From positions 3,162,001-3,226,000 of the forward strand of contig NZ_CP016438.1 in assembly GCF_001685355.1 (NCBI RefSeq): a DNA stretch of 64,000 nucleotides. Direction: 5' to 3'. Shown piece by piece: positions 1 through 64,000 of the stretch. Below the pieces are notes generated by a model. It was given only the letters and a program-made list of their open reading frames with translations. It was not told where the DNA came from and did no database searches. Each line of letters begins with the position of its first letter. The stretch's first letter is position 1. This DNA is from Streptomyces lincolnensis. Lineage in GTDB: Bacteria > Actinomycetota > Actinomycetes > Streptomycetales > Streptomycetaceae. The position numbers and the translations under genes are program-made.

Positions 1-40
1 CCCGGTGCATGCGGTTGATCTCGTCGACGATGTCACTCAT
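1..40 (-). CDS. SRPBCC/AHSA1-like protein, N-terminus only (runs off the window)
   Basis: An ATG at 40 on the minus strand opens a frame beginning MSDIVDEINRMHR that leaves the window at base 1. Its ATG overlaps the stop of the ArsR gene as ATGA, so the two are translationally coupled. ArsR regulators in actinobacteria are very often paired this way with a START/SRPBCC (AHSA1) protein, and the first residues resemble that family. Only 13 residues are visible, so the family call is inference from context. Confidence 0.5.
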   Translation of the reverse strand, partial: MSDIVDEINRMHR

Positions 41-411
41 TCCCGCTCACTTCCTCTGTCGTTTTCCCGACCCTGCCCCTGATCCAGCCTGCGCTGACGC
101 TTCCCTCGCGCGAGCTCCGTGCCGAGCGCGTCGAGGCGCTGCTCCCAGAACCCGCGGAACCGCTCCAGCCAGGCGTCCACCTCCCGCAGCGGTTCGGCCT
201 CGACGGCGTACAGCCGCCGGGTCCCCTCCGCCCGCACGGACGCGAACCCGCTCTCCCGCAGCACCCGCAGATGCTGCGACACGGCCGGCTGCGAGATCCC
301 GAACTCCTCCCGGACGACAGCTGTTATGTCACCCGAGGCCCGCTCACCGGAGGCGAGCAGCTCCAGGATCCGGCGCCTGACCGGATCCCCCAGAACGTCG
401 AAGGCGTGCAC
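37..411 (-). CDS. ArsR-family winged-helix transcriptional regulator
   Basis: This 124-residue protein is a one-domain repressor. Residues 1-90 form the winged helix, with the typical opening VHAFDVLGDPVRRRILELL and a recognition helix around SQPAVSQHLRVLRESG. The Cys-rich metal site of arsenic/cadmium sensors is absent, so it belongs to the non-metal ArsR group that is usually coupled to SRPBCC proteins. The charged tail (residues 100-124) looks disordered. The GTG start has no Shine-Dalgarno but lies just after a plausible -10 box, so the message may be leaderless. The downstream SRPBCC gene overlaps its stop. Confidence 0.9.
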   Translation of the reverse strand: MHAFDVLGDPVRRRILELLASGERASGDITAVVREEFGISQPAVSQHLRVLRESGFASVRAEGTRRLYAVEAEPLREVDAWLERFRGFWEQRLDALGTELARGKRQRRLDQGQGRENDRGSERE

Positions 412-418
412 GGGACCG

Positions 419-448
419 ACTATGCCATCGGTCGCTTATATAAGGCAA
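419..448 (-). promoter_or_regulatory. Likely leaderless promoter of the ArsR gene
   Basis: On the minus strand TTGCCT (443-448) and CATAGT (419-424) are separated by 18 bp, and the GTG start at 411 is about 8 nt after the -10 box. The segment is AT-rich for this genome and contains TTATATAA. Promoter strength and ArsR binding are inferred. Confidence 0.4.
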
Positions 449-557
449 GGCTTAATAAACGGAGGGCTGCCTCGGCTCATATCCGGCGGATACGCTCCTT
501 TCGACGAACGTACGCACCCCAGGAACGAACCGCACGGACGGACAGGGGGAGTTCGGA

Positions 558-2627
558 GTGCAGGCGCTGCGTGGAACCGACCCCCGGCGCATCGGGCCGT
601 ACACGGTCCTGGCCAGGCTCGGCGCCGACGGGACGGACGAGGTCTATCTCGCCGAGGCCCCCACCGGCCTGCGGCTGACCGTAAAGGTGGCGCGCACCGA
701 GGACGACCCGACCTTCCGCGCCCGGTTCCGCCAGGAGGTCCGGGCCGCGTGGAGCGTCGGCGGGCCCGGGACGTATGTCGCCCGGATCGTGGACGCCGAC
801 ACGGAGGGCGAACGGCCATGGGTGGCCATGGAGTTCGTCGACGGGCCGAACCTGCGCGACGCCGTCCTCGACCACGGTCCGCTGCCCGAGCACGCGCTAC
901 GGCTGCTGGCCGCCGCGGTGGGCCAGGCGCTGGCCGCGATCCACGCCCAGGGCCTGGTCCACGGGGAGGTGAAGCCGTCCACCATCCTGCTCGCGGCCGA
1001 CGGACCCCGCCTCGTCGGTTTCGGTACCTGCTTCGGCACGGGCGTCGACCCGCCCGGCGATGTGTTCGCCCTGGGCGAGGTCCTCGTCCACGCCTCCGGA
1101 GGCGACCTGTCCGCCGTACCGGAGAGCCTCCGAGGGCTGGTCGGGTCCTGCCTGCGGGAGGACCCGGCGCGACGGCCCGCCCCCGGACAGGTGATCGCGG
1201 CGACCGGACACACCGCGTGGTCGCTGCGCGAGGGACTGCGAGCGGGCTGGTACACGGCCACCGCCACCACCGGCCGCCCCGGCGGTGTCACCGGCACCGG
1301 GCCCGTCGAGGAGGACGAGCGTTGGCTTCCGGAGCACGACTCCGAAGGGTGGCCGTGCCGGGTGGAGCACCTGGTCTCGCCCACACTCGTGGACGAGAAC
1401 GAAGACGAGACGGCCGAGCCGCCCTCCCGGCGCCGGCTGCTGCTGGGGGTCGGGGCCGGGGCGCTGCTCGCCGCCGGGGCCGGGACGGGCGGCTGGCTCT
1501 GGCTGCGGGACCGGGACACCGAGGACGGCGCCAAGGACGCAGACGACCCCGACCACACCATCGACGGCAGCGCCCCTCCCCCGCCCTCACCCCTGGCGCC
1601 ACCGGAGCGCGCCGTCATCGCCTGGACCTACGACACGGGCGGCGCCGTGGCGGGCCCGAGCGCGGGCCCGAGCGTCGCGCTGTCGCTCTACGGCGACATG
1701 GTCTACGCCGGCGGCCTGGACGGGGCGCTGCACGCCGTGGCCGTGGGGGGTGCCGGTACCGAGCGCTGGAAGACGGAGCTGGGGGGTGTGGTGGGACCGC
1801 CCGTCGCGCTGCCCGAGGGGGCCTGCTGCGTGGCCCGGTCCGGCCGCAGACTGTGCGCGGTGGATCCGCGGGGCCGCGTGCGCTGGGAGCGCGCCTTCGA
1901 CAAGGAGCCGTACGCCTCCGTGCTCGTGGACGCCGACGGGCTGGTGCTCGTGTCCACCCGCGCCTCCTCGGCCACGGGCTCGGTCCGTGCCTACCAGGGC
2001 GACGGAACCCTGGCCTGGGACGCCCGCACACCGGATCCGCTCACCGCCGAGCCGGTGGTGGCGGGCGACGTGGTCTACGTGAGCACCCGCACGTCCCTGA
2101 CCGCCCTGGACGCCTACGACGGGACACAGCTGTGGGCCTTCCACGTGGGCGCTCCCGTCGGTCGCCCCGCGCTCCTCGGCGGGACCCTCGTCGCCGGAAC
2201 CTCCGGAACCGCCGGAACCTCCGGCGCCGACTCCGTGCTCGGGTTCAGCGCCGACGGCAATGGCGTCCTGTGGGGCGCCACGCACACCGGCCTGGGGCAC
2301 GCCAACCCGTTCGTCGCCTTCCAGGGCCTGGCCGTCACCACGGCCGAGGGGGCACTCGTGGCCCTCGACCCGGACGACGGCTCCACCGCCTGGGAGTTCC
2401 GGGCCTCCGGCGACCCGGAGGAGTACAGCGCCCCCACGGTGAACGGGGACCTCGTCCACGCCCTCCTCGGCCGGACGCTGTACCTGCTGGAACCCGACGG
2501 CCGACGCGCACGGGTCCTGACCTTCCCCGGCCTGCCGGTCTCACCGACCGCCCGGCCCGTGGCCGGCGCCCGCTACGTGTACGTGACCACGGAACAGGGC
2601 ATCGCCGCGGTCAACCTGACGGCCTGA
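558..2627 (+). CDS. Pseudokinase / PQQ-like beta-propeller membrane protein
   Basis: The 689-residue protein has a serine/threonine-kinase-like fold at residues 10-220, an acidic linker, one membrane segment at about 294-316 (preceded by RRR) and a PQQ/WD-like beta-propeller at about 345-689. The kinase half is degenerate. The glycine loop reads LGADGTDEVY, and the beta-3 lysine (K43) is kept. The catalytic HRD is HGE (135-137), the KPxN motif is KPST, and DFG is GFG (154-156). Without DFG Asp and HRD Asp it is probably a pseudokinase that senses or scaffolds. Active Streptomyces proteins with the same domain order keep these residues. The GTG start follows AGGGGGA by 7 nt. The 3' end overlaps the convergent ATPase gene by 87 bp. 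Confidence 0.9.
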   Translation: MQALRGTDPRRIGPYTVLARLGADGTDEVYLAEAPTGLRLTVKVARTEDDPTFRARFRQEVRAAWSVGGPGTYVARIVDADTEGERPWVAMEFVDGPNLRDAVLDHGPLPEHALRLLAAAVGQALAAIHAQGLVHGEVKPSTILLAADGPRLVGFGTCFGTGVDPPGDVFALGEVLVHASGGDLSAVPESLRGLVGSCLREDPARRPAPGQVIAATGHTAWSLREGLRAGWYTATATTGRPGGVTGTGPVEEDERWLPEHDSEGWPCRVEHLVSPTLVDENEDETAEPPSRRRLLLGVGAGALLAAGAGTGGWLWLRDRDTEDGAKDADDPDHTIDGSAPPPPSPLAPPERAVIAWTYDTGGAVAGPSAGPSVALSLYGDMVYAGGLDGALHAVAVGGAGTERWKTELGGVVGPPVALPEGACCVARSGRRLCAVDPRGRVRWERAFDKEPYASVLVDADGLVLVSTRASSATGSVRAYQGDGTLAWDARTPDPLTAEPVVAGDVVYVSTRTSLTALDAYDGTQLWAFHVGAPVGRPALLGGTLVAGTSGTAGTSGADSVLGFSADGNGVLWGATHTGLGHANPFVAFQGLAVTTAEGALVALDPDDGSTAWEFRASGDPEEYSAPTVNGDLVHALLGRTLYLLEPDGRRARVLTFPGLPVSPTARPVAGARYVYVTTEQGIAAVNLTA

Positions 2628-3017
2628 CGGAACGAGGCACTCGAACCACACCGTCTTCCCCCCGCCCGGCCGCGACCCCACCCCCCACTTGTCCACCACC
2701 GCCTCCAGCAGCAGAAGCCCGCGCCCACCCTCGCCGTCCGGCGCGAACTCCCCCGACGGGTACGGCGGTTCGGGCGAGCCGTCGGCCACCTCCACCCGGA
2801 CCCCGGCCCCCAGCCGCAGCACCAGCAGCGCGCATCTCCGGTCCGGAACATGCCGTACGACATTGGCGACCAGCTCCGTGACGCCCAGCTCCACGGCGTC
2901 GGACAGCTCCGGCAGCGCCCACTCGTCCAGCAGCGACCGGACGATCCGGCGGATGTGGCGGGCCGAGTGCGCACCCGCCGTGAGGGTCAGGCGGTACTGG
3001 GGAATGTATGCGTTCAC
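2541..3017 (-). CDS. ATP-binding protein, RsbW/SpoIIAB-like (anti-sigma factor family)
   Basis: This is a short HATPase_c protein of the GHKL class, the kind used as anti-sigma factors or regulatory kinases. The N box is visible in ELGVTELVANVVRHV, the G1 box in VEVADGSPEPP, and the G2 box in EGGRGLLLLEAVVDKWG. It is divergent from an XRE/DUF397 pair, a grouping recurrent in Streptomyces (whiJ/abaA-type loci). The GTG at 3017 gives the usual family start (VNAYIPQYRL); an ATG at 3038 is in frame but lies in what looks like the -10 region. The last ~29 codons run antisense into the kinase-like gene, an unusually long convergent overlap. The C-terminal 30 residues look non-conserved. Confidence 0.85.
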   Translation of the reverse strand: MNAYIPQYRLTLTAGAHSARHIRRIVRSLLDEWALPELSDAVELGVTELVANVVRHVPDRRCALLVLRLGAGVRVEVADGSPEPPYPSGEFAPDGEGGRGLLLLEAVVDKWGVGSRPGGGKTVWFECLVPSGRQVDRGDALFRGHVHVAGAGHGPGGR

Positions 3018-3091
3018 GGGACGAGCGTGACCTCGCATGACTACCGTGGGCTACACGTCGAATACAACCCGTTCTGGAGTGAGGGCCGTTC

Positions 3092-3899
3092 GTGACACAC
3101 ATCAACGTCCTTGACCCGGGCGCCTCGCCGCTCGACTACTACGGCTACGAGTTGCGGAGGCTGCGGGAAGCCTCCGGCCTGACGCAGAAACAGCTCGGCG
3201 ACATCCTCAACTACACGGGCTCCCTGGTCGGCCAGATCGAGACGGCCCGGAAGGTCCCGACCCCGGAGTTCAGCGAGCGGGCGGACGCGGCGCTGGGGTC
3301 GGACGGGTTGCTGTCCCGGTTGGTGGAGCTGGTGTTGCGGAGCCAACTTCCGGCATGGTTCCAGCGGGTGGCGGAACTTCAGGCAAGGGCCACGGGGATC
3401 TACTCCTTTGAGACGCACATGATCCACGGCCTCCTTCAGACCAAGGAGTACGCCCGCGCTGTGCTCGGCACACTGGATCGGCACAACCTTGACGACCGCA
3501 CCGCCGTCCGACTGGCCCGCCAGAGCATCTTCGAGAAGGAGCAACCCCCGGTCTTCTGGGCGGTGATCAGCGAAGGCGCGCTGTACCAGGAACTCGGCGG
3601 CCGCGCGACCATGCGAGGTCAACTGGCCCACCTGTTGACCTTCGAGGAGGAGCACCGGATCAACATCCAGGTGCTGCCGTTCTCCGCCGGAGCACACGCC
3701 GGACTACAGGGCTCGTTCGGCCTCTACCGCTTCGCCAGCGATCCGACCATCGTCTACACCGAGGGGTACGGTAGTGGACATCCGACCGCGAACCCGGACA
3801 CCGTCAAGGACTGTTCGCTCCGTTACGATCATCTTCAAGCCGCCGCGCTCTCCCTCAAAGACTCGGCGGATTTGATCCGGCACGTGATGGAGGACCGCT

Positions 3900-3919
<20 letters not shown>
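3092..3919 (+). CDS. XRE-family regulator with DUF5753 domain
   Basis: This 275-residue protein has a Cro/C1 helix-turn-helix at residues 20-75 (RRLREASGLTQKQLGDIL, then the QIETARKVPTPEF helix) and a DUF5753 effector domain from about 95 to the end, with YSFETHMIHGLLQTKEYARA and a VLPFSAGAHAGLQGSFGLYRF core. The family acts with small DUF397 partners in Streptomyces development and antibiotic control (WhiJ/BldB-associated systems). The GTG start follows GGAGTGAGGG. It overlaps the DUF397 gene by 20 bp, indicating coupling. Confidence 0.93.
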
Positions 3920-5367
<1,448 letters not shown>

Positions 5368-5374
5368 CTACTTA

Positions 5375-5388
5375 TAGAACCCGTTACT
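5375..5388. promoter_or_regulatory. Second KstR-like box on the P450 side
   Basis: TAGAACCCGTTACT matches TnnAACnnGTTnnA at all specified positions except the last A. It lies about 59 nt before the P450 ATG. One box per divergent promoter suggests common control with the thiolase; this is motif matching by eye. Confidence 0.4.
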
Positions 5389-5446
5389 ACCTTCACCGCA
5401 GCTCTGTTCCTGATGGATCGTCAGAAAAAGCTGGAGTGAGTCGCCC

Positions 5447-6682
5447 ATGCCGTGTCCAGCTCTCCCCGAGGGGTTCGACTTCACCGATCCCGATCTGCTG
5501 CAACACCATGTGCCGCTGGCGGAGCTCGCCGAAGTGCGCCGGGCGGAACCGGTGTGCTGGATCCCCCAGCCGTCCAACCTCGCCGGTTTCGAGGACGAGG
5601 GGTACTGGGCGGTCACCCGGCACGCCGACGTCAAGTACGTCTCCACCCACCCGGAGCTGTTCTCGTCGTACCTCAACACGGCGATCATCCGCTTCAACGA
5701 GCACATCGAGCGGGACGCCATCGACGCGCAGCGGCTGATCCTGCTCAACATGGATCCGCCGGAGCACACCCGGGTCCGCCAGATCGTGCAGCGGGTGTTC
5801 ACCCCGAGGGCCATCCGCGCCCTGGAGGACAACCTCCGCTCGCGCGCCCTCGCCATCGCCGCGAACGCCCGCGCCCGCACCGGCTCCTTCGACTTCGTCG
5901 CCGAGGTCGCCTGCGAACTGCCCCTCCAGGCCATCGCGGAGCTGATCGGCATCCCGCAGGACGACCGGGCCAAGATCTTCGACTGGTCCAACAAGATGAT
6001 CTCGTACGACGATCCGGAGTACGCGATCACCGAGGAGGTCGGCGCGGAGTCGGCCACCGAACTCATCGCGTACGCCATGAACATGGCCGCGGACCGCAAG
6101 GAGTGCCCCGCGAAGGACATCGTGACGACGCTGGTCTCGGCCGAGGACGAGGGCAATCTCGCCTCGGACGAGTTCGGGTTCTTCGTGCTGATGCTGGCCG
6201 TCGCCGGCAACGAGACCACCCGCAACGCCATCACCCACGGCATGCACGCGTTCCTCACCGAGCCCGGGCAGTGGGAGCTGTACAAGCGGGAGCGGCCGGT
6301 CACCGCCGCGGAGGAGATCGTGCGGTGGGCCACCCCCGTCAACTCCTTCCAGCGGACCGCCACGCAGGACACCGAACTCGGAGGCAAGCAGATCAAGAAG
6401 GGGGACCGGCTCGGGCTGTTCTACGCCGCCGCCAATCACGACCCCGAGGTCTTCGAGAACCCGGACACCTTCGACATCACCCGGGACCCCAATCCCCACC
6501 TGGGGTTCGGCGGCGGAGGGCCGCACTACTGCCTGGGCAAGTCACTGGCCGTACTGGAGATCGACCTCATCTTCAACGCGGTCGCCGACGCGATGCCCGA
6601 CCTGAAGGCGGTGGCGGATCCCCGGCGACTGCGCTCCGCTTGGATCAACGGGGTGAAGGAGCTTCGGGTCCGGGCGGGATGA
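5447..6682 (+). CDS. Cytochrome P450, CYP125-like (steroid C26/27 hydroxylase type)
   Basis: This 411-residue soluble bacterial P450 shows the I-helix AGNETTRN (about 252-259), the K-helix EEIVRW (about 289) and the heme loop FGGGGPHYCLGKSLA with the thiolate ligand at C362. The C-terminal stretch LIFNAVADAMPDLK...RLRSAWINGVKEL closely resembles CYP125 of mycobacteria, which oxidises the sterol side-chain terminus before beta-oxidation. The paired FadA5-like thiolase supports that reading. CYP124/CYP142-like activity on branched lipids remains possible. The ATG follows GGAG by 10 nt. No ferredoxin gene is adjacent. Confidence 0.9.
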   Translation: MPCPALPEGFDFTDPDLLQHHVPLAELAEVRRAEPVCWIPQPSNLAGFEDEGYWAVTRHADVKYVSTHPELFSSYLNTAIIRFNEHIERDAIDAQRLILLNMDPPEHTRVRQIVQRVFTPRAIRALEDNLRSRALAIAANARARTGSFDFVAEVACELPLQAIAELIGIPQDDRAKIFDWSNKMISYDDPEYAITEEVGAESATELIAYAMNMAADRKECPAKDIVTTLVSAEDEGNLASDEFGFFVLMLAVAGNETTRNAITHGMHAFLTEPGQWELYKRERPVTAAEEIVRWATPVNSFQRTATQDTELGGKQIKKGDRLGLFYAAANHDPEVFENPDTFDITRDPNPHLGFGGGGPHYCLGKSLAVLEIDLIFNAVADAMPDLKAVADPRRLRSAWINGVKELRVRAG

Positions 6683-6690
6683 CGTAGTCG

Positions 6691-6741
6691 GTTGTCTGCG
6701 GCTTCGCGGGGGCTGGTCGCGCAGTTCCCCGCGCCCCTGAG
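6691..6741 (+). repeat. Streptomyces REP-like intergenic element, copy 1
   Basis: A 51-bp element lies between the convergent P450 and glycosyltransferase genes. It ends in GCGCAGTTCCCCGCGCCCC, a sequence recurrent in Streptomyces intergenic regions. It aligns without gaps to 41991-42041, and the last 25 bp are identical. Confidence 0.7.
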
Positions 6742-6746
6742 GGGGT

Positions 6747-8348
6747 CTAGCAGGCCCCTGGTTTGGCGTACACCACGATTTGCGCGCCGCGCTCCTGAAC
6801 GCGGTCGCACTCCTCGAAGTGCCGCTTCAGGAGCTGCCGTTTGACCTCCTCCTGCGGGAAGGGGTCGAGCGGCTGGCCCTGGGGGTCCATGAGGGCGATG
6901 ACGCGATCCGCCGCGAGGATGTGGCGGCGGATCCCGGCCGTCGGGAGTTCCGTGCCCTGGAGGGTGCGGGAGGCTGTCGGGGACTCGGCCAGGGCCAGGT
7001 CGTCCAGGCGGTCGTACACCCGGGGGTAGGAGAGCAGCCACTCACGGCGGCGGGACGGCATGAACAGGACGCCGTCGCCCGGGTGGGCGGTGCGCTGGAC
7101 GGCGTGGGCGATCGCCACGACGTCGTCCTTGCGGCTCTCCGGTGAGCGGACCAGGAGGGACCACGGCACGAGGACGGCCACCGCCGCCGCGATCGACAGG
7201 CCCGCCCAGAGCCTGCGCGAGGTGATCAGCCGGGACAGGGCCGCCCCGGCCGGCAGGGCCAGGCCCGCCATGGTGTACAGCACGTAGCGGTCGACGTACC
7301 ACGGCTTGACCAGCGAGACCAGCATGAGCAGGCCGGTCGGGGCGACCAGCAGCGGCAGCGCCAGGCGGGTCAGGGCGCCCGCACCCGCCTCGGCCGAACC
7401 AGCACGCACGAGGAGGCGGCACAGCAGCGCGCCCACGACCGCCACGGCCAGGAACTGGAGCCACATGCCCAGGCTCGGGCGGCCGAGCCAGCCCAGCTGC
7501 GCCTGCGCCTGTCCCGCGCTCACCACGGCCAGCGGTGCCACGCCCGCCGTCACGCAGGCCGCCGCGATCCCCCAGCTCCGCCACACCGGGCGCGGCGCCT
7601 TGGACCACCACAGCGTCACGCCGTGCGCCACGAGGGCGAGGGCCGCGAACTCGTGCAGCCAGCAGGCGAGTCCGAGGGTGAGGGCGTACGCCGTCCACCA
7701 GCGCGGGCGGGGTGTGTCGGTGGCGCGGACGAAGAAGTACGTCGCCCAGGTCACCCCGGCGGTGACCAGGGCGTAGGAGCGGCCCTCCTGGGCGTACATC
7801 TGCGTGATCGGCAGCAGGGCGAAGACCAGGCCGGCGAGGGTGCCGGTGCGGGGGCCGGCGAGGCGGGCGCCGATCGCGCCGACCGCGGCCGCCGCCAGGA
7901 CGGTCGCCGCCACGGAGGGCAGGCGCAGGGCGGTCAGGCCGCCGTCCCAGACGCCGAACACGGTGTGCATGAGGAGGTAGTACAGGCCGTGCACGGCGTC
8001 GATGTGGTGCAGCAGGCCCCAGATGTCGCCGAGGGAGCGGTGGGCCACCTGGTAGGTGACCGACTCGTCGCGCCACATGCTGTCGTGCCGGCCGATGCCC
8101 CACAGGCCGAGGGCCAGGGCGATGGCGGCCGGGACGGCGACCGGCAGTGCCCGTCCCGTCCGGCTCCCGCCCCGCCCGGGCCCGGCGGGTGCGTCGGAGC
8201 GCAGGCCGCCGTCGCCCCGGAGAGCGTCCCGCTCCGCGACGCTCTCGAAGTGTCCTCTGCTCACCAGGTCCTCGTCGTCCCCGTTGTCCCCGTCGTCCCC
8301 GTCGTCGGCTTCAGTGGCCCGCCGAGGGCGCTCTGTCGGTCCGCGCAT
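6747..8348 (-). CDS. Polytopic glycosyltransferase, GT39/ArnT-like (GT-C fold)
   Basis: This 533-residue membrane protein has about 10-11 hydrophobic segments from residue 68 on. The first extracytoplasmic loop carries the GT-C motif DSMWRDES, followed by YYLLMHTVFGVW, as in PMT/ArnT-type enzymes that move a sugar from a polyprenyl-phosphate donor to a protein or lipid outside the membrane. The first ~65 residues are hydrophilic with an Asp-rich run (DDGDDGDNGDDED) encoded by 9-bp DNA repeats. The true start may therefore be the GTG at 8264 rather than the ATG at 8348. As annotated it overlaps the upstream gene by 38 bp, so the two form an operon. The acceptor is unknown. Confidence 0.85.
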   Translation of the reverse strand: MRGPTERPRRATEADDGDDGDNGDDEDLVSRGHFESVAERDALRGDGGLRSDAPAGPGRGGSRTGRALPVAVPAAIALALGLWGIGRHDSMWRDESVTYQVAHRSLGDIWGLLHHIDAVHGLYYLLMHTVFGVWDGGLTALRLPSVAATVLAAAAVGAIGARLAGPRTGTLAGLVFALLPITQMYAQEGRSYALVTAGVTWATYFFVRATDTPRPRWWTAYALTLGLACWLHEFAALALVAHGVTLWWSKAPRPVWRSWGIAAACVTAGVAPLAVVSAGQAQAQLGWLGRPSLGMWLQFLAVAVVGALLCRLLVRAGSAEAGAGALTRLALPLLVAPTGLLMLVSLVKPWYVDRYVLYTMAGLALPAGAALSRLITSRRLWAGLSIAAAVAVLVPWSLLVRSPESRKDDVVAIAHAVQRTAHPGDGVLFMPSRRREWLLSYPRVYDRLDDLALAESPTASRTLQGTELPTAGIRRHILAADRVIALMDPQGQPLDPFPQEEVKRQLLKRHFEECDRVQERGAQIVVYAKPGAC

Positions 8349-10362
8349 CCTCGGCGTCCTCCGGCAAGGGCTCCTTCGTGAGGGCGCTCGCCACGGACAC
8401 GCGCGGGCCCATCAGCAGATACGTGAGGCCGAAGCCCGCGCCGACCACGGCGGCGCCGCCCGCCGCGTCCAGGACCCAGTGGTTGGCGGTCACGACGATC
8501 GCCGTGACGGTGAACAGGGGGTGCAGCAGCCCGAGGGCCTTCATCCACCACTTGGGCGCCAGGACCGCGATCACGATGCCGCACCACAGGGACCAGCCGA
8601 AGTGCAGGGAGGGCATCGCCGCGTACTGGTTGGTGACCTCGGTCATCACGCCGTAGTCCGGCTTGGAGAAGTCCTGGACGCCGTGCACGGTGTCGATGAA
8701 GCCCAGGCCGGGCATCAGGCGCGGCGGCGCGAGCGGGTACAGCCAGAATCCGAGCAGGCCGAGGATGGTGGCGAGGCCCAGCGCGGAGCGGGCCCAGCGG
8801 TAGTCCGTCGGGCGGCGGACGTAGAGCACGGCGAGGACCGTGAGCGGGACGACGAAGTGGAAGGAGGCGTAGTAGAAGTCGAAGAAGCTCCGCAGCCAGT
8901 CCACCTTCACGACGGCGTGGTTGGCCCAGTGCTCGATGTCGATCGACAGCCACTTCTCGATCGAGTGGATCTCGCGTCCGTGGTGCTCGGCGGTGGCCCG
9001 GTCGGCGGTGACCGCGACCCGGACCTGGCCGTAGGCGGCGTAGACGACACGGATGAGCAGCAGTTCCAGCAGCAGGTTCGGGCGGGTGAGCGCCCGGCGC
9101 AGGAACGGCAGGAGCGGGACGTGTCTGAAGCGGGAGGTGACCGGCGGCGCGTACTCGGTCGGGACGGGTGAGCGGTAGTACGGCGAGGTGCGCGACAGGA
9201 AGGGCACGAACGTGGCGGCGGACAGGGCGGCCAGCAGCACCACGTTGTCCCGCAGGGTGTACAGCGCGGGGTTGTTCGGCAGCATCATCTTCGCGGGCAG
9301 CGTCATCACCAGGACGACGGCGACCGGCCACAGCACCCGGTCGGCGGCCCGCTTGCCGACCCGGCCGACGACGGCGAGCAGCACCCACAGCAGCTGGTGC
9401 TGCCAGGTGGTGGGCGAGACGGCGATCGCGGCGCAGCCGGTGATGGCCACGGCGAGCAGGAGCTGTCCGTCGCGGGCGTAGCGCACGGCGCGGCGCAGGC
9501 CCAGGTAGGCGACGGCCGCGCCGAGCAGCAGGAAGAGGGCGATCTCCAGCGGGCCGGACAGGCCGAACCGGAGCAGGGCGCCGTGCAGGGACTGGTTGGC
9601 GAGGTCGTCGGCCTTGCCGCCCAGGCCGGTGCCGGCCATGTGGTGCACCCAGTACGTGTACGAGTCGTGGGCCATCGCGGCCCAGGCGATCGCGGTGCAC
9701 GCGAGGAACGTGGCCCCCGTGGCCAGGGCGGCCTTGCGGCGGCCGGTGAACCACAGCAGCGGGGCGAAGAGCAGCACGGTGGGCTGGAGGGCCGCGGCGA
9801 CGCCGATGAGCAGGCCGCTGGCCCGCTGGCCGCGCACGGCGAAGCAGCCGAGGAGCACCAGCAGGACCGGGATGATGCTGGTCTGGCCGAGATAGAGCGT
9901 GTTGCGCACCGGCAGCGACAGCATGAGCAGGCTGATCGCGACCGGCGCGGCGAGCAGTGAGGTCCGTCTGCTGACCGGCTGGGGCAGCGCGCGGGCGGCG
10001 ACCAGGCCGAGGCCGACGACCAGCAGGAGGGTGCCGAAGGTCCAGCCCCAGCCGAGGGCCTGCTCGGCGGTCCGGGTCAGGGGTTTCAGGACGAGTCCGG
10101 CGAACGGCGTGCCGGTGAAGCGCGTCGAGTCGTAGAGCGAACCGTTGACGTGCAGGACGCCGTTCTGGCCGACCCAGGTCTCCAGATCCGTCAGCCGCTC
10201 ACCCCGGGGTGTACCGAGGACGACGGCCACCTGTCGGACCGCGAGCAGGGTCGCGATCAGCCACAGGCCGAGCCGTGCGGCGCGCAGGCGTGCCTGGGTC
10301 GTGCCGACGGCCGTCGCTCCGAAAGCTTCCGCCGGTCGTCCGCTGTGCTCCGCATTCGCCAC
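8311..10362 (-). CDS. Bifunctional GT87 glycosyltransferase / PAP2 phosphatase
   Basis: The 683-residue protein fuses two membrane enzymes. Residues about 25-390 form a GT87 (DUF2029) mannosyltransferase-like GT-C domain. Residues about 430-650 form a PAP2_3/Aur1-type domain with AAMPSLHFGWSLW and TANHWVLDAAGG, the two His motifs of lipid phosphatases/inositolphosphotransferases. Such fusions in Streptomyces are thought to use polyprenyl-phosphate-mannose and to process the lipid phosphate. The downstream GT39-like gene overlaps, suggesting a shared lipid-linked glycan pathway. The GTG start at 10362 follows GGGAGG. The final residues (PLPEDAEDARTDRAPSAGH) are coded by the overlap. Confidence 0.9.
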   Translation of the reverse strand: MANAEHSGRPAEAFGATAVGTTQARLRAARLGLWLIATLLAVRQVAVVLGTPRGERLTDLETWVGQNGVLHVNGSLYDSTRFTGTPFAGLVLKPLTRTAEQALGWGWTFGTLLLVVGLGLVAARALPQPVSRRTSLLAAPVAISLLMLSLPVRNTLYLGQTSIIPVLLVLLGCFAVRGQRASGLLIGVAAALQPTVLLFAPLLWFTGRRKAALATGATFLACTAIAWAAMAHDSYTYWVHHMAGTGLGGKADDLANQSLHGALLRFGLSGPLEIALFLLLGAAVAYLGLRRAVRYARDGQLLLAVAITGCAAIAVSPTTWQHQLLWVLLAVVGRVGKRAADRVLWPVAVVLVMTLPAKMMLPNNPALYTLRDNVVLLAALSAATFVPFLSRTSPYYRSPVPTEYAPPVTSRFRHVPLLPFLRRALTRPNLLLELLLIRVVYAAYGQVRVAVTADRATAEHHGREIHSIEKWLSIDIEHWANHAVVKVDWLRSFFDFYYASFHFVVPLTVLAVLYVRRPTDYRWARSALGLATILGLLGFWLYPLAPPRLMPGLGFIDTVHGVQDFSKPDYGVMTEVTNQYAAMPSLHFGWSLWCGIVIAVLAPKWWMKALGLLHPLFTVTAIVVTANHWVLDAAGGAAVVGAGFGLTYLLMGPRVSVASALTKEPLPEDAEDARTDRAPSAGH

Positions 10363-10652
10363 GCCTCGCAGGCCTCCCGCCCCGTCCGTCCCACGCGCCC
10401 CATGCGCCGGTGTCCCATGCGAACCCTATGAGGCCCGCACCGCCCCCTGGGAGGGAGACGCAGGCAACCCGGGCTTCACCTGACGTCCTTCCTCCTTTTG
10501 TCCGGATGACGATAGTGCGCGAAAGGTTCAGCCGCTTCCGCCGGTCGCGACATGGATCACATGCTGACTGGGCGTCCGGGCGCGACTACCATTCGCCAGG
10601 AGAGCTAGTTAGCAAATCTAAATAGGCAGACGAAGGGTAAAGGTACAGGCGT

Positions 10653-11324
10653 ATGAGCGACTCGCGGCTCTGGGACGACGTCGACGACTACTTCACCACC
10701 CAGCTCGCACCCCACGACGACGTCCTGGACGCGGCCGTGCGGGACAGTGAGGGTGCCGGGCTTCCGTCCATCGCCATCACGGCGCCGCAGGGCAAGCTGC
10801 TCCAGCTGCTGGCCCAGATCCAGGGGGCCCGGAACATCCTGGAGCTGGGCACGCTCGGCGGTTACAGCACCATCTGGCTGGCCCGCGCGCTGCCCGCCGA
10901 CGGCCGCCTGGTCTCCCTGGAGTACGACCCCCGGCACGCCGAGGTGGCCACCCGCAACATCGCGCGGGCCGGCCTGGAGCAGGTGGTCGAGGTGCGGGTG
11001 GGCCCGGCGCTGGAGTCGCTGCCCAAGCTGGCCGACGAGAACCCGGCCCCCTTCGACCTGGTGTTCATCGACGCCGACAAGGGCAACAACCCGCACTACG
11101 TCGAGTGGGCGCTCAAGCTCACCCGCGAGGGCAGTCTGATCGTCGTCGACAACGTCGTCCGGGGCGGGCGCGTGGCCGACGCCACCAGCACCGCCCCGGA
11201 CGTCCGGGGCACCCGCACCGCCATCGAACTCATCGGCGGCCACCCGAGGTTGAGCGGCACGGCGATCCAGACGGTGGGCGGCAAGGGCTACGACGGGTTC
11301 GCCCTGGCGCGGGTGCTCGCGTGA
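10653..11324 (+). CDS. O-methyltransferase, class I SAM-dependent (Methyltransf_3)
   Basis: The 223-residue enzyme resembles caffeoyl-CoA/catechol O-methyltransferases. It has the SAM-binding motif ILELGTLGGYSTIWLA (about residue 62), the acidic EYDP, the metal-binding DLVFIDADKGNN and IVVDNVVRGG. These residues predict a divalent-metal-dependent methyl transfer to a catechol-like hydroxyl; the substrate is unknown. The ATG is preceded by AAGGGTAAAGG. The upstream 290 bp contain an AT-rich stretch (10605-10630), probably its promoter. Confidence 0.93.
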   Translation: MSDSRLWDDVDDYFTTQLAPHDDVLDAAVRDSEGAGLPSIAITAPQGKLLQLLAQIQGARNILELGTLGGYSTIWLARALPADGRLVSLEYDPRHAEVATRNIARAGLEQVVEVRVGPALESLPKLADENPAPFDLVFIDADKGNNPHYVEWALKLTREGSLIVVDNVVRGGRVADATSTAPDVRGTRTAIELIGGHPRLSGTAIQTVGGKGYDGFALARVLA

Positions 11325-11352
11325 CGGTGGTCACGTGGCCGCCGGGCGGGCC

Positions 11353-11745
11353 CTATGCCTCGTGGTAGAAGCCGACGTTGACGCTGCGCGGGGCGGTGCG
11401 GTCGTGGATGACGATCTCCCCGCTGCCGCCTCGGGGCAGCGGCACGGTGCCGCCGTAGGAGAGGGGCTGGGCGTACTCGCCTACGGTGAGGCGGACTTCG
11501 GAGGACGGGTCGGGCTGGGAGCCCTGGAGCCAGGTCACCTGCCAGGTGCCCTCGGGGCCGCAGAGGAACTCCAGGTGGACGCGGGAGACGAACAGCCAGT
11601 CGTCGGGCGTCGCCAGCCGGCACACGGACCTGTCGCGGCCGACCCGCAACAGGGCACCCGGCTCGCTGGGCGCGTCGGCCATGAGCATGCCGGCCGTGGC
11701 ACCCTCCTCCGCCGCGGAGACGGCGGCCATGGTGAGTTCGAGCAC
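11353..11745 (-). CDS. FHA-domain protein
   Basis: The 130-residue protein is little more than a forkhead-associated domain: LLRVGRDRSVCRL carries the conserved GR, and VSRVHLEF carries the SxxH pair that binds phosphothreonine. It would read phosphorylation by Ser/Thr kinases. No kinase is adjacent. The GTG at 11745 follows AGAAGGAG by 6 nt. It is convergent with the O-methyltransferase gene. Confidence 0.75.
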   Translation of the reverse strand: MLELTMAAVSAAEEGATAGMLMADAPSEPGALLRVGRDRSVCRLATPDDWLFVSRVHLEFLCGPEGTWQVTWLQGSQPDPSSEVRLTVGEYAQPLSYGGTVPLPRGGSGEIVIHDRTAPRSVNVGFYHEA

Positions 11746-11863
11746 GTGGCGCTCCTTCTGAAGTGTGCTGGTACGGCGGCGTCCTGCCGCCCGTACAGCA
11801 ACGTCCTACACAGCCGCCGCATGATAAATCGCCCGGCCCCGGCACGTCCGGCACAATGGGCTC

Positions 11864-12274
11864 ATGACCGAGCGAAAGCCTCCCGGAGTTCCGTTCGAGT
11901 CCTGGGTCGACAAACAGATCCGCGATGCCGAGAGCCGCGGTGAGTTCGCCGAACTTCCCGGCGCGGGCAAGCCGTTGCCCGACGGCTCCGACACGACGTA
12001 CGACGAACTGTGGTGGATCAAGCGGAAGATGGCCCGCGAGGGCCTGTCCGTCCTGCCGCCGACCCTCGCCCTGCGCAAGGAGGCCGAGGACACCCTCGCG
12101 GCGGCCCTGCGGGCACCCACCGAGCGGATCGTCCGCAAGCTGATCGAGGACGTCAACGTCAAGATCCGCGAGGTCATGTTCAAGCCGCCGCCCGGCCCCC
12201 CGCTGGGAATGAAGCCGTACGACGTCGAAGAGGTCGTAGGCCGGTGGCGGGAGGGCCGGGCGGCGGCCGGGTAG
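11864..12274 (+). CDS. DUF1992 (DnaJ-homologue C28 domain) protein
   Basis: The 136-residue protein is one DUF1992 domain: FESWVDKQIRDAESRGEFAEL and PGAGKPL are its signature, followed by a basic helical half with IVRKLIEDVNVKIREV. The domain is shared with eukaryotic DNAJC28; the bacterial role is unknown. A CACAAT box about 10 nt before the ATG and no Shine-Dalgarno suggest a leaderless message. Confidence 0.9.
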   Translation: MTERKPPGVPFESWVDKQIRDAESRGEFAELPGAGKPLPDGSDTTYDELWWIKRKMAREGLSVLPPTLALRKEAEDTLAAALRAPTERIVRKLIEDVNVKIREVMFKPPPGPPLGMKPYDVEEVVGRWREGRAAAG

Positions 12275-12279
12275 CTCGG

Positions 12280-12306
12280 TTGGTTCTGTTGGTTCTGTTG
12301 GTTCTG
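12280..12306. repeat. Three tandem 9-bp repeats between convergent genes
   Basis: Three perfect copies of TTGGTTCTG fill the gap between the DUF1992 gene and the next minus-strand gene and stop just before its TGA. They look like replication slippage in non-coding DNA. Confidence 0.85.
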
Positions 12307-12307
12307 T

Positions 12308-12991
12308 TCAGAGGTGCAGCAGCCGGTCCGTGAGCTCGCGGTAGTCGCGCAGGGCCAGCCGGAGCTGTTCGGTGTCGGAGCTGCTCGCGGGCTTGCCGTC
12401 GCCGCTCTCCGCGGCCTGCCAGGACCTGCGCAGGGTGCGGCGGCGCTGGGTGACCGCCTCGGTGAAGCGGGCGGCGGCCTCCTCCAGCACGTGGTCGGCC
12501 TCCTCCACGGCGTGCTTCGGGCCGTCCACGAACTCGGCGACGGCGTGCTGGAGCCGCACCGAGAGCTTGTCGGACTCCTCGTGCGGCAGGAGCCGGGTGC
12601 CCTGGGCGCCCCGGTTCTCCTCGGAACCGTGGCTCTGGTCCGAGCCGGTGATGAGCGGTGCCGCGTCGCCGGAGGTCCCGGAGGGGCCGTGGCTGCCCGG
12701 CGTGCCCGCCCGGTCGGGGGTGCTGTCGCGGCCCGCGGCGGGCGCGCCACCCAGGTTGCCCGGTCCCTCACGGTCCGTGTCACGGCCCCGTCCGGGGCCG
12801 GTGTCCGCACCGGTCCTGCCAGTCTCCGTACCGGTCCTGCCGGTCTCCGGCACCGTCTCGCGGCGCACCGCCGTCGGCGGGTCCACCGCCGGGTCGTGGC
12901 CCGGAGGTGTCGCGGGGACCGATGACCTTCCCCTGTTCCGTCCGTCGCGCGGGGCGCCCTCGGCGCCCGGGCCGGTCGTCGCGTCCGTCAT
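12308..12991 (-). CDS. Uncharacterised protein, low-complexity N-terminus and helical C-terminus
   Basis: Residues 1-135 are a Gly/Thr/Asp/Arg-rich disordered region with short repeats (ETGRTG). Residues 140-227 are amphipathic helices containing FVDGPKHAVEEADHVLEEAA. The same motif (FVDxPxxAVxEADxxLxE) occurs in the gene immediately upstream, so the two are probably related and share a module. The intergenic gap is 6 bp, pointing to one operon. There is no membrane segment or signal peptide. I do not recognise a function. Confidence 0.75.
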   Translation of the reverse strand: MTDATTGPGAEGAPRDGRNRGRSSVPATPPGHDPAVDPPTAVRRETVPETGRTGTETGRTGADTGPGRGRDTDREGPGNLGGAPAAGRDSTPDRAGTPGSHGPSGTSGDAAPLITGSDQSHGSEENRGAQGTRLLPHEESDKLSVRLQHAVAEFVDGPKHAVEEADHVLEEAAARFTEAVTQRRRTLRRSWQAAESGDGKPASSSDTEQLRLALRDYRELTDRLLHL

Positions 12992-12997
12992 GTTCGC

Positions 12998-13735
12998 TCA
13001 GCTCCCCTTCGCATGGCGCCTGGTGATTCCCCACGGCAGGTGGGCGCGGCCGTTGTCACGGCGGGGCGCCCGGTCGCCGTCGGTCCTTGCGGCGGTGTCG
13101 GCGGTATCGGCCCCCTCGCGGGACTCGGCCCCGCGTTCCCGGCCGTGGCCACGGTCGTCCCGGTGCCGGGACGGGCCCACGAGCTCCTCGAACAGGGCCC
13201 GGGCCTCGACCATGGCCTCGCGCAGTTCCTCGGTTCCGGCCCGGCCGTCGCCGTCCTGGCCCGCGCCCCGCACGCCCGTCCGGGCGACCTGGTGCACGCG
13301 CCGGTAGCCGTGCACGTGGTGCGCGTGGTGCACGGACAGCGCCGAGAGCTGCTCCTCGTACTGGCCGCCGTCGGGGAAGCCCCGGGCGCCGGCCAGCTCG
13401 GCGAGCAGCCGGTCCGCCTCGGCCACGGCCTCCCGCGGCGAGTCGACGAAGCGCTCCTGCGCGGCGGTCCAGCGGGCCTCGTACTGCTCGCGCTGCGCGG
13501 GCTCCAGCGGCCGTTCCCGCAGCGATCCGTGCCGCTCCACGCGCTCGGTGAGCTCGCGCTCGGCGGCCTTGGCGTCCCCGTCGTGCCGGGCCACGGCACG
13601 GTCGTACTCGGGCCCGAACCGCCGCTTCAGGCCGGGGCCGCCGTGGCCGCGCCGGGTACGCAGCATGAGGACGGCCGCGATGAGGACGACGGCCGCCACG
13701 ATCACGATCAAAGCGATGATCACGCCTGTGGACAT
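12998..13735 (-). CDS. Single-pass membrane protein with shared FVDxP-EAD helical module
   Basis: The 245-residue protein starts with a membrane segment (residues 4-25, VIIALIVIVAAVVLIAAVLML) followed by basic residues, so the bulk is probably cytoplasmic. Residues 30-115 are helical and carry FVDSPREAVAEADRLLAEL, the module shared with the following gene. The tail after 165 is disordered and Arg/Asp/Gly-rich with three HH/VHH patches. The ATG follows GGAAGG. The function is unknown; membrane anchoring of this gene and the soluble nature of its partner suggest a pair acting at the membrane. Confidence 0.75.
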   Translation of the reverse strand: MSTGVIIALIVIVAAVVLIAAVLMLRTRRGHGGPGLKRRFGPEYDRAVARHDGDAKAAERELTERVERHGSLRERPLEPAQREQYEARWTAAQERFVDSPREAVAEADRLLAELAGARGFPDGGQYEEQLSALSVHHAHHVHGYRRVHQVARTGVRGAGQDGDGRAGTEELREAMVEARALFEELVGPSRHRDDRGHGRERGAESREGADTADTAARTDGDRAPRRDNGRAHLPWGITRRHAKGS

Positions 13736-13877
13736 GAGTGCCTTCCGGGTTCTGTACCCAACCGGCTCTCCGTACCGGCCGGTTCCCCCACCGGGTAGCC
13801 CGCGCGGCGATCCTCAAACGGTCTCCGCATGCGTGGCGGCGGCGTGTCGATTCGGCGCGGACCCGATCGACGCGAGG

Positions 13878-14180
13878 GTGCTGTCCGTGTCGCTGGACGA
13901 GTGTCTGGCCGGTCCGGACTCCGGCCGCGGGCATCCGCCGGGCGTCGGCGGGGAACGGCTGCACCGGTGGGTGTTCGGGCTGCGGTCCTGGCGCGCGGAG
14001 CAGGGGCTGGACGGCGGGAAGGGCGGTCCGGTGGACGAGCTGTGGCTGCATGTCGTCCCCGTGTTCCTCGGCGGCGGCCGGCGGCTTCCCGACGGGGTCG
14101 CGGACGAGGGCGTCGAGTGGCGCAGGGCCGAGGTGCCGGACACTCCGGAGGCGGCCCATATTCGGTTGCGCATGGCGTAG
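13878..14180 (+). pseudogene. Dihydrofolate-reductase-family (RibD C-terminal-like) gene with internal deletion
   Basis: The open frame of 100 residues joins the typical family start (SVSLDECLAGPDSGRGHP, GGERLHRWVFGLRSWR) directly to the typical end (VDELWLHVVPVFLGGGRRL). The middle ~80-90 residues, with most of the NADPH-binding core, are missing at the junction GLDGG/KGGPVDEL. Full family members are about 190 residues. The frame stays open, so the deletion was in frame, but a working fold is unlikely. The conserved N-terminal start codon is also not evident, GTG 13878 being the nearest. Confidence 0.65.
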
Positions 14181-14202
14181 GCCCGCTTCCGACAATGTGC
14201 CC

Positions 14203-14697
14203 ATGACCACCTGGACCGTTGCCCCGGAACCCTACGACTCCCCCGTCGCCGCCGCGCTCTGGCGGGCGTACTACACCGAGGTCAGCGACCGCTACTACCT
14301 GCTGCACGAGGGCCGCCGGACCGACCCCGCCGAGCTGGAGCGGGAGATCGCGGCCGTCACCGGCGCCGAACTCACCCCGCCGACCGGGCAGTTGCTCGTC
14401 GGGCGCTACGGCGGCGAACCGGCCGGCACCGCGGGCGTACGCCTGCTGCCGGACGGGCGGGCCGAGCTCACCCGGGTCTTCGTCCACGCAGGGATGCGCG
14501 GCCGCGGCGGCGCCGCCCTCCTCGTCCGCGCCGCCGAGACCGCCGCCCGCACCCTCGGCGCCACCACCCTGATCCTCGACACCCGCACCGACCTGGCCGA
14601 GGCCCGCGCCCTGTACGAACGCCTCGGCTACGAGGAGACCGCGCCGCACAACGAGCAGGTGTACGCCGAGCACTGGTTCCGTAAGAGCCTTGGGTGA
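14203..14697 (+). CDS. GNAT-family N-acetyltransferase
   Basis: The 164-residue protein has the GNAT acetyl-CoA loop RVFVHAGMRGRGGAALLVRAAE (the R/Q-x-x-G-x-G/A site) and the C-terminal LYERLGYEE. The substrate is unknown. GACAAT lies about 10 nt before the ATG with no Shine-Dalgarno, suggesting leaderless translation. It sits directly after the decayed reductase gene. Confidence 0.88.
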   Translation: MTTWTVAPEPYDSPVAAALWRAYYTEVSDRYYLLHEGRRTDPAELEREIAAVTGAELTPPTGQLLVGRYGGEPAGTAGVRLLPDGRAELTRVFVHAGMRGRGGAALLVRAAETAARTLGATTLILDTRTDLAEARALYERLGYEETAPHNEQVYAEHWFRKSLG

Positions 14698-14758
14698 GTG
14701 GGAGTCCGGCGGGGCTGGACAGGGGGGTTCAGGTGGGCCGGGGTTGGTTGGTATCAGG

Positions 14759-15130
14759 CGGGCCGGGACAGCCCTCCGTCGGCCGGGGGGGCTGTGGAGA
14801 CGGGCCGTGACGTCCCTCCATCGGCCGGGACGGGTTCGAGCGGGCCGAGACAGCCGACAGCGGCCGGTCCCGTGCAGGAAAGCCGCGACCGCCTGCCGCC
14901 GGCCGGGACGCGTCAGGCGGGCGGGGGGCAGTCCTCAGGCGGTCGGGGCTGCCCTCCGTCGGCCGGGACGTCAGGTGGGACGGGGCACGCTGACCGAGAC
15001 CACCCTTCCCCGAGCGGGGCGGGGCACGCGGGCCGAAGCAGGCCGGCATCGCCGCCACCCGGCCGGGACGGGGGCGCCCTCCCCCGGCCGAGACAGCCCC
15101 CCGCCGCCCGGGACGGGTTCGGGCAGGTCG
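14759..15130. repeat. Degenerate ~40-bp GC-rich tandem repeats in a 440-bp intergenic gap
   Basis: The gap 14698-15139 holds no credible gene. It repeats units of the form GGCCGGGACAGCCCTCCGTC, with CGGCCGGGAC cores near 14780, 14822, 14861, 14900 and 14960 and looser copies to about 15110. The first four cores are spaced about 40 bp apart. It lies downstream of both flanking convergent genes. Confidence 0.6.
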
Positions 15131-15139
15131 GGACAGGCG

Positions 15140-17248
<2,109 letters not shown>

Positions 17249-17386
17249 TTATGGCCTGTCGAGTCCTGCCGGAACCCCGGATTCCGGGGGCTTGCGGCGG
17301 AAGCTGTGGAGAACGGTGGAGAACGTCTGCATAGGATCTGGAGTTCGCGAGGGGAGTCGCGGAGCCCGGAGGGAGGGGACGAACAC

Positions 17387-19234
17387 ATGAGCGAGCCGAC
17401 GCATCGGCCGACCGCACACCTGTGCCCGGAGTGCGGCACACCCAGAGCCACCGACCACAGCCCCTCCTGCGACTGCACCCGCCGCGCCTCCGACGCCCTC
17501 CGCGACACCCGCACCGCGGAAGCGGCCGCCGCGGAGGATTTCGACCCCCTCCGCATCCGCCCCTACGTGGACCTGACACCGGAGCCCTACGGCACTCACC
17601 CCGGGCCGAAGGCCGAGGGTCCCGGAGATTCGGCCGCGCCTGGCAGGCCGGGTGCGCCTGGCCGCTCCCGCGTGGCCGACAGTCCAGGCTTGCGCGGTGG
17701 TTCTGGCGGTCCCGGCGGTTCCGGTGAGCCTGGCGGCTCGGGCAGGCCCGGCAGCCCGGGTGCGCCCGGTGGATCCGGCTTGCCCAACGGCTCCCGCATG
17801 CCCAGCAGGTCCGGCGCACCCAACCGTCCCGATGCGTCCGGCGGCCCTGACACACCCAGCGACGCCAGCGTGCCCGGCCGGTCCGGCAGCTCCAGCGTGC
17901 CCAATGGTTCGCACGTGCCTGGCAGCTCCCGCTTGCCCAACGGCTCCCACATGCCCAGCAGCCCCGCTGCTCCCCGCACACCCGGCGCCCCGAATGTTCC
18001 GCCCACCGAAGCCACCATGCCGCTGCATACCGTCGGCCCCGGCGCGCCGACCGCCCAATCAGGCGCGTCCTCCACGACACCAGCAGCCCCCTCGGCTGAC
18101 ACACCCCACCCCACGCCCCGCACCGCACCCCCGGCCGCACCACCCACCGCGAATGCCACCGCACCGATACCCGCCGCGGCCACCACCGCACCGCCGCCCC
18201 GCGTGAACGCCCACACCGCACCGTCCGCCACACGCCCAACCCCGGCACAGCCACGCTCCGGCGGCGACGCGGAGCCCACGGTCGCGCTCCCCCGCGTGGA
18301 GACCACCCCCGGGCCGCTCACCCCGGACGCGGCCACGGCACAGCACAGCCCCGGGTTCGACGCGAACCCCACCACGGCGATCCCACGCCCGGACGTCACC
18401 ACCACCGCGCACCCCACCCCCGCCCACACCACCGTCCTCCCGCGCATGGACACCACCGCCCCCTTACCCACCGTCGACGCGACCACCGCACGGCCCCGCC
18501 CAGGCGCCGGCACACTGTCCACGCCCCCCACGGCCACTCCCGGCCGTCCCCACCCGGGCCTGTTCGAGACGGTGGACGACCGCGGTGGTCCCCAGGCACC
18601 CGACCCCGAGCCGCACCCCCGGCGGCGCCGTAGGGCTCTGCTCGGGGTCGGTGGAGCCGTCGTCGCGGTCGTCGCGGCGGCCGGGCTGGCAAGTGGGCTG
18701 CTGGCGTACGAGTCGCCGTCGCGGGAGGGGGCGCCGCCGAAGGACGTACGGGCGGCCGTGCCGGAGGGGTCGACGAGCGCGACGGCGGAGTCCCCCGCAC
18801 CGGAGACCGCGTCCGCGTCGCCGACGTCCGCGCCGCCGTCCCCGACGGCCGACGCGAGCCCCTCGCCCTCCGCATCGCCCTCGCCGTCCGCGTCCAGCGC
18901 CTCGCCGAGCCCGTCCCGGACGGTGGAGCCGACGCAGACCCCGACGAGTTCGGCCGCCGGCCCCGAGGGGGGCGCCGGCGCGGCGGAGAGTGACGCGGGC
19001 CGCCAGATCGGCCCCGTGCTGCGACGCGGCGACCAGGGTCCCGAGGTCACCGAACTCCAGCAGCGCCTGCGCCAGTTGTCCCTCTACGCCGACGAGATCG
19101 ACGGCGAGTTCAGCGGTGAGGTCGAGACCGCCCTGCGCACCTACCAGTCGTCCCGCAACGTCGGCACGGACAATCCCGGGGTGTACGACCACAAGACCCG
19201 CACCGCGCTGGAGTCGGAGACCACGCAGCCGTAG
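17387..19234 (+). CDS. Zinc-ribbon / low-complexity / membrane / peptidoglycan-binding protein
   Basis: The 615-residue protein starts with a zinc-ribbon-like CPECG...CDC (about 13-28). A ~350-residue Gly/Ser/Pro then Thr/Ala/Pro-rich disordered region follows, with collagen-like GSG and PNGSxMPS repeats and recurrent ALPR/AIPR motifs. Next come a membrane helix (about 410-435, after RRRRR), a Pro/Ser-rich extracellular stalk and a C-terminal PG_binding_1 domain (LRRGDQGPEVTELQQRLRQL). It therefore probably spans the membrane with its C-terminus on the cell wall. The ATG follows GGGAGGGG. It is divergent from the MFS gene. Confidence 0.85.
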   Translation: MSEPTHRPTAHLCPECGTPRATDHSPSCDCTRRASDALRDTRTAEAAAAEDFDPLRIRPYVDLTPEPYGTHPGPKAEGPGDSAAPGRPGAPGRSRVADSPGLRGGSGGPGGSGEPGGSGRPGSPGAPGGSGLPNGSRMPSRSGAPNRPDASGGPDTPSDASVPGRSGSSSVPNGSHVPGSSRLPNGSHMPSSPAAPRTPGAPNVPPTEATMPLHTVGPGAPTAQSGASSTTPAAPSADTPHPTPRTAPPAAPPTANATAPIPAAATTAPPPRVNAHTAPSATRPTPAQPRSGGDAEPTVALPRVETTPGPLTPDAATAQHSPGFDANPTTAIPRPDVTTTAHPTPAHTTVLPRMDTTAPLPTVDATTARPRPGAGTLSTPPTATPGRPHPGLFETVDDRGGPQAPDPEPHPRRRRRALLGVGGAVVAVVAAAGLASGLLAYESPSREGAPPKDVRAAVPEGSTSATAESPAPETASASPTSAPPSPTADASPSPSASPSPSASSASPSPSRTVEPTQTPTSSAAGPEGGAGAAESDAGRQIGPVLRRGDQGPEVTELQQRLRQLSLYADEIDGEFSGEVETALRTYQSSRNVGTDNPGVYDHKTRTALESETTQP

Positions 19235-19262
19235 CCGTAGGCGGGAGTCCGGCGTCGGCGGC

Positions 19263-19643
19263 TCAGGACGCGGACGGCTCGATCTCGCCCGCGAAGACGA
19301 TGACCTGGTCGATGAGGCTCCGCCGCAGATGGACGACGTCCGTGCCCGCCAGGCGGGGGCCTCCGTCCGGCGTGGTGAAGACCCACTGGTACCGGGCCCA
19401 CTCGTCGGGCATGTCCACCGCCGAGCAGCGCACCATCGTGCCGGTCCCCGCCGGGTGGCGCCGGATGTCCAGCACGAACCGCTCGACCGCCTCGATCCCC
19501 TCGCTGCGGCCCAGCGGCCCCCAGAAGACCACGTCCGACGTCAGGGCCTGGGAGAGGAGCTCGGTCACATAGCCGTCGTCCGAGGCGTTGAACGCGGAGA
19601 TGAACGTGTCGATCGCGGATCGCGCGGTCTCTTCCAGCTGCAT
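19263..19643 (-). CDS. SnoaL-like / NTF2-fold protein
   Basis: The 126-residue protein fits the small NTF2-like cone fold: the N-terminal helix AIDTFISAFNASDDGYVTELL, then VVFWGPLGRSEGIEAVERFV and RYQWVFTTPDGGPRLAGTDVVHL. Such proteins are cyclases, isomerases or binding proteins; no catalytic residues can be assigned by eye. The gene is convergent with the peptidoglycan-binding protein gene. Confidence 0.8.
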   Translation of the reverse strand: MQLEETARSAIDTFISAFNASDDGYVTELLSQALTSDVVFWGPLGRSEGIEAVERFVLDIRRHPAGTGTMVRCSAVDMPDEWARYQWVFTTPDGGPRLAGTDVVHLRRSLIDQVIVFAGEIEPSAS

Positions 19644-19738
19644 GCACCAGTCATACCAGCCGCCCCGCGCGACGCGCTCGCCCCGTGAGCCCGTGACCCC
19701 CTCAGCCCGTGCGCGCGGGCGCTTGACCGGCCGTCACC

Positions 19739-19816
19739 TCAGCCGCCGGGCCGGACCAGTCCGTGGTCGAAGGCGAAGACGAAGACGACGGCGTGTACGC
19801 CGAACTCGACCCGGTC
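19739..19816 (-). pseudogene. C-terminal remnant of a LuxR/NarL-type response regulator
   Basis: In the 328-bp gap between the NTF2-like and HAD genes, a minus-strand frame ends DRVEFGVHAVVFVFAFDHGLVRPGG-stop. This resembles the last helix of NarL/LuxR response regulators (…DRVQAVVFAYEHGLVRPG). Nothing recognisable of the receiver or helix-turn-helix precedes it. It is read as gene debris; the match is short. The rest of the gap shows nothing recognisable. Confidence 0.35.
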
Positions 19817-19971
19817 TTCGCCCCGTTGCCGACCATCGCGGCTCCCACGGCCACCTCCCGTCCCGAACGCCCGCCCGGTGGCCGTCACCGGGGCAGGACA
19901 CCTCCTTGACGCCCAGCGGACCAGGCGCGAGTTCGTCCCCGTGCTTCCAGCGGAGCGTTCCGGCGGAGCAC

Positions 19972-20631
19972 CTAGCCGACGTACAACCTGATCGTCCCGT
20001 CCTCCGCGGCCTCCACCCGCACCTCCGTCAGGTCCCGCACCACCACGTCCGGACCGTGGGCCCCGGCGCGCGGGCCGATGCCCACGACCCGCATCCCCGC
20101 TGCGCGCCCCGCGGCGATGCCCGCGCCGGAGTCCTCGAAGACCACGCAGTCGGCGGGGGCGACGCCCAGTTCGGCGGCGCCCTTGAGGAAGCCCTCGGGG
20201 TCGGGCTTGCTGGCGCCGACGGACTCGGCGGTGATCCGGATCTCGGGCAGGGCGAGCCCCGCGGCGGTCATCCGCGCGGTGGACAGGGGGACGTCGGCGG
20301 AGGTCACCAGGGCGTGCGGCAGGCCGTGCAGGGAGGCGAGGAACTCGGGGGCGCCCGGGATCGCGACGACGCCGTCCATGTCGGCGGTCTCCTCGGCGAG
20401 CATCCGCGCGTTGTCGGCGTGGTTCTGCTCCATGGGGCGGTCGGGCAGCAGCAGCGCCATGGAGGCGTGGCCCTGGCGGCCGTGGACGACGTGCATGACC
20501 TCGTCCGGGTCCAGCCCGTGCTGCTCGGACCAGCGCCGCCAGCAGCGTTCGACGACGGCGTCGGAGTTGACGAGCGTGCCGTCCATGTCGAGCAGGAGGG
20601 CGCGGGCGGTGAGCACGGCGGTGGCCGTCAT
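19972..20631 (-). CDS. HAD-family phosphatase (beta-phosphoglucomutase/sugar phosphatase type)
   Basis: The 219-residue protein has motif I LLLDMDGTLVNSD, motif II VTSADVPLS, the motif III lysine in GASKPDPEGF and motif IV VVFEDSGAGIAAG. A small alpha-helical cap between I and II is typical of sugar-phosphate phosphatases or beta-phosphoglucomutase. The ATG at 20631 is preceded by GGAG at 6 nt and gives the usual start just before motif I. Confidence 0.9.
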   Translation of the reverse strand: MTATAVLTARALLLDMDGTLVNSDAVVERCWRRWSEQHGLDPDEVMHVVHGRQGHASMALLLPDRPMEQNHADNARMLAEETADMDGVVAIPGAPEFLASLHGLPHALVTSADVPLSTARMTAAGLALPEIRITAESVGASKPDPEGFLKGAAELGVAPADCVVFEDSGAGIAAGRAAGMRVVGIGPRAGAHGPDVVVRDLTEVRVEAAEDGTIRLYVG

Positions 20632-20710
20632 CGGCAGCTCCAAGACCAGGGGCGAAGGGGTGGGCCCGGGGGGACAAGGTGGCCCCGCCCGCCGGTCAGG
20701 GAAAACAGGC

Positions 20711-20728
20711 GGGAACCACTTTGTTCCC
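20711..20728. promoter_or_regulatory. Inverted repeat upstream of the HAD phosphatase gene
   Basis: GGGAAC (20711-20716) and GTTCCC (20723-20728) form perfect 6-bp arms around 6 bp, about 80-97 nt before the HAD start codon. It could be an operator for an unknown regulator. Confidence 0.35.
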
Positions 20729-20829
20729 CCACGGTACAAAACCGGGCGGCTTTACGCCACCGTCTCCCGGAACAGTTCACTCACCGTTCAGTTCGGGCGA
20801 CCGGCCGGCACACGGGCCCCGGCGCACGC

Positions 20830-21411
20830 TCACCCGCTCACCGCCTCCCACAGGCTCCACACCCCGAGCCCCAGCATCAGCAGCGCCGCGACCTTGGTGA
20901 TGAGCCGCAGCGGCACCCGCTTCATCAGCGCCTTGCCGCCGACGATGCCGAGCCCGGCCACCGCCCACAGCGCCAGCACCGCGCCGAGTCCGACGGAGAG
21001 CGGATCGTCGTAGCGGGCCGCGAGGTTCGCCGTCATGATCTGGGTCAGATCGCCGAACTCGGCGACCAGGATGAGCATGAACCCGGATCCGGCGACCTTC
21101 CAGAAGGACTGGTCCTCGGGCCGGCGGACCTCCTCCTCGCCCTCGTCCTTCTTCATGAGCAGCACGGCCGCGCCGCCCAGGAACAGCACGCCGGTGACGG
21201 CGTGCACGATCTGCTGCGGCAGCAGCGTCAGCACGCTGCCCGCCGCCACGGCGAGCACGACATGCAGCGCGAAGGCGGCGGCGACGCCGGCGAAGACGTA
21301 GGAGGCGCGGTAGCGGGTGCCGAGGACGAGGCCGGCGAGCGCGGTCTTGTCGGGCAGTTCGGCGAGGAAGACGACGCCGAAGACGAGCGCCGTCACGGTG
21401 ATGCTGATCAA
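20830..21411 (-). CDS. TMEM165/GDT1 (UPF0016) cation exporter, probably Mn2+
   Basis: The 193-residue protein has six predicted helices in two halves, each with the family signature E-x-G/P-D-K/L-T: ELPDKTALAGL at about 18 and EFGDLTQIMTANLA at about 119. Family members export Mn2+ or exchange Ca2+/Mn2+ for H+. A manganese riboswitch in its leader strongly supports Mn2+ export. The TTG start follows GAGGAA by 2-4 nt, and family members start with this same sequence (MISITVTALVFGVVFLAELPDKT). Confidence 0.93.
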   Translation of the reverse strand: MISITVTALVFGVVFLAELPDKTALAGLVLGTRYRASYVFAGVAAAFALHVVLAVAAGSVLTLLPQQIVHAVTGVLFLGGAAVLLMKKDEGEEEVRRPEDQSFWKVAGSGFMLILVAEFGDLTQIMTANLAARYDDPLSVGLGAVLALWAVAGLGIVGGKALMKRVPLRLITKVAALLMLGLGVWSLWEAVSG

Positions 21412-21480
21412 GGTTCCTCAATCGGTCGGGGACTGCCCCACCGAGAGTGCTGAGCCTTCGAGAAAAGACACCTCGGCAGG

Positions 21481-21525
21481 GCAGCACACGCGTCACCCGT
21501 GCCGTACGGCACAAGCGTGCACTGC
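21481..21525 (-). terminator. Hairpin in the expression platform of the Mn riboswitch
   Basis: Read on the minus strand, arms of 11 bp with 2 mismatches enclose an inner palindrome GTGCCGTACGGCAC (21499-21512). It lies just after the aptamer, and TCTTTTCT follows about 15 nt downstream. It may be the terminator or anti-terminator of the riboswitch, by position and folding only. Confidence 0.45.
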
Positions 21526-21530
21526 TTGCC

Positions 21531-21632
21531 GAAGGTCTCGCCGGCCGACCCCTGTACGGGATCTGCCTCCGGGCGCCGGCTCAGACGAGCTGAGCAGTAT
21601 GTCGACGGTCCGGCGAAGAGCTACTCCCCTTC
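21531..21632 (-). promoter_or_regulatory. yybP-ykoY manganese riboswitch (aptamer)
   Basis: On the minus strand the leader of the TMEM165 gene begins GAAGGGGAGTAGC and ends GGCCGGCGAGACCTTC, the two conserved ends of the yybP-ykoY class. GAAGG pairs with CCTTC (P1) and GCCGG with CCGGC (P2). The L3-like CCGTCGACATA and a CTCAG-CTCGT-CTGAG hairpin lie between. Family aptamers bind Mn2+ and turn on exporter genes. The distance to the TTG start is 119 nt, leaving room for an expression platform. Confidence 0.85.
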
Positions 21633-21787
21633 AACGCCGTCCATCGTACGTGATCGTTTCGTCCCAGACCTTGTCGTGTCATGTACACGTCACTAACTTC
21701 TTACCCAGTGCACACCCCACCGCAACGCGACCCGGCGAGCATTCCAACGCTCGCGCTCCAACCCCCCCACCCCTCAAAGGAGTTCGC

Positions 21788-22432
21788 ATGCCGAAGTTCT
21801 ACGCGCGTCGACGGCTCAGCATACTCGCCGCCTTCACCGGCCTCATAGCCTCGGTCGGACTTTTCAACGGTCCGACCGCCTCCGCCGCCCTGCCCACCCC
21901 GGTCAGCGCCGCCACCGCCCGCACGTACCTCGCCTCGCTCACCGTGGCGACCGAGGACCGCACCGGCTACAACCGTGATCTCTTCCCCCACTGGATCACC
22001 CAGTCCGGCGCCTGCAACACCCGTGAGGTCGTCCTCAAGCGCGACGGCACCAACGTCGTGCAGGACTCCGCCTGCGCGGCCACCAGCGGCAGCTGGTTCT
22101 CGCCGTACGACGGCGCGACCTGGACCGCCGCCTCCGACGTCGACATCGACCACCTCGTGCCGCTGGCCGAGGCCTGGGACTCCGGGGCGAGCGGCTGGAC
22201 CACCTCCCGCCGCCAGTCCTTCGCCAACGACCTGACCCGCCCGCAGCTCATCGCGGTCACGGACAACGTCAACCAGGCCAAGGGCGACCAGGACCCGGCC
22301 ACCTGGATGCCGTCGGTCAGCTCCTACCGCTGCACCTACGTCCGCGCCTGGGTGCAGGTGAAGTACTACTACGACCTCTCCGTCGACTCGGCCGAGAAGA
22401 GCGCGCTCACGGGCTACCTGAACAACTGCTGA
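21788..22432 (+). CDS. Secreted HNH-type nuclease (DUF1524/GmrSD-HNH family)
   Basis: The 214-residue protein carries a Sec signal peptide (basic RRRL, hydrophobic 10-25, cleavage near ASA-A at 33/34). The mature part has the HNH core DVDIDHLVPLAEAWDSG (H122 in DIDH) and DNVNQAKGDQDPATWMP (N160/N162, K165). Four cysteines (76, 96, 182, 214) could form two disulfides. It is likely an extracellular DNase. The ATG is preceded by AAAGGAG. It is divergent from the riboswitch-controlled exporter gene. Confidence 0.9.
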   Translation: MPKFYARRRLSILAAFTGLIASVGLFNGPTASAALPTPVSAATARTYLASLTVATEDRTGYNRDLFPHWITQSGACNTREVVLKRDGTNVVQDSACAATSGSWFSPYDGATWTAASDVDIDHLVPLAEAWDSGASGWTTSRRQSFANDLTRPQLIAVTDNVNQAKGDQDPATWMPSVSSYRCTYVRAWVQVKYYYDLSVDSAEKSALTGYLNNC

Positions 22433-22513
22433 GCGGTTCTGCCAAGTCGTGATCTCCCGGAATCTCCCCGCTGACCTCCGTCGTTCCGTACCGTACGGGG
22501 CGACGGAGGACCG

Positions 22514-24175
22514 ATGAAGGCGGGCGATGAAGTGGCGGGACTGCGGCTGGGACCACTGCTGAGGTATGCCGACGGCTCGTCCGCGACCGTGTGGGTCGAG
22601 GCGAGCCGTCCGTGCGCCGCCGAGGTGCGGTGCGCGGACGGCGCCGGGGGCGAGATGCGCACCTTCCAGGTGGAGGGCCACCACTACGCCCTGATCCCGG
22701 TGACCGGGCTGACACCGGGCACCTCCCAGGCGTACGAGGTGTTCCTCGACGGCACCCGGGTGTGGCCGCTGCCCGACTCGCCGTTCCCGCCGTCCGTCAT
22801 CCGCACCCCCGCCGAGGGGGACACCGTCCGGGTCGCCTTCGGCTCCTGCCGCTGGGCCGCCCCGCCGGCCGGTGAGCCGGACCCGGTCGGTCCCGACGCC
22901 CTGGACACCCTGGCGGCCCGGATCGCGGCCGACCCGGAGGGCGAGCGGCCGGACGTCCTGCTGCTGCTGGGCGACCAGGTGTACGCCGACGAGACCTCAC
23001 CGGCGACCCGCCGCTGGCTGGCCGCCCGCCGCGACCTGAGCGACCCGCCGGGCAACGAGGTCGCGGACTACGAGGAGTACACCCACCTCTACTACGAGTC
23101 CTGGCTCGACCCCGAGGTGCGCTGGCTGCTGTCCACCGTGCCCAGCTGCATGATCTTCGACGACCACGACGTCATTGACGACTGGAACACCTCCGCCGCC
23201 TGGGTCGAGGACATGCGGGCCACCGGCTGGTGGCAGCAGCGGGTGCTCAGCGGCCTCATGTCCTACTGGGTCCACCAGCACCTGGGGAACCTCTCCCCCG
23301 CGTCCCTGGCCGCCGACCCGCTCTACGCCGCCGTACGCGAGAGCCCGGACGGCACCGACGCGGTGCGCGCCTTCGCCGCCCGGGCCGACATGGAGCCCGC
23401 CTCGGTGCGCTGGAGCTACCGGCGCGACTTCGGCCGCGTCCGGCTGCTGATGGTGGACACCCGGGCGGCCCGCGTCCTCGACGAGCAGAGCCGCGCGATG
23501 CTCGACCCGGGCGAGGCCGCGTGGCTGCGGGAACAGGCGCTGGAGGAGCCCGGTTCCTACGACCATCTCCTCATCGGCACCTCCCTGCCCTGGCTGCTGC
23601 CGAACCTGGTGCACGACGCCGAGGCGTGGAACGCGGCGCTGTGCCGGGGCGAGAAGGGCGCGCGCTGGGCCAGGTTCGGGGAGGATCTGCGGCGCAGGGC
23701 CGACCTGGAGCACTGGGCGGCCTTCCCGGCGTCCTTCGAGGCGCTGACGGCACTGATCGCCGAGGCCGGTTCGGGCTCCCGGGCGCCCGCGACGATCCTG
23801 GTGCTGTCCGGGGACGTGCACCACGCCTACGTGGCCGAGCCGCAGTGGCGTACGCCCTCCACGGGGCCGGACGCCCGCGTCTACCAGCTGACCTGCTCCC
23901 CGGTCCACAACTCCATCCCCCTGTCGATACGGCTCGGCTTCCGCTTCGGCTGGAGCGGGGTGGCCCGCGCGATCGGGCGGCGCTTCAGCGCGCACGGCAG
24001 CTGCTCGCCGCCGCCGGTCGACTGGCGGCGGACGAGCGGGCCGTGGTTCGGCAACCAGCTCATGACGCTGACGCTGCGCGGCCGTTCGGCGCTGCTGCGC
24101 CTGGACCAGGTGAAGGAGCGGAAGGGCGCGAAGCCCCAGCTGGTGAAGGTCACCGAGTCCGAACTTGCCCGCTGA
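22514..24175 (+). CDS. PhoD-like alkaline phosphatase (metallophosphoesterase)
   Basis: The 553-residue protein matches the PhoD phosphatase/phosphodiesterase family. It has an N-terminal Fn3-like domain (WVEASRPC... to about 100), the metal motif LLLGDQVYADET, IFDDHDVIDDWNTS, and LSGDVHHAYVAE near the C-terminus. There is no signal peptide, so unlike classical Tat-exported PhoD it appears cytoplasmic. The ATG follows GGAGG by 5 nt. The substrate is unknown. Confidence 0.9.
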   Translation: MKAGDEVAGLRLGPLLRYADGSSATVWVEASRPCAAEVRCADGAGGEMRTFQVEGHHYALIPVTGLTPGTSQAYEVFLDGTRVWPLPDSPFPPSVIRTPAEGDTVRVAFGSCRWAAPPAGEPDPVGPDALDTLAARIAADPEGERPDVLLLLGDQVYADETSPATRRWLAARRDLSDPPGNEVADYEEYTHLYYESWLDPEVRWLLSTVPSCMIFDDHDVIDDWNTSAAWVEDMRATGWWQQRVLSGLMSYWVHQHLGNLSPASLAADPLYAAVRESPDGTDAVRAFAARADMEPASVRWSYRRDFGRVRLLMVDTRAARVLDEQSRAMLDPGEAAWLREQALEEPGSYDHLLIGTSLPWLLPNLVHDAEAWNAALCRGEKGARWARFGEDLRRRADLEHWAAFPASFEALTALIAEAGSGSRAPATILVLSGDVHHAYVAEPQWRTPSTGPDARVYQLTCSPVHNSIPLSIRLGFRFGWSGVARAIGRRFSAHGSCSPPPVDWRRTSGPWFGNQLMTLTLRGRSALLRLDQVKERKGAKPQLVKVTESELAR

Positions 24176-24211
24176 TCACCCCGTTACGACCGTTTGTTGC
24201 GCCCGTGGCAC

Positions 24212-24232
24212 GGGATGCTCGTGAGGCATCCC
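24212..24232. terminator. Small hairpin after the PhoD-like gene
   Basis: GGGATGC and GCATCCC pair perfectly around TCGTGAG, 37 nt after the stop. There is no T tract, so it is a weak candidate terminator. Confidence 0.3.
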
Positions 24233-24364
24233 ACAGTCCGGTGCCCCCGGGCTCGGCTCCCTCCCCTCCCGACGGCATGATGAGGCGGACCGTCCGCTTC
24301 CCGGGGCAGGCCCGGGGACGGTGAGCCGCCCCCACGCACCCCCCCATGCCCGGGAGTAAGAGCC

Positions 24365-26254
24365 TTGCCCGCACCGACCCCGGCCCCTGTGCCCGTCGCC
24401 GTCGCCCTGGTCGGCGCCGGGCCGCGCGGCACCGGCGTCCTGGAACGCCTCTGCGCCTCCGCGCCCCAGCTCCTGCCGCCCGGCGCCCGGTTGACGGTCC
24501 ATGTCGTCGATCCGGCGCCGCCCGGACCCGGCCGGGTCTGGCGCACCGCGCAGTCCTCCGAACTGCTGATGAACACCGTCGCCTCGCAGGTGACCCTGTT
24601 CACCGACGACAGCGTGGACTGCGCGGGACCGGTCCGGCCCGGTCCCAGCCTCCACGAGTGGGCGGGCGGCACGCTGGGCCCGGACGCGTATCCGACGCGT
24701 GCCGAGTACGGCCGGTATCTGGAGTGGGTGTTCGCCAGGACCGTGCGCGAGGCGCCCCGGGGGGTGCACGTGGAGACGCACGCGGCGCGCGCGGTGCGGC
24801 TCGACGACGGTCCCGACGGCCGCCAGTCGCTCACCCTCGACGACGGCCGCGTCCTGTCCGGCCTGGCCGCCGTGGTCCTCGCGCAGGGCCATCTGCCCGA
24901 GGTGCCCGGCCCGTCCCTGCGGCGGCTCGCCGCCCACGCGCAGCGGCACGGGCTGCGCCATGTGCCGCCGGCGAATCCGGCCGACGTCGACCTGTCCGCC
25001 GTATCCCCGGGCGAACCGGTGCTGTTGCGCGGGCTGGGCCTCAACTTCTTCGACCACATGGCCCTGTTGACGACCGGCCGCGGCGGTCGCTTCGTCCCCG
25101 GCCCACGGGGGCGGCGCTATCTGCCCTCCGGCCGTGAGCCGCGGCTGTACGCCGGTTCGCGGCGCGGCGTGCCGTACCAGGCGCGCGGCGACAACGCGAA
25201 GGGGCCCTACGGCCGTCACCTCCCGCTCGTCCTGACCGACGAAGTGATCGCCCGCTTCCGCAAACGCGCCGACAACGGCGAGGCGCCCGACTTCCTCGCG
25301 GAGATATGGCCGTTGGTGGCGAAGGAGGTGGAGACGGTCTACTACGAGGCCCTCCTGGGCGCGCCGGACTTCCGGGACCGCTTCCTGGCCACCGGCCACG
25401 CAAGCCCCGAAGAGGCCGCCGTACTGGAGGAGTTCGGGGTGGCGGCGGCCGACCGCTGGTCCTGGGAGCGGATCTCGCGGCCGTACGCCGGACAGGTCTT
25501 CCCGGACCCGGCCGCCTGGCGGGACTGGCTGCTCGCGCACCTTCGCCGGGACGCGGCCCAGGCGGCGCTCGGCAATGTCGCCGGGCCCCTGAAGGCGGCC
25601 CTGGACGTGCTGCGGGACCTGCGCAACGAGCTGCGGCGGATCGTCGACCACGGCGGGCTGGCCGGTGCCTCCCGCCGGGACCACCTGGACCGCTGGTACA
25701 CCCCGCTCAACGCCTTCCTGTCCATCGGCCCGCCCCGGCGGCGCGTCGAGGAGCTGGCCGCGCTGGTGGAGGCCGGTGTGGTGGAGGTGCTCGGGCCGCG
25801 TCTGGAGGTCTCGGAGGCTGCGGGGGCGTGGGTGGCGCGCTCCCCCGAGGTGCCGGGGTCCGCGGTACGCGTGACGACGCTCGTCGAGGCGCGTCTGCCG
25901 GAACCGGATCTGCGGCGGACGGCCGACGCCCTGCTCGCCGGGCTGCTGGAGCGGGGGCAGTGCCGTCCCCACACGGTGGACGGGTACGAAACGGGCGGAC
26001 TGGACGTGACGGGGCGGCCTTATCACCTGATAGACCGTCAAGGCCGGGCGCATCCACGGCGGTTCGCCTTCGGAGTACCGACGGAGGGAGTGCACTGGGT
26101 GACCGCGGCGGGGGCCCGGCCCGGTGTGGATTCGGTCACGCTTTCGGACGCCGACGCGGTGGCGAGAGCCGTTCTACGTGCGGTTACATCAGGGGCTGAT
26201 GTGCATTCAGTGGCGAATCGGTGGCCGAATGTTGAACTTGAAAGCGTTACTTAG
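24365..26254 (+). CDS. FAD/NAD(P)-binding protein (NAD_binding_9 family)
   Basis: The 629-residue protein begins with a Rossmann motif VALVGAGPRGTGVLERL (13-29) and continues with the family's typical VVDPAPPGPGRVWRTAQSSELLMNT. A second segment around PVLLRGLGLNFFDHMALLT is also characteristic. Members are predicted flavin-dependent oxidoreductases/monooxygenases, often near siderophore or secondary-metabolite genes; no partner is seen here. The TTG start after GGGAGTAAGAGCC is the best fit; an internal GTG is possible. The stop lies inside a TTAGG/CCTAA palindrome before the DoxX gene. Confidence 0.85.
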   Translation: MPAPTPAPVPVAVALVGAGPRGTGVLERLCASAPQLLPPGARLTVHVVDPAPPGPGRVWRTAQSSELLMNTVASQVTLFTDDSVDCAGPVRPGPSLHEWAGGTLGPDAYPTRAEYGRYLEWVFARTVREAPRGVHVETHAARAVRLDDGPDGRQSLTLDDGRVLSGLAAVVLAQGHLPEVPGPSLRRLAAHAQRHGLRHVPPANPADVDLSAVSPGEPVLLRGLGLNFFDHMALLTTGRGGRFVPGPRGRRYLPSGREPRLYAGSRRGVPYQARGDNAKGPYGRHLPLVLTDEVIARFRKRADNGEAPDFLAEIWPLVAKEVETVYYEALLGAPDFRDRFLATGHASPEEAAVLEEFGVAAADRWSWERISRPYAGQVFPDPAAWRDWLLAHLRRDAAQAALGNVAGPLKAALDVLRDLRNELRRIVDHGGLAGASRRDHLDRWYTPLNAFLSIGPPRRRVEELAALVEAGVVEVLGPRLEVSEAAGAWVARSPEVPGSAVRVTTLVEARLPEPDLRRTADALLAGLLERGQCRPHTVDGYETGGLDVTGRPYHLIDRQGRAHPRRFAFGVPTEGVHWVTAAGARPGVDSVTLSDADAVARAVLRAVTSGADVHSVANRWPNVELESVT

Positions 26255-26264
26255 GGCGACCTAA
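26251..26264. promoter_or_regulatory. TTAGG-N4-CCTAA inverted repeat before the DoxX gene
   Basis: Perfect 5-bp arms surround GCGA and overlap the upstream stop codon. The right half resembles the actinobacterial iron box (…CCTAA), but only about 12 of 19 positions fit the full DmdR/IdeR consensus, so iron control is speculative. Confidence 0.3.
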
Positions 26265-26339
26265 CGTGGGTTACTCATCGGTTCCGTCCCCGCCCGGCCC
26301 GCATTCCGGGCCGAGCCCGACCGAAGGAGTACCCCCCAC

Positions 26340-26792
26340 ATGACTGGACGTCTCAACAGCGCCCAGCCCTATGTGCTCGGCCTTTTCCGCATCGTGGTAG
26401 GACTGCTCTTCGCCTGCCACGGCGCCGCCTCGCTCTTCGGTCTTCTCGGAGGCGCCGACGGCAACGGCGGCACGGTCGAGACCGGCACCTGGCCCGGCTG
26501 GTACGCCGCCGTGATCGAACTCGTCGGCGGCACCCTCGTCCTGCTCGGCCTGGGCACCCGGGCCGCCGCGTTCATCTGCTCGGGCGCGATGGCCTACGCC
26601 TACTTCAAGGTGCACCAGCCGACCGGCCTGTGGCCGAAGGAGAACAGTGGCGAGGGCGCGGCGATGTTCTGCTGGGCCTTCCTGCTGCTGGTCTTCACCG
26701 GCTCCGGCGCGTTCGGCCTGGACCGGCTGTTCGCCAAGCGGTCCGCCACGGCGGACGAACGGTCCCCGCAGCACACGCCGGTGACCGCCTGA
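26340..26792 (+). CDS. DoxX-family membrane protein
   Basis: The 150-residue protein has four membrane segments in the DoxX pattern: LGLFRIVVGLLFACHGAASLFG, then GWYAAVIELVGGTLVLLGLGTRAAAFI, FICSGAMAYAYFKVH and AAMFCWAFLLLVFTGSGAFGLDRL. The family is tied to redox or quinone functions. The ATG follows GAAGGAG at about 11 nt. A strong bidirectional terminator follows. Confidence 0.9.
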   Translation: MTGRLNSAQPYVLGLFRIVVGLLFACHGAASLFGLLGGADGNGGTVETGTWPGWYAAVIELVGGTLVLLGLGTRAAAFICSGAMAYAYFKVHQPTGLWPKENSGEGAAMFCWAFLLLVFTGSGAFGLDRLFAKRSATADERSPQHTPVTA

Positions 26793-26811
26793 CCCGTACG
26801 GCCACGAAGTC

Positions 26812-26849
26812 GGCGCCCGTCCCCGCCCGCTCATGCGGGGGCGGGCGCC
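26812..26849. terminator. Bidirectional hairpin terminator between DoxX and SOD-like genes
   Basis: Arms of 15 bp (GGCGCCCGTCCCCGC with GCGGGGGCGGGCGCC, one wobble) surround an 8-nt loop between two convergent stops. It has no T tract, as is common in Streptomyces. Confidence 0.75.
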
Positions 26850-26857
26850 GTCCCGTG

Positions 26858-27406
26858 TCACGCGGTGCCGGCGACCCAGCCGAACGGCACCGTGAAGCAG
26901 GCGACCCGGGCCCCCTTGCTCCCGGGCTCCTCGTGGAGCACGACGGAGGAGGCCTCGCCCCGCCGGAAGCCCCAGGAGTGGTGGGCGCGCGCCGTGCCCG
27001 AGCCGTGGTCGTCGGCGGTGAAGTCGAGCCAGACCTCGTTGTCCGCGGTGACGTGGTGCGGGTCCGCCGAGGGCTCGTGCTGGTAGTGGCCGCCCGCGGC
27101 GGCCGGGTCGGCGGCGCAGGGCTTCTGGTGCACATGGGCGCCGTAGGTGTGCCCCGGCCGCAGGCCCTTCGTCCGCAGTCCGACGGTCGTCGCGCCGCCC
27201 AGGCCCATGCGCTGGGTCACCTCGATCCACGCGGCCGCCGGCACCAGCCCCTGGTCGTACGTCACCGCCGCCGAGGGCACGAGAGCGCCGGGCGGCGCGA
27301 ACCGGGCGTCCGTCCGCATCCGGTAGCCGTGGGGGTCCTGGGCACCGCCGCCCGCGAGCACGGCGGCCGCGACGGCGGCGGCGCCCAGGGATATTCCTGC
27401 CAGCAT
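26858..27406 (-). CDS. Exported Cu/Zn superoxide dismutase-like protein
   Basis: The 182-residue protein has an N-terminal signal/anchor (ISLGAAAVAAAVLAGGGAQ) and a SodC-like domain with GAHVHQKPC, AAGGHYQHEP and SSVVLHEEPG, which would supply the four copper histidines. The usual zinc-site GDLP segment is replaced by ADNEVWLDF, so zinc binding and full dismutase activity are uncertain. The ATG at 27406 lies after AGGAACGG; a long in-frame extension upstream is Pro/Gly-rich and not credible. Confidence 0.75.
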   Translation of the reverse strand: MLAGISLGAAAVAAAVLAGGGAQDPHGYRMRTDARFAPPGALVPSAAVTYDQGLVPAAAWIEVTQRMGLGGATTVGLRTKGLRPGHTYGAHVHQKPCAADPAAAGGHYQHEPSADPHHVTADNEVWLDFTADDHGSGTARAHHSWGFRRGEASSVVLHEEPGSKGARVACFTVPFGWVAGTA

Positions 27407-27669
27407 GATCAGTACCGTTCCTGACGTCGTGGGGCGGGGCGGGCCGGGTGGCGCGCCCCCGTTCCGTGCTACGGGACATCCGCCCCCACCGCCCTCCGGG
27501 GCACTGCACCCGGGTGAACACTCCGTGCCGAAGACACGAGCCCCCGGTGAATGCGCTGTCGTACCCCACGCGTACGCTGTATGGCTGTTATGGGCCGCTC
27601 CCTGCCGCACCCCCGCGACATCGCGGCAGGCAGTGCGGACCAGCCACGGGGGATTGACGGGGAGTCGCG

Positions 27670-28296
27670 GTGTTGGAAAGTGTGGGGGCGTTGATCGGCA
27701 GCCCATGGATCTACGCCATGATCGCGCTGTCGGTGCTCCTGGACGTGTTCCTGCCGGTGCTGCCGAGCGGCGTCCTGGTCATCACGGCCGCGACGGCGGC
27801 GGCCGCGGGTTCCGGCGCGGCGACCGGCCAGGTGCCGCACGAGGTGCCCGACATCCTGGCCCTCATCCTCTGCGCGACCACCGCCTCCGTGCTGGGCGAC
27901 CTGGTGGCCTACCGGCTGGCCTGGCGCGGCGGCGAACGCCTGGACCGCGCCATCGCCCGCTCCCGTCGGCTGCGCACCGCGCAGGAACGTCTCGGCCAGG
28001 CCCTCGCCCGCGGCGGCGGCCTCCTCGTCGTCCTCGCCCGCTTCGCCCCCGCCGGCCGCTCGGTCGTCTCCCTCGGCGCCGGCGCCGCCCACCACCGCGC
28101 CCGCGACTTCCTCCCCTGGTCCGCCCTCGCCGGCCTCTCCTGGGCCGCCTACAGCGTCGCCCTCGGCTACTTCGGCGCCCACTGGCTGGGCACGAGCTGG
28201 CTGGCGACGGGGGTGTCCGTACTGGCCCTGTTCGGCGCCGGCGCCGGGGCGGCTTATGTCATGCGGCGGCGGCCGGAGGCGGCGGAGGCGTCGTAG
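27670..28296 (+). CDS. DedA/VTT-family membrane protein
   Basis: The 208-residue protein has the DedA pattern: the re-entrant VFLPVLPSGVLVI, ASVLGDLVAYRLAWRGG, and the conserved VLARFAPAGRSVVSLGAGAAHHRARDF...LAGLSWAAYSVALGYFG. DedA proteins act in proton-motive-force-dependent lipid flipping and envelope homeostasis. It starts at GTG after GGGGA. A second DedA gene lies at 38.8 kb. Confidence 0.9.
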   Translation: MLESVGALIGSPWIYAMIALSVLLDVFLPVLPSGVLVITAATAAAAGSGAATGQVPHEVPDILALILCATTASVLGDLVAYRLAWRGGERLDRAIARSRRLRTAQERLGQALARGGGLLVVLARFAPAGRSVVSLGAGAAHHRARDFLPWSALAGLSWAAYSVALGYFGAHWLGTSWLATGVSVLALFGAGAGAAYVMRRRPEAAEAS

Positions 28297-28315
28297 GCCC
28301 CCCGCGGGGCGTCGG

Positions 28316-28663
28316 TCAGGGTTGTGCCGCCGGGGGCGGAGCCGTCGGCGCGTGCTTCAGCTTCATGCGGGCGTCCACCCGTTCCGTCGTGGCGACCTCC
28401 GTCCAGAAGCGGTGGCCGCTGACGAAGACGGCGAGTTCGTGTTCGCGTTGTCGGAGTTTCTCCACCTCGGCCTGTTCGTCGGCGGTCCAGCCGGGGGAGG
28501 CGGGGCGTTCCACCTTGCGCCAGCCGTTGTCGTCACTGAAGCCGTCCAGGGGCTCGACCGACCAGGGGAGCCGCTTCAGCAAGGCCGACAGCTCGGCCCG
28601 GACCTGATGCAGCTCCTCCTGACCGGCAAGGAGGTCCCCTGGGAAGTCGTAGGTCGTAGCCAC
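28316..28663 (-). CDS. Uncharacterised small protein
   Basis: The 115-residue protein is soluble and mostly helical: YDFPGDLLAGQEELHQVRAELSALL, then EVEKLRQREHELAVFVSGHRFWTEV and a Pro/Ala tail. The pattern recurs in Streptomyces as a hypothetical protein. It starts at GTG 28663. I cannot assign a function; convergent with the DedA gene. Confidence 0.7.
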   Translation of the reverse strand: MATTYDFPGDLLAGQEELHQVRAELSALLKRLPWSVEPLDGFSDDNGWRKVERPASPGWTADEQAEVEKLRQREHELAVFVSGHRFWTEVATTERVDARMKLKHAPTAPPPAAQP

Positions 28664-28760
28664 GGCGGTAATGCTACGCCTGTTCGAATTTGGGTGGCGA
28701 GTGACTTCGGGGGTTTCATGCGAACGGGTGCACAGACGGCAGCAGGCCGGACCCGGTACC

Positions 28761-29204
28761 TCACCGCGAGGTGAGAACCCGCCGCGCTCCGGTGACGGCC
28801 GCGGTCGCCAGGGCGAGTACGAACAGCGTGATCCCGATGAAGATCACGGGGTTCACCCAGTCCGGGACCAGTTCCGTCCCCACGCCGTCCGACGTGACGC
28901 ACTGGGCGCTGACCGGCAGCGTTTCCCGGGTCACGATGTGGTCGCCCCGCGCACCGCGTGCCGCGCACAGTTGATCCGGGTCCAGGATGTAGAAGCCCGA
29001 CATCACACCCCACGCGTACGCGCCGAAGGCCGCCGCACCGGCCATGACCGCGATCAGCCCGCACGTGGCGACGCTCGGCGGACGCCGCCGGCCGCCCGGT
29101 GGCCGCTTGTAGAGCCGCCGGGCGAGCACCGCGGCGGCGATCACGACCACGCAGGGCGTGATGAACGGCGCCAGTGTCAGGGCCAGAAACAGCACGCTGG
29201 TCAT
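28761..29204 (-). CDS. Small membrane protein coupled to the MFS gene
   Basis: The 147-residue protein has three membrane segments (about 3-29, 48-75 and 116-139) and an extracytoplasmic stretch with two Cys (LCAARG and AQCVTS) likely to pair. Its ATG overlaps the MFS stop as ATGA, so it is co-translated. The family is unknown to me. Confidence 0.75.
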   Translation of the reverse strand: MTSVLFLALTLAPFITPCVVVIAAAVLARRLYKRPPGGRRRPPSVATCGLIAVMAGAAAFGAYAWGVMSGFYILDPDQLCAARGARGDHIVTRETLPVSAQCVTSDGVGTELVPDWVNPVIFIGITLFVLALATAAVTGARRVLTSR

Positions 29205-30415
29205 GCCTGCGCGGACAGCGGGGAGGGCGGGTCGGGCTGTCGATCGGCGGGCCCGGCCCCTCGCGCGGCCACGGCCATGACGGCGACCGAGACGAGGACG
29301 ATCAGGGCGCCGACGTAGAGGGGCGCGGTGTAGCCGAGGCCGGCGGTGATGGCCAGGCCGCCGGCCCAGGCGCCCAGGGCGTTGCCGATGTTGGAGGCGG
29401 AGACGTTGGCGCTGGCGGCGAGGGCCGCGCCCTGGGCGACGTCGGTGACGCGGGTGATCATGCCGGGCACACTGGCGAACCCGAACACGCCCATGAGGAA
29501 CACCAGGATCACCGACGCCGTGGCGCTGTGGGCCAGCAGGCCGAAGACCGCCAGGGTCACGGTGAGGCCGGTCAGGGCGAGGAGCAGGGCGCGGTCACGG
29601 TCCTGGTCGGCCGCGCGTCCGCCGATCAGGTTCCCTACGACCAGGCCGACGCCGTAGACCATGAGCAGCCAGGCGACGTCGGCGGAGGAGAAGCCGCTGA
29701 CCTCGGTGAAGGTGTAGGCGAGATAGCTGAAGGCGCCGAACATGCCGCCGTAGCTGAGCGCGGTGGCCGCGAGGGTCAGCCAGACCTGGGTGGAGCGGAA
29801 GGCGCCGATCTGGGCGCGGAGGGTGTGGGGAGGCGGTGGTCCTCCGCGGTGGTCCGGGGGCGTCCCGCCCGCGCTGCCGGGGACCAGGGCGACGATGCCC
29901 GCCAGGGCGACCAGGCCGATGCCGGTGACCGCCCAGAAGGCGGCGCGCCAGCCCCAGCGTTCGCCGACCAGGGCGCCGAAGGGGACGCCCAGCACGTTCG
30001 CGACGGTGAGACCGGCGAACATGACGGCCACCGCGCGGGACTTCCTCTCCGGTGCGACCAGGCCGCGTGCGACCAGGGAGCCGATGCCGAAGAACGAGCC
30101 GTGGCACAGCGCCGCGACGATCCGGCCGAGCATCATCACCGGATAGGTCGTCGCGACCGCGTTCAGCAGGTTGCCGAGGACGAACAGGACCACCAGGCCG
30201 ACCAGGACCTGCTTGCGGGGCAGCCGCGCCGTCGCCGCGGTCAGCGCGATCGCACCGACCGCGACACTGAGCGCGTACCCGGAGATCAGCCAGCCCGCGG
30301 CCGCCTCGGAGACCCCGAAGCTCGACGCCACCTGCGGCAGCAGGCCCGCGATCAGGAACTCGGTCAGACCGATGCCGAAGCCGCCGACCGCCAGGGCGAT
30401 GAGTCCGGTCGGCAT
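29201..30415 (-). CDS. MFS transporter, Cmx/CmlR-like (DHA1 chloramphenicol-efflux type)
   Basis: The 404-residue protein is a 12-helix DHA1 exporter: FGIGLTEFLIAGLLPQVASSFGVSEAAAGWLISGYAL at the start, the loop ARLPRKQVL, GRIVAALCHGSFFGIGSLVA in TM4 and FGALVGERWGWRAAF in TM5 (motif C). These are typical of Cmx/CmrA chloramphenicol exporters, but the substrate is not proven. The ATG at 30415 gives the family start; a longer frame to 30514 is not supported. It is coupled to the small membrane gene downstream. Confidence 0.9.
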   Translation of the reverse strand: MPTGLIALAVGGFGIGLTEFLIAGLLPQVASSFGVSEAAAGWLISGYALSVAVGAIALTAATARLPRKQVLVGLVVLFVLGNLLNAVATTYPVMMLGRIVAALCHGSFFGIGSLVARGLVAPERKSRAVAVMFAGLTVANVLGVPFGALVGERWGWRAAFWAVTGIGLVALAGIVALVPGSAGGTPPDHRGGPPPPHTLRAQIGAFRSTQVWLTLAATALSYGGMFGAFSYLAYTFTEVSGFSSADVAWLLMVYGVGLVVGNLIGGRAADQDRDRALLLALTGLTVTLAVFGLLAHSATASVILVFLMGVFGFASVPGMITRVTDVAQGAALAASANVSASNIGNALGAWAGGLAITAGLGYTAPLYVGALIVLVSVAVMAVAARGAGPADRQPDPPSPLSAQA

Positions 30416-30545
30416 CCGTATCCGTCCCTCTCCGGTCGCGTGCCCAGCAGGGTGCGGGACGTTCGCGCCAACAAATCCCAACGAACGTCCACACGCGGCA
30501 ACATAGGCCCTCACCCGCCTCCTGCGACACCCCGTTTTTTCGCCC

Positions 30546-31655
30546 TCAGCCGTCGGACGCGGTGATCCGTGCGCGGTGGCTGTCGCCGTCGGTGAGGAAG
30601 GCCGCCAGTTCCCGGCCCTCTTCGGTGACGGTGGTGCGGTCGGTGTGGGAGAAGGGGCGCAGAGGGGTGACCGTCACGGTGTCCGACTCGACCGTCCAGG
30701 TCGCGGCGACGCGGCCGTCGAGCAGGACCACGCGGGCACCGGCGACCGAGAGGCCGCGGTGGGCGTCGTCGACGATCCGGCTCCGGTCGTCGTAGCCGAG
30801 AAGGGCGTTGTCGAAGGCGGGCAGGAACCGCACCGGGGCCGGGGTGTCGGGGTCGGGGCGGGGCGCGTCGGGCAGGTCCAGCAGCTCCCGGCCCCGCTCG
30901 TCGCGGAAGGTGATCAGCTCGTCCCGCAGCGCGGCGACCGCCTTCGGCAGCCCGGCGAGACCGCACCAGGCGCGCAGATCGGCCGAGGCGGCGGGGCCGA
31001 ACGCGGCCAGATAGCGGCGCAGGAGGGCCTGACCCACGGGGTCGGAACCCTCGGTGCCGTCGCCGGGCAGCGGGTCGATCTCGCGGCCCAGCCAGGAGGA
31101 CAGGGGAAGGTTGCGTACGCCCGCCTTCGTGTGCCACAGGCCGCGCGGTGGCAGTTGGGCCATGGGGACGAGAGCGGAGACCAGCATCTCGCCGAGGGCC
31201 CGGGGTGCCGGTCCCGAGAGCTCATCGGGGAGCGCCCGGGTGAGGTCGGTCATCGTGCGGGGCTCGCCGTCGGACAGCACGGCCCGGCCCGCCGCCGCGA
31301 GGGCGTCGAGGTCGACCCCCTCGAACTCGCGGCGGTAGACCCCGAGGACCCGTTGGCGCAGCATGGCGTCGTGGCGGGCCCGCCAGGCCAGGGCGTCGTC
31401 GGCGGTGACGAGGTGGACGGTGCGGCGCATGAGGTGGGTACGCACCACGCGCCGCCCGGTCAGCGGATCCGAGAGCGCCGCGGGCTCGAAGCCGCGCAGC
31501 CGGGACCAGAGTCCGACGAACGGCTCCTGCGGTTCCTGCGCCTGGAGGCCGCCGAGGTGGGCGACGGCGTCCAGGACGGGCAGGTCGGCGCGGTCGAGCA
31601 GCAACTGCCGGGCGAGCGTCGCGCGGCCCAGTGCCCGGGGGCCGAGGACGGTCAC
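30546..31655 (-). CDS. Winged-helix DNA-binding domain protein (AlkZ/YcaQ-like, HTH_42)
   Basis: The 369-residue protein has the HTH_42 signature: ARQLLLDRADLPVLDAVAHLGGLQAQEPQEPFVGLWSRL, then RRVVRTHLMRRTVHLVTADDALAW and LPAFDNALLGYDDRSRI. The superfamily includes DNA glycosylases AlkZ/YcaQ that unhook crosslinks. The catalytic QxQ of YcaQ appears here as QAQ (GLQAQE), so a glycosylase role is possible; alternatively it is a DNA-binding relative. Its GTG overlaps the DinB stop as GTGA, so it is translationally coupled. Confidence 0.85.
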   Translation of the reverse strand: MTVLGPRALGRATLARQLLLDRADLPVLDAVAHLGGLQAQEPQEPFVGLWSRLRGFEPAALSDPLTGRRVVRTHLMRRTVHLVTADDALAWRARHDAMLRQRVLGVYRREFEGVDLDALAAAGRAVLSDGEPRTMTDLTRALPDELSGPAPRALGEMLVSALVPMAQLPPRGLWHTKAGVRNLPLSSWLGREIDPLPGDGTEGSDPVGQALLRRYLAAFGPAASADLRAWCGLAGLPKAVAALRDELITFRDERGRELLDLPDAPRPDPDTPAPVRFLPAFDNALLGYDDRSRIVDDAHRGLSVAGARVVLLDGRVAATWTVESDTVTVTPLRPFSHTDRTTVTEEGRELAAFLTDGDSHRARITASDG

Positions 31656-32236
31656 GTGGCGGTCTGCCCGTCGAGCGTCTCGCGCAGGATGTCCGCGTGC
31701 CCGGCGTGCTGGGCGGTCTCGTGGAGGACGTGCGTCAGGACCCGGCGCACGCTGTACACGGTGGCCGGCTCGCCCCAGGGCGCCTCGGGCACCTGGTGGG
31801 TCGCCGACAGGTCGGGCACGGAGGCGATGAACTCCTCGGTGCGGGCGGCGACCTCCTCGTAGCGCTTGAGGATGTCGGCCAGTGTCTCGCCCGGCTCCAT
31901 CCGGAAGCCGCTCTGGTGGTCGATCAGCCACTGCGGGATCTCGCGGGCGGTACCGGAGGTGATGTCGGCCCAGGTGACACCGTCGGGCAGGTCGTAGCTG
32001 AGCGCGGTGGGGCCCTCGACGACGAAGCGCAGCCAGCCCTCCTCCATGGCGGTGACGTGTTTGACCAGCCCGCCCAGGCACAGCGCGCTGACCGTCGGAC
32101 GCTCGCCGGCCCGCTCGTCGTCGAGTCCGCGCACCGTGCGCGTGAGGCTGGACCGGGCGGTGGCGAGGTCGGCGAGCAGGTCGGCGTGCTCGCCGTGCGG
32201 AGCGAGGGCGGGCTGGGGCGGGGTGGTGGCAGTCAC
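31652..32236 (-). CDS. DinB-family metal-binding protein (DUF664/MST type)
   Basis: The 194-residue protein is a four-helix DinB fold. The three metal His lie in LGGLVKHVTAMEEGWLR and VLTHVLHETAQHAGHADILRE. Related proteins are thiol-dependent (mycothiol/bacillithiol) transferases. It is translationally coupled to the winged-helix gene. Confidence 0.9.
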   Translation of the reverse strand: MTATTPPQPALAPHGEHADLLADLATARSSLTRTVRGLDDERAGERPTVSALCLGGLVKHVTAMEEGWLRFVVEGPTALSYDLPDGVTWADITSGTAREIPQWLIDHQSGFRMEPGETLADILKRYEEVAARTEEFIASVPDLSATHQVPEAPWGEPATVYSVRRVLTHVLHETAQHAGHADILRETLDGQTAT

Positions 32237-32362
32237 AGCGGTCTGACCCTTCCGGTCGGTCGTCTGGCCGTCTGATGCGGCAACGGGACGACCGTCTCAA
32301 GCAATTAGGTCAGGAAGTGTCCGCTTCTCTCGTCGGCTCCCGTGTCGTGGCATCGTGGCGCC

Positions 32363-32989
32363 ATGACCATCGAGGTGCGCCCGGCCGCGGTCTTCGAGGA
32401 CGTCCGTACGCTGCTCGGCCCGAAGTCGCCCGGGGCCAACGTCTGCTGGTGTCTGAGCTACCGGATCCCGTCCCGGCTCAACAACGAGCTGCGCGGGCCG
32501 GCCCGGGGCGAGTACGTCGCCGACCTGTGCCGCACGGGACCCCCTCCGGGAGTGATCGCCTACGACGGTGACGAACCGGTCGGCTGGGCGGCCGTGGCGC
32601 CCCGCGCGGACACCTCCTTCGCCCGCAACCGCAAGATCCCGCACGTCGACGACCTGCCGGTGTGGTCGCTGTGGTGTGTCCGGGTCCGCCCCGGCCACCG
32701 CAAGCAGGGCATCTCGCACGCCCTGATCGCCGGTGCCGTCGAGTTCGCCCGCGCCCACGGCGCCCCGGTGGTCGAGGCGTATCCCCTCGACAACGGGGAC
32801 GCCAGGGTCGACCTGACCATGGCGTACGCCGGGATCCGCAGGAATTTCGAACGCGCCGGGTTCACCCACGCCGCCGACACCACCTCCGTGCTGGCCGGTC
32901 ACCCCCGCGTCCTGATGCGGCTCGACCTGCGCGGACCGGTCAGCCCGGGGAGTCCAGGGAGTCCAGCCAGTCGACGAGGTGCCGGTTGA
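32363..32989 (+). CDS. GNAT-family N-acetyltransferase
   Basis: The 208-residue protein has the acetyl-CoA loop VWSLWCVRVRPGHRKQGISHALI and an N-terminal CWCLSYRIPS, a pattern common to a Streptomyces GNAT subgroup. The ATG at 32363 is the better start (MTIEVRPA). The last 17 codons (GSPGSPASRRGAG) run antisense into the epoxide-hydrolase gene, a 50-bp convergent overlap. Confidence 0.85.
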   Translation: MTIEVRPAAVFEDVRTLLGPKSPGANVCWCLSYRIPSRLNNELRGPARGEYVADLCRTGPPPGVIAYDGDEPVGWAAVAPRADTSFARNRKIPHVDDLPVWSLWCVRVRPGHRKQGISHALIAGAVEFARAHGAPVVEAYPLDNGDARVDLTMAYAGIRRNFERAGFTHAADTTSVLAGHPRVLMRLDLRGPVSPGSPGSPASRRGAG

Positions 32990-33935
32990 CCTCCTCCGGC
33001 CGTTCCTGCTGGATCCAGTGGCCGCAGCCTTCGAGGACGTGGGAGGAGCGCAGGCCGGGCAGGGTGGTGGGGAAGGCCTCGATCGCGTCGGCCAGCCAGG
33101 TCGTGGAAGCGTCGAGGGAGCCGCCCAGGAACAGGGAGGGCTGGGTCACGGGGGCGCCGGCCCGGTCGGCGAGGTCCTTCCAGTCCAGGTCCATGGCGCG
33201 ATAGCGGTTGAGCGCGCCGGTGAGACCCGTGCGCTCGAACTCCCCGGCGTAGACGTCGAGTTCGGCCTCGCCCAGCCAGGCCGGGAGGCGGTCGGCGGCG
33301 GGGAAGCGGTCGCGCAAAGTGCCGCCGGGGCTCACGAAGTGCGGGTCGGGGGCTCCGGGCGCGGGCATGGTGTCGGCGGACAGGGCGGCGTAGAAACCGG
33401 CGAGCCAGCCGCGTACGTCCGGCTCGATCTCGCGCTCCGCCCGGCCGGGCTCCTGGAAGTAGGAGACGTAGAACTCCTCGGTCCCGCCGCCCAGTCGGGC
33501 GAACACCTCGCTGGGGCGCGGGCCGCCGGGCGGGGTGTAGGGGACGCTCAGCAGGCCGACCGCGCGGAACTCCTCGGGCCGCAGCAGCGCGCAGTGCGCG
33601 GCGACGGTCGCGCCCCAGTCGTGCCCGACGACCACCGCGGGCGCCCCGCCCAGCGCCTGAACGACGGCCACCTGATCCGCCACCAGCTCCGCCAGCCGGT
33701 ACGCCCGCACCGCCTCCGGTTTCGAGGAGCGCCCGTATCCGCGCAGGTCCACGGCGACCGCACGGTACCCGGCGGCGGCCAGGGCCGGCAGCTGGTGGCG
33801 CCAGGAGTACCAGGACTCCGGGAAGCCGTGCACCAGCAGGACCAGCGGCCCGGACCCCTGCTCCACCAGGTGGACGCGGCCGGCGGGGCCGGGGACCAGG
33901 CGGTGGGTGACGTCTGTCGGCCGGGGGTGCGGCAT
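32940..33935 (-). CDS. Alpha/beta hydrolase, epoxide-hydrolase type
   Basis: The 331-residue protein has the oxyanion motif HGFPESWYSWRHQLPAL, the nucleophile elbow GHDWGATVAAH (Asp nucleophile, as in epoxide hydrolases and haloalkane dehalogenases), and the base in GCGHWIQQERPEEV. Conserved cap tyrosines (YVSYFQEPG, LNRYRAMDLDW) favour epoxide hydrolase. The ATG follows GGAGGAGA by 6 nt; an earlier ATG at 34013 is unsupported. Confidence 0.92.
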   Translation of the reverse strand: MPHPRPTDVTHRLVPGPAGRVHLVEQGSGPLVLLVHGFPESWYSWRHQLPALAAAGYRAVAVDLRGYGRSSKPEAVRAYRLAELVADQVAVVQALGGAPAVVVGHDWGATVAAHCALLRPEEFRAVGLLSVPYTPPGGPRPSEVFARLGGGTEEFYVSYFQEPGRAEREIEPDVRGWLAGFYAALSADTMPAPGAPDPHFVSPGGTLRDRFPAADRLPAWLGEAELDVYAGEFERTGLTGALNRYRAMDLDWKDLADRAGAPVTQPSLFLGGSLDASTTWLADAIEAFPTTLPGLRSSHVLEGCGHWIQQERPEEVNRHLVDWLDSLDSPG

Positions 33936-34080
33936 GCGTCGTCTCCTCCGTACGGGGTGCGTCGCCACGGCGTGCTGCCGCGCTGCGTACGGCGATCCTG
34001 CGACGCGGGGCACGACCGCCGCGAACGTTCTTGCCGTTCCGGCAAAACGGCCGCGCCCCTGCCGCGTCGGTGGACCGGGG

Positions 34081-34983
34081 TCAGTGCCCGGCGTCCCTCA
34101 ACTCCCGTACGACACGGGCCGTCACGGGCACCTCGATCCCGTGCCGCTCGGCCGCCCGCAGCAACGCGCCGCCGATCGCGTCCAGTTCGAGCGGGCGGCC
34201 CGCCTCCGCGTCCCGCTGCATCGAGGACTTCGTGGCCGCGGGGAAGGCGTCGTAACGGGCCAGCGCCTGGGCCGGGTCGGCCGGACCTCCGGACGCGGAG
34301 CTGACCGCGGCGGTCTCCTCCACCAGGGCCGTCAACTCCTCGCGGTGGCGCGTGCGGACATCGCCCAGGGGCAGGCCGTAGCGCGTGGTCAGGAGCGCGA
34401 ACGGGGCCAGGAACGACATCTTCGCCCACAGCGACGCCGTCTCGTCGGCCAGGACGCGGGTGGTCGGACCGGCCGCGGTGAACGCCTGCGCCAGCGCGTC
34501 GAGGCGGTCGCGGGGGACGTCGTCGCCCGCGAGGTCGATCTCCGCGAACGGACTGCCGTGCTCGATCACGCCCGGCGCCACCCGGGTCGACTCCACACGG
34601 ATGACGGTGGGGGCCACGCGGTCCGGACGGTAGCGGGCGCGCAGCGTCGCCGGGTGCTCCACGCCGTTCAGGAGCGGTACGACGACGGCGTCGCCGAGGG
34701 CCGCGGGCGGGACGCGGTCCAGCGCGGCGGCCAGGGAGGTGTGCTTGACGGCGATCACCAGGGCGTCGACCGGTTCGCGCAGTTCGGTGTCCGCCTCGAC
34801 GGGCGCGGTGAAGTCGCCGAACTTGGCGCTGCGGATCTGGATGCCGTCCTTGCGGAGTGTCTCCGCCGTGCTCTCGCCGGCCAGGCAGATCACCCGGTGG
34901 CCGGAGCGGGACAACAGCGCGGCCAGCAGTCCTCCGGTGCCGCCCGGGCCCAGGACGGCCACGGTGAGTTCGTCGTACGCCAT
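34081..34983 (-). CDS. Ketopantoate reductase family protein (2-dehydropantoate 2-reductase-like)
   Basis: The 300-residue protein begins with the NADP site VAVLGPGGTGGLLAALLSRSGH. It shows VKHTSLAAAL, the substrate-side PLLNGVEHPATL and LWAKMSFLAPFALLTTRYG with the catalytic K, and ends in PLELDAIGGALLRAAERHGI. The last is the conserved E-x-D-A region of PanE/ApbA proteins. It may reduce ketopantoate for CoA synthesis, but genomes carry several paralogues. The ATG follows GAGGGGAA. Confidence 0.9.
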   Translation of the reverse strand: MAYDELTVAVLGPGGTGGLLAALLSRSGHRVICLAGESTAETLRKDGIQIRSAKFGDFTAPVEADTELREPVDALVIAVKHTSLAAALDRVPPAALGDAVVVPLLNGVEHPATLRARYRPDRVAPTVIRVESTRVAPGVIEHGSPFAEIDLAGDDVPRDRLDALAQAFTAAGPTTRVLADETASLWAKMSFLAPFALLTTRYGLPLGDVRTRHREELTALVEETAAVSSASGGPADPAQALARYDAFPAATKSSMQRDAEAGRPLELDAIGGALLRAAERHGIEVPVTARVVRELRDAGH

Positions 34984-35073
34984 GATGCGGGTTCCCCTCT
35001 TGTCGGTCGGGGCGATCATCGCAGGCGTCCCTTTTGGAGGACAGGTGGTGGTCCGAGGGGCGAGACTGGGGGC

Positions 35074-35304
35074 ATGTGCCGCAGTATCAAGACGCTTCGT
35101 CCACCCGTACTGCCCGAGGAGGCGACGGAGGACGACATCCGGGCCGCCGCGCTGCAGTACGTGCGAAAGGTCTCCGGCTTCCGGGCACCCGCCGCGCACA
35201 ACCAGGAGGTCTTCGACCGCGCGGTCGACGTGATCGCCGAGGCGACGGCCGAGTTGCTGGCGGGGCTGGAGGTACGGGGGGCTTCCTCGCGCAAGGCGGG
35301 CTGA
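35074..35304 (+). CDS. DUF2277 small protein
   Basis: The 76-residue protein fits DUF2277: MCRSIKTLRPP at the start, DDIRAAALQYVRKVSGFRAPA and NQEVFDRAVDVIAEAT. The family is widespread in actinobacteria and of unknown role. GGGG about 5 nt before the ATG may serve as ribosome site. It is divergent from the reductase gene. Confidence 0.9.
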   Translation: MCRSIKTLRPPVLPEEATEDDIRAAALQYVRKVSGFRAPAAHNQEVFDRAVDVIAEATAELLAGLEVRGASSRKAG

Positions 35305-35464
35305 CCGGTGCGCAGTGCTGGTGCTGGTGCCGTGCGGGGTGGGTGTCACTCGCCCGAATCGACCCTGCACTCATTCGTGTCACAGGGACATCACCTCACC
35401 TCCACACAATCTCCATGCGGTACATGCTGGTCGCACAGGTCACGCACCACCCCTGGGGGACACC

Positions 35465-35896
35465 ATGCGCACCCGCACCATCGCCGCGGCATTCGCCGCC
35501 TCAGTACTGCTGACACTCACGGCGTGCGAGAGCACGGACGACGCCGGCTCCACCAAGCCGGACACCTCGGTCCAGGAATCCAACGATCAGCCCAAGGATG
35601 CCGACACCACGGACGCGAGCACCGACCCGGCGGACAGCGCCACCGACACGAAGGCCGATACGGACTCGGAAACGGCGGCGCTGCCCGATCTCGTCGGCCA
35701 GGACCTCCAGGCCGCCCAGGACGAAGCGCAGGCCGCCGGCTTCTACGTCCTCGACGACCAGGACGCCAGTGGCCAGAACCGCTTGCAGGTCCTGGACCGC
35801 AACTGGACCGTATGCAGCCAGGAACCCGAGGCGGGAACGCACCCCACGGACACACCCGTGACCCTGTACGCGGTCAAGGACGACGAGGCCTGCTGA
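35465..35896 (+). CDS. PASTA-like lipoprotein
   Basis: The 143-residue protein has a lipoprotein signal (lipobox LTAC, Cys21), an Asp/Thr-rich linker (25-72) and one PASTA-like domain (PDLVGQDLQAAQDEAQAAGF). The domain ends TVCSQEPEAGTHPTDTPVTLYAVKD, typical of PASTA repeats that bind cell-wall fragments. The ATG follows GGGGGA. A 15-bp perfect hairpin terminates it. Confidence 0.88.
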   Translation: MRTRTIAAAFAASVLLTLTACESTDDAGSTKPDTSVQESNDQPKDADTTDASTDPADSATDTKADTDSETAALPDLVGQDLQAAQDEAQAAGFYVLDDQDASGQNRLQVLDRNWTVCSQEPEAGTHPTDTPVTLYAVKDDEAC

Positions 35897-35900
35897 CACG

Positions 35901-35938
35901 TCAGAGGCCTCCCGGCATGATCACCGGGAGGCCTCTGA
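35901..35938. terminator. Perfect 15-bp hairpin, shared by the lipoprotein gene and tRNA-Val
   Basis: TCAGAGGCCTCCCGG and CCGGGAGGCCTCTGA pair perfectly around an 8-nt loop. It lies 4 nt after the lipoprotein stop and 18 nt beyond the tRNA 3' end, so it can serve both strands. Confidence 0.85.
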
Positions 35939-35956
35939 ACTGCTACTTGGTACCCG

Positions 35957-36028
<72 letters not shown>

Positions 36029-36230
36029 GAGACGAGTGGTCAGCCTACATCGCCCGGGGCACTGCCCCGCAAACCGTATCGCGGGGCGGTCCGCGACGGC
36101 CGCGGGCGGGGCCGTTCGGGGGTTATCCCCACCCACGATCCGGGAGCACTCCGCATCCCCCCGCACCCCCCGGATCCGTACGGTCGAAGTGCGTCACCGA
36201 GGCGCCACGTCGTACCAGGGGGAGATCATC

Positions 36231-37001
36231 ATGACCCGTACCGTTCCCGCGCGTGCCGTCGCGGCTGTCGGGGTTGTCGCGGTTCTCGTTACGGGTGCCA
36301 CCGCGTGCGGGGCGTCCGCCGGGGACGACAAGGAACCCGAGCAGCGGTCGTTCGCGCTGGAGGGGAGGACGCTGACCGTCGACTCGGACGACTCGGCGCT
36401 GGAGATCGTCGCCGCGGACGACACTCCGGCGGGGAAGGTCGAGGTGACCCGGTGGTTCCAGGGCACGGTGGCCGTGGGGAAGGACCCGAAGGTGACCTGG
36501 TCGTTCGAGGGTGACCGGCTGAAGCTGCGGATGACGTGCTCGGGGGTGGTCGTGGACTGCTCGGCCAAGCACCGGATCGAGGTGCCGCACGGCATCACGG
36601 TGAAGGTCCAGGACGGCGACGGCAGCGTGCGGGCGCGGGGTTTCAAGGACCCGCTGGACATCCGTACCGTTGACGGCTCCGTGCGGGTCACCGACACCTC
36701 GGGGCCGCTGAGTGTGCGTACCGGCGACGGATCCGTGCGGGCGGACGTCTCCTCGCGCCAGGTGCGGGCCCGGACCCATGACGGCTCGGTGCGCCTCGAA
36801 CTCCGCGCCGTACCGGACCTGGTGGAGTCCCGCAGCGGCGACGGCTCGGTGACCATCGATCTGCCGAAGGCGACCTACCGGGTGACCACGAAGACGGGTG
36901 ACGGCGGCGTGGAGGTGTCCGTGCCCCGAGCCGACTCCAGCGCGCACGTCGTGAACGCCCGGACGGGCGACGGCAAAGTCACGGTCCGAACCGCGAACTG
37001 A
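36231..37001 (+). CDS. DUF4097 lipoprotein (adhesin-like beta-helix)
   Basis: The 256-residue protein has a lipoprotein-like signal (hydrophobic 9-22, Cys26 after GATA) and a DUF4097 domain of repeated GDGSVR turns (about every 18-20 residues from 125 to 255), predicted to form a right-handed beta-helix. Such proteins are surface proteins of unknown function. The ATG follows GGGGGAG by 6 nt. Confidence 0.88.
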   Translation: MTRTVPARAVAAVGVVAVLVTGATACGASAGDDKEPEQRSFALEGRTLTVDSDDSALEIVAADDTPAGKVEVTRWFQGTVAVGKDPKVTWSFEGDRLKLRMTCSGVVVDCSAKHRIEVPHGITVKVQDGDGSVRARGFKDPLDIRTVDGSVRVTDTSGPLSVRTGDGSVRADVSSRQVRARTHDGSVRLELRAVPDLVESRSGDGSVTIDLPKATYRVTTKTGDGGVEVSVPRADSSAHVVNARTGDGKVTVRTAN

Positions 37002-37074
37002 CCGGCCCGTGTGTTCGTCCTCTACCGGTGGGAGAATGGACCGGGCAGGACGGATCACAGCACGGGAGAGGGAT

Positions 37075-38487
37075 GTGACGGCGACACCACCGCAGCCGGA
37101 ATCGCCGTTGGTGCCGCGTGCACACCACCCCGCACCTCGCGCCCCACACGTCGGGCGCCCCGCACGGCACGCCCTGCGCGACACCCTCGCCCTGGCCGCG
37201 CTCCCGCTGGTCGTCGCGCTCGCGCTGCCCGCCGCCTTCGCCGGCGGCGGCACCCGGCGCTGGTTCGGCGGGCGGGCGGAGAACCAGCGGGCCGAGGCGC
37301 AGGCCGCGAAGGACGCCGCCGCGGCCGCGTTCTACGAGCTGGACACCGCGCAGCGGGATCTGCGGATCTCGATAGAGACCATCACGGCGGTGGACGACTC
37401 CCCCGCCGCCCGGCGCGCGGTCGCCGACTTCCAGGCGGTCAGCGCCCGGATCGACGAGGTCAGTCACCAGTACATCCAGGCCGTGGACGCGTACGACCTG
37501 GACCGGGACGACCTGGAGGCCTCGGCCGCCTCCCAGGCGCGTACCGCGCTCACCCGGGCGAAGGACGACCTGACCAACGTCAAGCGGGAGCTGGACCGTT
37601 TCGGTGACAGCCTGGGGCCGCTGATCGGCAAGGCCGAGACCCAGCTGGCCCGGCTCGCGCCCGCGGTCGAGCGGGCCCGGCAGGGGCTGCTGGCCGCGTC
37701 CAACGCCCTGGACGCCGTACGGGGATCGGGGCTGACGGCGGACGATCTGGCCGCCCGGCTCGCCGCCCTGGGACCCGAGCTGACCAAGCTGAACCAAGGC
37801 GCGGGGCAGCACGGAGTGCCGCAGACGCTGGAGCGGGCCGAGCGGGTGGCCCAGCAGGCGGAGGCCGTCCGGGTCGAGGCCGAGCGGCTGCCGGAGCGGG
37901 CCGCCGAGATCGATCACCGGCTGGTGTCACTGCGGACCCGTGCCCAGGCGCTCACCACGCGCGCGGAGCAGGTCGAGCCGGTCCTGAGCGAGCTGCGCCG
38001 CCGGTTCGCCGCCGCCTGCTGGCAGGACCTCCAGCACGTCCCCGACCTGGCCGAGCGGAACGTGGAGCAGGCCGAGCTGAAGCTGCGCGAGGCGCGGGCC
38101 GCGCGGGACGACCAGCGCTGGCCGGACGCCACCGCCCTGCTCTCCACGGTCCGGGCGCTGCTCAACACCACCGACGAGTCCGTCTCCGCCGCCGGCGACC
38201 GGCTGCGCCGCCTGAACGCCGTGCAGAAGGACCCGCAGCAGGAGATCGACCGGACGCGTTTCGCGATCCGGGACGCCCAGCGGCTCGCCATGGCCGGCCG
38301 CAACACCCCCGACCCCCGGCACGCCCGCCCCCTGGACGACGCGGTCGCCCGCCTCGACCGGGCGATCGGCACGCTGGAGGGGCGCCACCCCGACTACTGG
38401 CATTTCCTGACGGAGACGGAGGCGGTGCGGCAGACGGTGGCCCAGGTGGTGTCCCAGATCCGCGACGACCGCGGCGCCGGTCACTGA
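37075..38487 (+). CDS. Membrane-anchored coiled-coil protein
   Basis: The ~470-residue protein has a Pro-rich start, one membrane helix (about 38-58, LALAALPLVVALALPAAFAG), then almost entirely helical, Ala/Arg/Glu/Leu-rich sequence with coiled-coil heptads (for example ERAERVAQQAEAVRVEAERL). The layout suggests an extracytoplasmic or membrane-tethered coiled coil; I do not recognise a family. The GTG at 37075 after GGGAGAG is the best start; an ATG at 37036 is possible. Confidence 0.8.
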   Translation: MTATPPQPESPLVPRAHHPAPRAPHVGRPARHALRDTLALAALPLVVALALPAAFAGGGTRRWFGGRAENQRAEAQAAKDAAAAAFYELDTAQRDLRISIETITAVDDSPAARRAVADFQAVSARIDEVSHQYIQAVDAYDLDRDDLEASAASQARTALTRAKDDLTNVKRELDRFGDSLGPLIGKAETQLARLAPAVERARQGLLAASNALDAVRGSGLTADDLAARLAALGPELTKLNQGAGQHGVPQTLERAERVAQQAEAVRVEAERLPERAAEIDHRLVSLRTRAQALTTRAEQVEPVLSELRRRFAAACWQDLQHVPDLAERNVEQAELKLREARAARDDQRWPDATALLSTVRALLNTTDESVSAAGDRLRRLNAVQKDPQQEIDRTRFAIRDAQRLAMAGRNTPDPRHARPLDDAVARLDRAIGTLEGRHPDYWHFLTETEAVRQTVAQVVSQIRDDRGAGH

Positions 38488-38529
38488 GACGGCCTACGCC
38501 GGTCCGCGGCGGCCGGATACGCTGTGCCC

Positions 38530-38751
38530 ATGCCTCGCTACGAGTACCGCTGCCGGACCTGCGGCGACACCTTCGAACTGAGCCGTCCGATGGCGGAGTC
38601 CGCCGCGCCCGCCGACTGCCCCGCGGGCCACGACGACACGGTGAAGCTGCTGTCCACGGTGGCGGTCGGCGGCTCGTCCGCCGCGCCCGCCCCGGCACCC
38701 CGCGCGGGCGGCGGCGGAGGCGGTTGCTGCGGCGGGGGCTGCTGCGGCTGA
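38530..38751 (+). CDS. FmdB-family zinc-ribbon protein
   Basis: The 73-residue protein has the FmdB signature MPRYEYRCRTCGDTFE, a second half-knuckle DCPAGHDD where one usual Cys is His, and a Gly/Cys-rich tail (GGGGCCGGGCCG). FmdB/CxxC_CxxC_SSSS proteins are putative regulators or metal carriers. Confidence 0.9.
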   Translation: MPRYEYRCRTCGDTFELSRPMAESAAPADCPAGHDDTVKLLSTVAVGGSSAAPAPAPRAGGGGGGCCGGGCCG

Positions 38752-38826
38752 CGCCACGTTCACGGATGGCGCCCGGGGCAACCTTCCTCAGGATCTCTTC
38801 AGCTCCGGTTCCCTACGGTGGCAGGC

Positions 38827-39483
38827 ATGACAGCCGCACCGCAGTGGATCAACGGGCTCATGGACACGCTCGGCGCGCCCGGCGCCGGTATCGCCATCGC
38901 CCTGGAGAACCTCTTCCCCCCGCTCCCGAGCGAGGTGATCCTGCCGCTCGCGGGATTCGCGGCGAGCACCGGACAGATGAACCTGTGGGCCGCCCTGCTG
39001 TGGACGACGGCGGGCTCGGTGGTGGGCGCACTGGCGCTCTACGGCGTCGGCGCGCTGCTCGGGCGTGACCGCACAGTGGCGATCGCCGCCCGGCTGCCGC
39101 TGGTGAAGGTCTCCGACATCGAGAAGACGGAGGCCTGGTTCCTCAGACACGGCACCAAGGCGGTCTTCTTCGGCCGGATGATCCCCATCTTCCGCAGCCT
39201 GATCTCCGTACCGGCCGGCGTCGAACGCATGCCGCTGCCCGTCTTCCTCGGTCTGACCACGCTGGGCAGCGCCATCTGGAACACGGTGTTCGTCCTCGCC
39301 GGGTACGCGCTGGGCGACAACTGGGCCCAGGTCACCGACATGGTCTCCGCCTACTCCAAGGTGGTCCTGGTGGCGGCCGCCCTGGCGCTGGCCGTCTTCG
39401 TCGTCGTACGGCTGCTGCGGCGCCCCGGATCGGGACGCCGCAGGTCGGGTGCGCCGCGCGAGAGCGAACCGGCGGGGCGTTAA
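38827..39483 (+). CDS. DedA/VTT-family membrane protein
   Basis: The 218-residue protein has the family core LENLFPPLPSEVILPLAGFAA, VGALALYGVGALLGRD, FFGRMIPIFRSLISVPAGVERMPLPVFL and a terminal helix. The conserved R-x-x-P-x-x-R-S motif of DedA is clear. It ends with TAA, which overlaps the stop (TTAA) of the convergent HAD gene. Confidence 0.93.
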   Translation: MTAAPQWINGLMDTLGAPGAGIAIALENLFPPLPSEVILPLAGFAASTGQMNLWAALLWTTAGSVVGALALYGVGALLGRDRTVAIAARLPLVKVSDIEKTEAWFLRHGTKAVFFGRMIPIFRSLISVPAGVERMPLPVFLGLTTLGSAIWNTVFVLAGYALGDNWAQVTDMVSAYSKVVLVAAALALAVFVVVRLLRRPGSGRRRSGAPRESEPAGR

Positions 39484-40313
39484 CCGGTTCGGGCCTCCCG
39501 GCCGGTCCGGGCCTCCCGCAGGAACTCCCGCAGGATCCGCTCCCCCGCCAGCACCCCCCGCTCGGGCAGCGCGCTGATCGCCGGGGCGGTCCATGCGGCG
39601 TCGGCGAGTTCGCCGTGGCCGGGGCGCCAGCCCTTGTCGGCGGCGAGGAGGAGGTCGGCGTCGAGGAGGGAGTCGCCGGCGGCGAGGGTCAGTTCGGCCC
39701 CGGTGCGGCGGGCGACCTCGCGCATGGCGGCGCTCTTGGTGAGCGGCTTGGGGACGGCGTAGATCTTGCGGCCCTGGAGGGAGACCGTCCAGCCGCGGTT
39801 CTCCGCCCAGACGGCGAGCTCCTTCACCCAGTCCTCGGGGAGCAGTTCGCGCTCGACGACCAGGTAGGCGAAGAGGTCCTCGGCGATGCGGTGCTTGCGC
39901 ACCCACAGCGGGTCGGCGGACGTCATCAGGTGCTCGCGGACCTCGTCCAGCGGCGCGCACTCCTCGGCGAGCCGGGCCTGCACGCGCGCGTGCCAGTCGG
40001 CGTCGGTGACGCCGTCGACGAGCAGGTGCCCGCCGTTGGCGCAGATCGCGTACGTCGGGGCGGGGCCCGGCAGGTTGATGCGCTGGTACTGCTTGCGGGT
40101 GCGCGTGGTCGTGGGGACGAAGACGGCCGCGTCCCCGAGTTCGGTGAGCAGTTCGGCCGAGGTCTCGGTCATGAACGACAGCGGCCTGCTCTCGTGCACC
40201 TCGACGCACAGCAGCCTGGGCGCCCGGGCGTCCGGCATGGTCAGCGCGAGGGCCGCGGCGGAGTAGATGAGCGTACGGTCGAGATCGCTCGCGACGAGCA
40301 CCGGTGCCGGCAT
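39480..40313 (-). CDS. HAD phosphatase of the Ter-associated biosynthetic module
   Basis: The 277-residue Cof/sucrose-phosphatase-type HAD has motif I LVASDLDRTLIYS, the TTRTRKQYQRI motif II region, a large C2 cap, a KPLTKSAAMREVA lysine and LAAGDSLLDADLLLAAD motif IV. It is the last gene of an operon with the PRTase fusion (TGATG one-base overlap) and the C-C lyase. HAD phosphatases of this type are a fixed part of the Ter-linked nucleoside-like pathway, presumably removing a phosphate from the product. Confidence 0.88.
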   Translation of the reverse strand: MPAPVLVASDLDRTLIYSAAALALTMPDARAPRLLCVEVHESRPLSFMTETSAELLTELGDAAVFVPTTTRTRKQYQRINLPGPAPTYAICANGGHLLVDGVTDADWHARVQARLAEECAPLDEVREHLMTSADPLWVRKHRIAEDLFAYLVVERELLPEDWVKELAVWAENRGWTVSLQGRKIYAVPKPLTKSAAMREVARRTGAELTLAAGDSLLDADLLLAADKGWRPGHGELADAAWTAPAISALPERGVLAGERILREFLREARTGREARTG

Positions 40314-42787
40314 CAGACGTTCACCGCCCGGCCGTCGGCGCCCGTGGCGCCCCGCGTGTACTTGGGGTGGATCAACCCCACGCAGGTGTACGGGAGTTCG
40401 GCGACCTCTTCCACCGGGACACCTCTCTGTTCGGCGAGCAGTCGGACATGGTCGAGGTCGGCGCCCGCGCCGGCCTTCGCGAGGATCTTCCAGGGCACCC
40501 GGCGCAGCAGCACGCGGGTGGTCTCGCCGACGCCGGGCTTGACGAGGTTGACGTCGTGGATGCCGTACTCCTCGCTGATGCGCTCCACGGCCGCCCAGCC
40601 CTCCCAGGTCGGGGCGCGGTCGCCGGACAGCAGTTCCTTGGTCTGCGCGTCGACGGCGTCCACGACCTCGGGGAAGCGGCCGGCGACCGCGTCCAGGAAG
40701 GCCACCGACACGTCGGCTCCGGCGAGTTCGCGGTAGAACTTCGCGCCGTGGAAGTCGTCGGCGCCGACCAGGTCCGCGCGCAGGACGGTGCGTGAGATCA
40801 GGCCGGAGACCGTGGAGTTGAGGCACGCGGACGGGATCAGGAAGTCCTCGCGGGTGCCGTACGTCCGCACGCACGAGCCGGGGTCGGCGAGTACCGCGAT
40901 CTCCGGGTCGAAGCCGGTGATGCCGTCGGAGTCCTCGAACTCCTTGACGGCGTCGGCGAGTTCGCGGGTGATGGCACCCTTGCCGGTCCAGCCGTCGACG
41001 AAGACGACGTCCCGGGGGTCGTGGTGGGCGGCCAGCCAGCGCAGGGCGTTGGCGTCGATGCCCCGGCCGCGCACGATCGACACGGCGTAGTGGGGCAGGT
41101 CCAGGCCGTGCCGGAACTGGGCCCAGCGGCGCATCAGCACGCCGACGGGCGTACCGGCGCGGGCCAGCGAGACGAGCACGGGCCGCGGGGACCGCTCGGC
41201 GAGGACGAGTTCGGTGACCGCGCCGACCGCCTGCGCGATCCGCCCCGCCGATGTCTCCAGCGCCGCGTGGAACAGCTCCTGGTACTGCTCGCTCGGCTGG
41301 TACTCCACCGGCAGCGACTCCGCGTAGTGCGCGCCGCCGCTCTGGATGGCCTCCTCGCGCTCCTCGGTCGGCGCCTCCAGCGTCACGTCCGAGAGGTCCT
41401 GGAGCAGCCAGCCGACCTCCTCGGGGGCGTACGAGGAGAAGGCGGGGCCTCGGAGGGGCTCGGGGAGCATGGAGGGCCTTTCGGGGGTGTGGCTGGGGAC
41501 GACCACGAGGACGACCTGCTCGGTGTGTGCGGCGAGTTGGGCCAGGAGGCCGTCGGGGGCGTGCAGTTCGGGGGTGTCGGCGGTGGAGTCGACCACGGCG
41601 ATCACGGCGTCGAAGCCGGCGCCCGCGATGTTGTAGGCGTAGCGGTCGCCGGGGCCGTCGGCGGGGGTGTCGTGGGCCGGGAAGGTGATGCGGCTGCGGA
41701 TCGCGTAGCCCGGGTCGTCCACGGCGAGTACGGGTGAGCGGGTGGTGGTGGAGTAGGTGACCTGGGCGTCTGTGGTCTGCTCCAGCTGGTGGGCCAGGCG
41801 GAGAGGGATGTACATCAGCTCTTCGAAGCCGAGGATGTGTACGCGGTGGGCTGTGGCGGGGAGGGCTTGTGCGAGGTGGGCCGCCATTGGGGGGAGGGCG
41901 GCTTCCAGGCGTATTCGGTGGGCCGGGGTGAAGCCGTGGCGGCCGCCGTCGGGGAGGCCGTGGGGCCAGTGGAGGTCGATCCGCTTGATTGTTCGCTGCG
42001 GGCCGGTGGGGGTTGATCGCGCAGTTCCCCGCGCCCCTGAGTGAGGCATCTCGAACCGCGCTACGAGGGCCTGGCCCTTCTCCAGTACCCCTTCGGGCAG
42101 GTGCACCGTGCCCGACGCCGCTGCCACCAGGTCCACCCTCGCGTCTATCTCCCGGGCGAAGGCGTCCAGGCGGTCCGCGTCCTTCGGTGAGCGCATGTCG
42201 ACCAGGGCTACGACGACGTACCGCCCTCGCGGGTAGCGCGCGTGCAGGTCGCGGATCGTGTTGAGGATCGTGTTGCCCGTGGAGAACTCGTCGTCGACGA
42301 GGACGAGGGGGCCGTCGCCGGAGAGGAGGCCGGGATTCTCCGGGAGGAGCAGGTGTGACGTGGCGTGGGAGTGGGACTCCTCGAAGCCGCCTGCCGGGGT
42401 GAGGCCCGGGACCGGGCGGCGGGTGGAGTGGAGGTAGGGGGCGAGACCGATGCCGTCGGCGACACAGTGGCCGAGGCCGGTGGCGGTCTCGGCGTAGCCG
42501 AGGACGACCGCGCGGCTCGCCTCCTCGGTGCCCAGCAGCTCCCGCACCCGGCGACCGAGGGCGAGCCCGTGGTCGTAGACCACACGCGGTGACTGGGGTA
42601 CGTGCTTGCCGAGGACGTGGGAGACGAGCAGGTGGGCCCGCTTGGGGTTGCGGCGCAGGGCCAGCCCCAGCAGGTCGGTCAGCTGATCGTCGCCCACGAG
42701 TTCGACGCCGAGCCGTTCGGCCACCCACGTCCCGGACCAGACCCCGTCCGGTCCCGGCCGGCCCCCGTCGTTCACTGCCTTGTTCAT
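40313..42787 (-). CDS. PRTase_2 - TRSP - StiP(PRTase_1) - PELOTA fusion, Ter-associated
   Basis: The 824-residue protein combines four domains. A phosphoribosyltransferase (about 15-260) has the PRPP loop LVLVDDEFSTGNT. A TRSP domain (about 275-420) shows its name motif in STTTRSPV. A StiP/PRTase_1 domain (about 430-700) opens with FSSYAPEEVGWLLQDL and has VFVDGWTGKGAI and the conserved Cys in IPSACLNSTVSG. A short PELOTA RNA-binding domain closes it (LLRRVPWKILAKAG to YTCVGLIHPKYTRG). In many bacteria this is two genes. Comparative work on Ter systems predicts a nucleoside-like metabolite; the chemistry is unproven. A REP-like element encodes part of the linker before TRSP. The ATG at 42787 follows AAGGGA. 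Confidence 0.88.
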   Translation of the reverse strand: MNKAVNDGGRPGPDGVWSGTWVAERLGVELVGDDQLTDLLGLALRRNPKRAHLLVSHVLGKHVPQSPRVVYDHGLALGRRVRELLGTEEASRAVVLGYAETATGLGHCVADGIGLAPYLHSTRRPVPGLTPAGGFEESHSHATSHLLLPENPGLLSGDGPLVLVDDEFSTGNTILNTIRDLHARYPRGRYVVVALVDMRSPKDADRLDAFAREIDARVDLVAAASGTVHLPEGVLEKGQALVARFEMPHSGARGTARSTPTGPQRTIKRIDLHWPHGLPDGGRHGFTPAHRIRLEAALPPMAAHLAQALPATAHRVHILGFEELMYIPLRLAHQLEQTTDAQVTYSTTTRSPVLAVDDPGYAIRSRITFPAHDTPADGPGDRYAYNIAGAGFDAVIAVVDSTADTPELHAPDGLLAQLAAHTEQVVLVVVPSHTPERPSMLPEPLRGPAFSSYAPEEVGWLLQDLSDVTLEAPTEEREEAIQSGGAHYAESLPVEYQPSEQYQELFHAALETSAGRIAQAVGAVTELVLAERSPRPVLVSLARAGTPVGVLMRRWAQFRHGLDLPHYAVSIVRGRGIDANALRWLAAHHDPRDVVFVDGWTGKGAITRELADAVKEFEDSDGITGFDPEIAVLADPGSCVRTYGTREDFLIPSACLNSTVSGLISRTVLRADLVGADDFHGAKFYRELAGADVSVAFLDAVAGRFPEVVDAVDAQTKELLSGDRAPTWEGWAAVERISEEYGIHDVNLVKPGVGETTRVLLRRVPWKILAKAGAGADLDHVRLLAEQRGVPVEEVAELPYTCVGLIHPKYTRGATGADGRAVNV
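41991..42041 (+). repeat. REP-like element copy 2, inside the PRTase fusion gene
   Basis: 51 bp align without gaps to 6691-6741, with the last 25 bp identical. Here they are read antisense in frame, coding SGARGTARSTPTGPQRTIK at the PRTase_2/TRSP boundary. Elsewhere this element is intergenic. Confidence 0.75.
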
Positions 42788-42812
42788 GCGTCCCTTGGTG
42801 TTCGGCGTTGAT

Positions 42813-43979
42813 TCAGCCGGGGATTCCGGCGGCGAGGAGCTCCACGAAGCCGATGTCCTCGTTGGCCACACCGAAGACCTCGGCGCGCAGCAGGGTCCGC
42901 TCGGCCCAGGCGCGGTGCGGCTTCACTTCATTCATTTTGTTCGTGTACTGCGACCTGAGCACCCCGCCACCGCCGCGCTCCGGCCGCAGGATGTCCTGGG
43001 CGTCACTGAACTCCTCGTGGCTGACCACGGAGAGTGCGTGCACGGGCAGCACGTGGGAGGGGTGGATGCAGGTCTTGCCGAGCAGGCCGTTGGCCTGGTC
43101 GAGGGAGATCTCGCGGAGCAGCCCGTCCATGGCGTGCTCGATGAGCGCCTCGCGCAGTTCCTCGGCCTGGCCCTCCAGGAAGGGGCTGCGGCGCAGCTGG
43201 GGCTTGAACATGCGCTCCTGGACGCGGAAGTACTCCCACACCGGCCCGGTCACCGTGAACCCGGTGCCGTCGGCCCGGCCCAGCATGTTCACCACGTCGG
43301 CGATGACCGAGGCGACGATCTGGACGTCCCAGGCGGTCATGTCGGGGGCGCGGCGCAGGCCGTAGGAGGAGCAGAAGTCGGTCACGCCGAGGCGGAGGGC
43401 CAGCACGCGGTCGCGGTACTTGTCGACGGCGCGGGCGATGCCCTCCAGGGTCTCCACCCGGGACTCGCGGTACATCAGCTCGGGCGACTCCAGCACGGGC
43501 ATGGCGAACAGCCGGCGTCCGCTCGCCGCCTCGGCGCCGGAGAGGGCCTCCAGGAAGGAGATGCCGCGCTCTTCGGTGAACTTCGGCAGCACGAATCCGG
43601 ACAGCAGCCGGACGGCGGGGCCGAGCCGGCGGACGAGGTCGGGGATCTGCCGGGGGGAGCGGACCCGGATGAACAGCAGCGGGAGATCGGTGCCCGCGCG
43701 TGTGGCGAGGTCCCTGAACTGCCGTACGAGGTTCTCCTCGGCCTCCGCGACGTCCTCGTCGCCGATCGAGTCCTCCAGGCACAGCACCATCGAGACCACG
43801 CCGCGTCCGGTCTGCTTGACGATGTCGTCGGCGAGCCGGGGCCGGGTGGCCGGACTGTAGAGCGTGGCGCCGAGGGCCGCGGAGAGCAGCCGGGCCGGGG
43901 AGTCGGCGGTGAACTCGCAGGGCTGCTGGTGGAACAGGCGCTGCCGCACCTCAGGGGCGATGTGCCCGAAATGACGCAT
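42813..43979 (-). CDS. HpcH/HpaI-citrate-lyase-like TIM-barrel C-C bond lyase, Ter-associated
   Basis: The 388-residue protein resembles citrate-lyase beta/HpcH aldolases: VVSMVLCLEDSIGDEDV, PLLFIRVRSPRQI (substrate Arg), SGFVLPKF, MPVLESPELMYRE (metal Glu), ALRLGVTDFCSSYGLRR (metal Asp) and GLLGKTCIHPSHV. It matches the C-C_Bond_Lyase family found only with Ter genes. It is the first gene of the operon, 25 bp before the PRTase fusion. The ATG follows GGGGGAG; an upstream extension to 44129 is unsupported. Confidence 0.88.
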   Translation of the reverse strand: MRHFGHIAPEVRQRLFHQQPCEFTADSPARLLSAALGATLYSPATRPRLADDIVKQTGRGVVSMVLCLEDSIGDEDVAEAEENLVRQFRDLATRAGTDLPLLFIRVRSPRQIPDLVRRLGPAVRLLSGFVLPKFTEERGISFLEALSGAEAASGRRLFAMPVLESPELMYRESRVETLEGIARAVDKYRDRVLALRLGVTDFCSSYGLRRAPDMTAWDVQIVASVIADVVNMLGRADGTGFTVTGPVWEYFRVQERMFKPQLRRSPFLEGQAEELREALIEHAMDGLLREISLDQANGLLGKTCIHPSHVLPVHALSVVSHEEFSDAQDILRPERGGGGVLRSQYTNKMNEVKPHRAWAERTLLRAEVFGVANEDIGFVELLAAGIPG

Positions 43980-44130
43980 AGAGCTCCCCCGTGTTGACTG
44001 AGCGTCCCCTGTGACCGATTCACAGGTGGCCGGTAATAGTACGTAGGGACCCGTGTCGGGGGTTCCCGCAGGGCATGAATTTCTGGTAACGCGGACGAAC
44101 ACAGCCGAACAAGGCGGTATCGCCACCATG

Positions 44131-44168
44131 ACGACACCCCGGGGGATCCGGTACCCCCACGTTGTCGT
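44131..44168. promoter_or_regulatory. Two-part hairpin upstream of the plus-strand terD-like gene
   Basis: ACGACA pairs with TGTCGT and, inside, GGGGG with CCCCC, separated by a symmetric 4x4 loop, 30 nt before the TerD-like ATG. It may be an operator or mRNA structure of the divergent promoter region 43980-44197. Confidence 0.4.
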
Positions 44169-44197
44169 GACCAGGACCGAGAGGGCAGGATGGCCGT

Positions 44198-45007
44198 ATG
44201 ACGCACGCGATGCTGAAGGGGTCGAACGTCCCGCTCAGGACCACCACGGTACGCGCCGTGCTGCGCTGGGCGCCCGGGCAGGGGGTCCCGGTCGTCGACG
44301 CCTCGGCACTGCTCCTCGGCCCCGACGGTCGTGTGCGATCCGACGAGGACTTCGTCTTCTACAACCAGCCCCGGCACCCTTCCGGGAAGGTCTGGCTCCT
44401 CGGCAAGAAGCGAATGGCCGAGGGTCCCACCGACACGATCCAGACAGATCTGGCCGGTGTCGAGGCCGACGTCAGCCAGATTCTTCTGGTCGCGTCGGCG
44501 GACGGCGCCTCGTTCGACCGGGTCCAGGGTCTGCGCATTCTGCTGTACGACGCCACGGTCGCCGAGGGCGAGCCGCTGGCCTACTTCGACATCAAGCCGG
44601 AGACCGGTCAGGAGACCGCCCTGATCTGCGGCGAGCTGTACCGCCGCGGTGAGGGCTGGAAGTTCCGCGCGCTGGGCGAGGGCTATCTGAACGGCCTCCA
44701 GGGTCTGGCGACCGACTACGGCATCTCGGTGGACGAGTCGGAGGGCCTGGACTCCCCGGCCGCTCCCGACGGGCTCGCGACGACCGTCGTCCCGCCGTCC
44801 CCCGCCACTCAGCAGGCCTCGGAGATCTCCCAGCCCCTCCCTCCGGAACAGCCGACGGTCGTCCCCGCCCAGCCGGCCTACGGCTACCCCCAGCAGCCCG
44901 CCGCGGCGACGGCCCAGCCGGCTTACGGCTACCCGCCGGCGGTCTCAACCCTCCCGGACCCGGACTTCCGGCTGCCCCCGCAGGGCCCCCAGTTCATCGG
45001 ACGGTAG
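44198..45007 (+). CDS. TerD-family protein with Pro/Tyr-rich tail
   Basis: The 269-residue protein has an N-terminal TerD domain (1-185) with [28 protein letters not shown] and [24 protein letters not shown]. The tail 200-269 is Pro/Gln/Ala-rich with two QPAYGYP repeats and looks disordered. TerD proteins bind Ca2+ and act in stress, tellurite and phage-resistance responses. It is divergent from the lyase-PRTase-HAD operon and convergent with the TerA-like gene. Confidence 0.92.
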
Positions 45008-45030
45008 GTGCGGCGGGCCGGGAGCGGGCG

Positions 45031-45768
45031 TCAGCGCTCGGCCTTCGCCTTGTAGCCCCGCCCCCACTGCAACCCCCACCCGTACAAGCGGTCCAGTTCC
45101 CCCTGGAACCCGTACACGAAGCGCACCTCGCGCCGGACGACCAGCTCACCCTTCACGTTCTCGATCATCACCACCGCGCAGGACCGCGCCTGCGGATGCC
45201 GTTCGTCGAGATGTATCTCGATCCGCGGTCCGTTGCTCGGGTACAGCGTGACGATGGCGTGCGTACGGTCGAACGCCGGCGTCTGGTCGTAGATGTACAC
45301 GAACACCAGCAGCCGCTTGATGGCGTCCTTGTGGTCGAGGTTGACGTACATCGTCTCCCCGGACGCCGACCCGAACCGGTCGTCCCCGCTGAGCTTCACG
45401 TACGGCGCCTCGTTGGTGTCCCCGAGGAACCCGCCCAGCGGCTGTACGACGCCCTTCGTGCCGTCGGCCAGTTCGTACAGGCAGCCCAGGTCGAGGTCGA
45501 CGTTGACCATGCTCTGGCTGTGCCCGAGGACCTCGGGCGGTTTGAGCGCCTTGAAGGGGTGCCGCAGCAGGCTCTCCCGCTGGGACCCGCCCAGGTCGGA
45601 GGTCCGCATCCGCCAGGCCAGGTTGATGCGCAGATGCCCGGTGGCCGCGCCCTGTTTGGTGAGGGAGACCTGGCTGTGCCGTTTGGTCAGTTCGATGGCG
45701 TTGGTGGCGGCGTTTCCCGAGTCGAAGTCGGTCTCGCGGCCGCGCCAGAGTCCGTCGAAGAAGCCCAT
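45031..45768 (-). CDS. TerD-superfamily protein, TerA-like
   Basis: The 245-residue protein keeps a TerD-type beta-sandwich pattern: NAIELTKRHSQVSLTKQG, VNVDLDLGCLYELADG, ADGTKGVVQPLG, DDRFGSASGETMYVNLDH, RLLVFVYIYDQTPAFDRTHAIV and a Trp-rich end YGWGLQWGRGYKA. The Ca2+-type DxDLD stretch (VDLDLG) is shorter than in TerD. It most resembles TerA-like members of tellurite clusters. The ATG follows GGGGCGGG. Confidence 0.85.
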   Translation of the reverse strand: MGFFDGLWRGRETDFDSGNAATNAIELTKRHSQVSLTKQGAATGHLRINLAWRMRTSDLGGSQRESLLRHPFKALKPPEVLGHSQSMVNVDLDLGCLYELADGTKGVVQPLGGFLGDTNEAPYVKLSGDDRFGSASGETMYVNLDHKDAIKRLLVFVYIYDQTPAFDRTHAIVTLYPSNGPRIEIHLDERHPQARSCAVVMIENVKGELVVRREVRFVYGFQGELDRLYGWGLQWGRGYKAKAER

Positions 45769-45862
45769 TCCCGCCCCACTTCGCTGTCAGCGCCCGAGGG
45801 GGCGGCACCGGGAGTCGTCCCCGACACCGCCCCGCTCAGAGCGTTCCTCACGCAGAAGCTGA

Positions 45863-47011
45863 TCACACCCCGGACGAGACCTCAGTCTTGTCGTCCGAGC
45901 CCGCCGCTTTTCCCTCTGCGGCCGCGATCGCCTTGTTGCGGCGGACGGAGGACCAGAAGGACCAGGCGATCAGGATCACGCCGATCGAGCCGGTGATGAG
46001 CTCGTGGATCTCGTACTGGATGGTGACCAGCAGGATCATGGCGAGGGCGCCGATCGCGTAGTGCGCGCCGTGCTCCAGGTAGACGTACTCGTCGAGGGTG
46101 CCCTGGCGGACCAGGTAGACGGTCAGCGACCGGACGTACATGGCGCCGATGCCGAGGCCCAGCGCCATCAGGACGATGTCGTTGGTGATGGCGAAGGCGC
46201 CGATGACGCCGTCGAAGGAGAACGACGCGTCCAGGACCTCCAGGTAGAGGAACATGAAGAACGCGGCCTTGCCGACCATGACGACCGCCGACTTGGGCTT
46301 GCCCTCGCGCTCGGCCTTCTCCTCGGCCTCGTGCTCGCGCTCCTCCTCCTCTTCGAGCTTGTCCTCGAAGAAGCCGGAGAGACCGCCCACGATCATGTAG
46401 GTGATCAGGCCCGCGATACCGGAGAGCAGGACCGTCTCCGCCTTGTCGGCGTGGGTGCCGCCGTGCTGGTGGGCGTGGGTGGCGAAGGTCATCGCGGAGA
46501 TCATCAGCACGATCAGGGCGATGCAGACCGACAGCATGTCGATCTTGCCGAGCTTGGCGAGCGGCCGCTCCAGCCAGCCGAGCCACTTGATGTCCCGGTC
46601 CTCGAAGATGAAGTCGAGGAAGATCATCAGCAGGAACATACCGCCGAAGGCGGCGATCGACGGGTGGGCGTCCGTCACCAGCTGCTGGTAGCGGTCCTTG
46701 TCGGTGAGGGCGAGGTCGACGGCCTCGATCGGCCCCATCGAGGCGCTGACCGCCACGATGACGACGGGGAAGACCAGTCGCATGCCGAAGACCGCGATGA
46801 GGATGCCGATCGTGAGGAAGATCTTCTGCCAGAAGGCACTCATCTTCTTCAGGATCCCGGCGTTGACCACCGCGTTGTCGAACGAGAGGGAGATCTCGAG
46901 GACGGAAAGGATCGCCACGACACCGAAGGCGGTCCACCCCCCGTAGAAGACCGCCGCGACGAGGCCGAGCGCGGTGACCGCGAACGACCAGCCGAAGGTT
47001 TTCAGAACCAC
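45863..47011 (-). CDS. TerC-superfamily integral membrane protein (DUF475)
   Basis: The 382-residue protein has about 9 helices with the family SLSFDNAVVNAGILKKM near residue 42 and a second half EVLDASFSFDGVIGAF; the acidic residues in these repeats are the presumed metal site. A long acidic cytoplasmic loop (KLEEEEEREHEAEEKAEREG) separates the halves. TerC proteins work with TerD and are related to Mn2+ exporters. It starts at GTG 47011 with GAGG 12 nt upstream. Confidence 0.92.
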   Translation of the reverse strand: MVLKTFGWSFAVTALGLVAAVFYGGWTAFGVVAILSVLEISLSFDNAVVNAGILKKMSAFWQKIFLTIGILIAVFGMRLVFPVVIVAVSASMGPIEAVDLALTDKDRYQQLVTDAHPSIAAFGGMFLLMIFLDFIFEDRDIKWLGWLERPLAKLGKIDMLSVCIALIVLMISAMTFATHAHQHGGTHADKAETVLLSGIAGLITYMIVGGLSGFFEDKLEEEEEREHEAEEKAEREGKPKSAVVMVGKAAFFMFLYLEVLDASFSFDGVIGAFAITNDIVLMALGLGIGAMYVRSLTVYLVRQGTLDEYVYLEHGAHYAIGALAMILLVTIQYEIHELITGSIGVILIAWSFWSSVRRNKAIAAAEGKAAGSDDKTEVSSGV

Positions 47012-47060
47012 TGGCTACCCAATCCTCTAAGTACGGATCTCTACCACGCCGTACTCGGCT

Positions 47061-47636
47061 TTACGAAACATTGACTCCGAAGTCTAGAGCGATGCCCCGC
47101 AGCCCCGACGCGTACCCCTGGCCGACCGCCCTGAACTTCCACTCGCCCTGATGGCGATAGACCTCGCCGAAGATCATCGCGGTCTCGGTGGAAGCGTCCT
47201 CGGAGAGGTCGTACCGGGCGAGTTCCTGGCCGTCGGCCTGGTTGACCACGCGGATGAAGGCGTTGCTGACCTGGCCGAAGGTCTGGCCGCGCTCGTCGGC
47301 CATGTGGATGGAGACGGGAAAGATGATCTTGTCGCACTGTGGCGGCACCTTGGAGAGGTCGATCAGCAGCGATTCGTCGTCGCCGTCGCCCTCACCGGTG
47401 AGGTTGTCACCGGTGTGCTCGACCGAGCCGTCCGGACTCTTGAGCTGGTTGTAGAAGATGAACCACTCGTCCCCCATCACCCGTCCGCTCGTGCACATCA
47501 GTGCGCTGGCGTCGAGGTCGAAGTCGGCTCCGGTGGTGGATCGAGCGTCCCAGCCGAGCCCGATCATCACCTGGGTGAGATTGGGTGCGGCCTTGGACAG
47601 GGAGACGTTGCCTCCCTTGGCGAGCGTGACGCCCAT
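47061..47636 (-). CDS. TerD-family calcium-binding stress protein
   Basis: The 191-residue protein is a canonical Ter[30 protein letters not shown] (first Ca2+ site), [28 protein letters not shown] (second acidic site), [21 protein letters not shown] and the end [14 protein letters not shown]. It is a tandem paralogue of the next gene upstream, separated by a strong hairpin. Confidence 0.95.
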
Positions 47637-47681
47637 TGCGCTGGTCCCTCCCCGATACGGTGCTGCTTCTGTTGTCCTGCG

Positions 47682-47718
47682 CGTCCGGCGCCGCACGCAA
47701 ACCGTGCGGCGCCGGACG
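47682..47718 (-). terminator. Perfect 16-bp hairpin between the tandem terD genes
   Basis: CGTCCGGCGCCGCACG and CGTGCGGCGCCGGACG pair perfectly around a 5-nt loop, 13 bp after the first TerD stop and 46 bp before the second start. It probably terminates or attenuates transcription between the paralogues, or stabilises the upstream mRNA. Confidence 0.85.
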
Positions 47719-47731
47719 AAGACCCGCAAGA

Positions 47732-48307
47732 TCAGACGTTCACGCCGAAGTCCTGGGCGATGCCGCGCAGGCCGGAGGCGTAACCCTGGCCGATGGCGCG
47801 GAACTTCCACTCCGCGCCGTGCCGGTAGAGCTCACCGAAGACCATCGCGGTCTCGGTGGAGGCGTCCTCGGAGAGGTCGTAGCGCGCGATCTCGGCGCCG
47901 CCGGCCTGGTTCACGACGCGGATGAACGCGTTGCGGACCTGGCCGAAGGACTGCTGGCGGTTCTCGGCGTCGTAGATCGAGACCGGGAAGACGATCTTCT
48001 CGACGTCGGCCGGGACGCCTGCGAGGTTGATCTTGATCTGCTCGTCGTCACCCTCGCCCTCACCGGTGAGGTTGTCACCGGTGTGCTCGACCGAGCCGTC
48101 GGCGCTCTTGAGGTTGTTGAAGAACACGAAGTTCGCGTCGCTGCTGACCTTGCCCTCGGCGTTCGTCAGCAGTGCGCTGGCGTCGAGGTCGAAGTCCGTG
48201 CCGGTGGTGGTGCGGATGTCCCACCCCAGACCGACGATGACCGCGGTCAGTCCCGGCGCCTCCTTGCTCAGTGATACGTTGCCGCCCTTGCTGAGGCTGA
48301 CTCCCAC
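47732..48307 (-). CDS. TerD-family calcium-binding stress protein
   Basis: The 191-residue protein is closely related to its downstream neighbour ([71 protein letters not shown]). It starts at GTG with GGAGGACTC just upstream, a strong ribosome site, suggesting high expression. It is likely the primary TerD of the cluster. Confidence 0.95.
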
Positions 48308-48420
48308 GAGTCCTCCATTGGTGTCCAGGGGCGGGGAGCCCCGCCGTGCCTTGTATGTCGGATCAACGACTCGATCCTAGTGACGGGTTCCCGTACCACG
48401 CATGCCCTGGAACCGAAGAA

Positions 48421-48879
48421 TCAGAGGGTGTCGAGGGCCTTGACGTAGTCGTTCAGGTCACGGGCGTCGGGCAGGGCGTTGACGACGGTCCAGCGGACCA
48501 CGCCCTCCTTGTCGATGACGAAGGTGCCGCGCACCGCGCAGCCCTTGTCCTCGGCGAAGACGCCGTAGGCGCGGGAGGCCTCGCCGTGCGGCCAGAAGTC
48601 GCTGAGCAGCGGATAGTCCAGGCCCTCCTGCTCGGCGAAGACGCGCAGGGTGTGGATGGAGTCGTTGGAGACGGCGAGCAGCTGGGTGTCCCGGTCGGAG
48701 AACCGCGGGAGGTTGTCGCGCAGCGCGCACAGCTCGCCGGTGCACACACCGGTGAAGGCGAAGGGGTAGAAGAGCAGCACGACGTTCTTGCTTCCGCGGA
48801 AGTCGGAGAGCTTGACGGTCGCGCCGTGGTTGTCCTTGAGCTCGAAGTCGGGGGCCTTGTCGCCGACCTGGATCGCCAT
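48421..48879 (-). CDS. Peroxiredoxin, AhpE/BCP type
   Basis: The 152-residue protein reduces peroxides. The peroxidatic Cys46 lies in [13 protein letters not shown] (C51 nearby), with Arg in the [11 protein letters not shown] region. It has the AhpE-like length and [26 protein letters not shown]. It is reduced presumably by mycothiol/mycoredoxin, inferred from the lineage. It follows the DUF3052 gene on the same strand, next to the Ter genes. Confidence 0.92.
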
Positions 48880-48991
48880 CGCCTCGGATGTCCCTTCGGT
48901 GGGGCTGTTCGGGTGGCTCCCACCCTACGCAGCGATCACCGGACGGCTTCGGACGGGCCGGTGCTGGACCGGCCCGTCCGGCGTTCTGGGC

Positions 48992-49429
48992 CTACTTCTT
49001 GGTCTTGGCGGCCTTGGGCGTCACCAGCCTGCTGCCGCTCCAGTCCTTGCCGACGCTGACGCTCTTGGACGCGGAGAGGCCGGCCGTCGTCGCGGCTTCG
49101 GAGATGTCGCTCGGCTCCACGTAGCCGTCACGCCCGGTCTTGGGCGTCAGCAGCAGGATCGAACCGCCTTCTTCGATGTACGTGGTGGCATCCACCAGCG
49201 CATCCGTCAGGTCGCCGTCCTCGTCGCGGAACCACAGCACCACGGCATCCGCTACGTCGTCGTAATCCTCGTCCACGAGGTCGCTGCCGATGACTTCTTC
49301 AATGGCCTCGCGGAGTTCCTGGTCTACGTCGTCGTCGTAGCCGATCTCCTGGACCACCTGCTCGGGCTGGAACCCCAGCCTGACGGCAGGGCTCGTCCGC
49401 TCCTCCGCGTGGTCCGCGGTCGCGCTCAC
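48992..49429 (-). CDS. DUF3052 protein
   Basis: The 145-residue protein fits DUF3052: AVRLGFQPEQVVQEIGYDDDVDQELREAIEEVIGSDLVDEDYDDV, WFRDEDGDLTDALVDATTYI and LLTPKTGRDGYVEPSDI, then a Lys tail. It is strongly acidic and its function is unknown. The GTG at 49429 follows AGGAGG by 7 nt. It is divergent from aceE, an order typical of Streptomyces. Confidence 0.92.
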   Translation of the reverse strand: MSATADHAEERTSPAVRLGFQPEQVVQEIGYDDDVDQELREAIEEVIGSDLVDEDYDDVADAVVLWFRDEDGDLTDALVDATTYIEEGGSILLLTPKTGRDGYVEPSDISEAATTAGLSASKSVSVGKDWSGSRLVTPKAAKTKK

Positions 49430-49794
49430 GGGTTGCCTCCTGATCATGTCTTGAGTGAATGTCCTGCATCGCGCGTGCGCGAAGCATTGGCCGTAGTCCA
49501 CACGGGCGGGGCGGATCGCGCAAGTACCCGGCCGTTCAGACCGCCGAAACGGTGACGTTCCCGGCCGTGTCGCCCGAACCTACGGCACCCGGCCCGAGCC
49601 GTGCGTGACGCATGCCACACCTTTCTGCCCCCCTTTGTACGCTTGGGAACCCGAGAGCGTTCACGCAGCGCCTGGTTACCCCAGAGTAGAGATGACGTTT
49701 GCTTCCCCGAGGTACACGATGGGGAACGGTGCAGGCATACCGAAATTGCAGCGAAACCCAGGGAAATGCAGCCCTCTGACAGGTAAGGAACAGC
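49430..49794. promoter_or_regulatory. Divergent DUF3052/aceE control region
   Basis: This 365-bp gap has no gene. It holds an inverted repeat TTCCCC (49703-49708) / GGGGAA (49721-49726) with a 12-bp centre, about 70-92 nt before the aceE start, and repeated TGCAG near 49747-49772. It probably contains the aceE promoter and an operator; the regulator is unknown. Confidence 0.5.
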
Positions 49795-52542
49795 GTGGCT
49801 TCCGGATCCGATCGCAACCCGATCATCATTGGCGGCCTTCCGAGTCAGGTTCCTGACTTCGATCCCGAGGAAACCCAGGAGTGGCTCGACTCCCTCGACG
49901 CCGCCGTGGACGAGCGCGGCCGGGAGCGGGCCCGCTATCTGATGCTGCGGCTGATCGAGCGGGCCCGCGAGAAGCGCGTGGCCGTGCCCGAGATGCGCAG
50001 CACGGACTACGTCAACACCATCCCCACCAAGAGCGAGCCGTTCTTCCCGGGCAACGAGGAGATCGAGCGCAGGATCCTCAACGCCACCCGCTGGAACGCG
50101 GCCGTGATGGTCTCGCGCGCCCAGCGGCCCGGCATCGGCGTCGGCGGCCACATCGCCACCTTCGCCTCCTCCGCCTCGCTCTACGACGTCGGCTTCAACC
50201 ACTTCTTCCGCGGCAAGGACGAGGGCGACGGCGGCGACCAGGTCTTCTTCCAGGGCCACGCCTCGCCGGGCATCTACGCCCGCGCGTTCCTCCTCGACCG
50301 GCTCAGCGAGCAGAACCTCGACGCCTTCCGGCAGGAGAAGTCGAAGGCGCCGTACGGGCTGTCCAGCTACCCGCACCCGCGGCTGATGCCGGACTTCTGG
50401 GAGTTCCCGACCGTGTCGATGGGCCTTGGCCCGATCGGCGCGATCTTCCAGGCCCGGATGAACCGCTACATGCACGCGCGCGAGATCGCGGACACCTCGA
50501 AGTCGCATGTGTGGGCGTTCCTGGGCGACGGCGAGATGGACGAGCCCGAGTCGCTCGGCCAGCTGTCCATCGCCGCCCGTGAGGGCCTGGACAACCTGAC
50601 CTTCGTCGTCAACTGCAACCTCCAGCGGCTCGACGGCCCGGTGCGCGGCAACGGCAAGATCATCCAGGAGCTGGAGTCGATCTTCCGGGGCGCCGGCTGG
50701 AACGTCATCAAGCTGGTGTGGGACCGCACCTGGGACCCGCTGCTCGCCCAGGACCGCGACGGTCTGCTGGTCAACCGGATGAACACCACGCCGGACGGCC
50801 AGTTCCAGACGTACGCCACCGAGACCGGCGCGTACATCCGCGACCACTTCTTCGGTGACGACCAGCGGCTGCGCGCGATGGTCGAGAACATGACCGACGA
50901 CCAGATCCTGCACCTGGGGCGCGGCGGCCACGACCACCGGAAGATCTTCGCGGCGTACAAGGCGGCCGTCGAGCACAAGGGCCAGCCGACGGTCATCCTC
51001 GCCAAGACCATCAAGGGCTGGACGCTCGGTCCCAACTTCGAGGGCCGCAACGCCACGCACCAGATGAAGAAGCTGACGGTCGACGACCTCAAGGGCTTCC
51101 GCGACCGGCTGCACCTGCCGATCTCCGACCAGGAGCTGGAGTCCGGCGCGCCGCCGTACTACCACCCGGGCCGGGACTCGGAGGAGATCCAGTACATGCA
51201 CGACCGGCGCAACTCGCTGGGCGGGTACGTGCCGACGCGTGTGGTGCGCTCGAAGCCGCTCGCGCTGCCCGAGGACAAGACGTACGCGACCGTGAAGAAG
51301 GGCTCCGGGCAGCAGTCGATCGCCACCACCATGGCCTTCGTGCGTCTACTCAAGGACCTCATGCGGGACAAGGAGATCGGCAGGCGGTTCGTGCTGATCG
51401 CGCCGGACGAGTACCGCACGTTCGGCATGGACTCCTTCTTCCCCAGTGCGAAGATCTACAACCCGCTCGGCCAGCAGTACGAGGCCGTGGACCGGGATCT
51501 GCTGCTCGCGTACAAGGAGTCGCCGCAGGGTCAGATGCTGCACGACGGCATCTCCGAGGCCGGCTGCACGGCCTCGCTGATCGCGGCGGGTTCGGCGTAC
51601 GCCACGCACGGCGAGCCGCTCATCCCGGTGTACGTCTTCTACTCGATGTTCGGGTTCCAGCGCACCGGCGACCAGTTCTGGCAGATGTCGGATCAGTTGG
51701 CGCGCGGTTTCGTCCTGGGTGCGACCGCGGGGCGTACGACGCTGACCGGTGAGGGGCTCCAGCACGCCGACGGCCACTCGCAGTTGCTCGCGTCGACCAA
51801 CCCGGGCTGTGTGGCGTACGACCCGGCGTTCGGGTTCGAGATCGCGCACATCGTGCAGGACGGTCTGCGCCGGATGTACGGCACGTCCGAGGAGCACCCG
51901 CACGGCGAGGACGTCTTCTACTACCTCACCGTCTACAACGAGCCGATCCAGCACCCGGCCGAGCCTGCGAACGTGGACGTCGAGGGCATCCTCAAGGGCA
52001 TCCACCGCTTCAGCGAGGGCACGGCGGGCTCGATCCCGGCGCAGATCATGGCGTCGGGTGTCGCGGTCCCGTGGGCCGTCGAGGCGCAGAAGACCCTCGC
52101 CGAGGAGTGGAACGTGAAGGCCGACGTGTGGTCGGCGACCTCCTGGAACGAGCTGCGGCGCGAGGCCGTGGAGTGCGAGGAGCACAATCTGCTGCACCCG
52201 GAGGAGGAGCAGCGGGTGCCGTGGGTGACCCGGAAGCTGACCGGCGCGGAGGGTCCGTTCGTGGCCGTGTCCGACTGGATGCGATCGGTTCCGGACCAGA
52301 TCTCGCGGTGGGTGCCGGGGACGTACCAGTCGCTGGGCGCGGACGGTTTCGGCTTCGCGGACACCCGTGGGGCGGCCCGCCGGCACTTCCACATCGACGC
52401 GCAGTCGATCGTGCTGGGTGTGCTGACCGAGCTGGCCAAGGCGGGCAAGGTGGACCGGTCGGCGCTGAAGCAGGCCGTCGACCGCTACCAGCTGCTCGAC
52501 GTCTCGGCCGCGGATCCGGGGGCCGCGGGCGGCGACGCGTAG
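49795..52542 (+). CDS. aceE: Pyruvate dehydrogenase E1, homodimeric type
   Basis: The 915-residue protein is the full-length single-chain E1 (AceE) that decarboxylates pyruvate with thiamine diphosphate and acetylates E2. The ThDP motif [14 protein letters not shown]...NLTFVVNCN lies near 243-282, the N-terminal signature [21 protein letters not shown] near 62, and a transketolase-like middle/C-terminal part near 500-760. The GTG start follows AAGGA. A strong terminator follows. The gene is monocistronic here; E2/E3 lie elsewhere. Confidence 0.97.
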
Positions 52543-52564
52543 CGTTCGCATACGGCGTCAACGG

Positions 52565-52603
52565 GTGAAGGGCGGTGGGGCCTGGGGCTCCACCGCCCTT
52601 CAC
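52565..52603 (+). terminator. aceE terminator hairpin
   Basis: GTGAAGGGCGGTGG pairs with CCACCGCCCTTCAC around a GC-rich loop, followed by CTCTTCTTT, 23 bp after the aceE stop: a Rho-independent terminator. Confidence 0.85.
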
Positions 52604-52623
52604 CTCTTCTTTACGATGCCGCC

Positions 52624-53361
52624 ATGAAGGAAGAATCGGCGCACGTCCGTTGGGAACGGCGCACTCAACGGCCGCTGCTGGCGCTGGCGGTGCTGTTCGC
52701 CGCCGCCTACGCCGTGCCCATAGTGGTCAGCCCGGCGAGCGAGGACCTGACGGCGGCGTGCACGGCGGTCGAGTGGGGGGTGTGGGCGGCGTTCGCCGCC
52801 GACTACGGGGTGCGGCTGTGGCTGTCACCGGCCCGGGTGAGCTTCGTCCGCACGCACTGGCTGGACTTGGCCGCGGTGCTGCTGCCGCTGATACAGCCAC
52901 TGCGGCTGCTGCGGCTGGTGTCGACGTTGCTGCTGGTGCAGCGGCGGGCCCGGATGGCCTCACAGATACGGCTGACGACCTACGTCGCGGGCGCGGTGGT
53001 CGGGCTGCTGATGTTCGGCTCGCTGGCCGTGCTGTCGGTGGAGCGCGAGTCGCCCGACGGGAACATCCGCACGCTGGGTGACGCGGTGTGGTGGTCCTTC
53101 ACCACCATGACGACCGTGGGCTACGGCGACCACGCCCCGACCACCGGACTCGGGCGGATGATCGCCGTCGGCCTGATGCTCTCCGGAATCGCACTGCTCG
53201 GCGTGGTGACCGCGAACATCGCCGCGTGGTTCATCGCCCGCTTCGAGAAGGACGACGTCGAGGAGCGCCGCCAGACCGAAGCGATCCGCCTCCTGACCGA
53301 CGAGGTACGGGCCCTGCGCGCGGAGGTCGCCTCACTCCAGCAGACCACCCCCAGAAGCTGA
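52624..53361 (+). CDS. Voltage-gated-type potassium channel protein
   Basis: The 245-residue protein has several membrane segments, an S4-like stretch LRLLRLVSTLLLVQRRAR, the pore helix VWWSFTTMTTVGYGD with the K+ selectivity filter TVGYGD (about 165-170), and a final helix. A cytoplasmic coiled coil (EERRQTEAIRLLTDEVRALRAEVASLQ) probably mediates tetramer assembly. It resembles small bacterial Kv channels. Confidence 0.93.
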   Translation: MKEESAHVRWERRTQRPLLALAVLFAAAYAVPIVVSPASEDLTAACTAVEWGVWAAFAADYGVRLWLSPARVSFVRTHWLDLAAVLLPLIQPLRLLRLVSTLLLVQRRARMASQIRLTTYVAGAVVGLLMFGSLAVLSVERESPDGNIRTLGDAVWWSFTTMTTVGYGDHAPTTGLGRMIAVGLMLSGIALLGVVTANIAAWFIARFEKDDVEERRQTEAIRLLTDEVRALRAEVASLQQTTPRS

Positions 53362-53389
53362 CGGCCCCCGACCGGACAGGAGCGGGCCG

Positions 53390-53594
53390 GGAGCGTGTCG
53401 ATGGCGCCCAGCACCAGGGCGACCAGGGCCGGCACCGGGCGAGAGCCCGTCCAGCTACGGCCCATGGCGAGCCAACCGCAGACGATCGCGACCGGGCCGA
53501 GGATGATCCCCAGCACGAAGAAACCGGCGACCGCGCAGATACCGCCCTTTCCGGGAGACACCCCCGGACCCCCGGCGATGATTCCGAGCGTCAC
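53390..53594 (-). pseudogene. Truncated duplicate of the DUF4190 gene
   Basis: Bases 53390-53540 are identical to 53723-53873 inside the intact DUF4190 gene. The copy contains ICAVAGFFVLGIILGPVAIV... but lacks the N-terminal leader and the C-terminus (LLAVIWLAGAATPGTGLF). It has a 10-residue Gly-rich insertion (AGGPGVSPGKGG) and reads on into sequence antisense to the K+ channel. It is a decayed, recently duplicated copy. Confidence 0.75.
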
Positions 53595-53669
53595 GCGATC
53601 CGGCGGGACACGAGACAGGAGCGGGCCCCCGGTCGTCCCACCGGGGGCCCTTCCCTCACTCGCCCCGGG

Positions 53670-53975
53670 TCAGAACAGGCCCGTGCCCGGGGTTGCCGCT
53701 CCGGCGAGCCAGATGACCGCCAGGAGCGTGTCGATGGCGCCCAGCACCAGGGCGACCAGGGCCGGCACCGGGCGAGAGCCCGTCCAGCTACGGCCCATGG
53801 CGAGCCAACCGCAGACGATCGCGACCGGGCCGAGGATGATCCCCAGCACGAAGAAACCGGCGACCGCGCAGATGACTCCGATGATTCCGAGCGTCGCGCG
53901 ATCCGGCCCGCTCCGTGACCACGTCCGGCTACGTGAGCGGGGGTACCTGCGCGTTCCCTGTCCGAAGCCCGCCAT
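53670..53975 (-). CDS. DUF4190 small membrane protein
   Basis: The 101-residue protein has a basic N-terminus (RRYPRSRSRTWSRSG) and two membrane segments: ATLGIIGVICAVAGFFVLGIIL, then PVPALVALVLGAIDTLLAVIWL, with GPVAIVCGWLAMGRSW in between. This is the DUF4190 pattern. The ATG at 53975 follows GGGAG by 6 nt. A truncated copy lies just downstream. Confidence 0.8.
   Translation of the reverse strand: MAGFGQGTRRYPRSRSRTWSRSGPDRATLGIIGVICAVAGFFVLGIILGPVAIVCGWLAMGRSWTGSRPVPALVALVLGAIDTLLAVIWLAGAATPGTGLF
53723..53873. repeat. 151-bp exact direct repeat, copy inside the DUF4190 gene (other copy 53390-53540)
   Basis: The two copies are identical over 151 bp and are spaced 333 bp apart. Similarity continues in weaker form beyond the left side of the gene (GATGATTCCGAGCGTC occurs near both copies), showing that the duplication was once longer. 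Confidence 0.85.
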
Positions 53976-54093
53976 CATCAACTCCCAGAACCCCTCGGTG
54001 AATTCGGGTGCGTTCTCGGGTTCGTGAAGGCGGGTACCCCCGTCGCGAGGGCTAATCCTCCGGGTTTCTACTACCGCAGGACACCACCGGCCT

Positions 54094-54128
54094 TGCGGCG
54101 CGCCGCCCCCCTCCGGCAGCGCGCCGCA
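54094..54128. terminator. Hairpin in the 329-bp gap after the DUF4190 gene start
   Basis: TGCGGCGCGC and GCGCGCCGCA pair perfectly around 15 nt. The gap 53976-54304 has no convincing gene; the hairpin could end transcription of the MFS gene, whose stop is at 54305. Confidence 0.35.
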
Positions 54129-54304
54129 GCACCGGTCACCCTCCTCGCCGTACGAACTCCCCGCATGTGCCGGGGGAATGTGCCGTACCGGAGGGCTTGA
54201 CCCACTGTGACGTGCGGCGCGTGCCGGGTGGGAGGAATCTTTAGCGTTGTCACCCTGATAGGGGAACTACGCCTGTTTTTCCCACGGTTGGCCGCGGTGT
54301 GCGG

Positions 54305-55924
54305 TCAGATGTGGCCGACTCCCGCCCCCGCCTCCGCGTTCGCACCGCGCTTGGTGAGCATCGCAACGAGGACGGCGACGACCGCGACACCGGCGGCGAC
54401 CAGGGACGCCAGGCTCATCCCGGAGATGAAGGTGTCGTGCGCGACGCCGGTGATCTTCGTGGCGATCGCCTCCGGCGTACCCGGCGCGATCGGGGGCACG
54501 CCCACCTGGACCGCCTCCGAGGCCTGGTGCTCCTGGGCCGCGGTGAGCGGCGGGAGTCCCGCGTCGGCCCAGTTGCCCGCGAGGTCGCTGTCGACCTTGG
54601 AGGCCATCACCGCACCGAGGACGGCCGTACCGAGGCTGCCGCCGATCTGCATCGCGGCCTGCTGGAGGCCACCGGCGACACCGGAGAGCTCCATCGGGGC
54701 GTTGCCGACGATGACCTCGGTGGCGCCGACCATGACGGGTGCGAGGCCGAGGCCCAGCAGGGCGAACCAGAGCGACATGACGCCACTGCCGGTGTCCGTC
54801 GCCAGCGTGGACATGCCGTACATGGCGAGCGCGGTGCACGCCATACCGCCGGCCAGCGGCACCCGCGGGCCGAGCTTGGTGATCATCGCGCCCGCGAGCG
54901 GGGAGCCGACGATCATCATTCCGGTGAGCGGCAGCAGGTGCAGACCGGCGTCGATCGGGCTCATGCCGTGCACGTTCTGGAGGTAGAACGTCACGAAGAA
55001 CAGACCGCCCATGAAGGCGATGGCCATCAGCACCATCAGCACGACACCCGCGGCCAGCGGCACCGAGCGGAACAGCCCCAGCGGGATCAGCGGCTCCTTG
55101 ACCTTCGTCTCCCAGAAGGCGAACGCGGCGAAGAGCACGACGGAGCCGAGGATGAACGCCCACGTCTTGCCGTCGCCCCAGCCCCACTCGGGGGCCTTGA
55201 TGAGCGCCCACACCAGGCAGAACATCGCGGCCGACAGCAGCGCGATGCCCAGCAGGTCGAAGGAGCGCGGGGCCTTCTCGGCACGGTGGTCGAGCAGGAT
55301 CCAGGCGCCGAGGGCGACGGCGAGGATGCCGACCGGCACGTTGATGAAGAACACCGACTGCCAGTTGACGTGCTCGACGAGCACACCGCCGAGGATCGGG
55401 CCGCCCGCGGTGGAGGCACCGATGACCATGCCCCAGATACCGATGGCCATGTTGAGCTTCTCGGCCGGGAAGGTCGCGCGCAGCAGCCCGAGCGCGGCCG
55501 GCATCAGCAGCGCGCCGAACAGGCCCTGGAGGACACGGAAGGTGACGACCAGCGCGATGCTGCTGGACATGCCGATGGCACCGGACGCGGCCGCGAAGCC
55601 GACGACACCGATCAGGAAGGTCTGGCGGTGGCCGAACCGGTCACCGAGCTTGCCCGCGGTGATCAGGGAGACCGCGAGGGCGAGGAAGTAGCCGTTGGTG
55701 ATCCACTGGACCTCCGCGAAGGACGCGTTCAGGTCCTTCTGGATGGCCGGGTTGGCGATGGCCACGATGGTGCCGTCGAGGGCCACCATCATGACCCCGA
55801 CCGCGACGGTTATGAGGGTGAACCACGGGTGGCCGCGCAGGCCGGAGGCCGATGCCCCGCCGGACGGGGTGGATGGCGCCTCATCCCCCGGCCCCGTCTT
55901 GTCGAGGGTGGTCTGACTAGTCAT
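54305..55924 (-). CDS. DHA2/EmrB-type MFS drug exporter
   Basis: The 539-residue protein has 14 helices, with MMVALDGTIVAIANPAIQKDL, GKLGDRFGHRQTFLIG (motif A), FRVLQGLFGALLMPAALGLL and the motif C GGPILGGVL followed by NWQSVFFINVPVG. The closest pattern is actinobacterial EmrB/QacA pumps. It is divergent from a TetR gene across a 66-bp palindromic region, so it is presumably TetR-repressed. Confidence 0.93.
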   Translation of the reverse strand: MTSQTTLDKTGPGDEAPSTPSGGASASGLRGHPWFTLITVAVGVMMVALDGTIVAIANPAIQKDLNASFAEVQWITNGYFLALAVSLITAGKLGDRFGHRQTFLIGVVGFAAASGAIGMSSSIALVVTFRVLQGLFGALLMPAALGLLRATFPAEKLNMAIGIWGMVIGASTAGGPILGGVLVEHVNWQSVFFINVPVGILAVALGAWILLDHRAEKAPRSFDLLGIALLSAAMFCLVWALIKAPEWGWGDGKTWAFILGSVVLFAAFAFWETKVKEPLIPLGLFRSVPLAAGVVLMVLMAIAFMGGLFFVTFYLQNVHGMSPIDAGLHLLPLTGMMIVGSPLAGAMITKLGPRVPLAGGMACTALAMYGMSTLATDTGSGVMSLWFALLGLGLAPVMVGATEVIVGNAPMELSGVAGGLQQAAMQIGGSLGTAVLGAVMASKVDSDLAGNWADAGLPPLTAAQEHQASEAVQVGVPPIAPGTPEAIATKITGVAHDTFISGMSLASLVAAGVAVVAVLVAMLTKRGANAEAGAGVGHI

Positions 55925-55954
55925 GTGTTCGAGGCTAGTGACAGCCACTGACAA

Positions 55955-55986
55955 TTGACAAACCAATTCATAAGTCAGTAACTGAC
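55955..55986 (+). promoter_or_regulatory. TetR promoter with operator palindrome
   Basis: TTGACA (55955-55960) and GTAACT (55978-55983) are 17 bp apart, and the ATG at 55991 is only 7 nt later, suggesting a leaderless message. GTCAGT-A-ACTGAC (55974-55986) is a perfect palindrome over the -10, and TGACAATTGACA (55949-55960) is a second near-palindrome. Either could bind the TetR protein and control both genes. Confidence 0.55.
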
Positions 55987-55990
55987 CTGT

Positions 55991-56617
55991 ATGGAAACAC
56001 TGCGGGAACGCAAGCGTCAGCGCACCCGGGACGCGCTGGTGCGGGCCGCCCTCGACCTGTTCACCACCCGCGGATACGAGGGGACGACCGTCGACGACAT
56101 CGCCGAGGCCGTCGACGTCTCGCAGCGCACCTTCTTCCGTTACTTCGCCGGCAAGGAGGAGGCCGCCCTCGCCGTCCACGAGATGACGGTGGAGCACTTC
56201 CTCGGCGCCGTGCGCGAGCGCCCGCCGCACGAGCCCCCGATGGAGGCGCTGCGCCAGGCGGTGCTGGAGGGATGGGACACGCTCAACGAGGTCGTCGAGT
56301 CCGTCGTACCGGTCGAGCTGTTCCTGCGGATGTTCCGGGTGATCGAGTCGACGCCGGTGCTGCTCGCCGCCCATCTGCGCCGCTCCACGGAGAGCGAGGA
56401 CACCCTGGCGCGGATCCTCGCCGAGCGCGAGGGACTCGATGTGGACGCCGACCCGCGGCCCCGCGTGGTGGTGGCGGTCTTCGGCGGGGTGATGCGGCTG
56501 ACGGAACGGCAGTGGTGCGCGGGCGGGGACACCGGCCTCGACACCATGCGGGCACTGACCGTCTCATATCTCGAACAGGTGGGGCCCGCACTCACAGGTG
56601 CCTGGCGAACACGCTGA
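55991..56617 (+). CDS. TetR-family transcriptional regulator
   Basis: The 208-residue protein has the N-terminal TetR helix-turn-helix: RTRDALVRAALDLFTTRGYEGTTVDDIAEAVDVSQRTFFRYFAGKEEAA, followed by a helical effector domain. It is divergent from the EmrB-like pump, its likely target. Confidence 0.95.
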   Translation: METLRERKRQRTRDALVRAALDLFTTRGYEGTTVDDIAEAVDVSQRTFFRYFAGKEEAALAVHEMTVEHFLGAVRERPPHEPPMEALRQAVLEGWDTLNEVVESVVPVELFLRMFRVIESTPVLLAAHLRRSTESEDTLARILAEREGLDVDADPRPRVVVAVFGGVMRLTERQWCAGGDTGLDTMRALTVSYLEQVGPALTGAWRTR

Positions 56618-56699
56618 GGTAGACGGCCCATACACCGAAACGTGATACCCGTCACTCGATTAACCCGAGACCCTCCCGTTCTCCTAGTGTGTCCTTTCA

Positions 56700-57920
56700 G
56701 TGACTTCCTTCGACACCTCCCCGCAACTGAACGTCTGGCGCGCACTGCTCGCGCTGGCCGTCGTGTTCGTGATGCTGGCGACCACCGGCTGGACGGCACT
56801 GCGCAGCCAGCGGAGCAGCACACCGCTCCAGGCCTCGCTCTCGGCCTGGGACGACGGCAGCATCGCCGGACACCGGCTGCCGGACCCCGACGGGACGACT
56901 CCCCACCGTCTCGCCCGCTTCTTCACCACGCTCACCGACCGGCAGCGCGCCACCCTCGCCCGGCGCTATCCGCTGGCCGTCGGCAACATGAACGGCGCCC
57001 CCGTCGAGCTGCGTTACCGCGCCAACCGCATCGCGCTCGGCGACGCCCGCAAGGTCGAGCTGAAACGCATGCACGACACCCGGCTCACCGCGGACGGCCA
57101 GCGGGAGGCCGGAAAACGGATGCACCGCTACGAGTCCCTGCTGACCGAGGGCCGGCACATCCTCGCCTTCGACCCCGACGGATCCGGCCGGATCGCCGAG
57201 GTCTTCGGTGACCTGAACAAGGCGGAACGGGTCTCGGTCGTCGTCCCCGGCGTCGACACCGACCTGCTCACCTTCCAGCGCACCCAGCGCAGATACTCCG
57301 CCCCGGTCGGCATGGCCCAGGCCCTCTACCGGGCCGAGCGCGAGGCGAGCCCGTCCACGCGTACGGCCGTGATCGCCTGGGCCGACTACACCGCGCCCAG
57401 CGGGCTCGGCCTCGACTCCGCCACCGCGATGCGCGCGGCGGAGGGCGCGATCCGGCTGAACTCACTGGTCAGGGCGCTGCCCGGCAGCTCCCCCGTGTCC
57501 TTGTTCTGCCACAGCTACGGCTCCGTGCTGTGCGGTCTGGCCGCGCCCGTCCTGCCCGGCCGGGTGGCCGACATCGCGGTGGCCGGCAGCCCGGGGATGC
57601 GGACCGCGAAGGCCTCCCACCTGCACACCTCCGCCAATGTGTGGGCGATGCGGGACACCGACGACTGGATCCAGGACGTGCCCCATCTGGAGCTCGGCGG
57701 GCTGGGCCACGGAGCCGACCCGGTGTCCGCCGCGTTCGGCGCGCGCCTGCTCTCGGCACGCGGCGCGGACGGCCACAGCGGCTACTTCGTGCCGGGCACG
57801 GAGAGCCTGGCGAACTTCGCCGAGATCGGGATTGGCGCATACCGCTCGGTGCACTGTGCCGGCGATACCGAAGCCTGCCGGGAGGGTTTGCCCGGTACGG
57901 CGGCGGTCGGACGCGCGTAG
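56700..57920 (+). CDS. DUF1023 alpha/beta hydrolase, membrane-anchored
   Basis: The 406-residue protein has a membrane/signal segment (14-33, ALLALAVVFVMLATTGWTAL) and a DUF1023 hydrolase domain: SVVVPGVDTDLLTFQ, AVIAWADYTAPSGL and the nucleophile elbow LFCHSYGSVLCG (Ser in HSYGS), with GHSGYFVPGTESL near the end. The substrate is unknown. The GTG lacks a ribosome site; TAGTGT about 9 nt upstream suggests leaderless transcription. Confidence 0.85.
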   Translation: MTSFDTSPQLNVWRALLALAVVFVMLATTGWTALRSQRSSTPLQASLSAWDDGSIAGHRLPDPDGTTPHRLARFFTTLTDRQRATLARRYPLAVGNMNGAPVELRYRANRIALGDARKVELKRMHDTRLTADGQREAGKRMHRYESLLTEGRHILAFDPDGSGRIAEVFGDLNKAERVSVVVPGVDTDLLTFQRTQRRYSAPVGMAQALYRAEREASPSTRTAVIAWADYTAPSGLGLDSATAMRAAEGAIRLNSLVRALPGSSPVSLFCHSYGSVLCGLAAPVLPGRVADIAVAGSPGMRTAKASHLHTSANVWAMRDTDDWIQDVPHLELGGLGHGADPVSAAFGARLLSARGADGHSGYFVPGTESLANFAEIGIGAYRSVHCAGDTEACREGLPGTAAVGRA

Positions 57921-57986
57921 AGACGAAGGAACTGCGGTCTGCGCAGGGAGGGGACGAAGGAGCTCGTGCCGCATACGATGAGCCGC

Positions 57987-58838
57987 ATGGGTGACGTACT
58001 GGCCGGATTTCATGCCGCCTGGGAGTTCGAGTCCGACTCCGTGCTCATCCGCTACGAACGGGGGATTCGAACACCCAAGCTGTTTCAGGCGCTGGGAGAG
58101 CGACGGATCCCGCTGGACGCGCTCGCCGGGGTGACACTCACCCCCGGCAGACGCGGCACGGTGGTCCTGCGTGCCGAACCACGCCCCGGCGCCGACCCGT
58201 TGATGGAGGCGGCCGCGGACCAGCTCAAGGAGAGCTGCGACCCGTACCGGCTGGTGCTGCCTGCCGACAAGGAGACGCTCGCCGAGTACTACGCCGACGA
58301 GTTGCGTGCGCGGCTGAAGCAGGACAGCGGTGAGGCCGAGCGTTTCCTGGTGCCGGCGCCGGAAGTCCCGCTCCAGTTCAAGGCCTACGACGGCAAGGCG
58401 TCCTTCGACGGCAGGACCGTGCGGTTCCGGTGGTTCTGGACGGGGGCGTCCTCGGCGAAGTGGAAAGCCGGCGACCAGAGTTTCGCGGTCTCGGAGCTGA
58501 GCGGGGTGGAGTGGCGCTCGCCCGAGGTCCTGGAGGGGTATCTGCGGCTGCTGCGCGGGGAGAGCGCGCCGGTGCAGGCCGATCAGGATCCGGCGGCCGT
58601 GGTGTTCGGGCTCGGATACGGGCCCGTGCACGAGTCGTTGCCGTTCGCCGCGGCGGTACTGGCGGCGGTGCGGGATCGCTCGGCGGTGCCGGCGGTTTCC
58701 GCGGCCGCGGCCTCGCCGCGCCGGGATCCCGCCGACATCGCCGAGCGGATTCGCCATCTCGGGGAACTGCATCAGGCCGGGCTGGTCACGGATGAGGAGT
58801 TCTCCGTGAAGAAGGCGGAGTTGCTGGCGGAGTTGTAG
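57987..58838 (+). CDS. DUF4429 protein with SHOCT domain
   Basis: The 283-residue protein has two DUF4429-like beta-rich repeats (FHAAWEFESDSVLIRYERGIRTPKLFQALGERRIPL... and FKAYDGKASFDGRTVRFRWFWT...) and a C-terminal SHOCT domain DIAERIRHLGELHQAGLVTDEEFSVKKAELLAEL. DUF4429 is PH-like in pattern; SHOCT domains mediate oligomerisation. ATG 57987 is chosen; ATG 57978 is possible. Confidence 0.88.
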   Translation: MGDVLAGFHAAWEFESDSVLIRYERGIRTPKLFQALGERRIPLDALAGVTLTPGRRGTVVLRAEPRPGADPLMEAAADQLKESCDPYRLVLPADKETLAEYYADELRARLKQDSGEAERFLVPAPEVPLQFKAYDGKASFDGRTVRFRWFWTGASSAKWKAGDQSFAVSELSGVEWRSPEVLEGYLRLLRGESAPVQADQDPAAVVFGLGYGPVHESLPFAAAVLAAVRDRSAVPAVSAAAASPRRDPADIAERIRHLGELHQAGLVTDEEFSVKKAELLAEL

Positions 58839-58870
58839 GGGTTCGCGTTCGGTAGCGAACCGCGAACCCC
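58838..58870. terminator. Terminator between the DUF4429 and aldo/keto reductase genes
   Basis: GGGGTTCGC/GCGAACCCC outer arms and GTTCG/CGAAC inner arms form a hairpin between two convergent stops; it can serve both strands. Confidence 0.75.
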
Positions 58871-58879
58871 TGAGCGGGA

Positions 58880-59896
58880 CTACTCCCTGCCTGCCGAAGC
58901 GAACCGCATGTCCGCGTAACGGTCGCCCGCCACCTGTGCCGCGATCGGTTCCAGGAGGGCGAGTTCCTCCTTGGTGAGTTCGATCCTCGTCGCCGCGGTG
59001 TTCTCCTCCACGCGGCTCGGCTTGCGGGTGCCCGGGATCGGGACCACCGGCAGTTCGTGGACCGTCGTCTGCTGCTGGACCCACGCCAGAGCGATCTGCC
59101 CCAGGGACACCCCGTGTGCCTCGGCCACCGTCCGGACGGGCTCCAGGAGGGCCGCGTTGGCCGCCGCGTTGTCGCCGGTGAAGCGGGGCTGATGGCGGCG
59201 GAAGTCGTCGGCGGTGAGGTCCTTTTCGGCGTTGGTGAAGGAGCCGGTGAGGAAGCCGCGGCCGAGCGGGGAGTACGGCACGAGGGTCACGCCGAGTTCA
59301 CGGGCCGCCGGGACGACCTGCGCCTCGATGTCCCGGCTGAACAGCGACCACTCCGACTGCACGGCGGCGATCGGGTGGACCGCCTGGGCCGCGCGCAGTT
59401 CGGCGGCCGTGACCTCGCTCAGGCCCAGGTGCTTGACCTTGCCCTCGCGCACGAGGTCGGCCATGGCGCCGACGGACTCCTCGATCGGCACGTTCACATC
59501 GCGCCGGTGCATGTAGTAGAGGTCGATGGCGTCGACGTCCAGCCGCTTCAGGCTCGCCTCGACGGCCTGCCGGATGTAGGGCGGGTCGTTGCGGATGACC
59601 CGCCGGGTCGGGTCGTCCGCCGGGATCGACAGGGCGAACTTGGTGGCGATCACCAGCTCGTCGCGGTGCGCCTTGAAGAACGGGGACAGGAACTTCTCGT
59701 TCTCGCCGGCTCCGTAGGCGTCCGCCGTGTCGTACAGGGTGACGCCCAGCTCCAGCGCCCGCTCCAGGGTGGCCCGCGACTCCTTCGCGTCGCTCGGGCC
59801 GTAGGCGAAACTCATTCCCATGCAGCCCAGGCCCTGCACGCCGACCTGGGGGCCGCCGTCGCCGAGTGCTGCCGTGGGGATCGTGCCGTCGGTCAT
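58880..59896 (-). CDS. Aldo/keto reductase
   Basis: The 338-residue (beta/alpha)8 oxidoreductase shows LYDTADAYGAGENEKFL (catalytic D and Y), ELVIATKFA (catalytic K), LYYMHRRDVNVPIEE (catalytic H) and PIPGTRKPSRVEEN (NADPH phosphate site), typical of the YakC/AKR13-like group. Its ATG overlaps the MerR stop (TGATG), so it is co-expressed and presumably activated by that regulator. Confidence 0.95.
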   Translation of the reverse strand: MTDGTIPTAALGDGGPQVGVQGLGCMGMSFAYGPSDAKESRATLERALELGVTLYDTADAYGAGENEKFLSPFFKAHRDELVIATKFALSIPADDPTRRVIRNDPPYIRQAVEASLKRLDVDAIDLYYMHRRDVNVPIEESVGAMADLVREGKVKHLGLSEVTAAELRAAQAVHPIAAVQSEWSLFSRDIEAQVVPAARELGVTLVPYSPLGRGFLTGSFTNAEKDLTADDFRRHQPRFTGDNAAANAALLEPVRTVAEAHGVSLGQIALAWVQQQTTVHELPVVPIPGTRKPSRVEENTAATRIELTKEELALLEPIAAQVAGDRYADMRFASAGRE

Positions 59897-60357
59897 CAGG
59901 ACCTCTCCGACGCCAGGGCGAGCCCGGCGTCCGCGTAGAAACCGATCTTCCGGTCGAGGAACGTGAGCGTGTCCTGGAGTTCGGCCATCCGGGCCAGGAC
60001 GTCCTGGCGGGTGGCCTTCAGCAGCTCGAAACGCTCCCCGTAGGTGTGGTCGCCCTCGCGCACCAGGTCCGCGTACCGCACCATGTCCGCCACCGGCATA
60101 CCGGTCAGCCGCAGCTTGCCGACGAGGTCGAGCCAGTCGAGGTCGCGGTTGCTGTAGCGGCGCTGGCCGGTGTGCGAGCGGTCGATGTGCGGCATCAGGC
60201 CGATGCGCTCGTACCAGCGAAGGGTGTGCGCGGTCAGCCCGGTGATCGCGACGACCTCACTGATCGTGTAGCTGTCCTGGCCTTCCGGACGCCTGCCGGT
60301 CTGCGGCGGAGTGCCGCAGCTGTCGGCACTGGTACCCGTGGTCTCCATCACCGTCAT
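59896..60357 (-). CDS. MerR-family transcriptional regulator
   Basis: The 153-residue protein has a MerR helix-turn-helix (YTISEVVAITGLTAHTLRWYERIGLMPHIDRSHTGQRRYSNRDLDWLDLV) after a 25-residue tail and a short coiled coil (LLKATRQDVLARMAELQDTLTFLDRKIGFY). It has no metal-binding cysteines in the usual place, so it is probably an effector other than a metal ion. The ATG at 60357 lies 7 nt after the -10 box (leaderless). Confidence 0.93.
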   Translation of the reverse strand: MTVMETTGTSADSCGTPPQTGRRPEGQDSYTISEVVAITGLTAHTLRWYERIGLMPHIDRSHTGQRRYSNRDLDWLDLVGKLRLTGMPVADMVRYADLVREGDHTYGERFELLKATRQDVLARMAELQDTLTFLDRKIGFYADAGLALASERS

Positions 60358-60364
60358 GCCCTCA

Positions 60365-60395
60365 ACGCTATGGCCTTGGAGTGCACTCCAAGCAA
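60365..60395 (-). promoter_or_regulatory. MerR-type promoter with 19-bp spacer and 18-bp palindrome
   Basis: On the minus strand TTGCTT (60390-60395) and TAGCGT (60365-60370) are exactly 19 bp apart, the over-long spacer typical of MerR activation. The spacer carries a perfect palindrome, CTTGGAGTG / CACTCCAAG (60375-60392), the likely operator for the MerR-reductase operon. Confidence 0.8.
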
Positions 60396-60454
60396 GCGGA
60401 ACCGGTAAGAAATCGGCGGGACGTGGCACGGGTGGGCTGGTTAGCGTGCCACGT

Positions 60455-60937
60455 ATGAGTCTTGTACGTCGTGCCGGGGCCGAGGACGCGGGGGAAGTAC
60501 TGCGTCTGCGCCAGGTGATGATCGATTCCGTGTTCGCCGGCCGGGACGCCGCGGCGGCGTCCACCGAGTGGCACTCCACCTCGCTGCCGACCCTGCGGAG
60601 CCGGCTGGCCGAGCCCGACGGGGAGTTCGTGGCCTTCGTCGTGGAGCATCCCGACCGGCCGGGGGCGCTGGCCGCGCTGGCGGCCGGGACGGTGGAGTAC
60701 CGGATCGGACGGGCCGGCAATCCGCACGGCCGGGTCGGTCATGTCTTCAGCGTCGCCACCGACCCGGACGCCCGGCGCCGCGGGTACGCCCGCGCGTGCA
60801 CGGAGGAACTCCTCCAGTGGTTCCGCGAGCGGGGCGTCCCCCAGGTCGACCTCAACGCCTCCGCCGACGCCGAGCCGCTGTATGCGTCCCTCGGCTTCAC
60901 CCGCAAGCCCGACCCCTCGATGCGGCTGACGTTCTGA
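60455..60937 (+). CDS. GNAT-family N-acetyltransferase
   Basis: The 160-residue protein has VGHVFSVATDPDARRRGYARACTEELLQW (acetyl-CoA loop RRRGYA) and the end LYASLGFTRKPDPSMRLTF. The N-terminus (SLVRRAGAEDAGEVLRLRQVM) is typical. The substrate is unknown. The ATG at 60455 is preceded by a GTGCCACGT stretch; no clear ribosome site. Confidence 0.9.
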   Translation: MSLVRRAGAEDAGEVLRLRQVMIDSVFAGRDAAAASTEWHSTSLPTLRSRLAEPDGEFVAFVVEHPDRPGALAALAAGTVEYRIGRAGNPHGRVGHVFSVATDPDARRRGYARACTEELLQWFRERGVPQVDLNASADAEPLYASLGFTRKPDPSMRLTF

Positions 60938-60945
60938 GGCGCGAG

Positions 60946-60967
60946 GGCCTGTCCGGCGGATCAGGCC
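60946..60967 (+). terminator. Hairpin after the GNAT gene
   Basis: GGCCTGTCCG pairs with CGGATCAGGCC apart from a bulge, 8 nt after the stop. It is a plausible weak terminator. Confidence 0.4.
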
Positions 60968-61060
60968 GCGTGCGAGGAAGGGCGTCGGCAACCGGGGATG
61001 CGCGTGCCGGACCCCGACCTCCGCGACATGATCCGCCGCACAGGCTCTAGGCTCGTCCGC

Positions 61061-61885
61061 ATGTCCTTGCAGAGCCTCGCGTTGATCGAAAACTGGCCGG
61101 TTCCCGCTGCCGCGGCGGCCGTCGTCCGGGCGGACGGGACGGTGGCGGGGGTCCACGGGCCGGTGGGCCGGCGTTTCGCGCTGGCCTCCGTCACCAAGCC
61201 GCTCGCGGCCTACGCCGTCCTCGTCGCGTACGAGGAGGGGGCGGTCGAGCTGGACGAGCCGGCCGGGCCGGCGGGGGCGACGGTGCGGCATCTGCTCGCG
61301 CACACCTCCGGGCTGGCCTTCGACGAGCACAAGGTGACGGCGGCGCCCGGGGAGCGGCGGCTGTACTCCAACGCCGGGTTCGAGCAGCTCGGGGACCACA
61401 TCGCGAAGGCGACGGACATTCCGTTCGGCGAGTATCTGCGGCAGGCGGTGCTGGAGCCGCTGGGGATGACCGCCACCACCCTCGACGGCTCCCCCGCGAA
61501 GGACGGCGTCTCGACCGTCGAGGACCTCGTACGGTTCGCGGCCGAGGTGCAGGCGCCGCGGCTGCTCGATCCGCGCACGGTCGCCGAGGCGATGACCGTC
61601 CAGTACCCGGGCACCAAGGGCGTCCTGCCGGGGTACGGCCACCAGAACCCCAACGACTGGGGTCTCGGCTTCGAGATCCGCGACTCCAAGTCCCCCCACT
61701 GGACGGGCTCCTCGTCCTCACCGCGCACCTTCGGCCACTTCGGCCAGTCCGGCACGTTCCTGTGGATCGACCCGGACGCGCGCGCGGCCTGCGTCGCCCT
61801 CACCGACCGCGCGTTCGGCCCCTGGGCGATCGAGGCGTGGCCGGCGTTCACGGACGCGGTGCTGTCCGAGGTGGGGCGGGGCTGA
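61061..61885 (+). CDS. Serine hydrolase, class C beta-lactamase/transpeptidase-like
   Basis: The 274-residue protein has the S-x-x-K motif ASVTKPL, the Y-x-N motif YSNAGF and the H-x-G motif HFGQSG, in the order of class C-type serine hydrolases/esterases. There is no signal peptide, so it is cytoplasmic and an esterase or peptidase is likelier than a secreted beta-lactamase. The ATG at 61061 follows TAGGCT by about 8 nt, suggesting a leaderless message. Confidence 0.92.
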   Translation: MSLQSLALIENWPVPAAAAAVVRADGTVAGVHGPVGRRFALASVTKPLAAYAVLVAYEEGAVELDEPAGPAGATVRHLLAHTSGLAFDEHKVTAAPGERRLYSNAGFEQLGDHIAKATDIPFGEYLRQAVLEPLGMTATTLDGSPAKDGVSTVEDLVRFAAEVQAPRLLDPRTVAEAMTVQYPGTKGVLPGYGHQNPNDWGLGFEIRDSKSPHWTGSSSSPRTFGHFGQSGTFLWIDPDARAACVALTDRAFGPWAIEAWPAFTDAVLSEVGRG

Positions 61886-61930
61886 GGTCGGGGCTTCTTT
61901 CGCCCCCGCCGCCCCTACCCGTCCCATCCC

Positions 61931-62003
61931 TGGGGGCTGCGCCCCCAGACCCCCGCTGTCGGCCCTGAAGGGGCCTCGTCCTCAAACGCCGGACGGGCTG
62001 AAA
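61931..62003. repeat. Streptomyces intergenic repeat of the GGGGCTGCGCCCC / CTCAAACGCCGGACGGGCTG type
   Basis: The gap between the serine hydrolase and pirin genes contains a GGGGGCTGCGCCCCC hairpin followed by CCTCAAACGCCGGACGGGCT. Both halves are sequences recurrent in Streptomyces intergenic DNA. It lies between convergent stops and may terminate transcription. Confidence 0.65.
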
Positions 62004-62008
62004 ATGCG

Positions 62009-62662
62009 TCAGCCTTGCAGCTCCCAGATCAGTAGCTCCGCCTGTGTCGTCGCCTCCGCCTCCAGGTCCTTCGCGTCTGTGATGCGGGCCGCGTCTCCGG
62101 GGCCCAAGTCCGCTTCGGCCAGGCGCACTTCACCGTGTACGACGTGGACGTAGAGGTACCGCCCGTCCGGTACCGCCGTGCGCTCCCCCGCCGCCAGGCG
62201 GCGTACGTGGAGCATCGCGCCCGCCTCTGGGACGGCGTACGGCGTGGAGTCCGCGATGCCGGGGACGATCTCGTACGCGGGGGTGCCGCCGGGCCTCAGC
62301 GGTGCCAGCCAGGTCTGGACGAAGGTCAGGGGGGCGTCCGTGTCGTTGCGTTCCACGTGGCGGACGCCCGCCGCGGAACTCAGGCGCTGCACATCACCGG
62401 GGCGCACCCGGCTCTCGTGGCCGGTGGAGTCGCGGTGGGTCAGCTCGCCCCGCACCACCCAGGTCACGATCTCGGTGTGGCTGTGGGGGTGTTCGTCGAA
62501 GCCGGCGCCGGGGGCGAGGCGTTCCTCGTTGCAGGCGATCAGGGCGCCGAAGCGGAGGTTGTCGGGGTCGTAGTGCGGGCCGAAGGAGAAGGCGTGCCAC
62601 GACTCGATTCCGGCCTGGGCCTCGCCGCCCCGGTAGCGCTCCGCGGCGCGCCGTACATCCAT
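62009..62662 (-). CDS. Pirin-family bicupin protein
   Basis: The 217-residue protein has the pirin core ESWHAFSFGPHYDPDNLRFGALIACNEERLAPGAGFDEHPHSHTEIVTWVVRGELTHRDS (metal His in HPHSH and Glu), then GDVQRLSSAAGVRHVERN, and a second cupin AMLHVRRLAAGE. Pirins include quercetinase-like enzymes and transcription cofactors. ATG 62662 is chosen; a GTG a few codons earlier is possible. Confidence 0.93.
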   Translation of the reverse strand: MDVRRAAERYRGGEAQAGIESWHAFSFGPHYDPDNLRFGALIACNEERLAPGAGFDEHPHSHTEIVTWVVRGELTHRDSTGHESRVRPGDVQRLSSAAGVRHVERNDTDAPLTFVQTWLAPLRPGGTPAYEIVPGIADSTPYAVPEAGAMLHVRRLAAGERTAVPDGRYLYVHVVHGEVRLAEADLGPGDAARITDAKDLEAEATTQAELLIWELQG

Positions 62663-62751
62663 CACGGCCCCCACGGTACTGCCGCGAGCCACCGGGAACA
62701 CCGGCATAAAGCGCCCCGAAGGCGACCGAGCCATCCAGATAGTGCAGGCTT

Positions 62752-63960
62752 GTGCCCGTGCCCGAATCCGAAACCCGCCCCGGTGGCGTGCCCACGCCCG
62801 ACCATCCGCACACCGCGACGCTGAGGCGCCTGGAGAAGTCGTCCGGCTCCCTCGCCGCACAGGCGATCACGCGCATGGACGAGACGTTGCCGTGGTACCG
62901 GGCCATGCCGCCGGAGAACCGGTCGTGGATCGGGCTGGTGGCGCAGGCCGGTATCGCGGCGTTCACGGAGTGGTTCAGGCACCCCGACGCCCCCCAGGCC
63001 ATCTCCACCGATGTGTTCGGTACCGCGCCGCGTGAGCTGACGCGGGCCATCACGCTGCGGCAGACCGTCGAGATGGTGCGCACCACTATCGAGGTGATGG
63101 AGAGCGCGATCGACGAGGTCGCGGCCCCCGGCGACGAGGGCATCCTGCGCGAGGCGCTGCTGGTGTACGCCCGTGAGATCGCCTTCGCCACCGCCCAGGT
63201 GTACGCGCAGGCCGCCGAGGCACGCGGCGCCTGGGACGCCCGGCTGGAGTCGCTCGTCGTCAACGCCGTACTCAGCGGGGAGGCCGACGAGGGCGCCGTG
63301 AGCAGGGCGTCGGCCCTCGGGTGGAACGCCCCCGAGCATGTGTGCGTGGTGCTGGGGACCGCCCCCGACGGCGACTCGGAACTGACCGTGGAGGCGATCC
63401 GGCGGGCCGCCCGGCATGCCAAGCTCCAGGTCCTCACCGGGGTGCTCGGGGCGCGGCTGGTCGTCATCGCGGGCGGCAGCGACAGTCCGCTGGCCGTGGC
63501 CAAGTCGCTGATCGGGCCTTTTGCCGCCGGTCCGGTGGTCGCGGGGCCCGTCGTACCCGATCTGCTGGCCGCGACCCGGTCCGCGCAGGCCGCCGCCGCG
63601 GGGCTCAAGGCGTGTTCCGCCTGGCAGGACGCCCCGCGACCGGTTCTGGCGGACGATCTGCTTCCGGAACGCGCGATCGCCGGTGACCCGAGCGCTCGCG
63701 AGCAGTTGGTGGAGGAGATCTACAGACCGTTGGAGGAGGCCGGGTCCGCGCTCCTGGAGACGCTCGCGGTCTATCTCGAACAGGCGAGCAGTCTCGAAGG
63801 CGCCGCGCGTATGCTCTTCGTCCATCCCAACACCGTGCGCTACCGGCTCCGACGTGTGACTGACGTCACCGGCTGGTCGCCGTCGGATGTACGTTCGGCG
63901 TTCACGCTGCGGATCGCGCTCATCCTGGGACGTCTGGTCGACGGGGATCTTCAGCCCTAG
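62752..63960 (+). CDS. fasR: PucR-family regulator, FasR-like activator of fatty-acid synthesis
   Basis: The 402-residue protein has a central GGDEF-like PucR domain (about 175-290) and a C-terminal PucR HTH_30 (LLETLAVYLEQASSLEGAARMLFVHPNTVRYRLRRVTDVTGWSPSDVRSAF). By memory it matches FasR, the activator of the fabD-fabH-acpP-fabF operon in Streptomyces coelicolor, which lies directly upstream of fabD. Here the window ends 40 bp after its stop, so that context cannot be seen. The start is GTG 62752 (62758 possible), with TAGTGC just upstream. Confidence 0.85.
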   Translation: MPVPESETRPGGVPTPDHPHTATLRRLEKSSGSLAAQAITRMDETLPWYRAMPPENRSWIGLVAQAGIAAFTEWFRHPDAPQAISTDVFGTAPRELTRAITLRQTVEMVRTTIEVMESAIDEVAAPGDEGILREALLVYAREIAFATAQVYAQAAEARGAWDARLESLVVNAVLSGEADEGAVSRASALGWNAPEHVCVVLGTAPDGDSELTVEAIRRAARHAKLQVLTGVLGARLVVIAGGSDSPLAVAKSLIGPFAAGPVVAGPVVPDLLAATRSAQAAAAGLKACSAWQDAPRPVLADDLLPERAIAGDPSAREQLVEEIYRPLEEAGSALLETLAVYLEQASSLEGAARMLFVHPNTVRYRLRRVTDVTGWSPSDVRSAFTLRIALILGRLVDGDLQP

Positions 63961-64000
63961 TCTTTTGTCGGGGCCCTACAAAACCCCCTCGTGTTCTTCG

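Follow-up and report, generated by a model that had tools for sequence, protein, structure and literature searches.

The Ter stress locus in the window (the 64-kb stretch of Streptomyces lincolnensis DNA analysed here) is an ordinary, genus-wide member of a known, predicted biosynthetic system, and neither its fused four-domain enzyme nor its lack of an ATP-grasp gene is an anomaly. What stays of interest is a three-gene pathway with two handles on it: the TRSP domain, a probable remnant of a phosphoribosyltransferase (PRTase), and the HAD phosphatase, with a relative whose phosphatase activity has been measured.

The enzyme operon consists of three minus-strand genes: a CitE/HpcH-type C-C bond lyase (42813..43979; C-C_Bond_Lyase, PF15617, Pfam E 2.6e-123), then after 25 nt an 824-aa enzyme encoded in one frame from an ATG at 42787 (40313..42787), and finally a 277-aa HAD-type phosphatase (39480..40313), whose start overlaps the stop of the fusion gene as TGATG. 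Along the fused enzyme Pfam places PRTase_2 (42110..42673, E 3.9e-67), TRSP (41537..41950, E 1.6e-38), StiP (40685..41437, E 4e-106) and PELOTA_1 (40367..40606, E 8.2e-35), likewise on the minus strand. Lyase and HAD are thereby found together, PRTase_2 with TRSP and StiP with PELOTA, and TerD/TerC genes adjoin. The original prediction of a lyase, four-domain PRTase fusion and HAD operon agrees with Pfam, with the PDB match and motifs of the HAD gene and with the 25-nt and TGATG spacing; the C-C_Bond_Lyase, PRTase_2, TRSP, StiP and PELOTA_1 profiles it proposed for a search all match. The motifs it had read from the sequence are also present, namely the canonical PRPP loop LVLVDDEFSTGNT of PRTase_2 (42269..42307, minus), TTTRSP in TRSP (41732..41749, minus) and the second PRPP-type loop VFVDGWTGKGAI of StiP (40970..41005, minus), which is atypical in having one acidic residue. 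Lyase residues E69, D70, E164 and D201 are kept at ≥95% (102 sequences; short sequences were left out before the conservation counts for lyase, PRTase_2, StiP, PELOTA and HAD), and searching the PDB by sequence gives the lyase weak matches to the acyl-CoA lyases 9nzb and 8khl.

Beside the operon lie a TerD-domain gene on the plus strand (44198..45007, Pfam E 4.1e-43) and, on the minus strand, a TerA-like gene (45031..45768), a DUF475/TerC-type membrane protein gene (45863..47011, Pfam E 4.9e-139 and 3.8e-20) and two TerD genes (47061..47636, E 1.5e-83; 47732..48307, E 1.7e-87). The last we take to be probably the counterpart of SCO2368, which is said to be the subject of a 2015 paper by Daigle. 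Pfam bears out the three TerD genes and the TerC-type gene that had been described as abutting the operon, but the TerD gene at 44198 runs divergently and stands outside it. The TerA-like assignment also stands, with 35% identity to the annotated terA gene of an E. coli plasmid (locus L061) and a sub-threshold match to the Pfam TerD profile (E 0.028). The source genome has 15 TerD-profile matches, three of them in this locus. PADLOC assigned eight proteins to 0 families.

Fold models of the fused enzyme were made by AlphaFold from two half alignments (each containing the window's row; the N-half alignment also took 35 of 73 rows, the C-half one 31 of 79 and, in addition, the C half from the Clostridial locus L127), a whole-protein alignment having been dropped when unfused N-half rows were seemingly aligned to the C half. 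Mean pLDDT was 82.0 for the N half and 87.8 for the C half. Foldseek matches the N-half model to adenine PRTases (5y07, E 4.7e-6), giving PRTase_2 an APRT-like fold, and its PRPP-loop residues D166, E167, T170, G171 and T173 are kept at ≥95%. By sequence, the fusion had no match in the PDB at E 0.1 and none in NCBIfam, and a viral contig scan with the single fusion sequence found no relative.

TRSP is likely a degenerate paralogue of PRTase_2 that has lost the PRPP loop, a homology short of proof that is argued from profile scores with their controls and from helix/strand order. In hhalign, TRSP scores 77.4% against PRTase_2 (E 2e-5), the next best among 26 profiles being 1.9%; with a separately built alignment the comparison gives 54% and 48%, and the reversed controls 1.2% and 0.8%. 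The order of helices and strands predicted for TRSP, as we read the model, agrees with PRTase_2.

StiP looks like a further PRTase-like domain in its modelled fold. The top Foldseek rows for the C-half model are HGPRTs, with probability mostly 0.9-1.0, low TM-scores and a best E of 1.9e-3, and none of the matches falls below E 0.001. Since hhalign of StiP against PRTase_2 gives 3.7%, profiles without a tie, the argument for StiP as a PRTase is one of fold and loop; and since that loop lacks the second acidic residue, StiP may not use PRPP. The conservation pattern speaks against the name 'cysteine protease StiP' carried by Pfam and RefSeq, as no cysteine appears to be kept through the family: there is none among the StiP residues kept at ≥95% (127 sequences), and C217, kept at ≥90% in a 33-row alignment, is missing from the gammaproteobacterial and phage rows. 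The PELOTA_1 model resembles L7Ae in fold, matching L7Ae of an H/ACA RNP (2hvy_D) over 90 columns with probability 1.00 and E 0.018. The kink-turn motif of L7Ae is NExTK. PELOTA keeps K42, P43, G46, E47, T49 and R50 at ≥95% (126 sequences), so that E, T and R of that motif are kept and the Asn position is mostly Gly or Ala.

Even at E 10, Pfam matches the gene at 39480..40313 to no HAD family, its sole match being a weak one to RHH_5; the HAD call comes from its motifs, kept at ≥95% in 85 sequences (D10, D12, T14; T69; K193; G213, D214, D218), and from a PDB match to 'trehalose phosphatase' (6d3v/6cj0, E 6.4e-10). The HAD protein from the Ter operon of the Pseudomonas plasmid pA681-IMP can be aligned with 6d3v from one end to the other and is near-identical to it, with cysteines at 85, 231 and 239. 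PMC6838324, which cites Cross 2018, describes Cys85 and Cys231 as specific to a P. aeruginosa extra-chromosomal trehalose-6-phosphate phosphatase with measured phosphatase activity, and states that assays of such phosphatases strictly need trehalose-6-phosphate as substrate. The end-to-end alignment and the two shared cysteines suggest that a HAD of the Ter pathway has probably been assayed already, under the name trehalose-6-phosphate phosphatase. The window HAD keeps the catalytic motifs but is only ~26% identical to the pA681-IMP protein, and the activity of the plasmid enzyme may therefore not carry over to it.

We examined how common the fusion is in 150 Streptomyces genomes, the source genome included. 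PF11202 matches 147 of these and the whole fusion protein 149, and in 136 (again counting the source genome) the fusion is encoded in one frame: 72 give a single one-frame alignment over ~97% or more of the fusion (counted by eye), and in the stretches of 64 more, read with profiles, PRTase_2 and StiP share a frame in all 64 and all four domains do in 63. The remaining one of these 64 (L176, from G063) has a fused frame without PELOTA at the threshold used, and its alignment ends at residue 693 of 824. Fusion was judged by spanning alignments and otherwise by profiles on genomic stretches; open-frame length was rejected as proof because long spurious frames occur at this G+C content; in one locus (L026) the StiP frame runs to 818 aa although PRTase_2 lies in a different one. 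Among the other genus genomes, three (G036, G048, G058) have a stop or a change of frame at the TRSP-StiP linker that separates the halves, G140 is frameshifted within TRSP, seven have the locus cut by a contig end, two (G032, G102) match the fusion only in part, which we read as fragmented assembly, and one (G135) has no match. In two genus genomes (L009, L015) the fusion is split by one in-frame TGA codon within the linker, followed three bases later by an ATG. The original prediction was thus right to call the genes normally separate when set against proteobacterial operons, but the fusion is usual in the genus and no oddity of this organism. It had also named, as a sign of an ordinary locus, a split PRTase in close relatives with an ATP-grasp gene immediately outside; the three split genomes supply the former, and in none of them does an ATP-grasp gene lie just outside.

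Beyond the genus, StiP was present in 69 of 295 genomes sampled from the class (33 Streptomyces and 36 others), and loci were read for 27 of the 36. Eight of the 27 are fused and 19 split, with the order lyase, PRTase_2-TRSP, StiP-PELOTA in every one and HAD following in 26. A tree of 60 StiP-PELOTA sequences requires at least seven changes between fused and split, six of them among rows up to L060; its rows were thinned from 114 by taking one locus in four from L067 onwards together with L116 and L127, after skipping 13 loci, L071 among them (mostly for contig ends, a frameshift, duplicates or no PRTase_2 match). By this tree the fusion is labile, gained or lost repeatedly. Other fusions in the same set, a lyase-PRTase_2-TRSP one in L116 and a four-domain one in L127, point to one pathway; the Streptomyces fusion would join two PRTases without changing it. 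The L116 fusion (5818-7995), from Allobaculum mucilyticum, is a single frame of 726 aa. The fusion protein has matches in 2,567 plasmid records. One of the plasmids, from Streptomyces sp. NBC_01471 (L064/L012), carries a second, lone StiP-PELOTA gene (545313-546443 of the record) with a StiP domain 60% identical; a gluconokinase and an alcohol-dehydrogenase-like gene adjoin it, and the stretch read has no PRTase_2 or lyase.

The original prediction found no ATP-grasp gene in the window, and indeed a profile built for this analysis finds no ATP-grasp frame at E ≤10 over the 64 kb. It offered two readings, a shorter pathway or one completed in trans. The former is better supported, since an ATP-grasp match is missing from all 27 of the other Actinomycetes loci (0/27). 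In a mostly Clostridial set, the best 80 of at least 596 loci with a bias towards Clostridia that stems from the first query sequence, the loci matched by profiles built for this analysis number 75 for PRTase_2, 62 for lyase, 44 for HAD, 39 for TerD and 20 for ATP-grasp; for the 53 of these 80 that have 5 kb or more on both sides, the numbers are 52, 45, 30, 31 and 13. ATP-grasp is therefore unmatched in 60 of the best 80 (of at least 596), some of which are cut by contig ends, and in 40 of the 53, and in L127 the four-domain fusion adjoins an ATP-grasp gene. Judging by these counts and by L127, ATP-grasp is an accessory to the Ter operon and not a defining member, and the fusion is no substitute for it.

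From the anatomy and conservation of the locus, its likely folds, the lability of the fusion and the optional ATP-grasp, as they appear in sequences and models, we infer a pathway with its chemical steps, product and signal role. We lean cautiously towards reading the locus as the core version of the Ter stress system in Streptomyces, with a two-PRTase enzyme that would make a ribosylated small molecule for the HAD protein to dephosphorylate. A membrane-associated, metal-binding TerD/TerC arm would stand beside the three-gene enzyme operon. The CitE-like lyase may make or trim a small acceptor, which the APRT-like PRTase_2 would couple to phosphoribose from PRPP; StiP, with its atypical loop, could act as a second PRTase and carry out another ribosyl step, and TRSP would partner them as a PRTase without activity. 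The HAD phosphatase would then strip a terminal phosphate to leave a ribosylated (nucleoside- or disaccharide-like) small molecule, presumably sensed by the Ter proteins. PELOTA may tether the enzyme to structured RNA or the ribosome, or may once have been an RNA module and now serve regulation, and ATP-grasp would be an optional tailoring step. Counted against this account are the HAD and TerD frequencies (44 and 39 of the best 80 of at least 596 loci, some cut by contig ends). The link from signal to TerD is also weakened by 14 loci of the Actinomycetes family f15 with TerD unmatched within the stretch read (L024, L026, L028, L030, L033, L035, L037, L039 and L045-L050).

Completion in trans would have an orphan Ter-type ATP-grasp elsewhere in the genome supply the ligation step. 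The source genome does have an orphan match to PF15632 (ATPgrasp_Ter, E 7.4e-35) at 8516153, 5.3 Mb from the operon, along with a further weak match that we read as CarB, and in the class sample all 19 of the 295 genomes with such a gene fall among the 69 with StiP. That association is suggestive but confounded, as 16 of the 19 are Streptomyces and three are f15, where StiP is present in 23 of 23 genomes searched. In the genus, the orphan protein occurs in 62 of 150 genomes (58 close, four at 37-43% identity) against 149 of 150 with a fusion protein match, and a search of 26 genomes placed none of the ATPgrasp_Ter matches close to the operon, most of them looking like CarB (~1100-aa frames). 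We consider supply in trans improbable, and an obligate form of it was rejected on the count of 62. Two genomes, G032 and G102, had been taken as StiP-less with an ATP-grasp gene and so as telling against the link; this argument was dropped, as both hold parts of the fusion gene.

If the acceptor were a sugar, the HAD might act on a phosphoribosyl-glycoside or on trehalose-6-phosphate itself. The 'trehalose phosphatase' name in the PDB of the close plasmid relative, the coincidence of Cys85 and Cys231 with the studied enzyme and the strict substrate requirement stated in PMC6838324 favour this, as does a glycogen phosphorylase gene near the operon in two of three scanned f15 loci (L028, L033), though that neighbourhood may be mere synteny. 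The low identity (~26%) of the window HAD to the plasmid enzyme, the lack of a trehalose-6-phosphate synthesis gene among the identified operon genes, and PRTase folds that point to APRT/HGPRT make a sugar pathway unlikely. Acetyl-CoA-synthetase-like genes were also seen near the operon in L028 and L035 when the three loci were scanned. The L7Ae-like PELOTA fold, with K42, P43, G46, E47, T49 and R50 kept at ≥95% in 126 sequences, would suit an enzyme directed to RNA, its PRTases brought to a kink-turn RNA or tRNA for phosphoribosylation; yeast Rit1 is a precedent for phosphoribosylating tRNA. With Gly or Ala mostly in place of the Asn of NExTK, and with a lyase in the operon that is expected to act on small acceptors, we regard RNA as a very unlikely target. 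A more elaborate version, to which we give little credence, would have the three PRTase domains (canonical, degenerate and atypical) and the L7Ae module produce a phosphoribosyl-glycoside signal, dephosphorylated by a HAD akin to trehalose-6-phosphate phosphatase, with no amide ligation.

Under the preferred reading, a ribosylated small molecule made by the core operon, a dispensable ATP-grasp would mean a pathway reduced to three genes in tractable Streptomyces, and the link from the operon HAD to a purified, assayed enzyme would be the first biochemical handle on it. If TRSP is indeed what is left of a PRTase and StiP is PRTase-like, names in wide use would need correcting.

Anantharaman, Iyer and Aravind reportedly described a Ter-linked biosynthetic operon in 2012 and predicted a nucleoside-like product for it; the window locus has the same enzyme families beside TerD/TerC, and the original prediction was right to make this link. 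PMC7824862 attributes to Ter the production of nucleoside or nucleotide derivatives and names TerB and TerD as possible sensors, and PMC5571608 cites a PELOTA link to the Ter PRTase; our literature search found no paper naming the product or reporting the structure of a metabolite. A record deposited as a phage (L066, MT836648.1) looks like a bacterial contig, holding a Ter cluster together with frames that, judged by eye, are similar to methionyl-tRNA synthetase and TatD. The Ter locus of jumbo phage ME3 (PMC7824862) shares PRTase_2, HAD, StiP-PELOTA, TerC and TerD with the window but is split, and lyase, TRSP and ATP-grasp are all unmatched over the stretch read. Compared with APRT/HGPRT-type PRTases, the fused enzyme appears to share the fold, with the PRPP loop present in PRTase_2, atypical in StiP and lost in TRSP. 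The P. aeruginosa extra-chromosomal trehalose-6-phosphate phosphatase has its near-identical protein within the pA681-IMP Ter operon, the window enzyme being the ~26% identical relative. Two gammaproteobacterial plasmids have the order ATP-grasp, PRTase_2-TRSP, HAD, StiP-PELOTA, lyase, and pA681-IMP has it too, interrupted by other genes; on these three plasmids the HAD gene between the two halves would bar a simple fusion, whereas in the Streptomyces operon HAD comes last, the halves are fused and there is no ATP-grasp.
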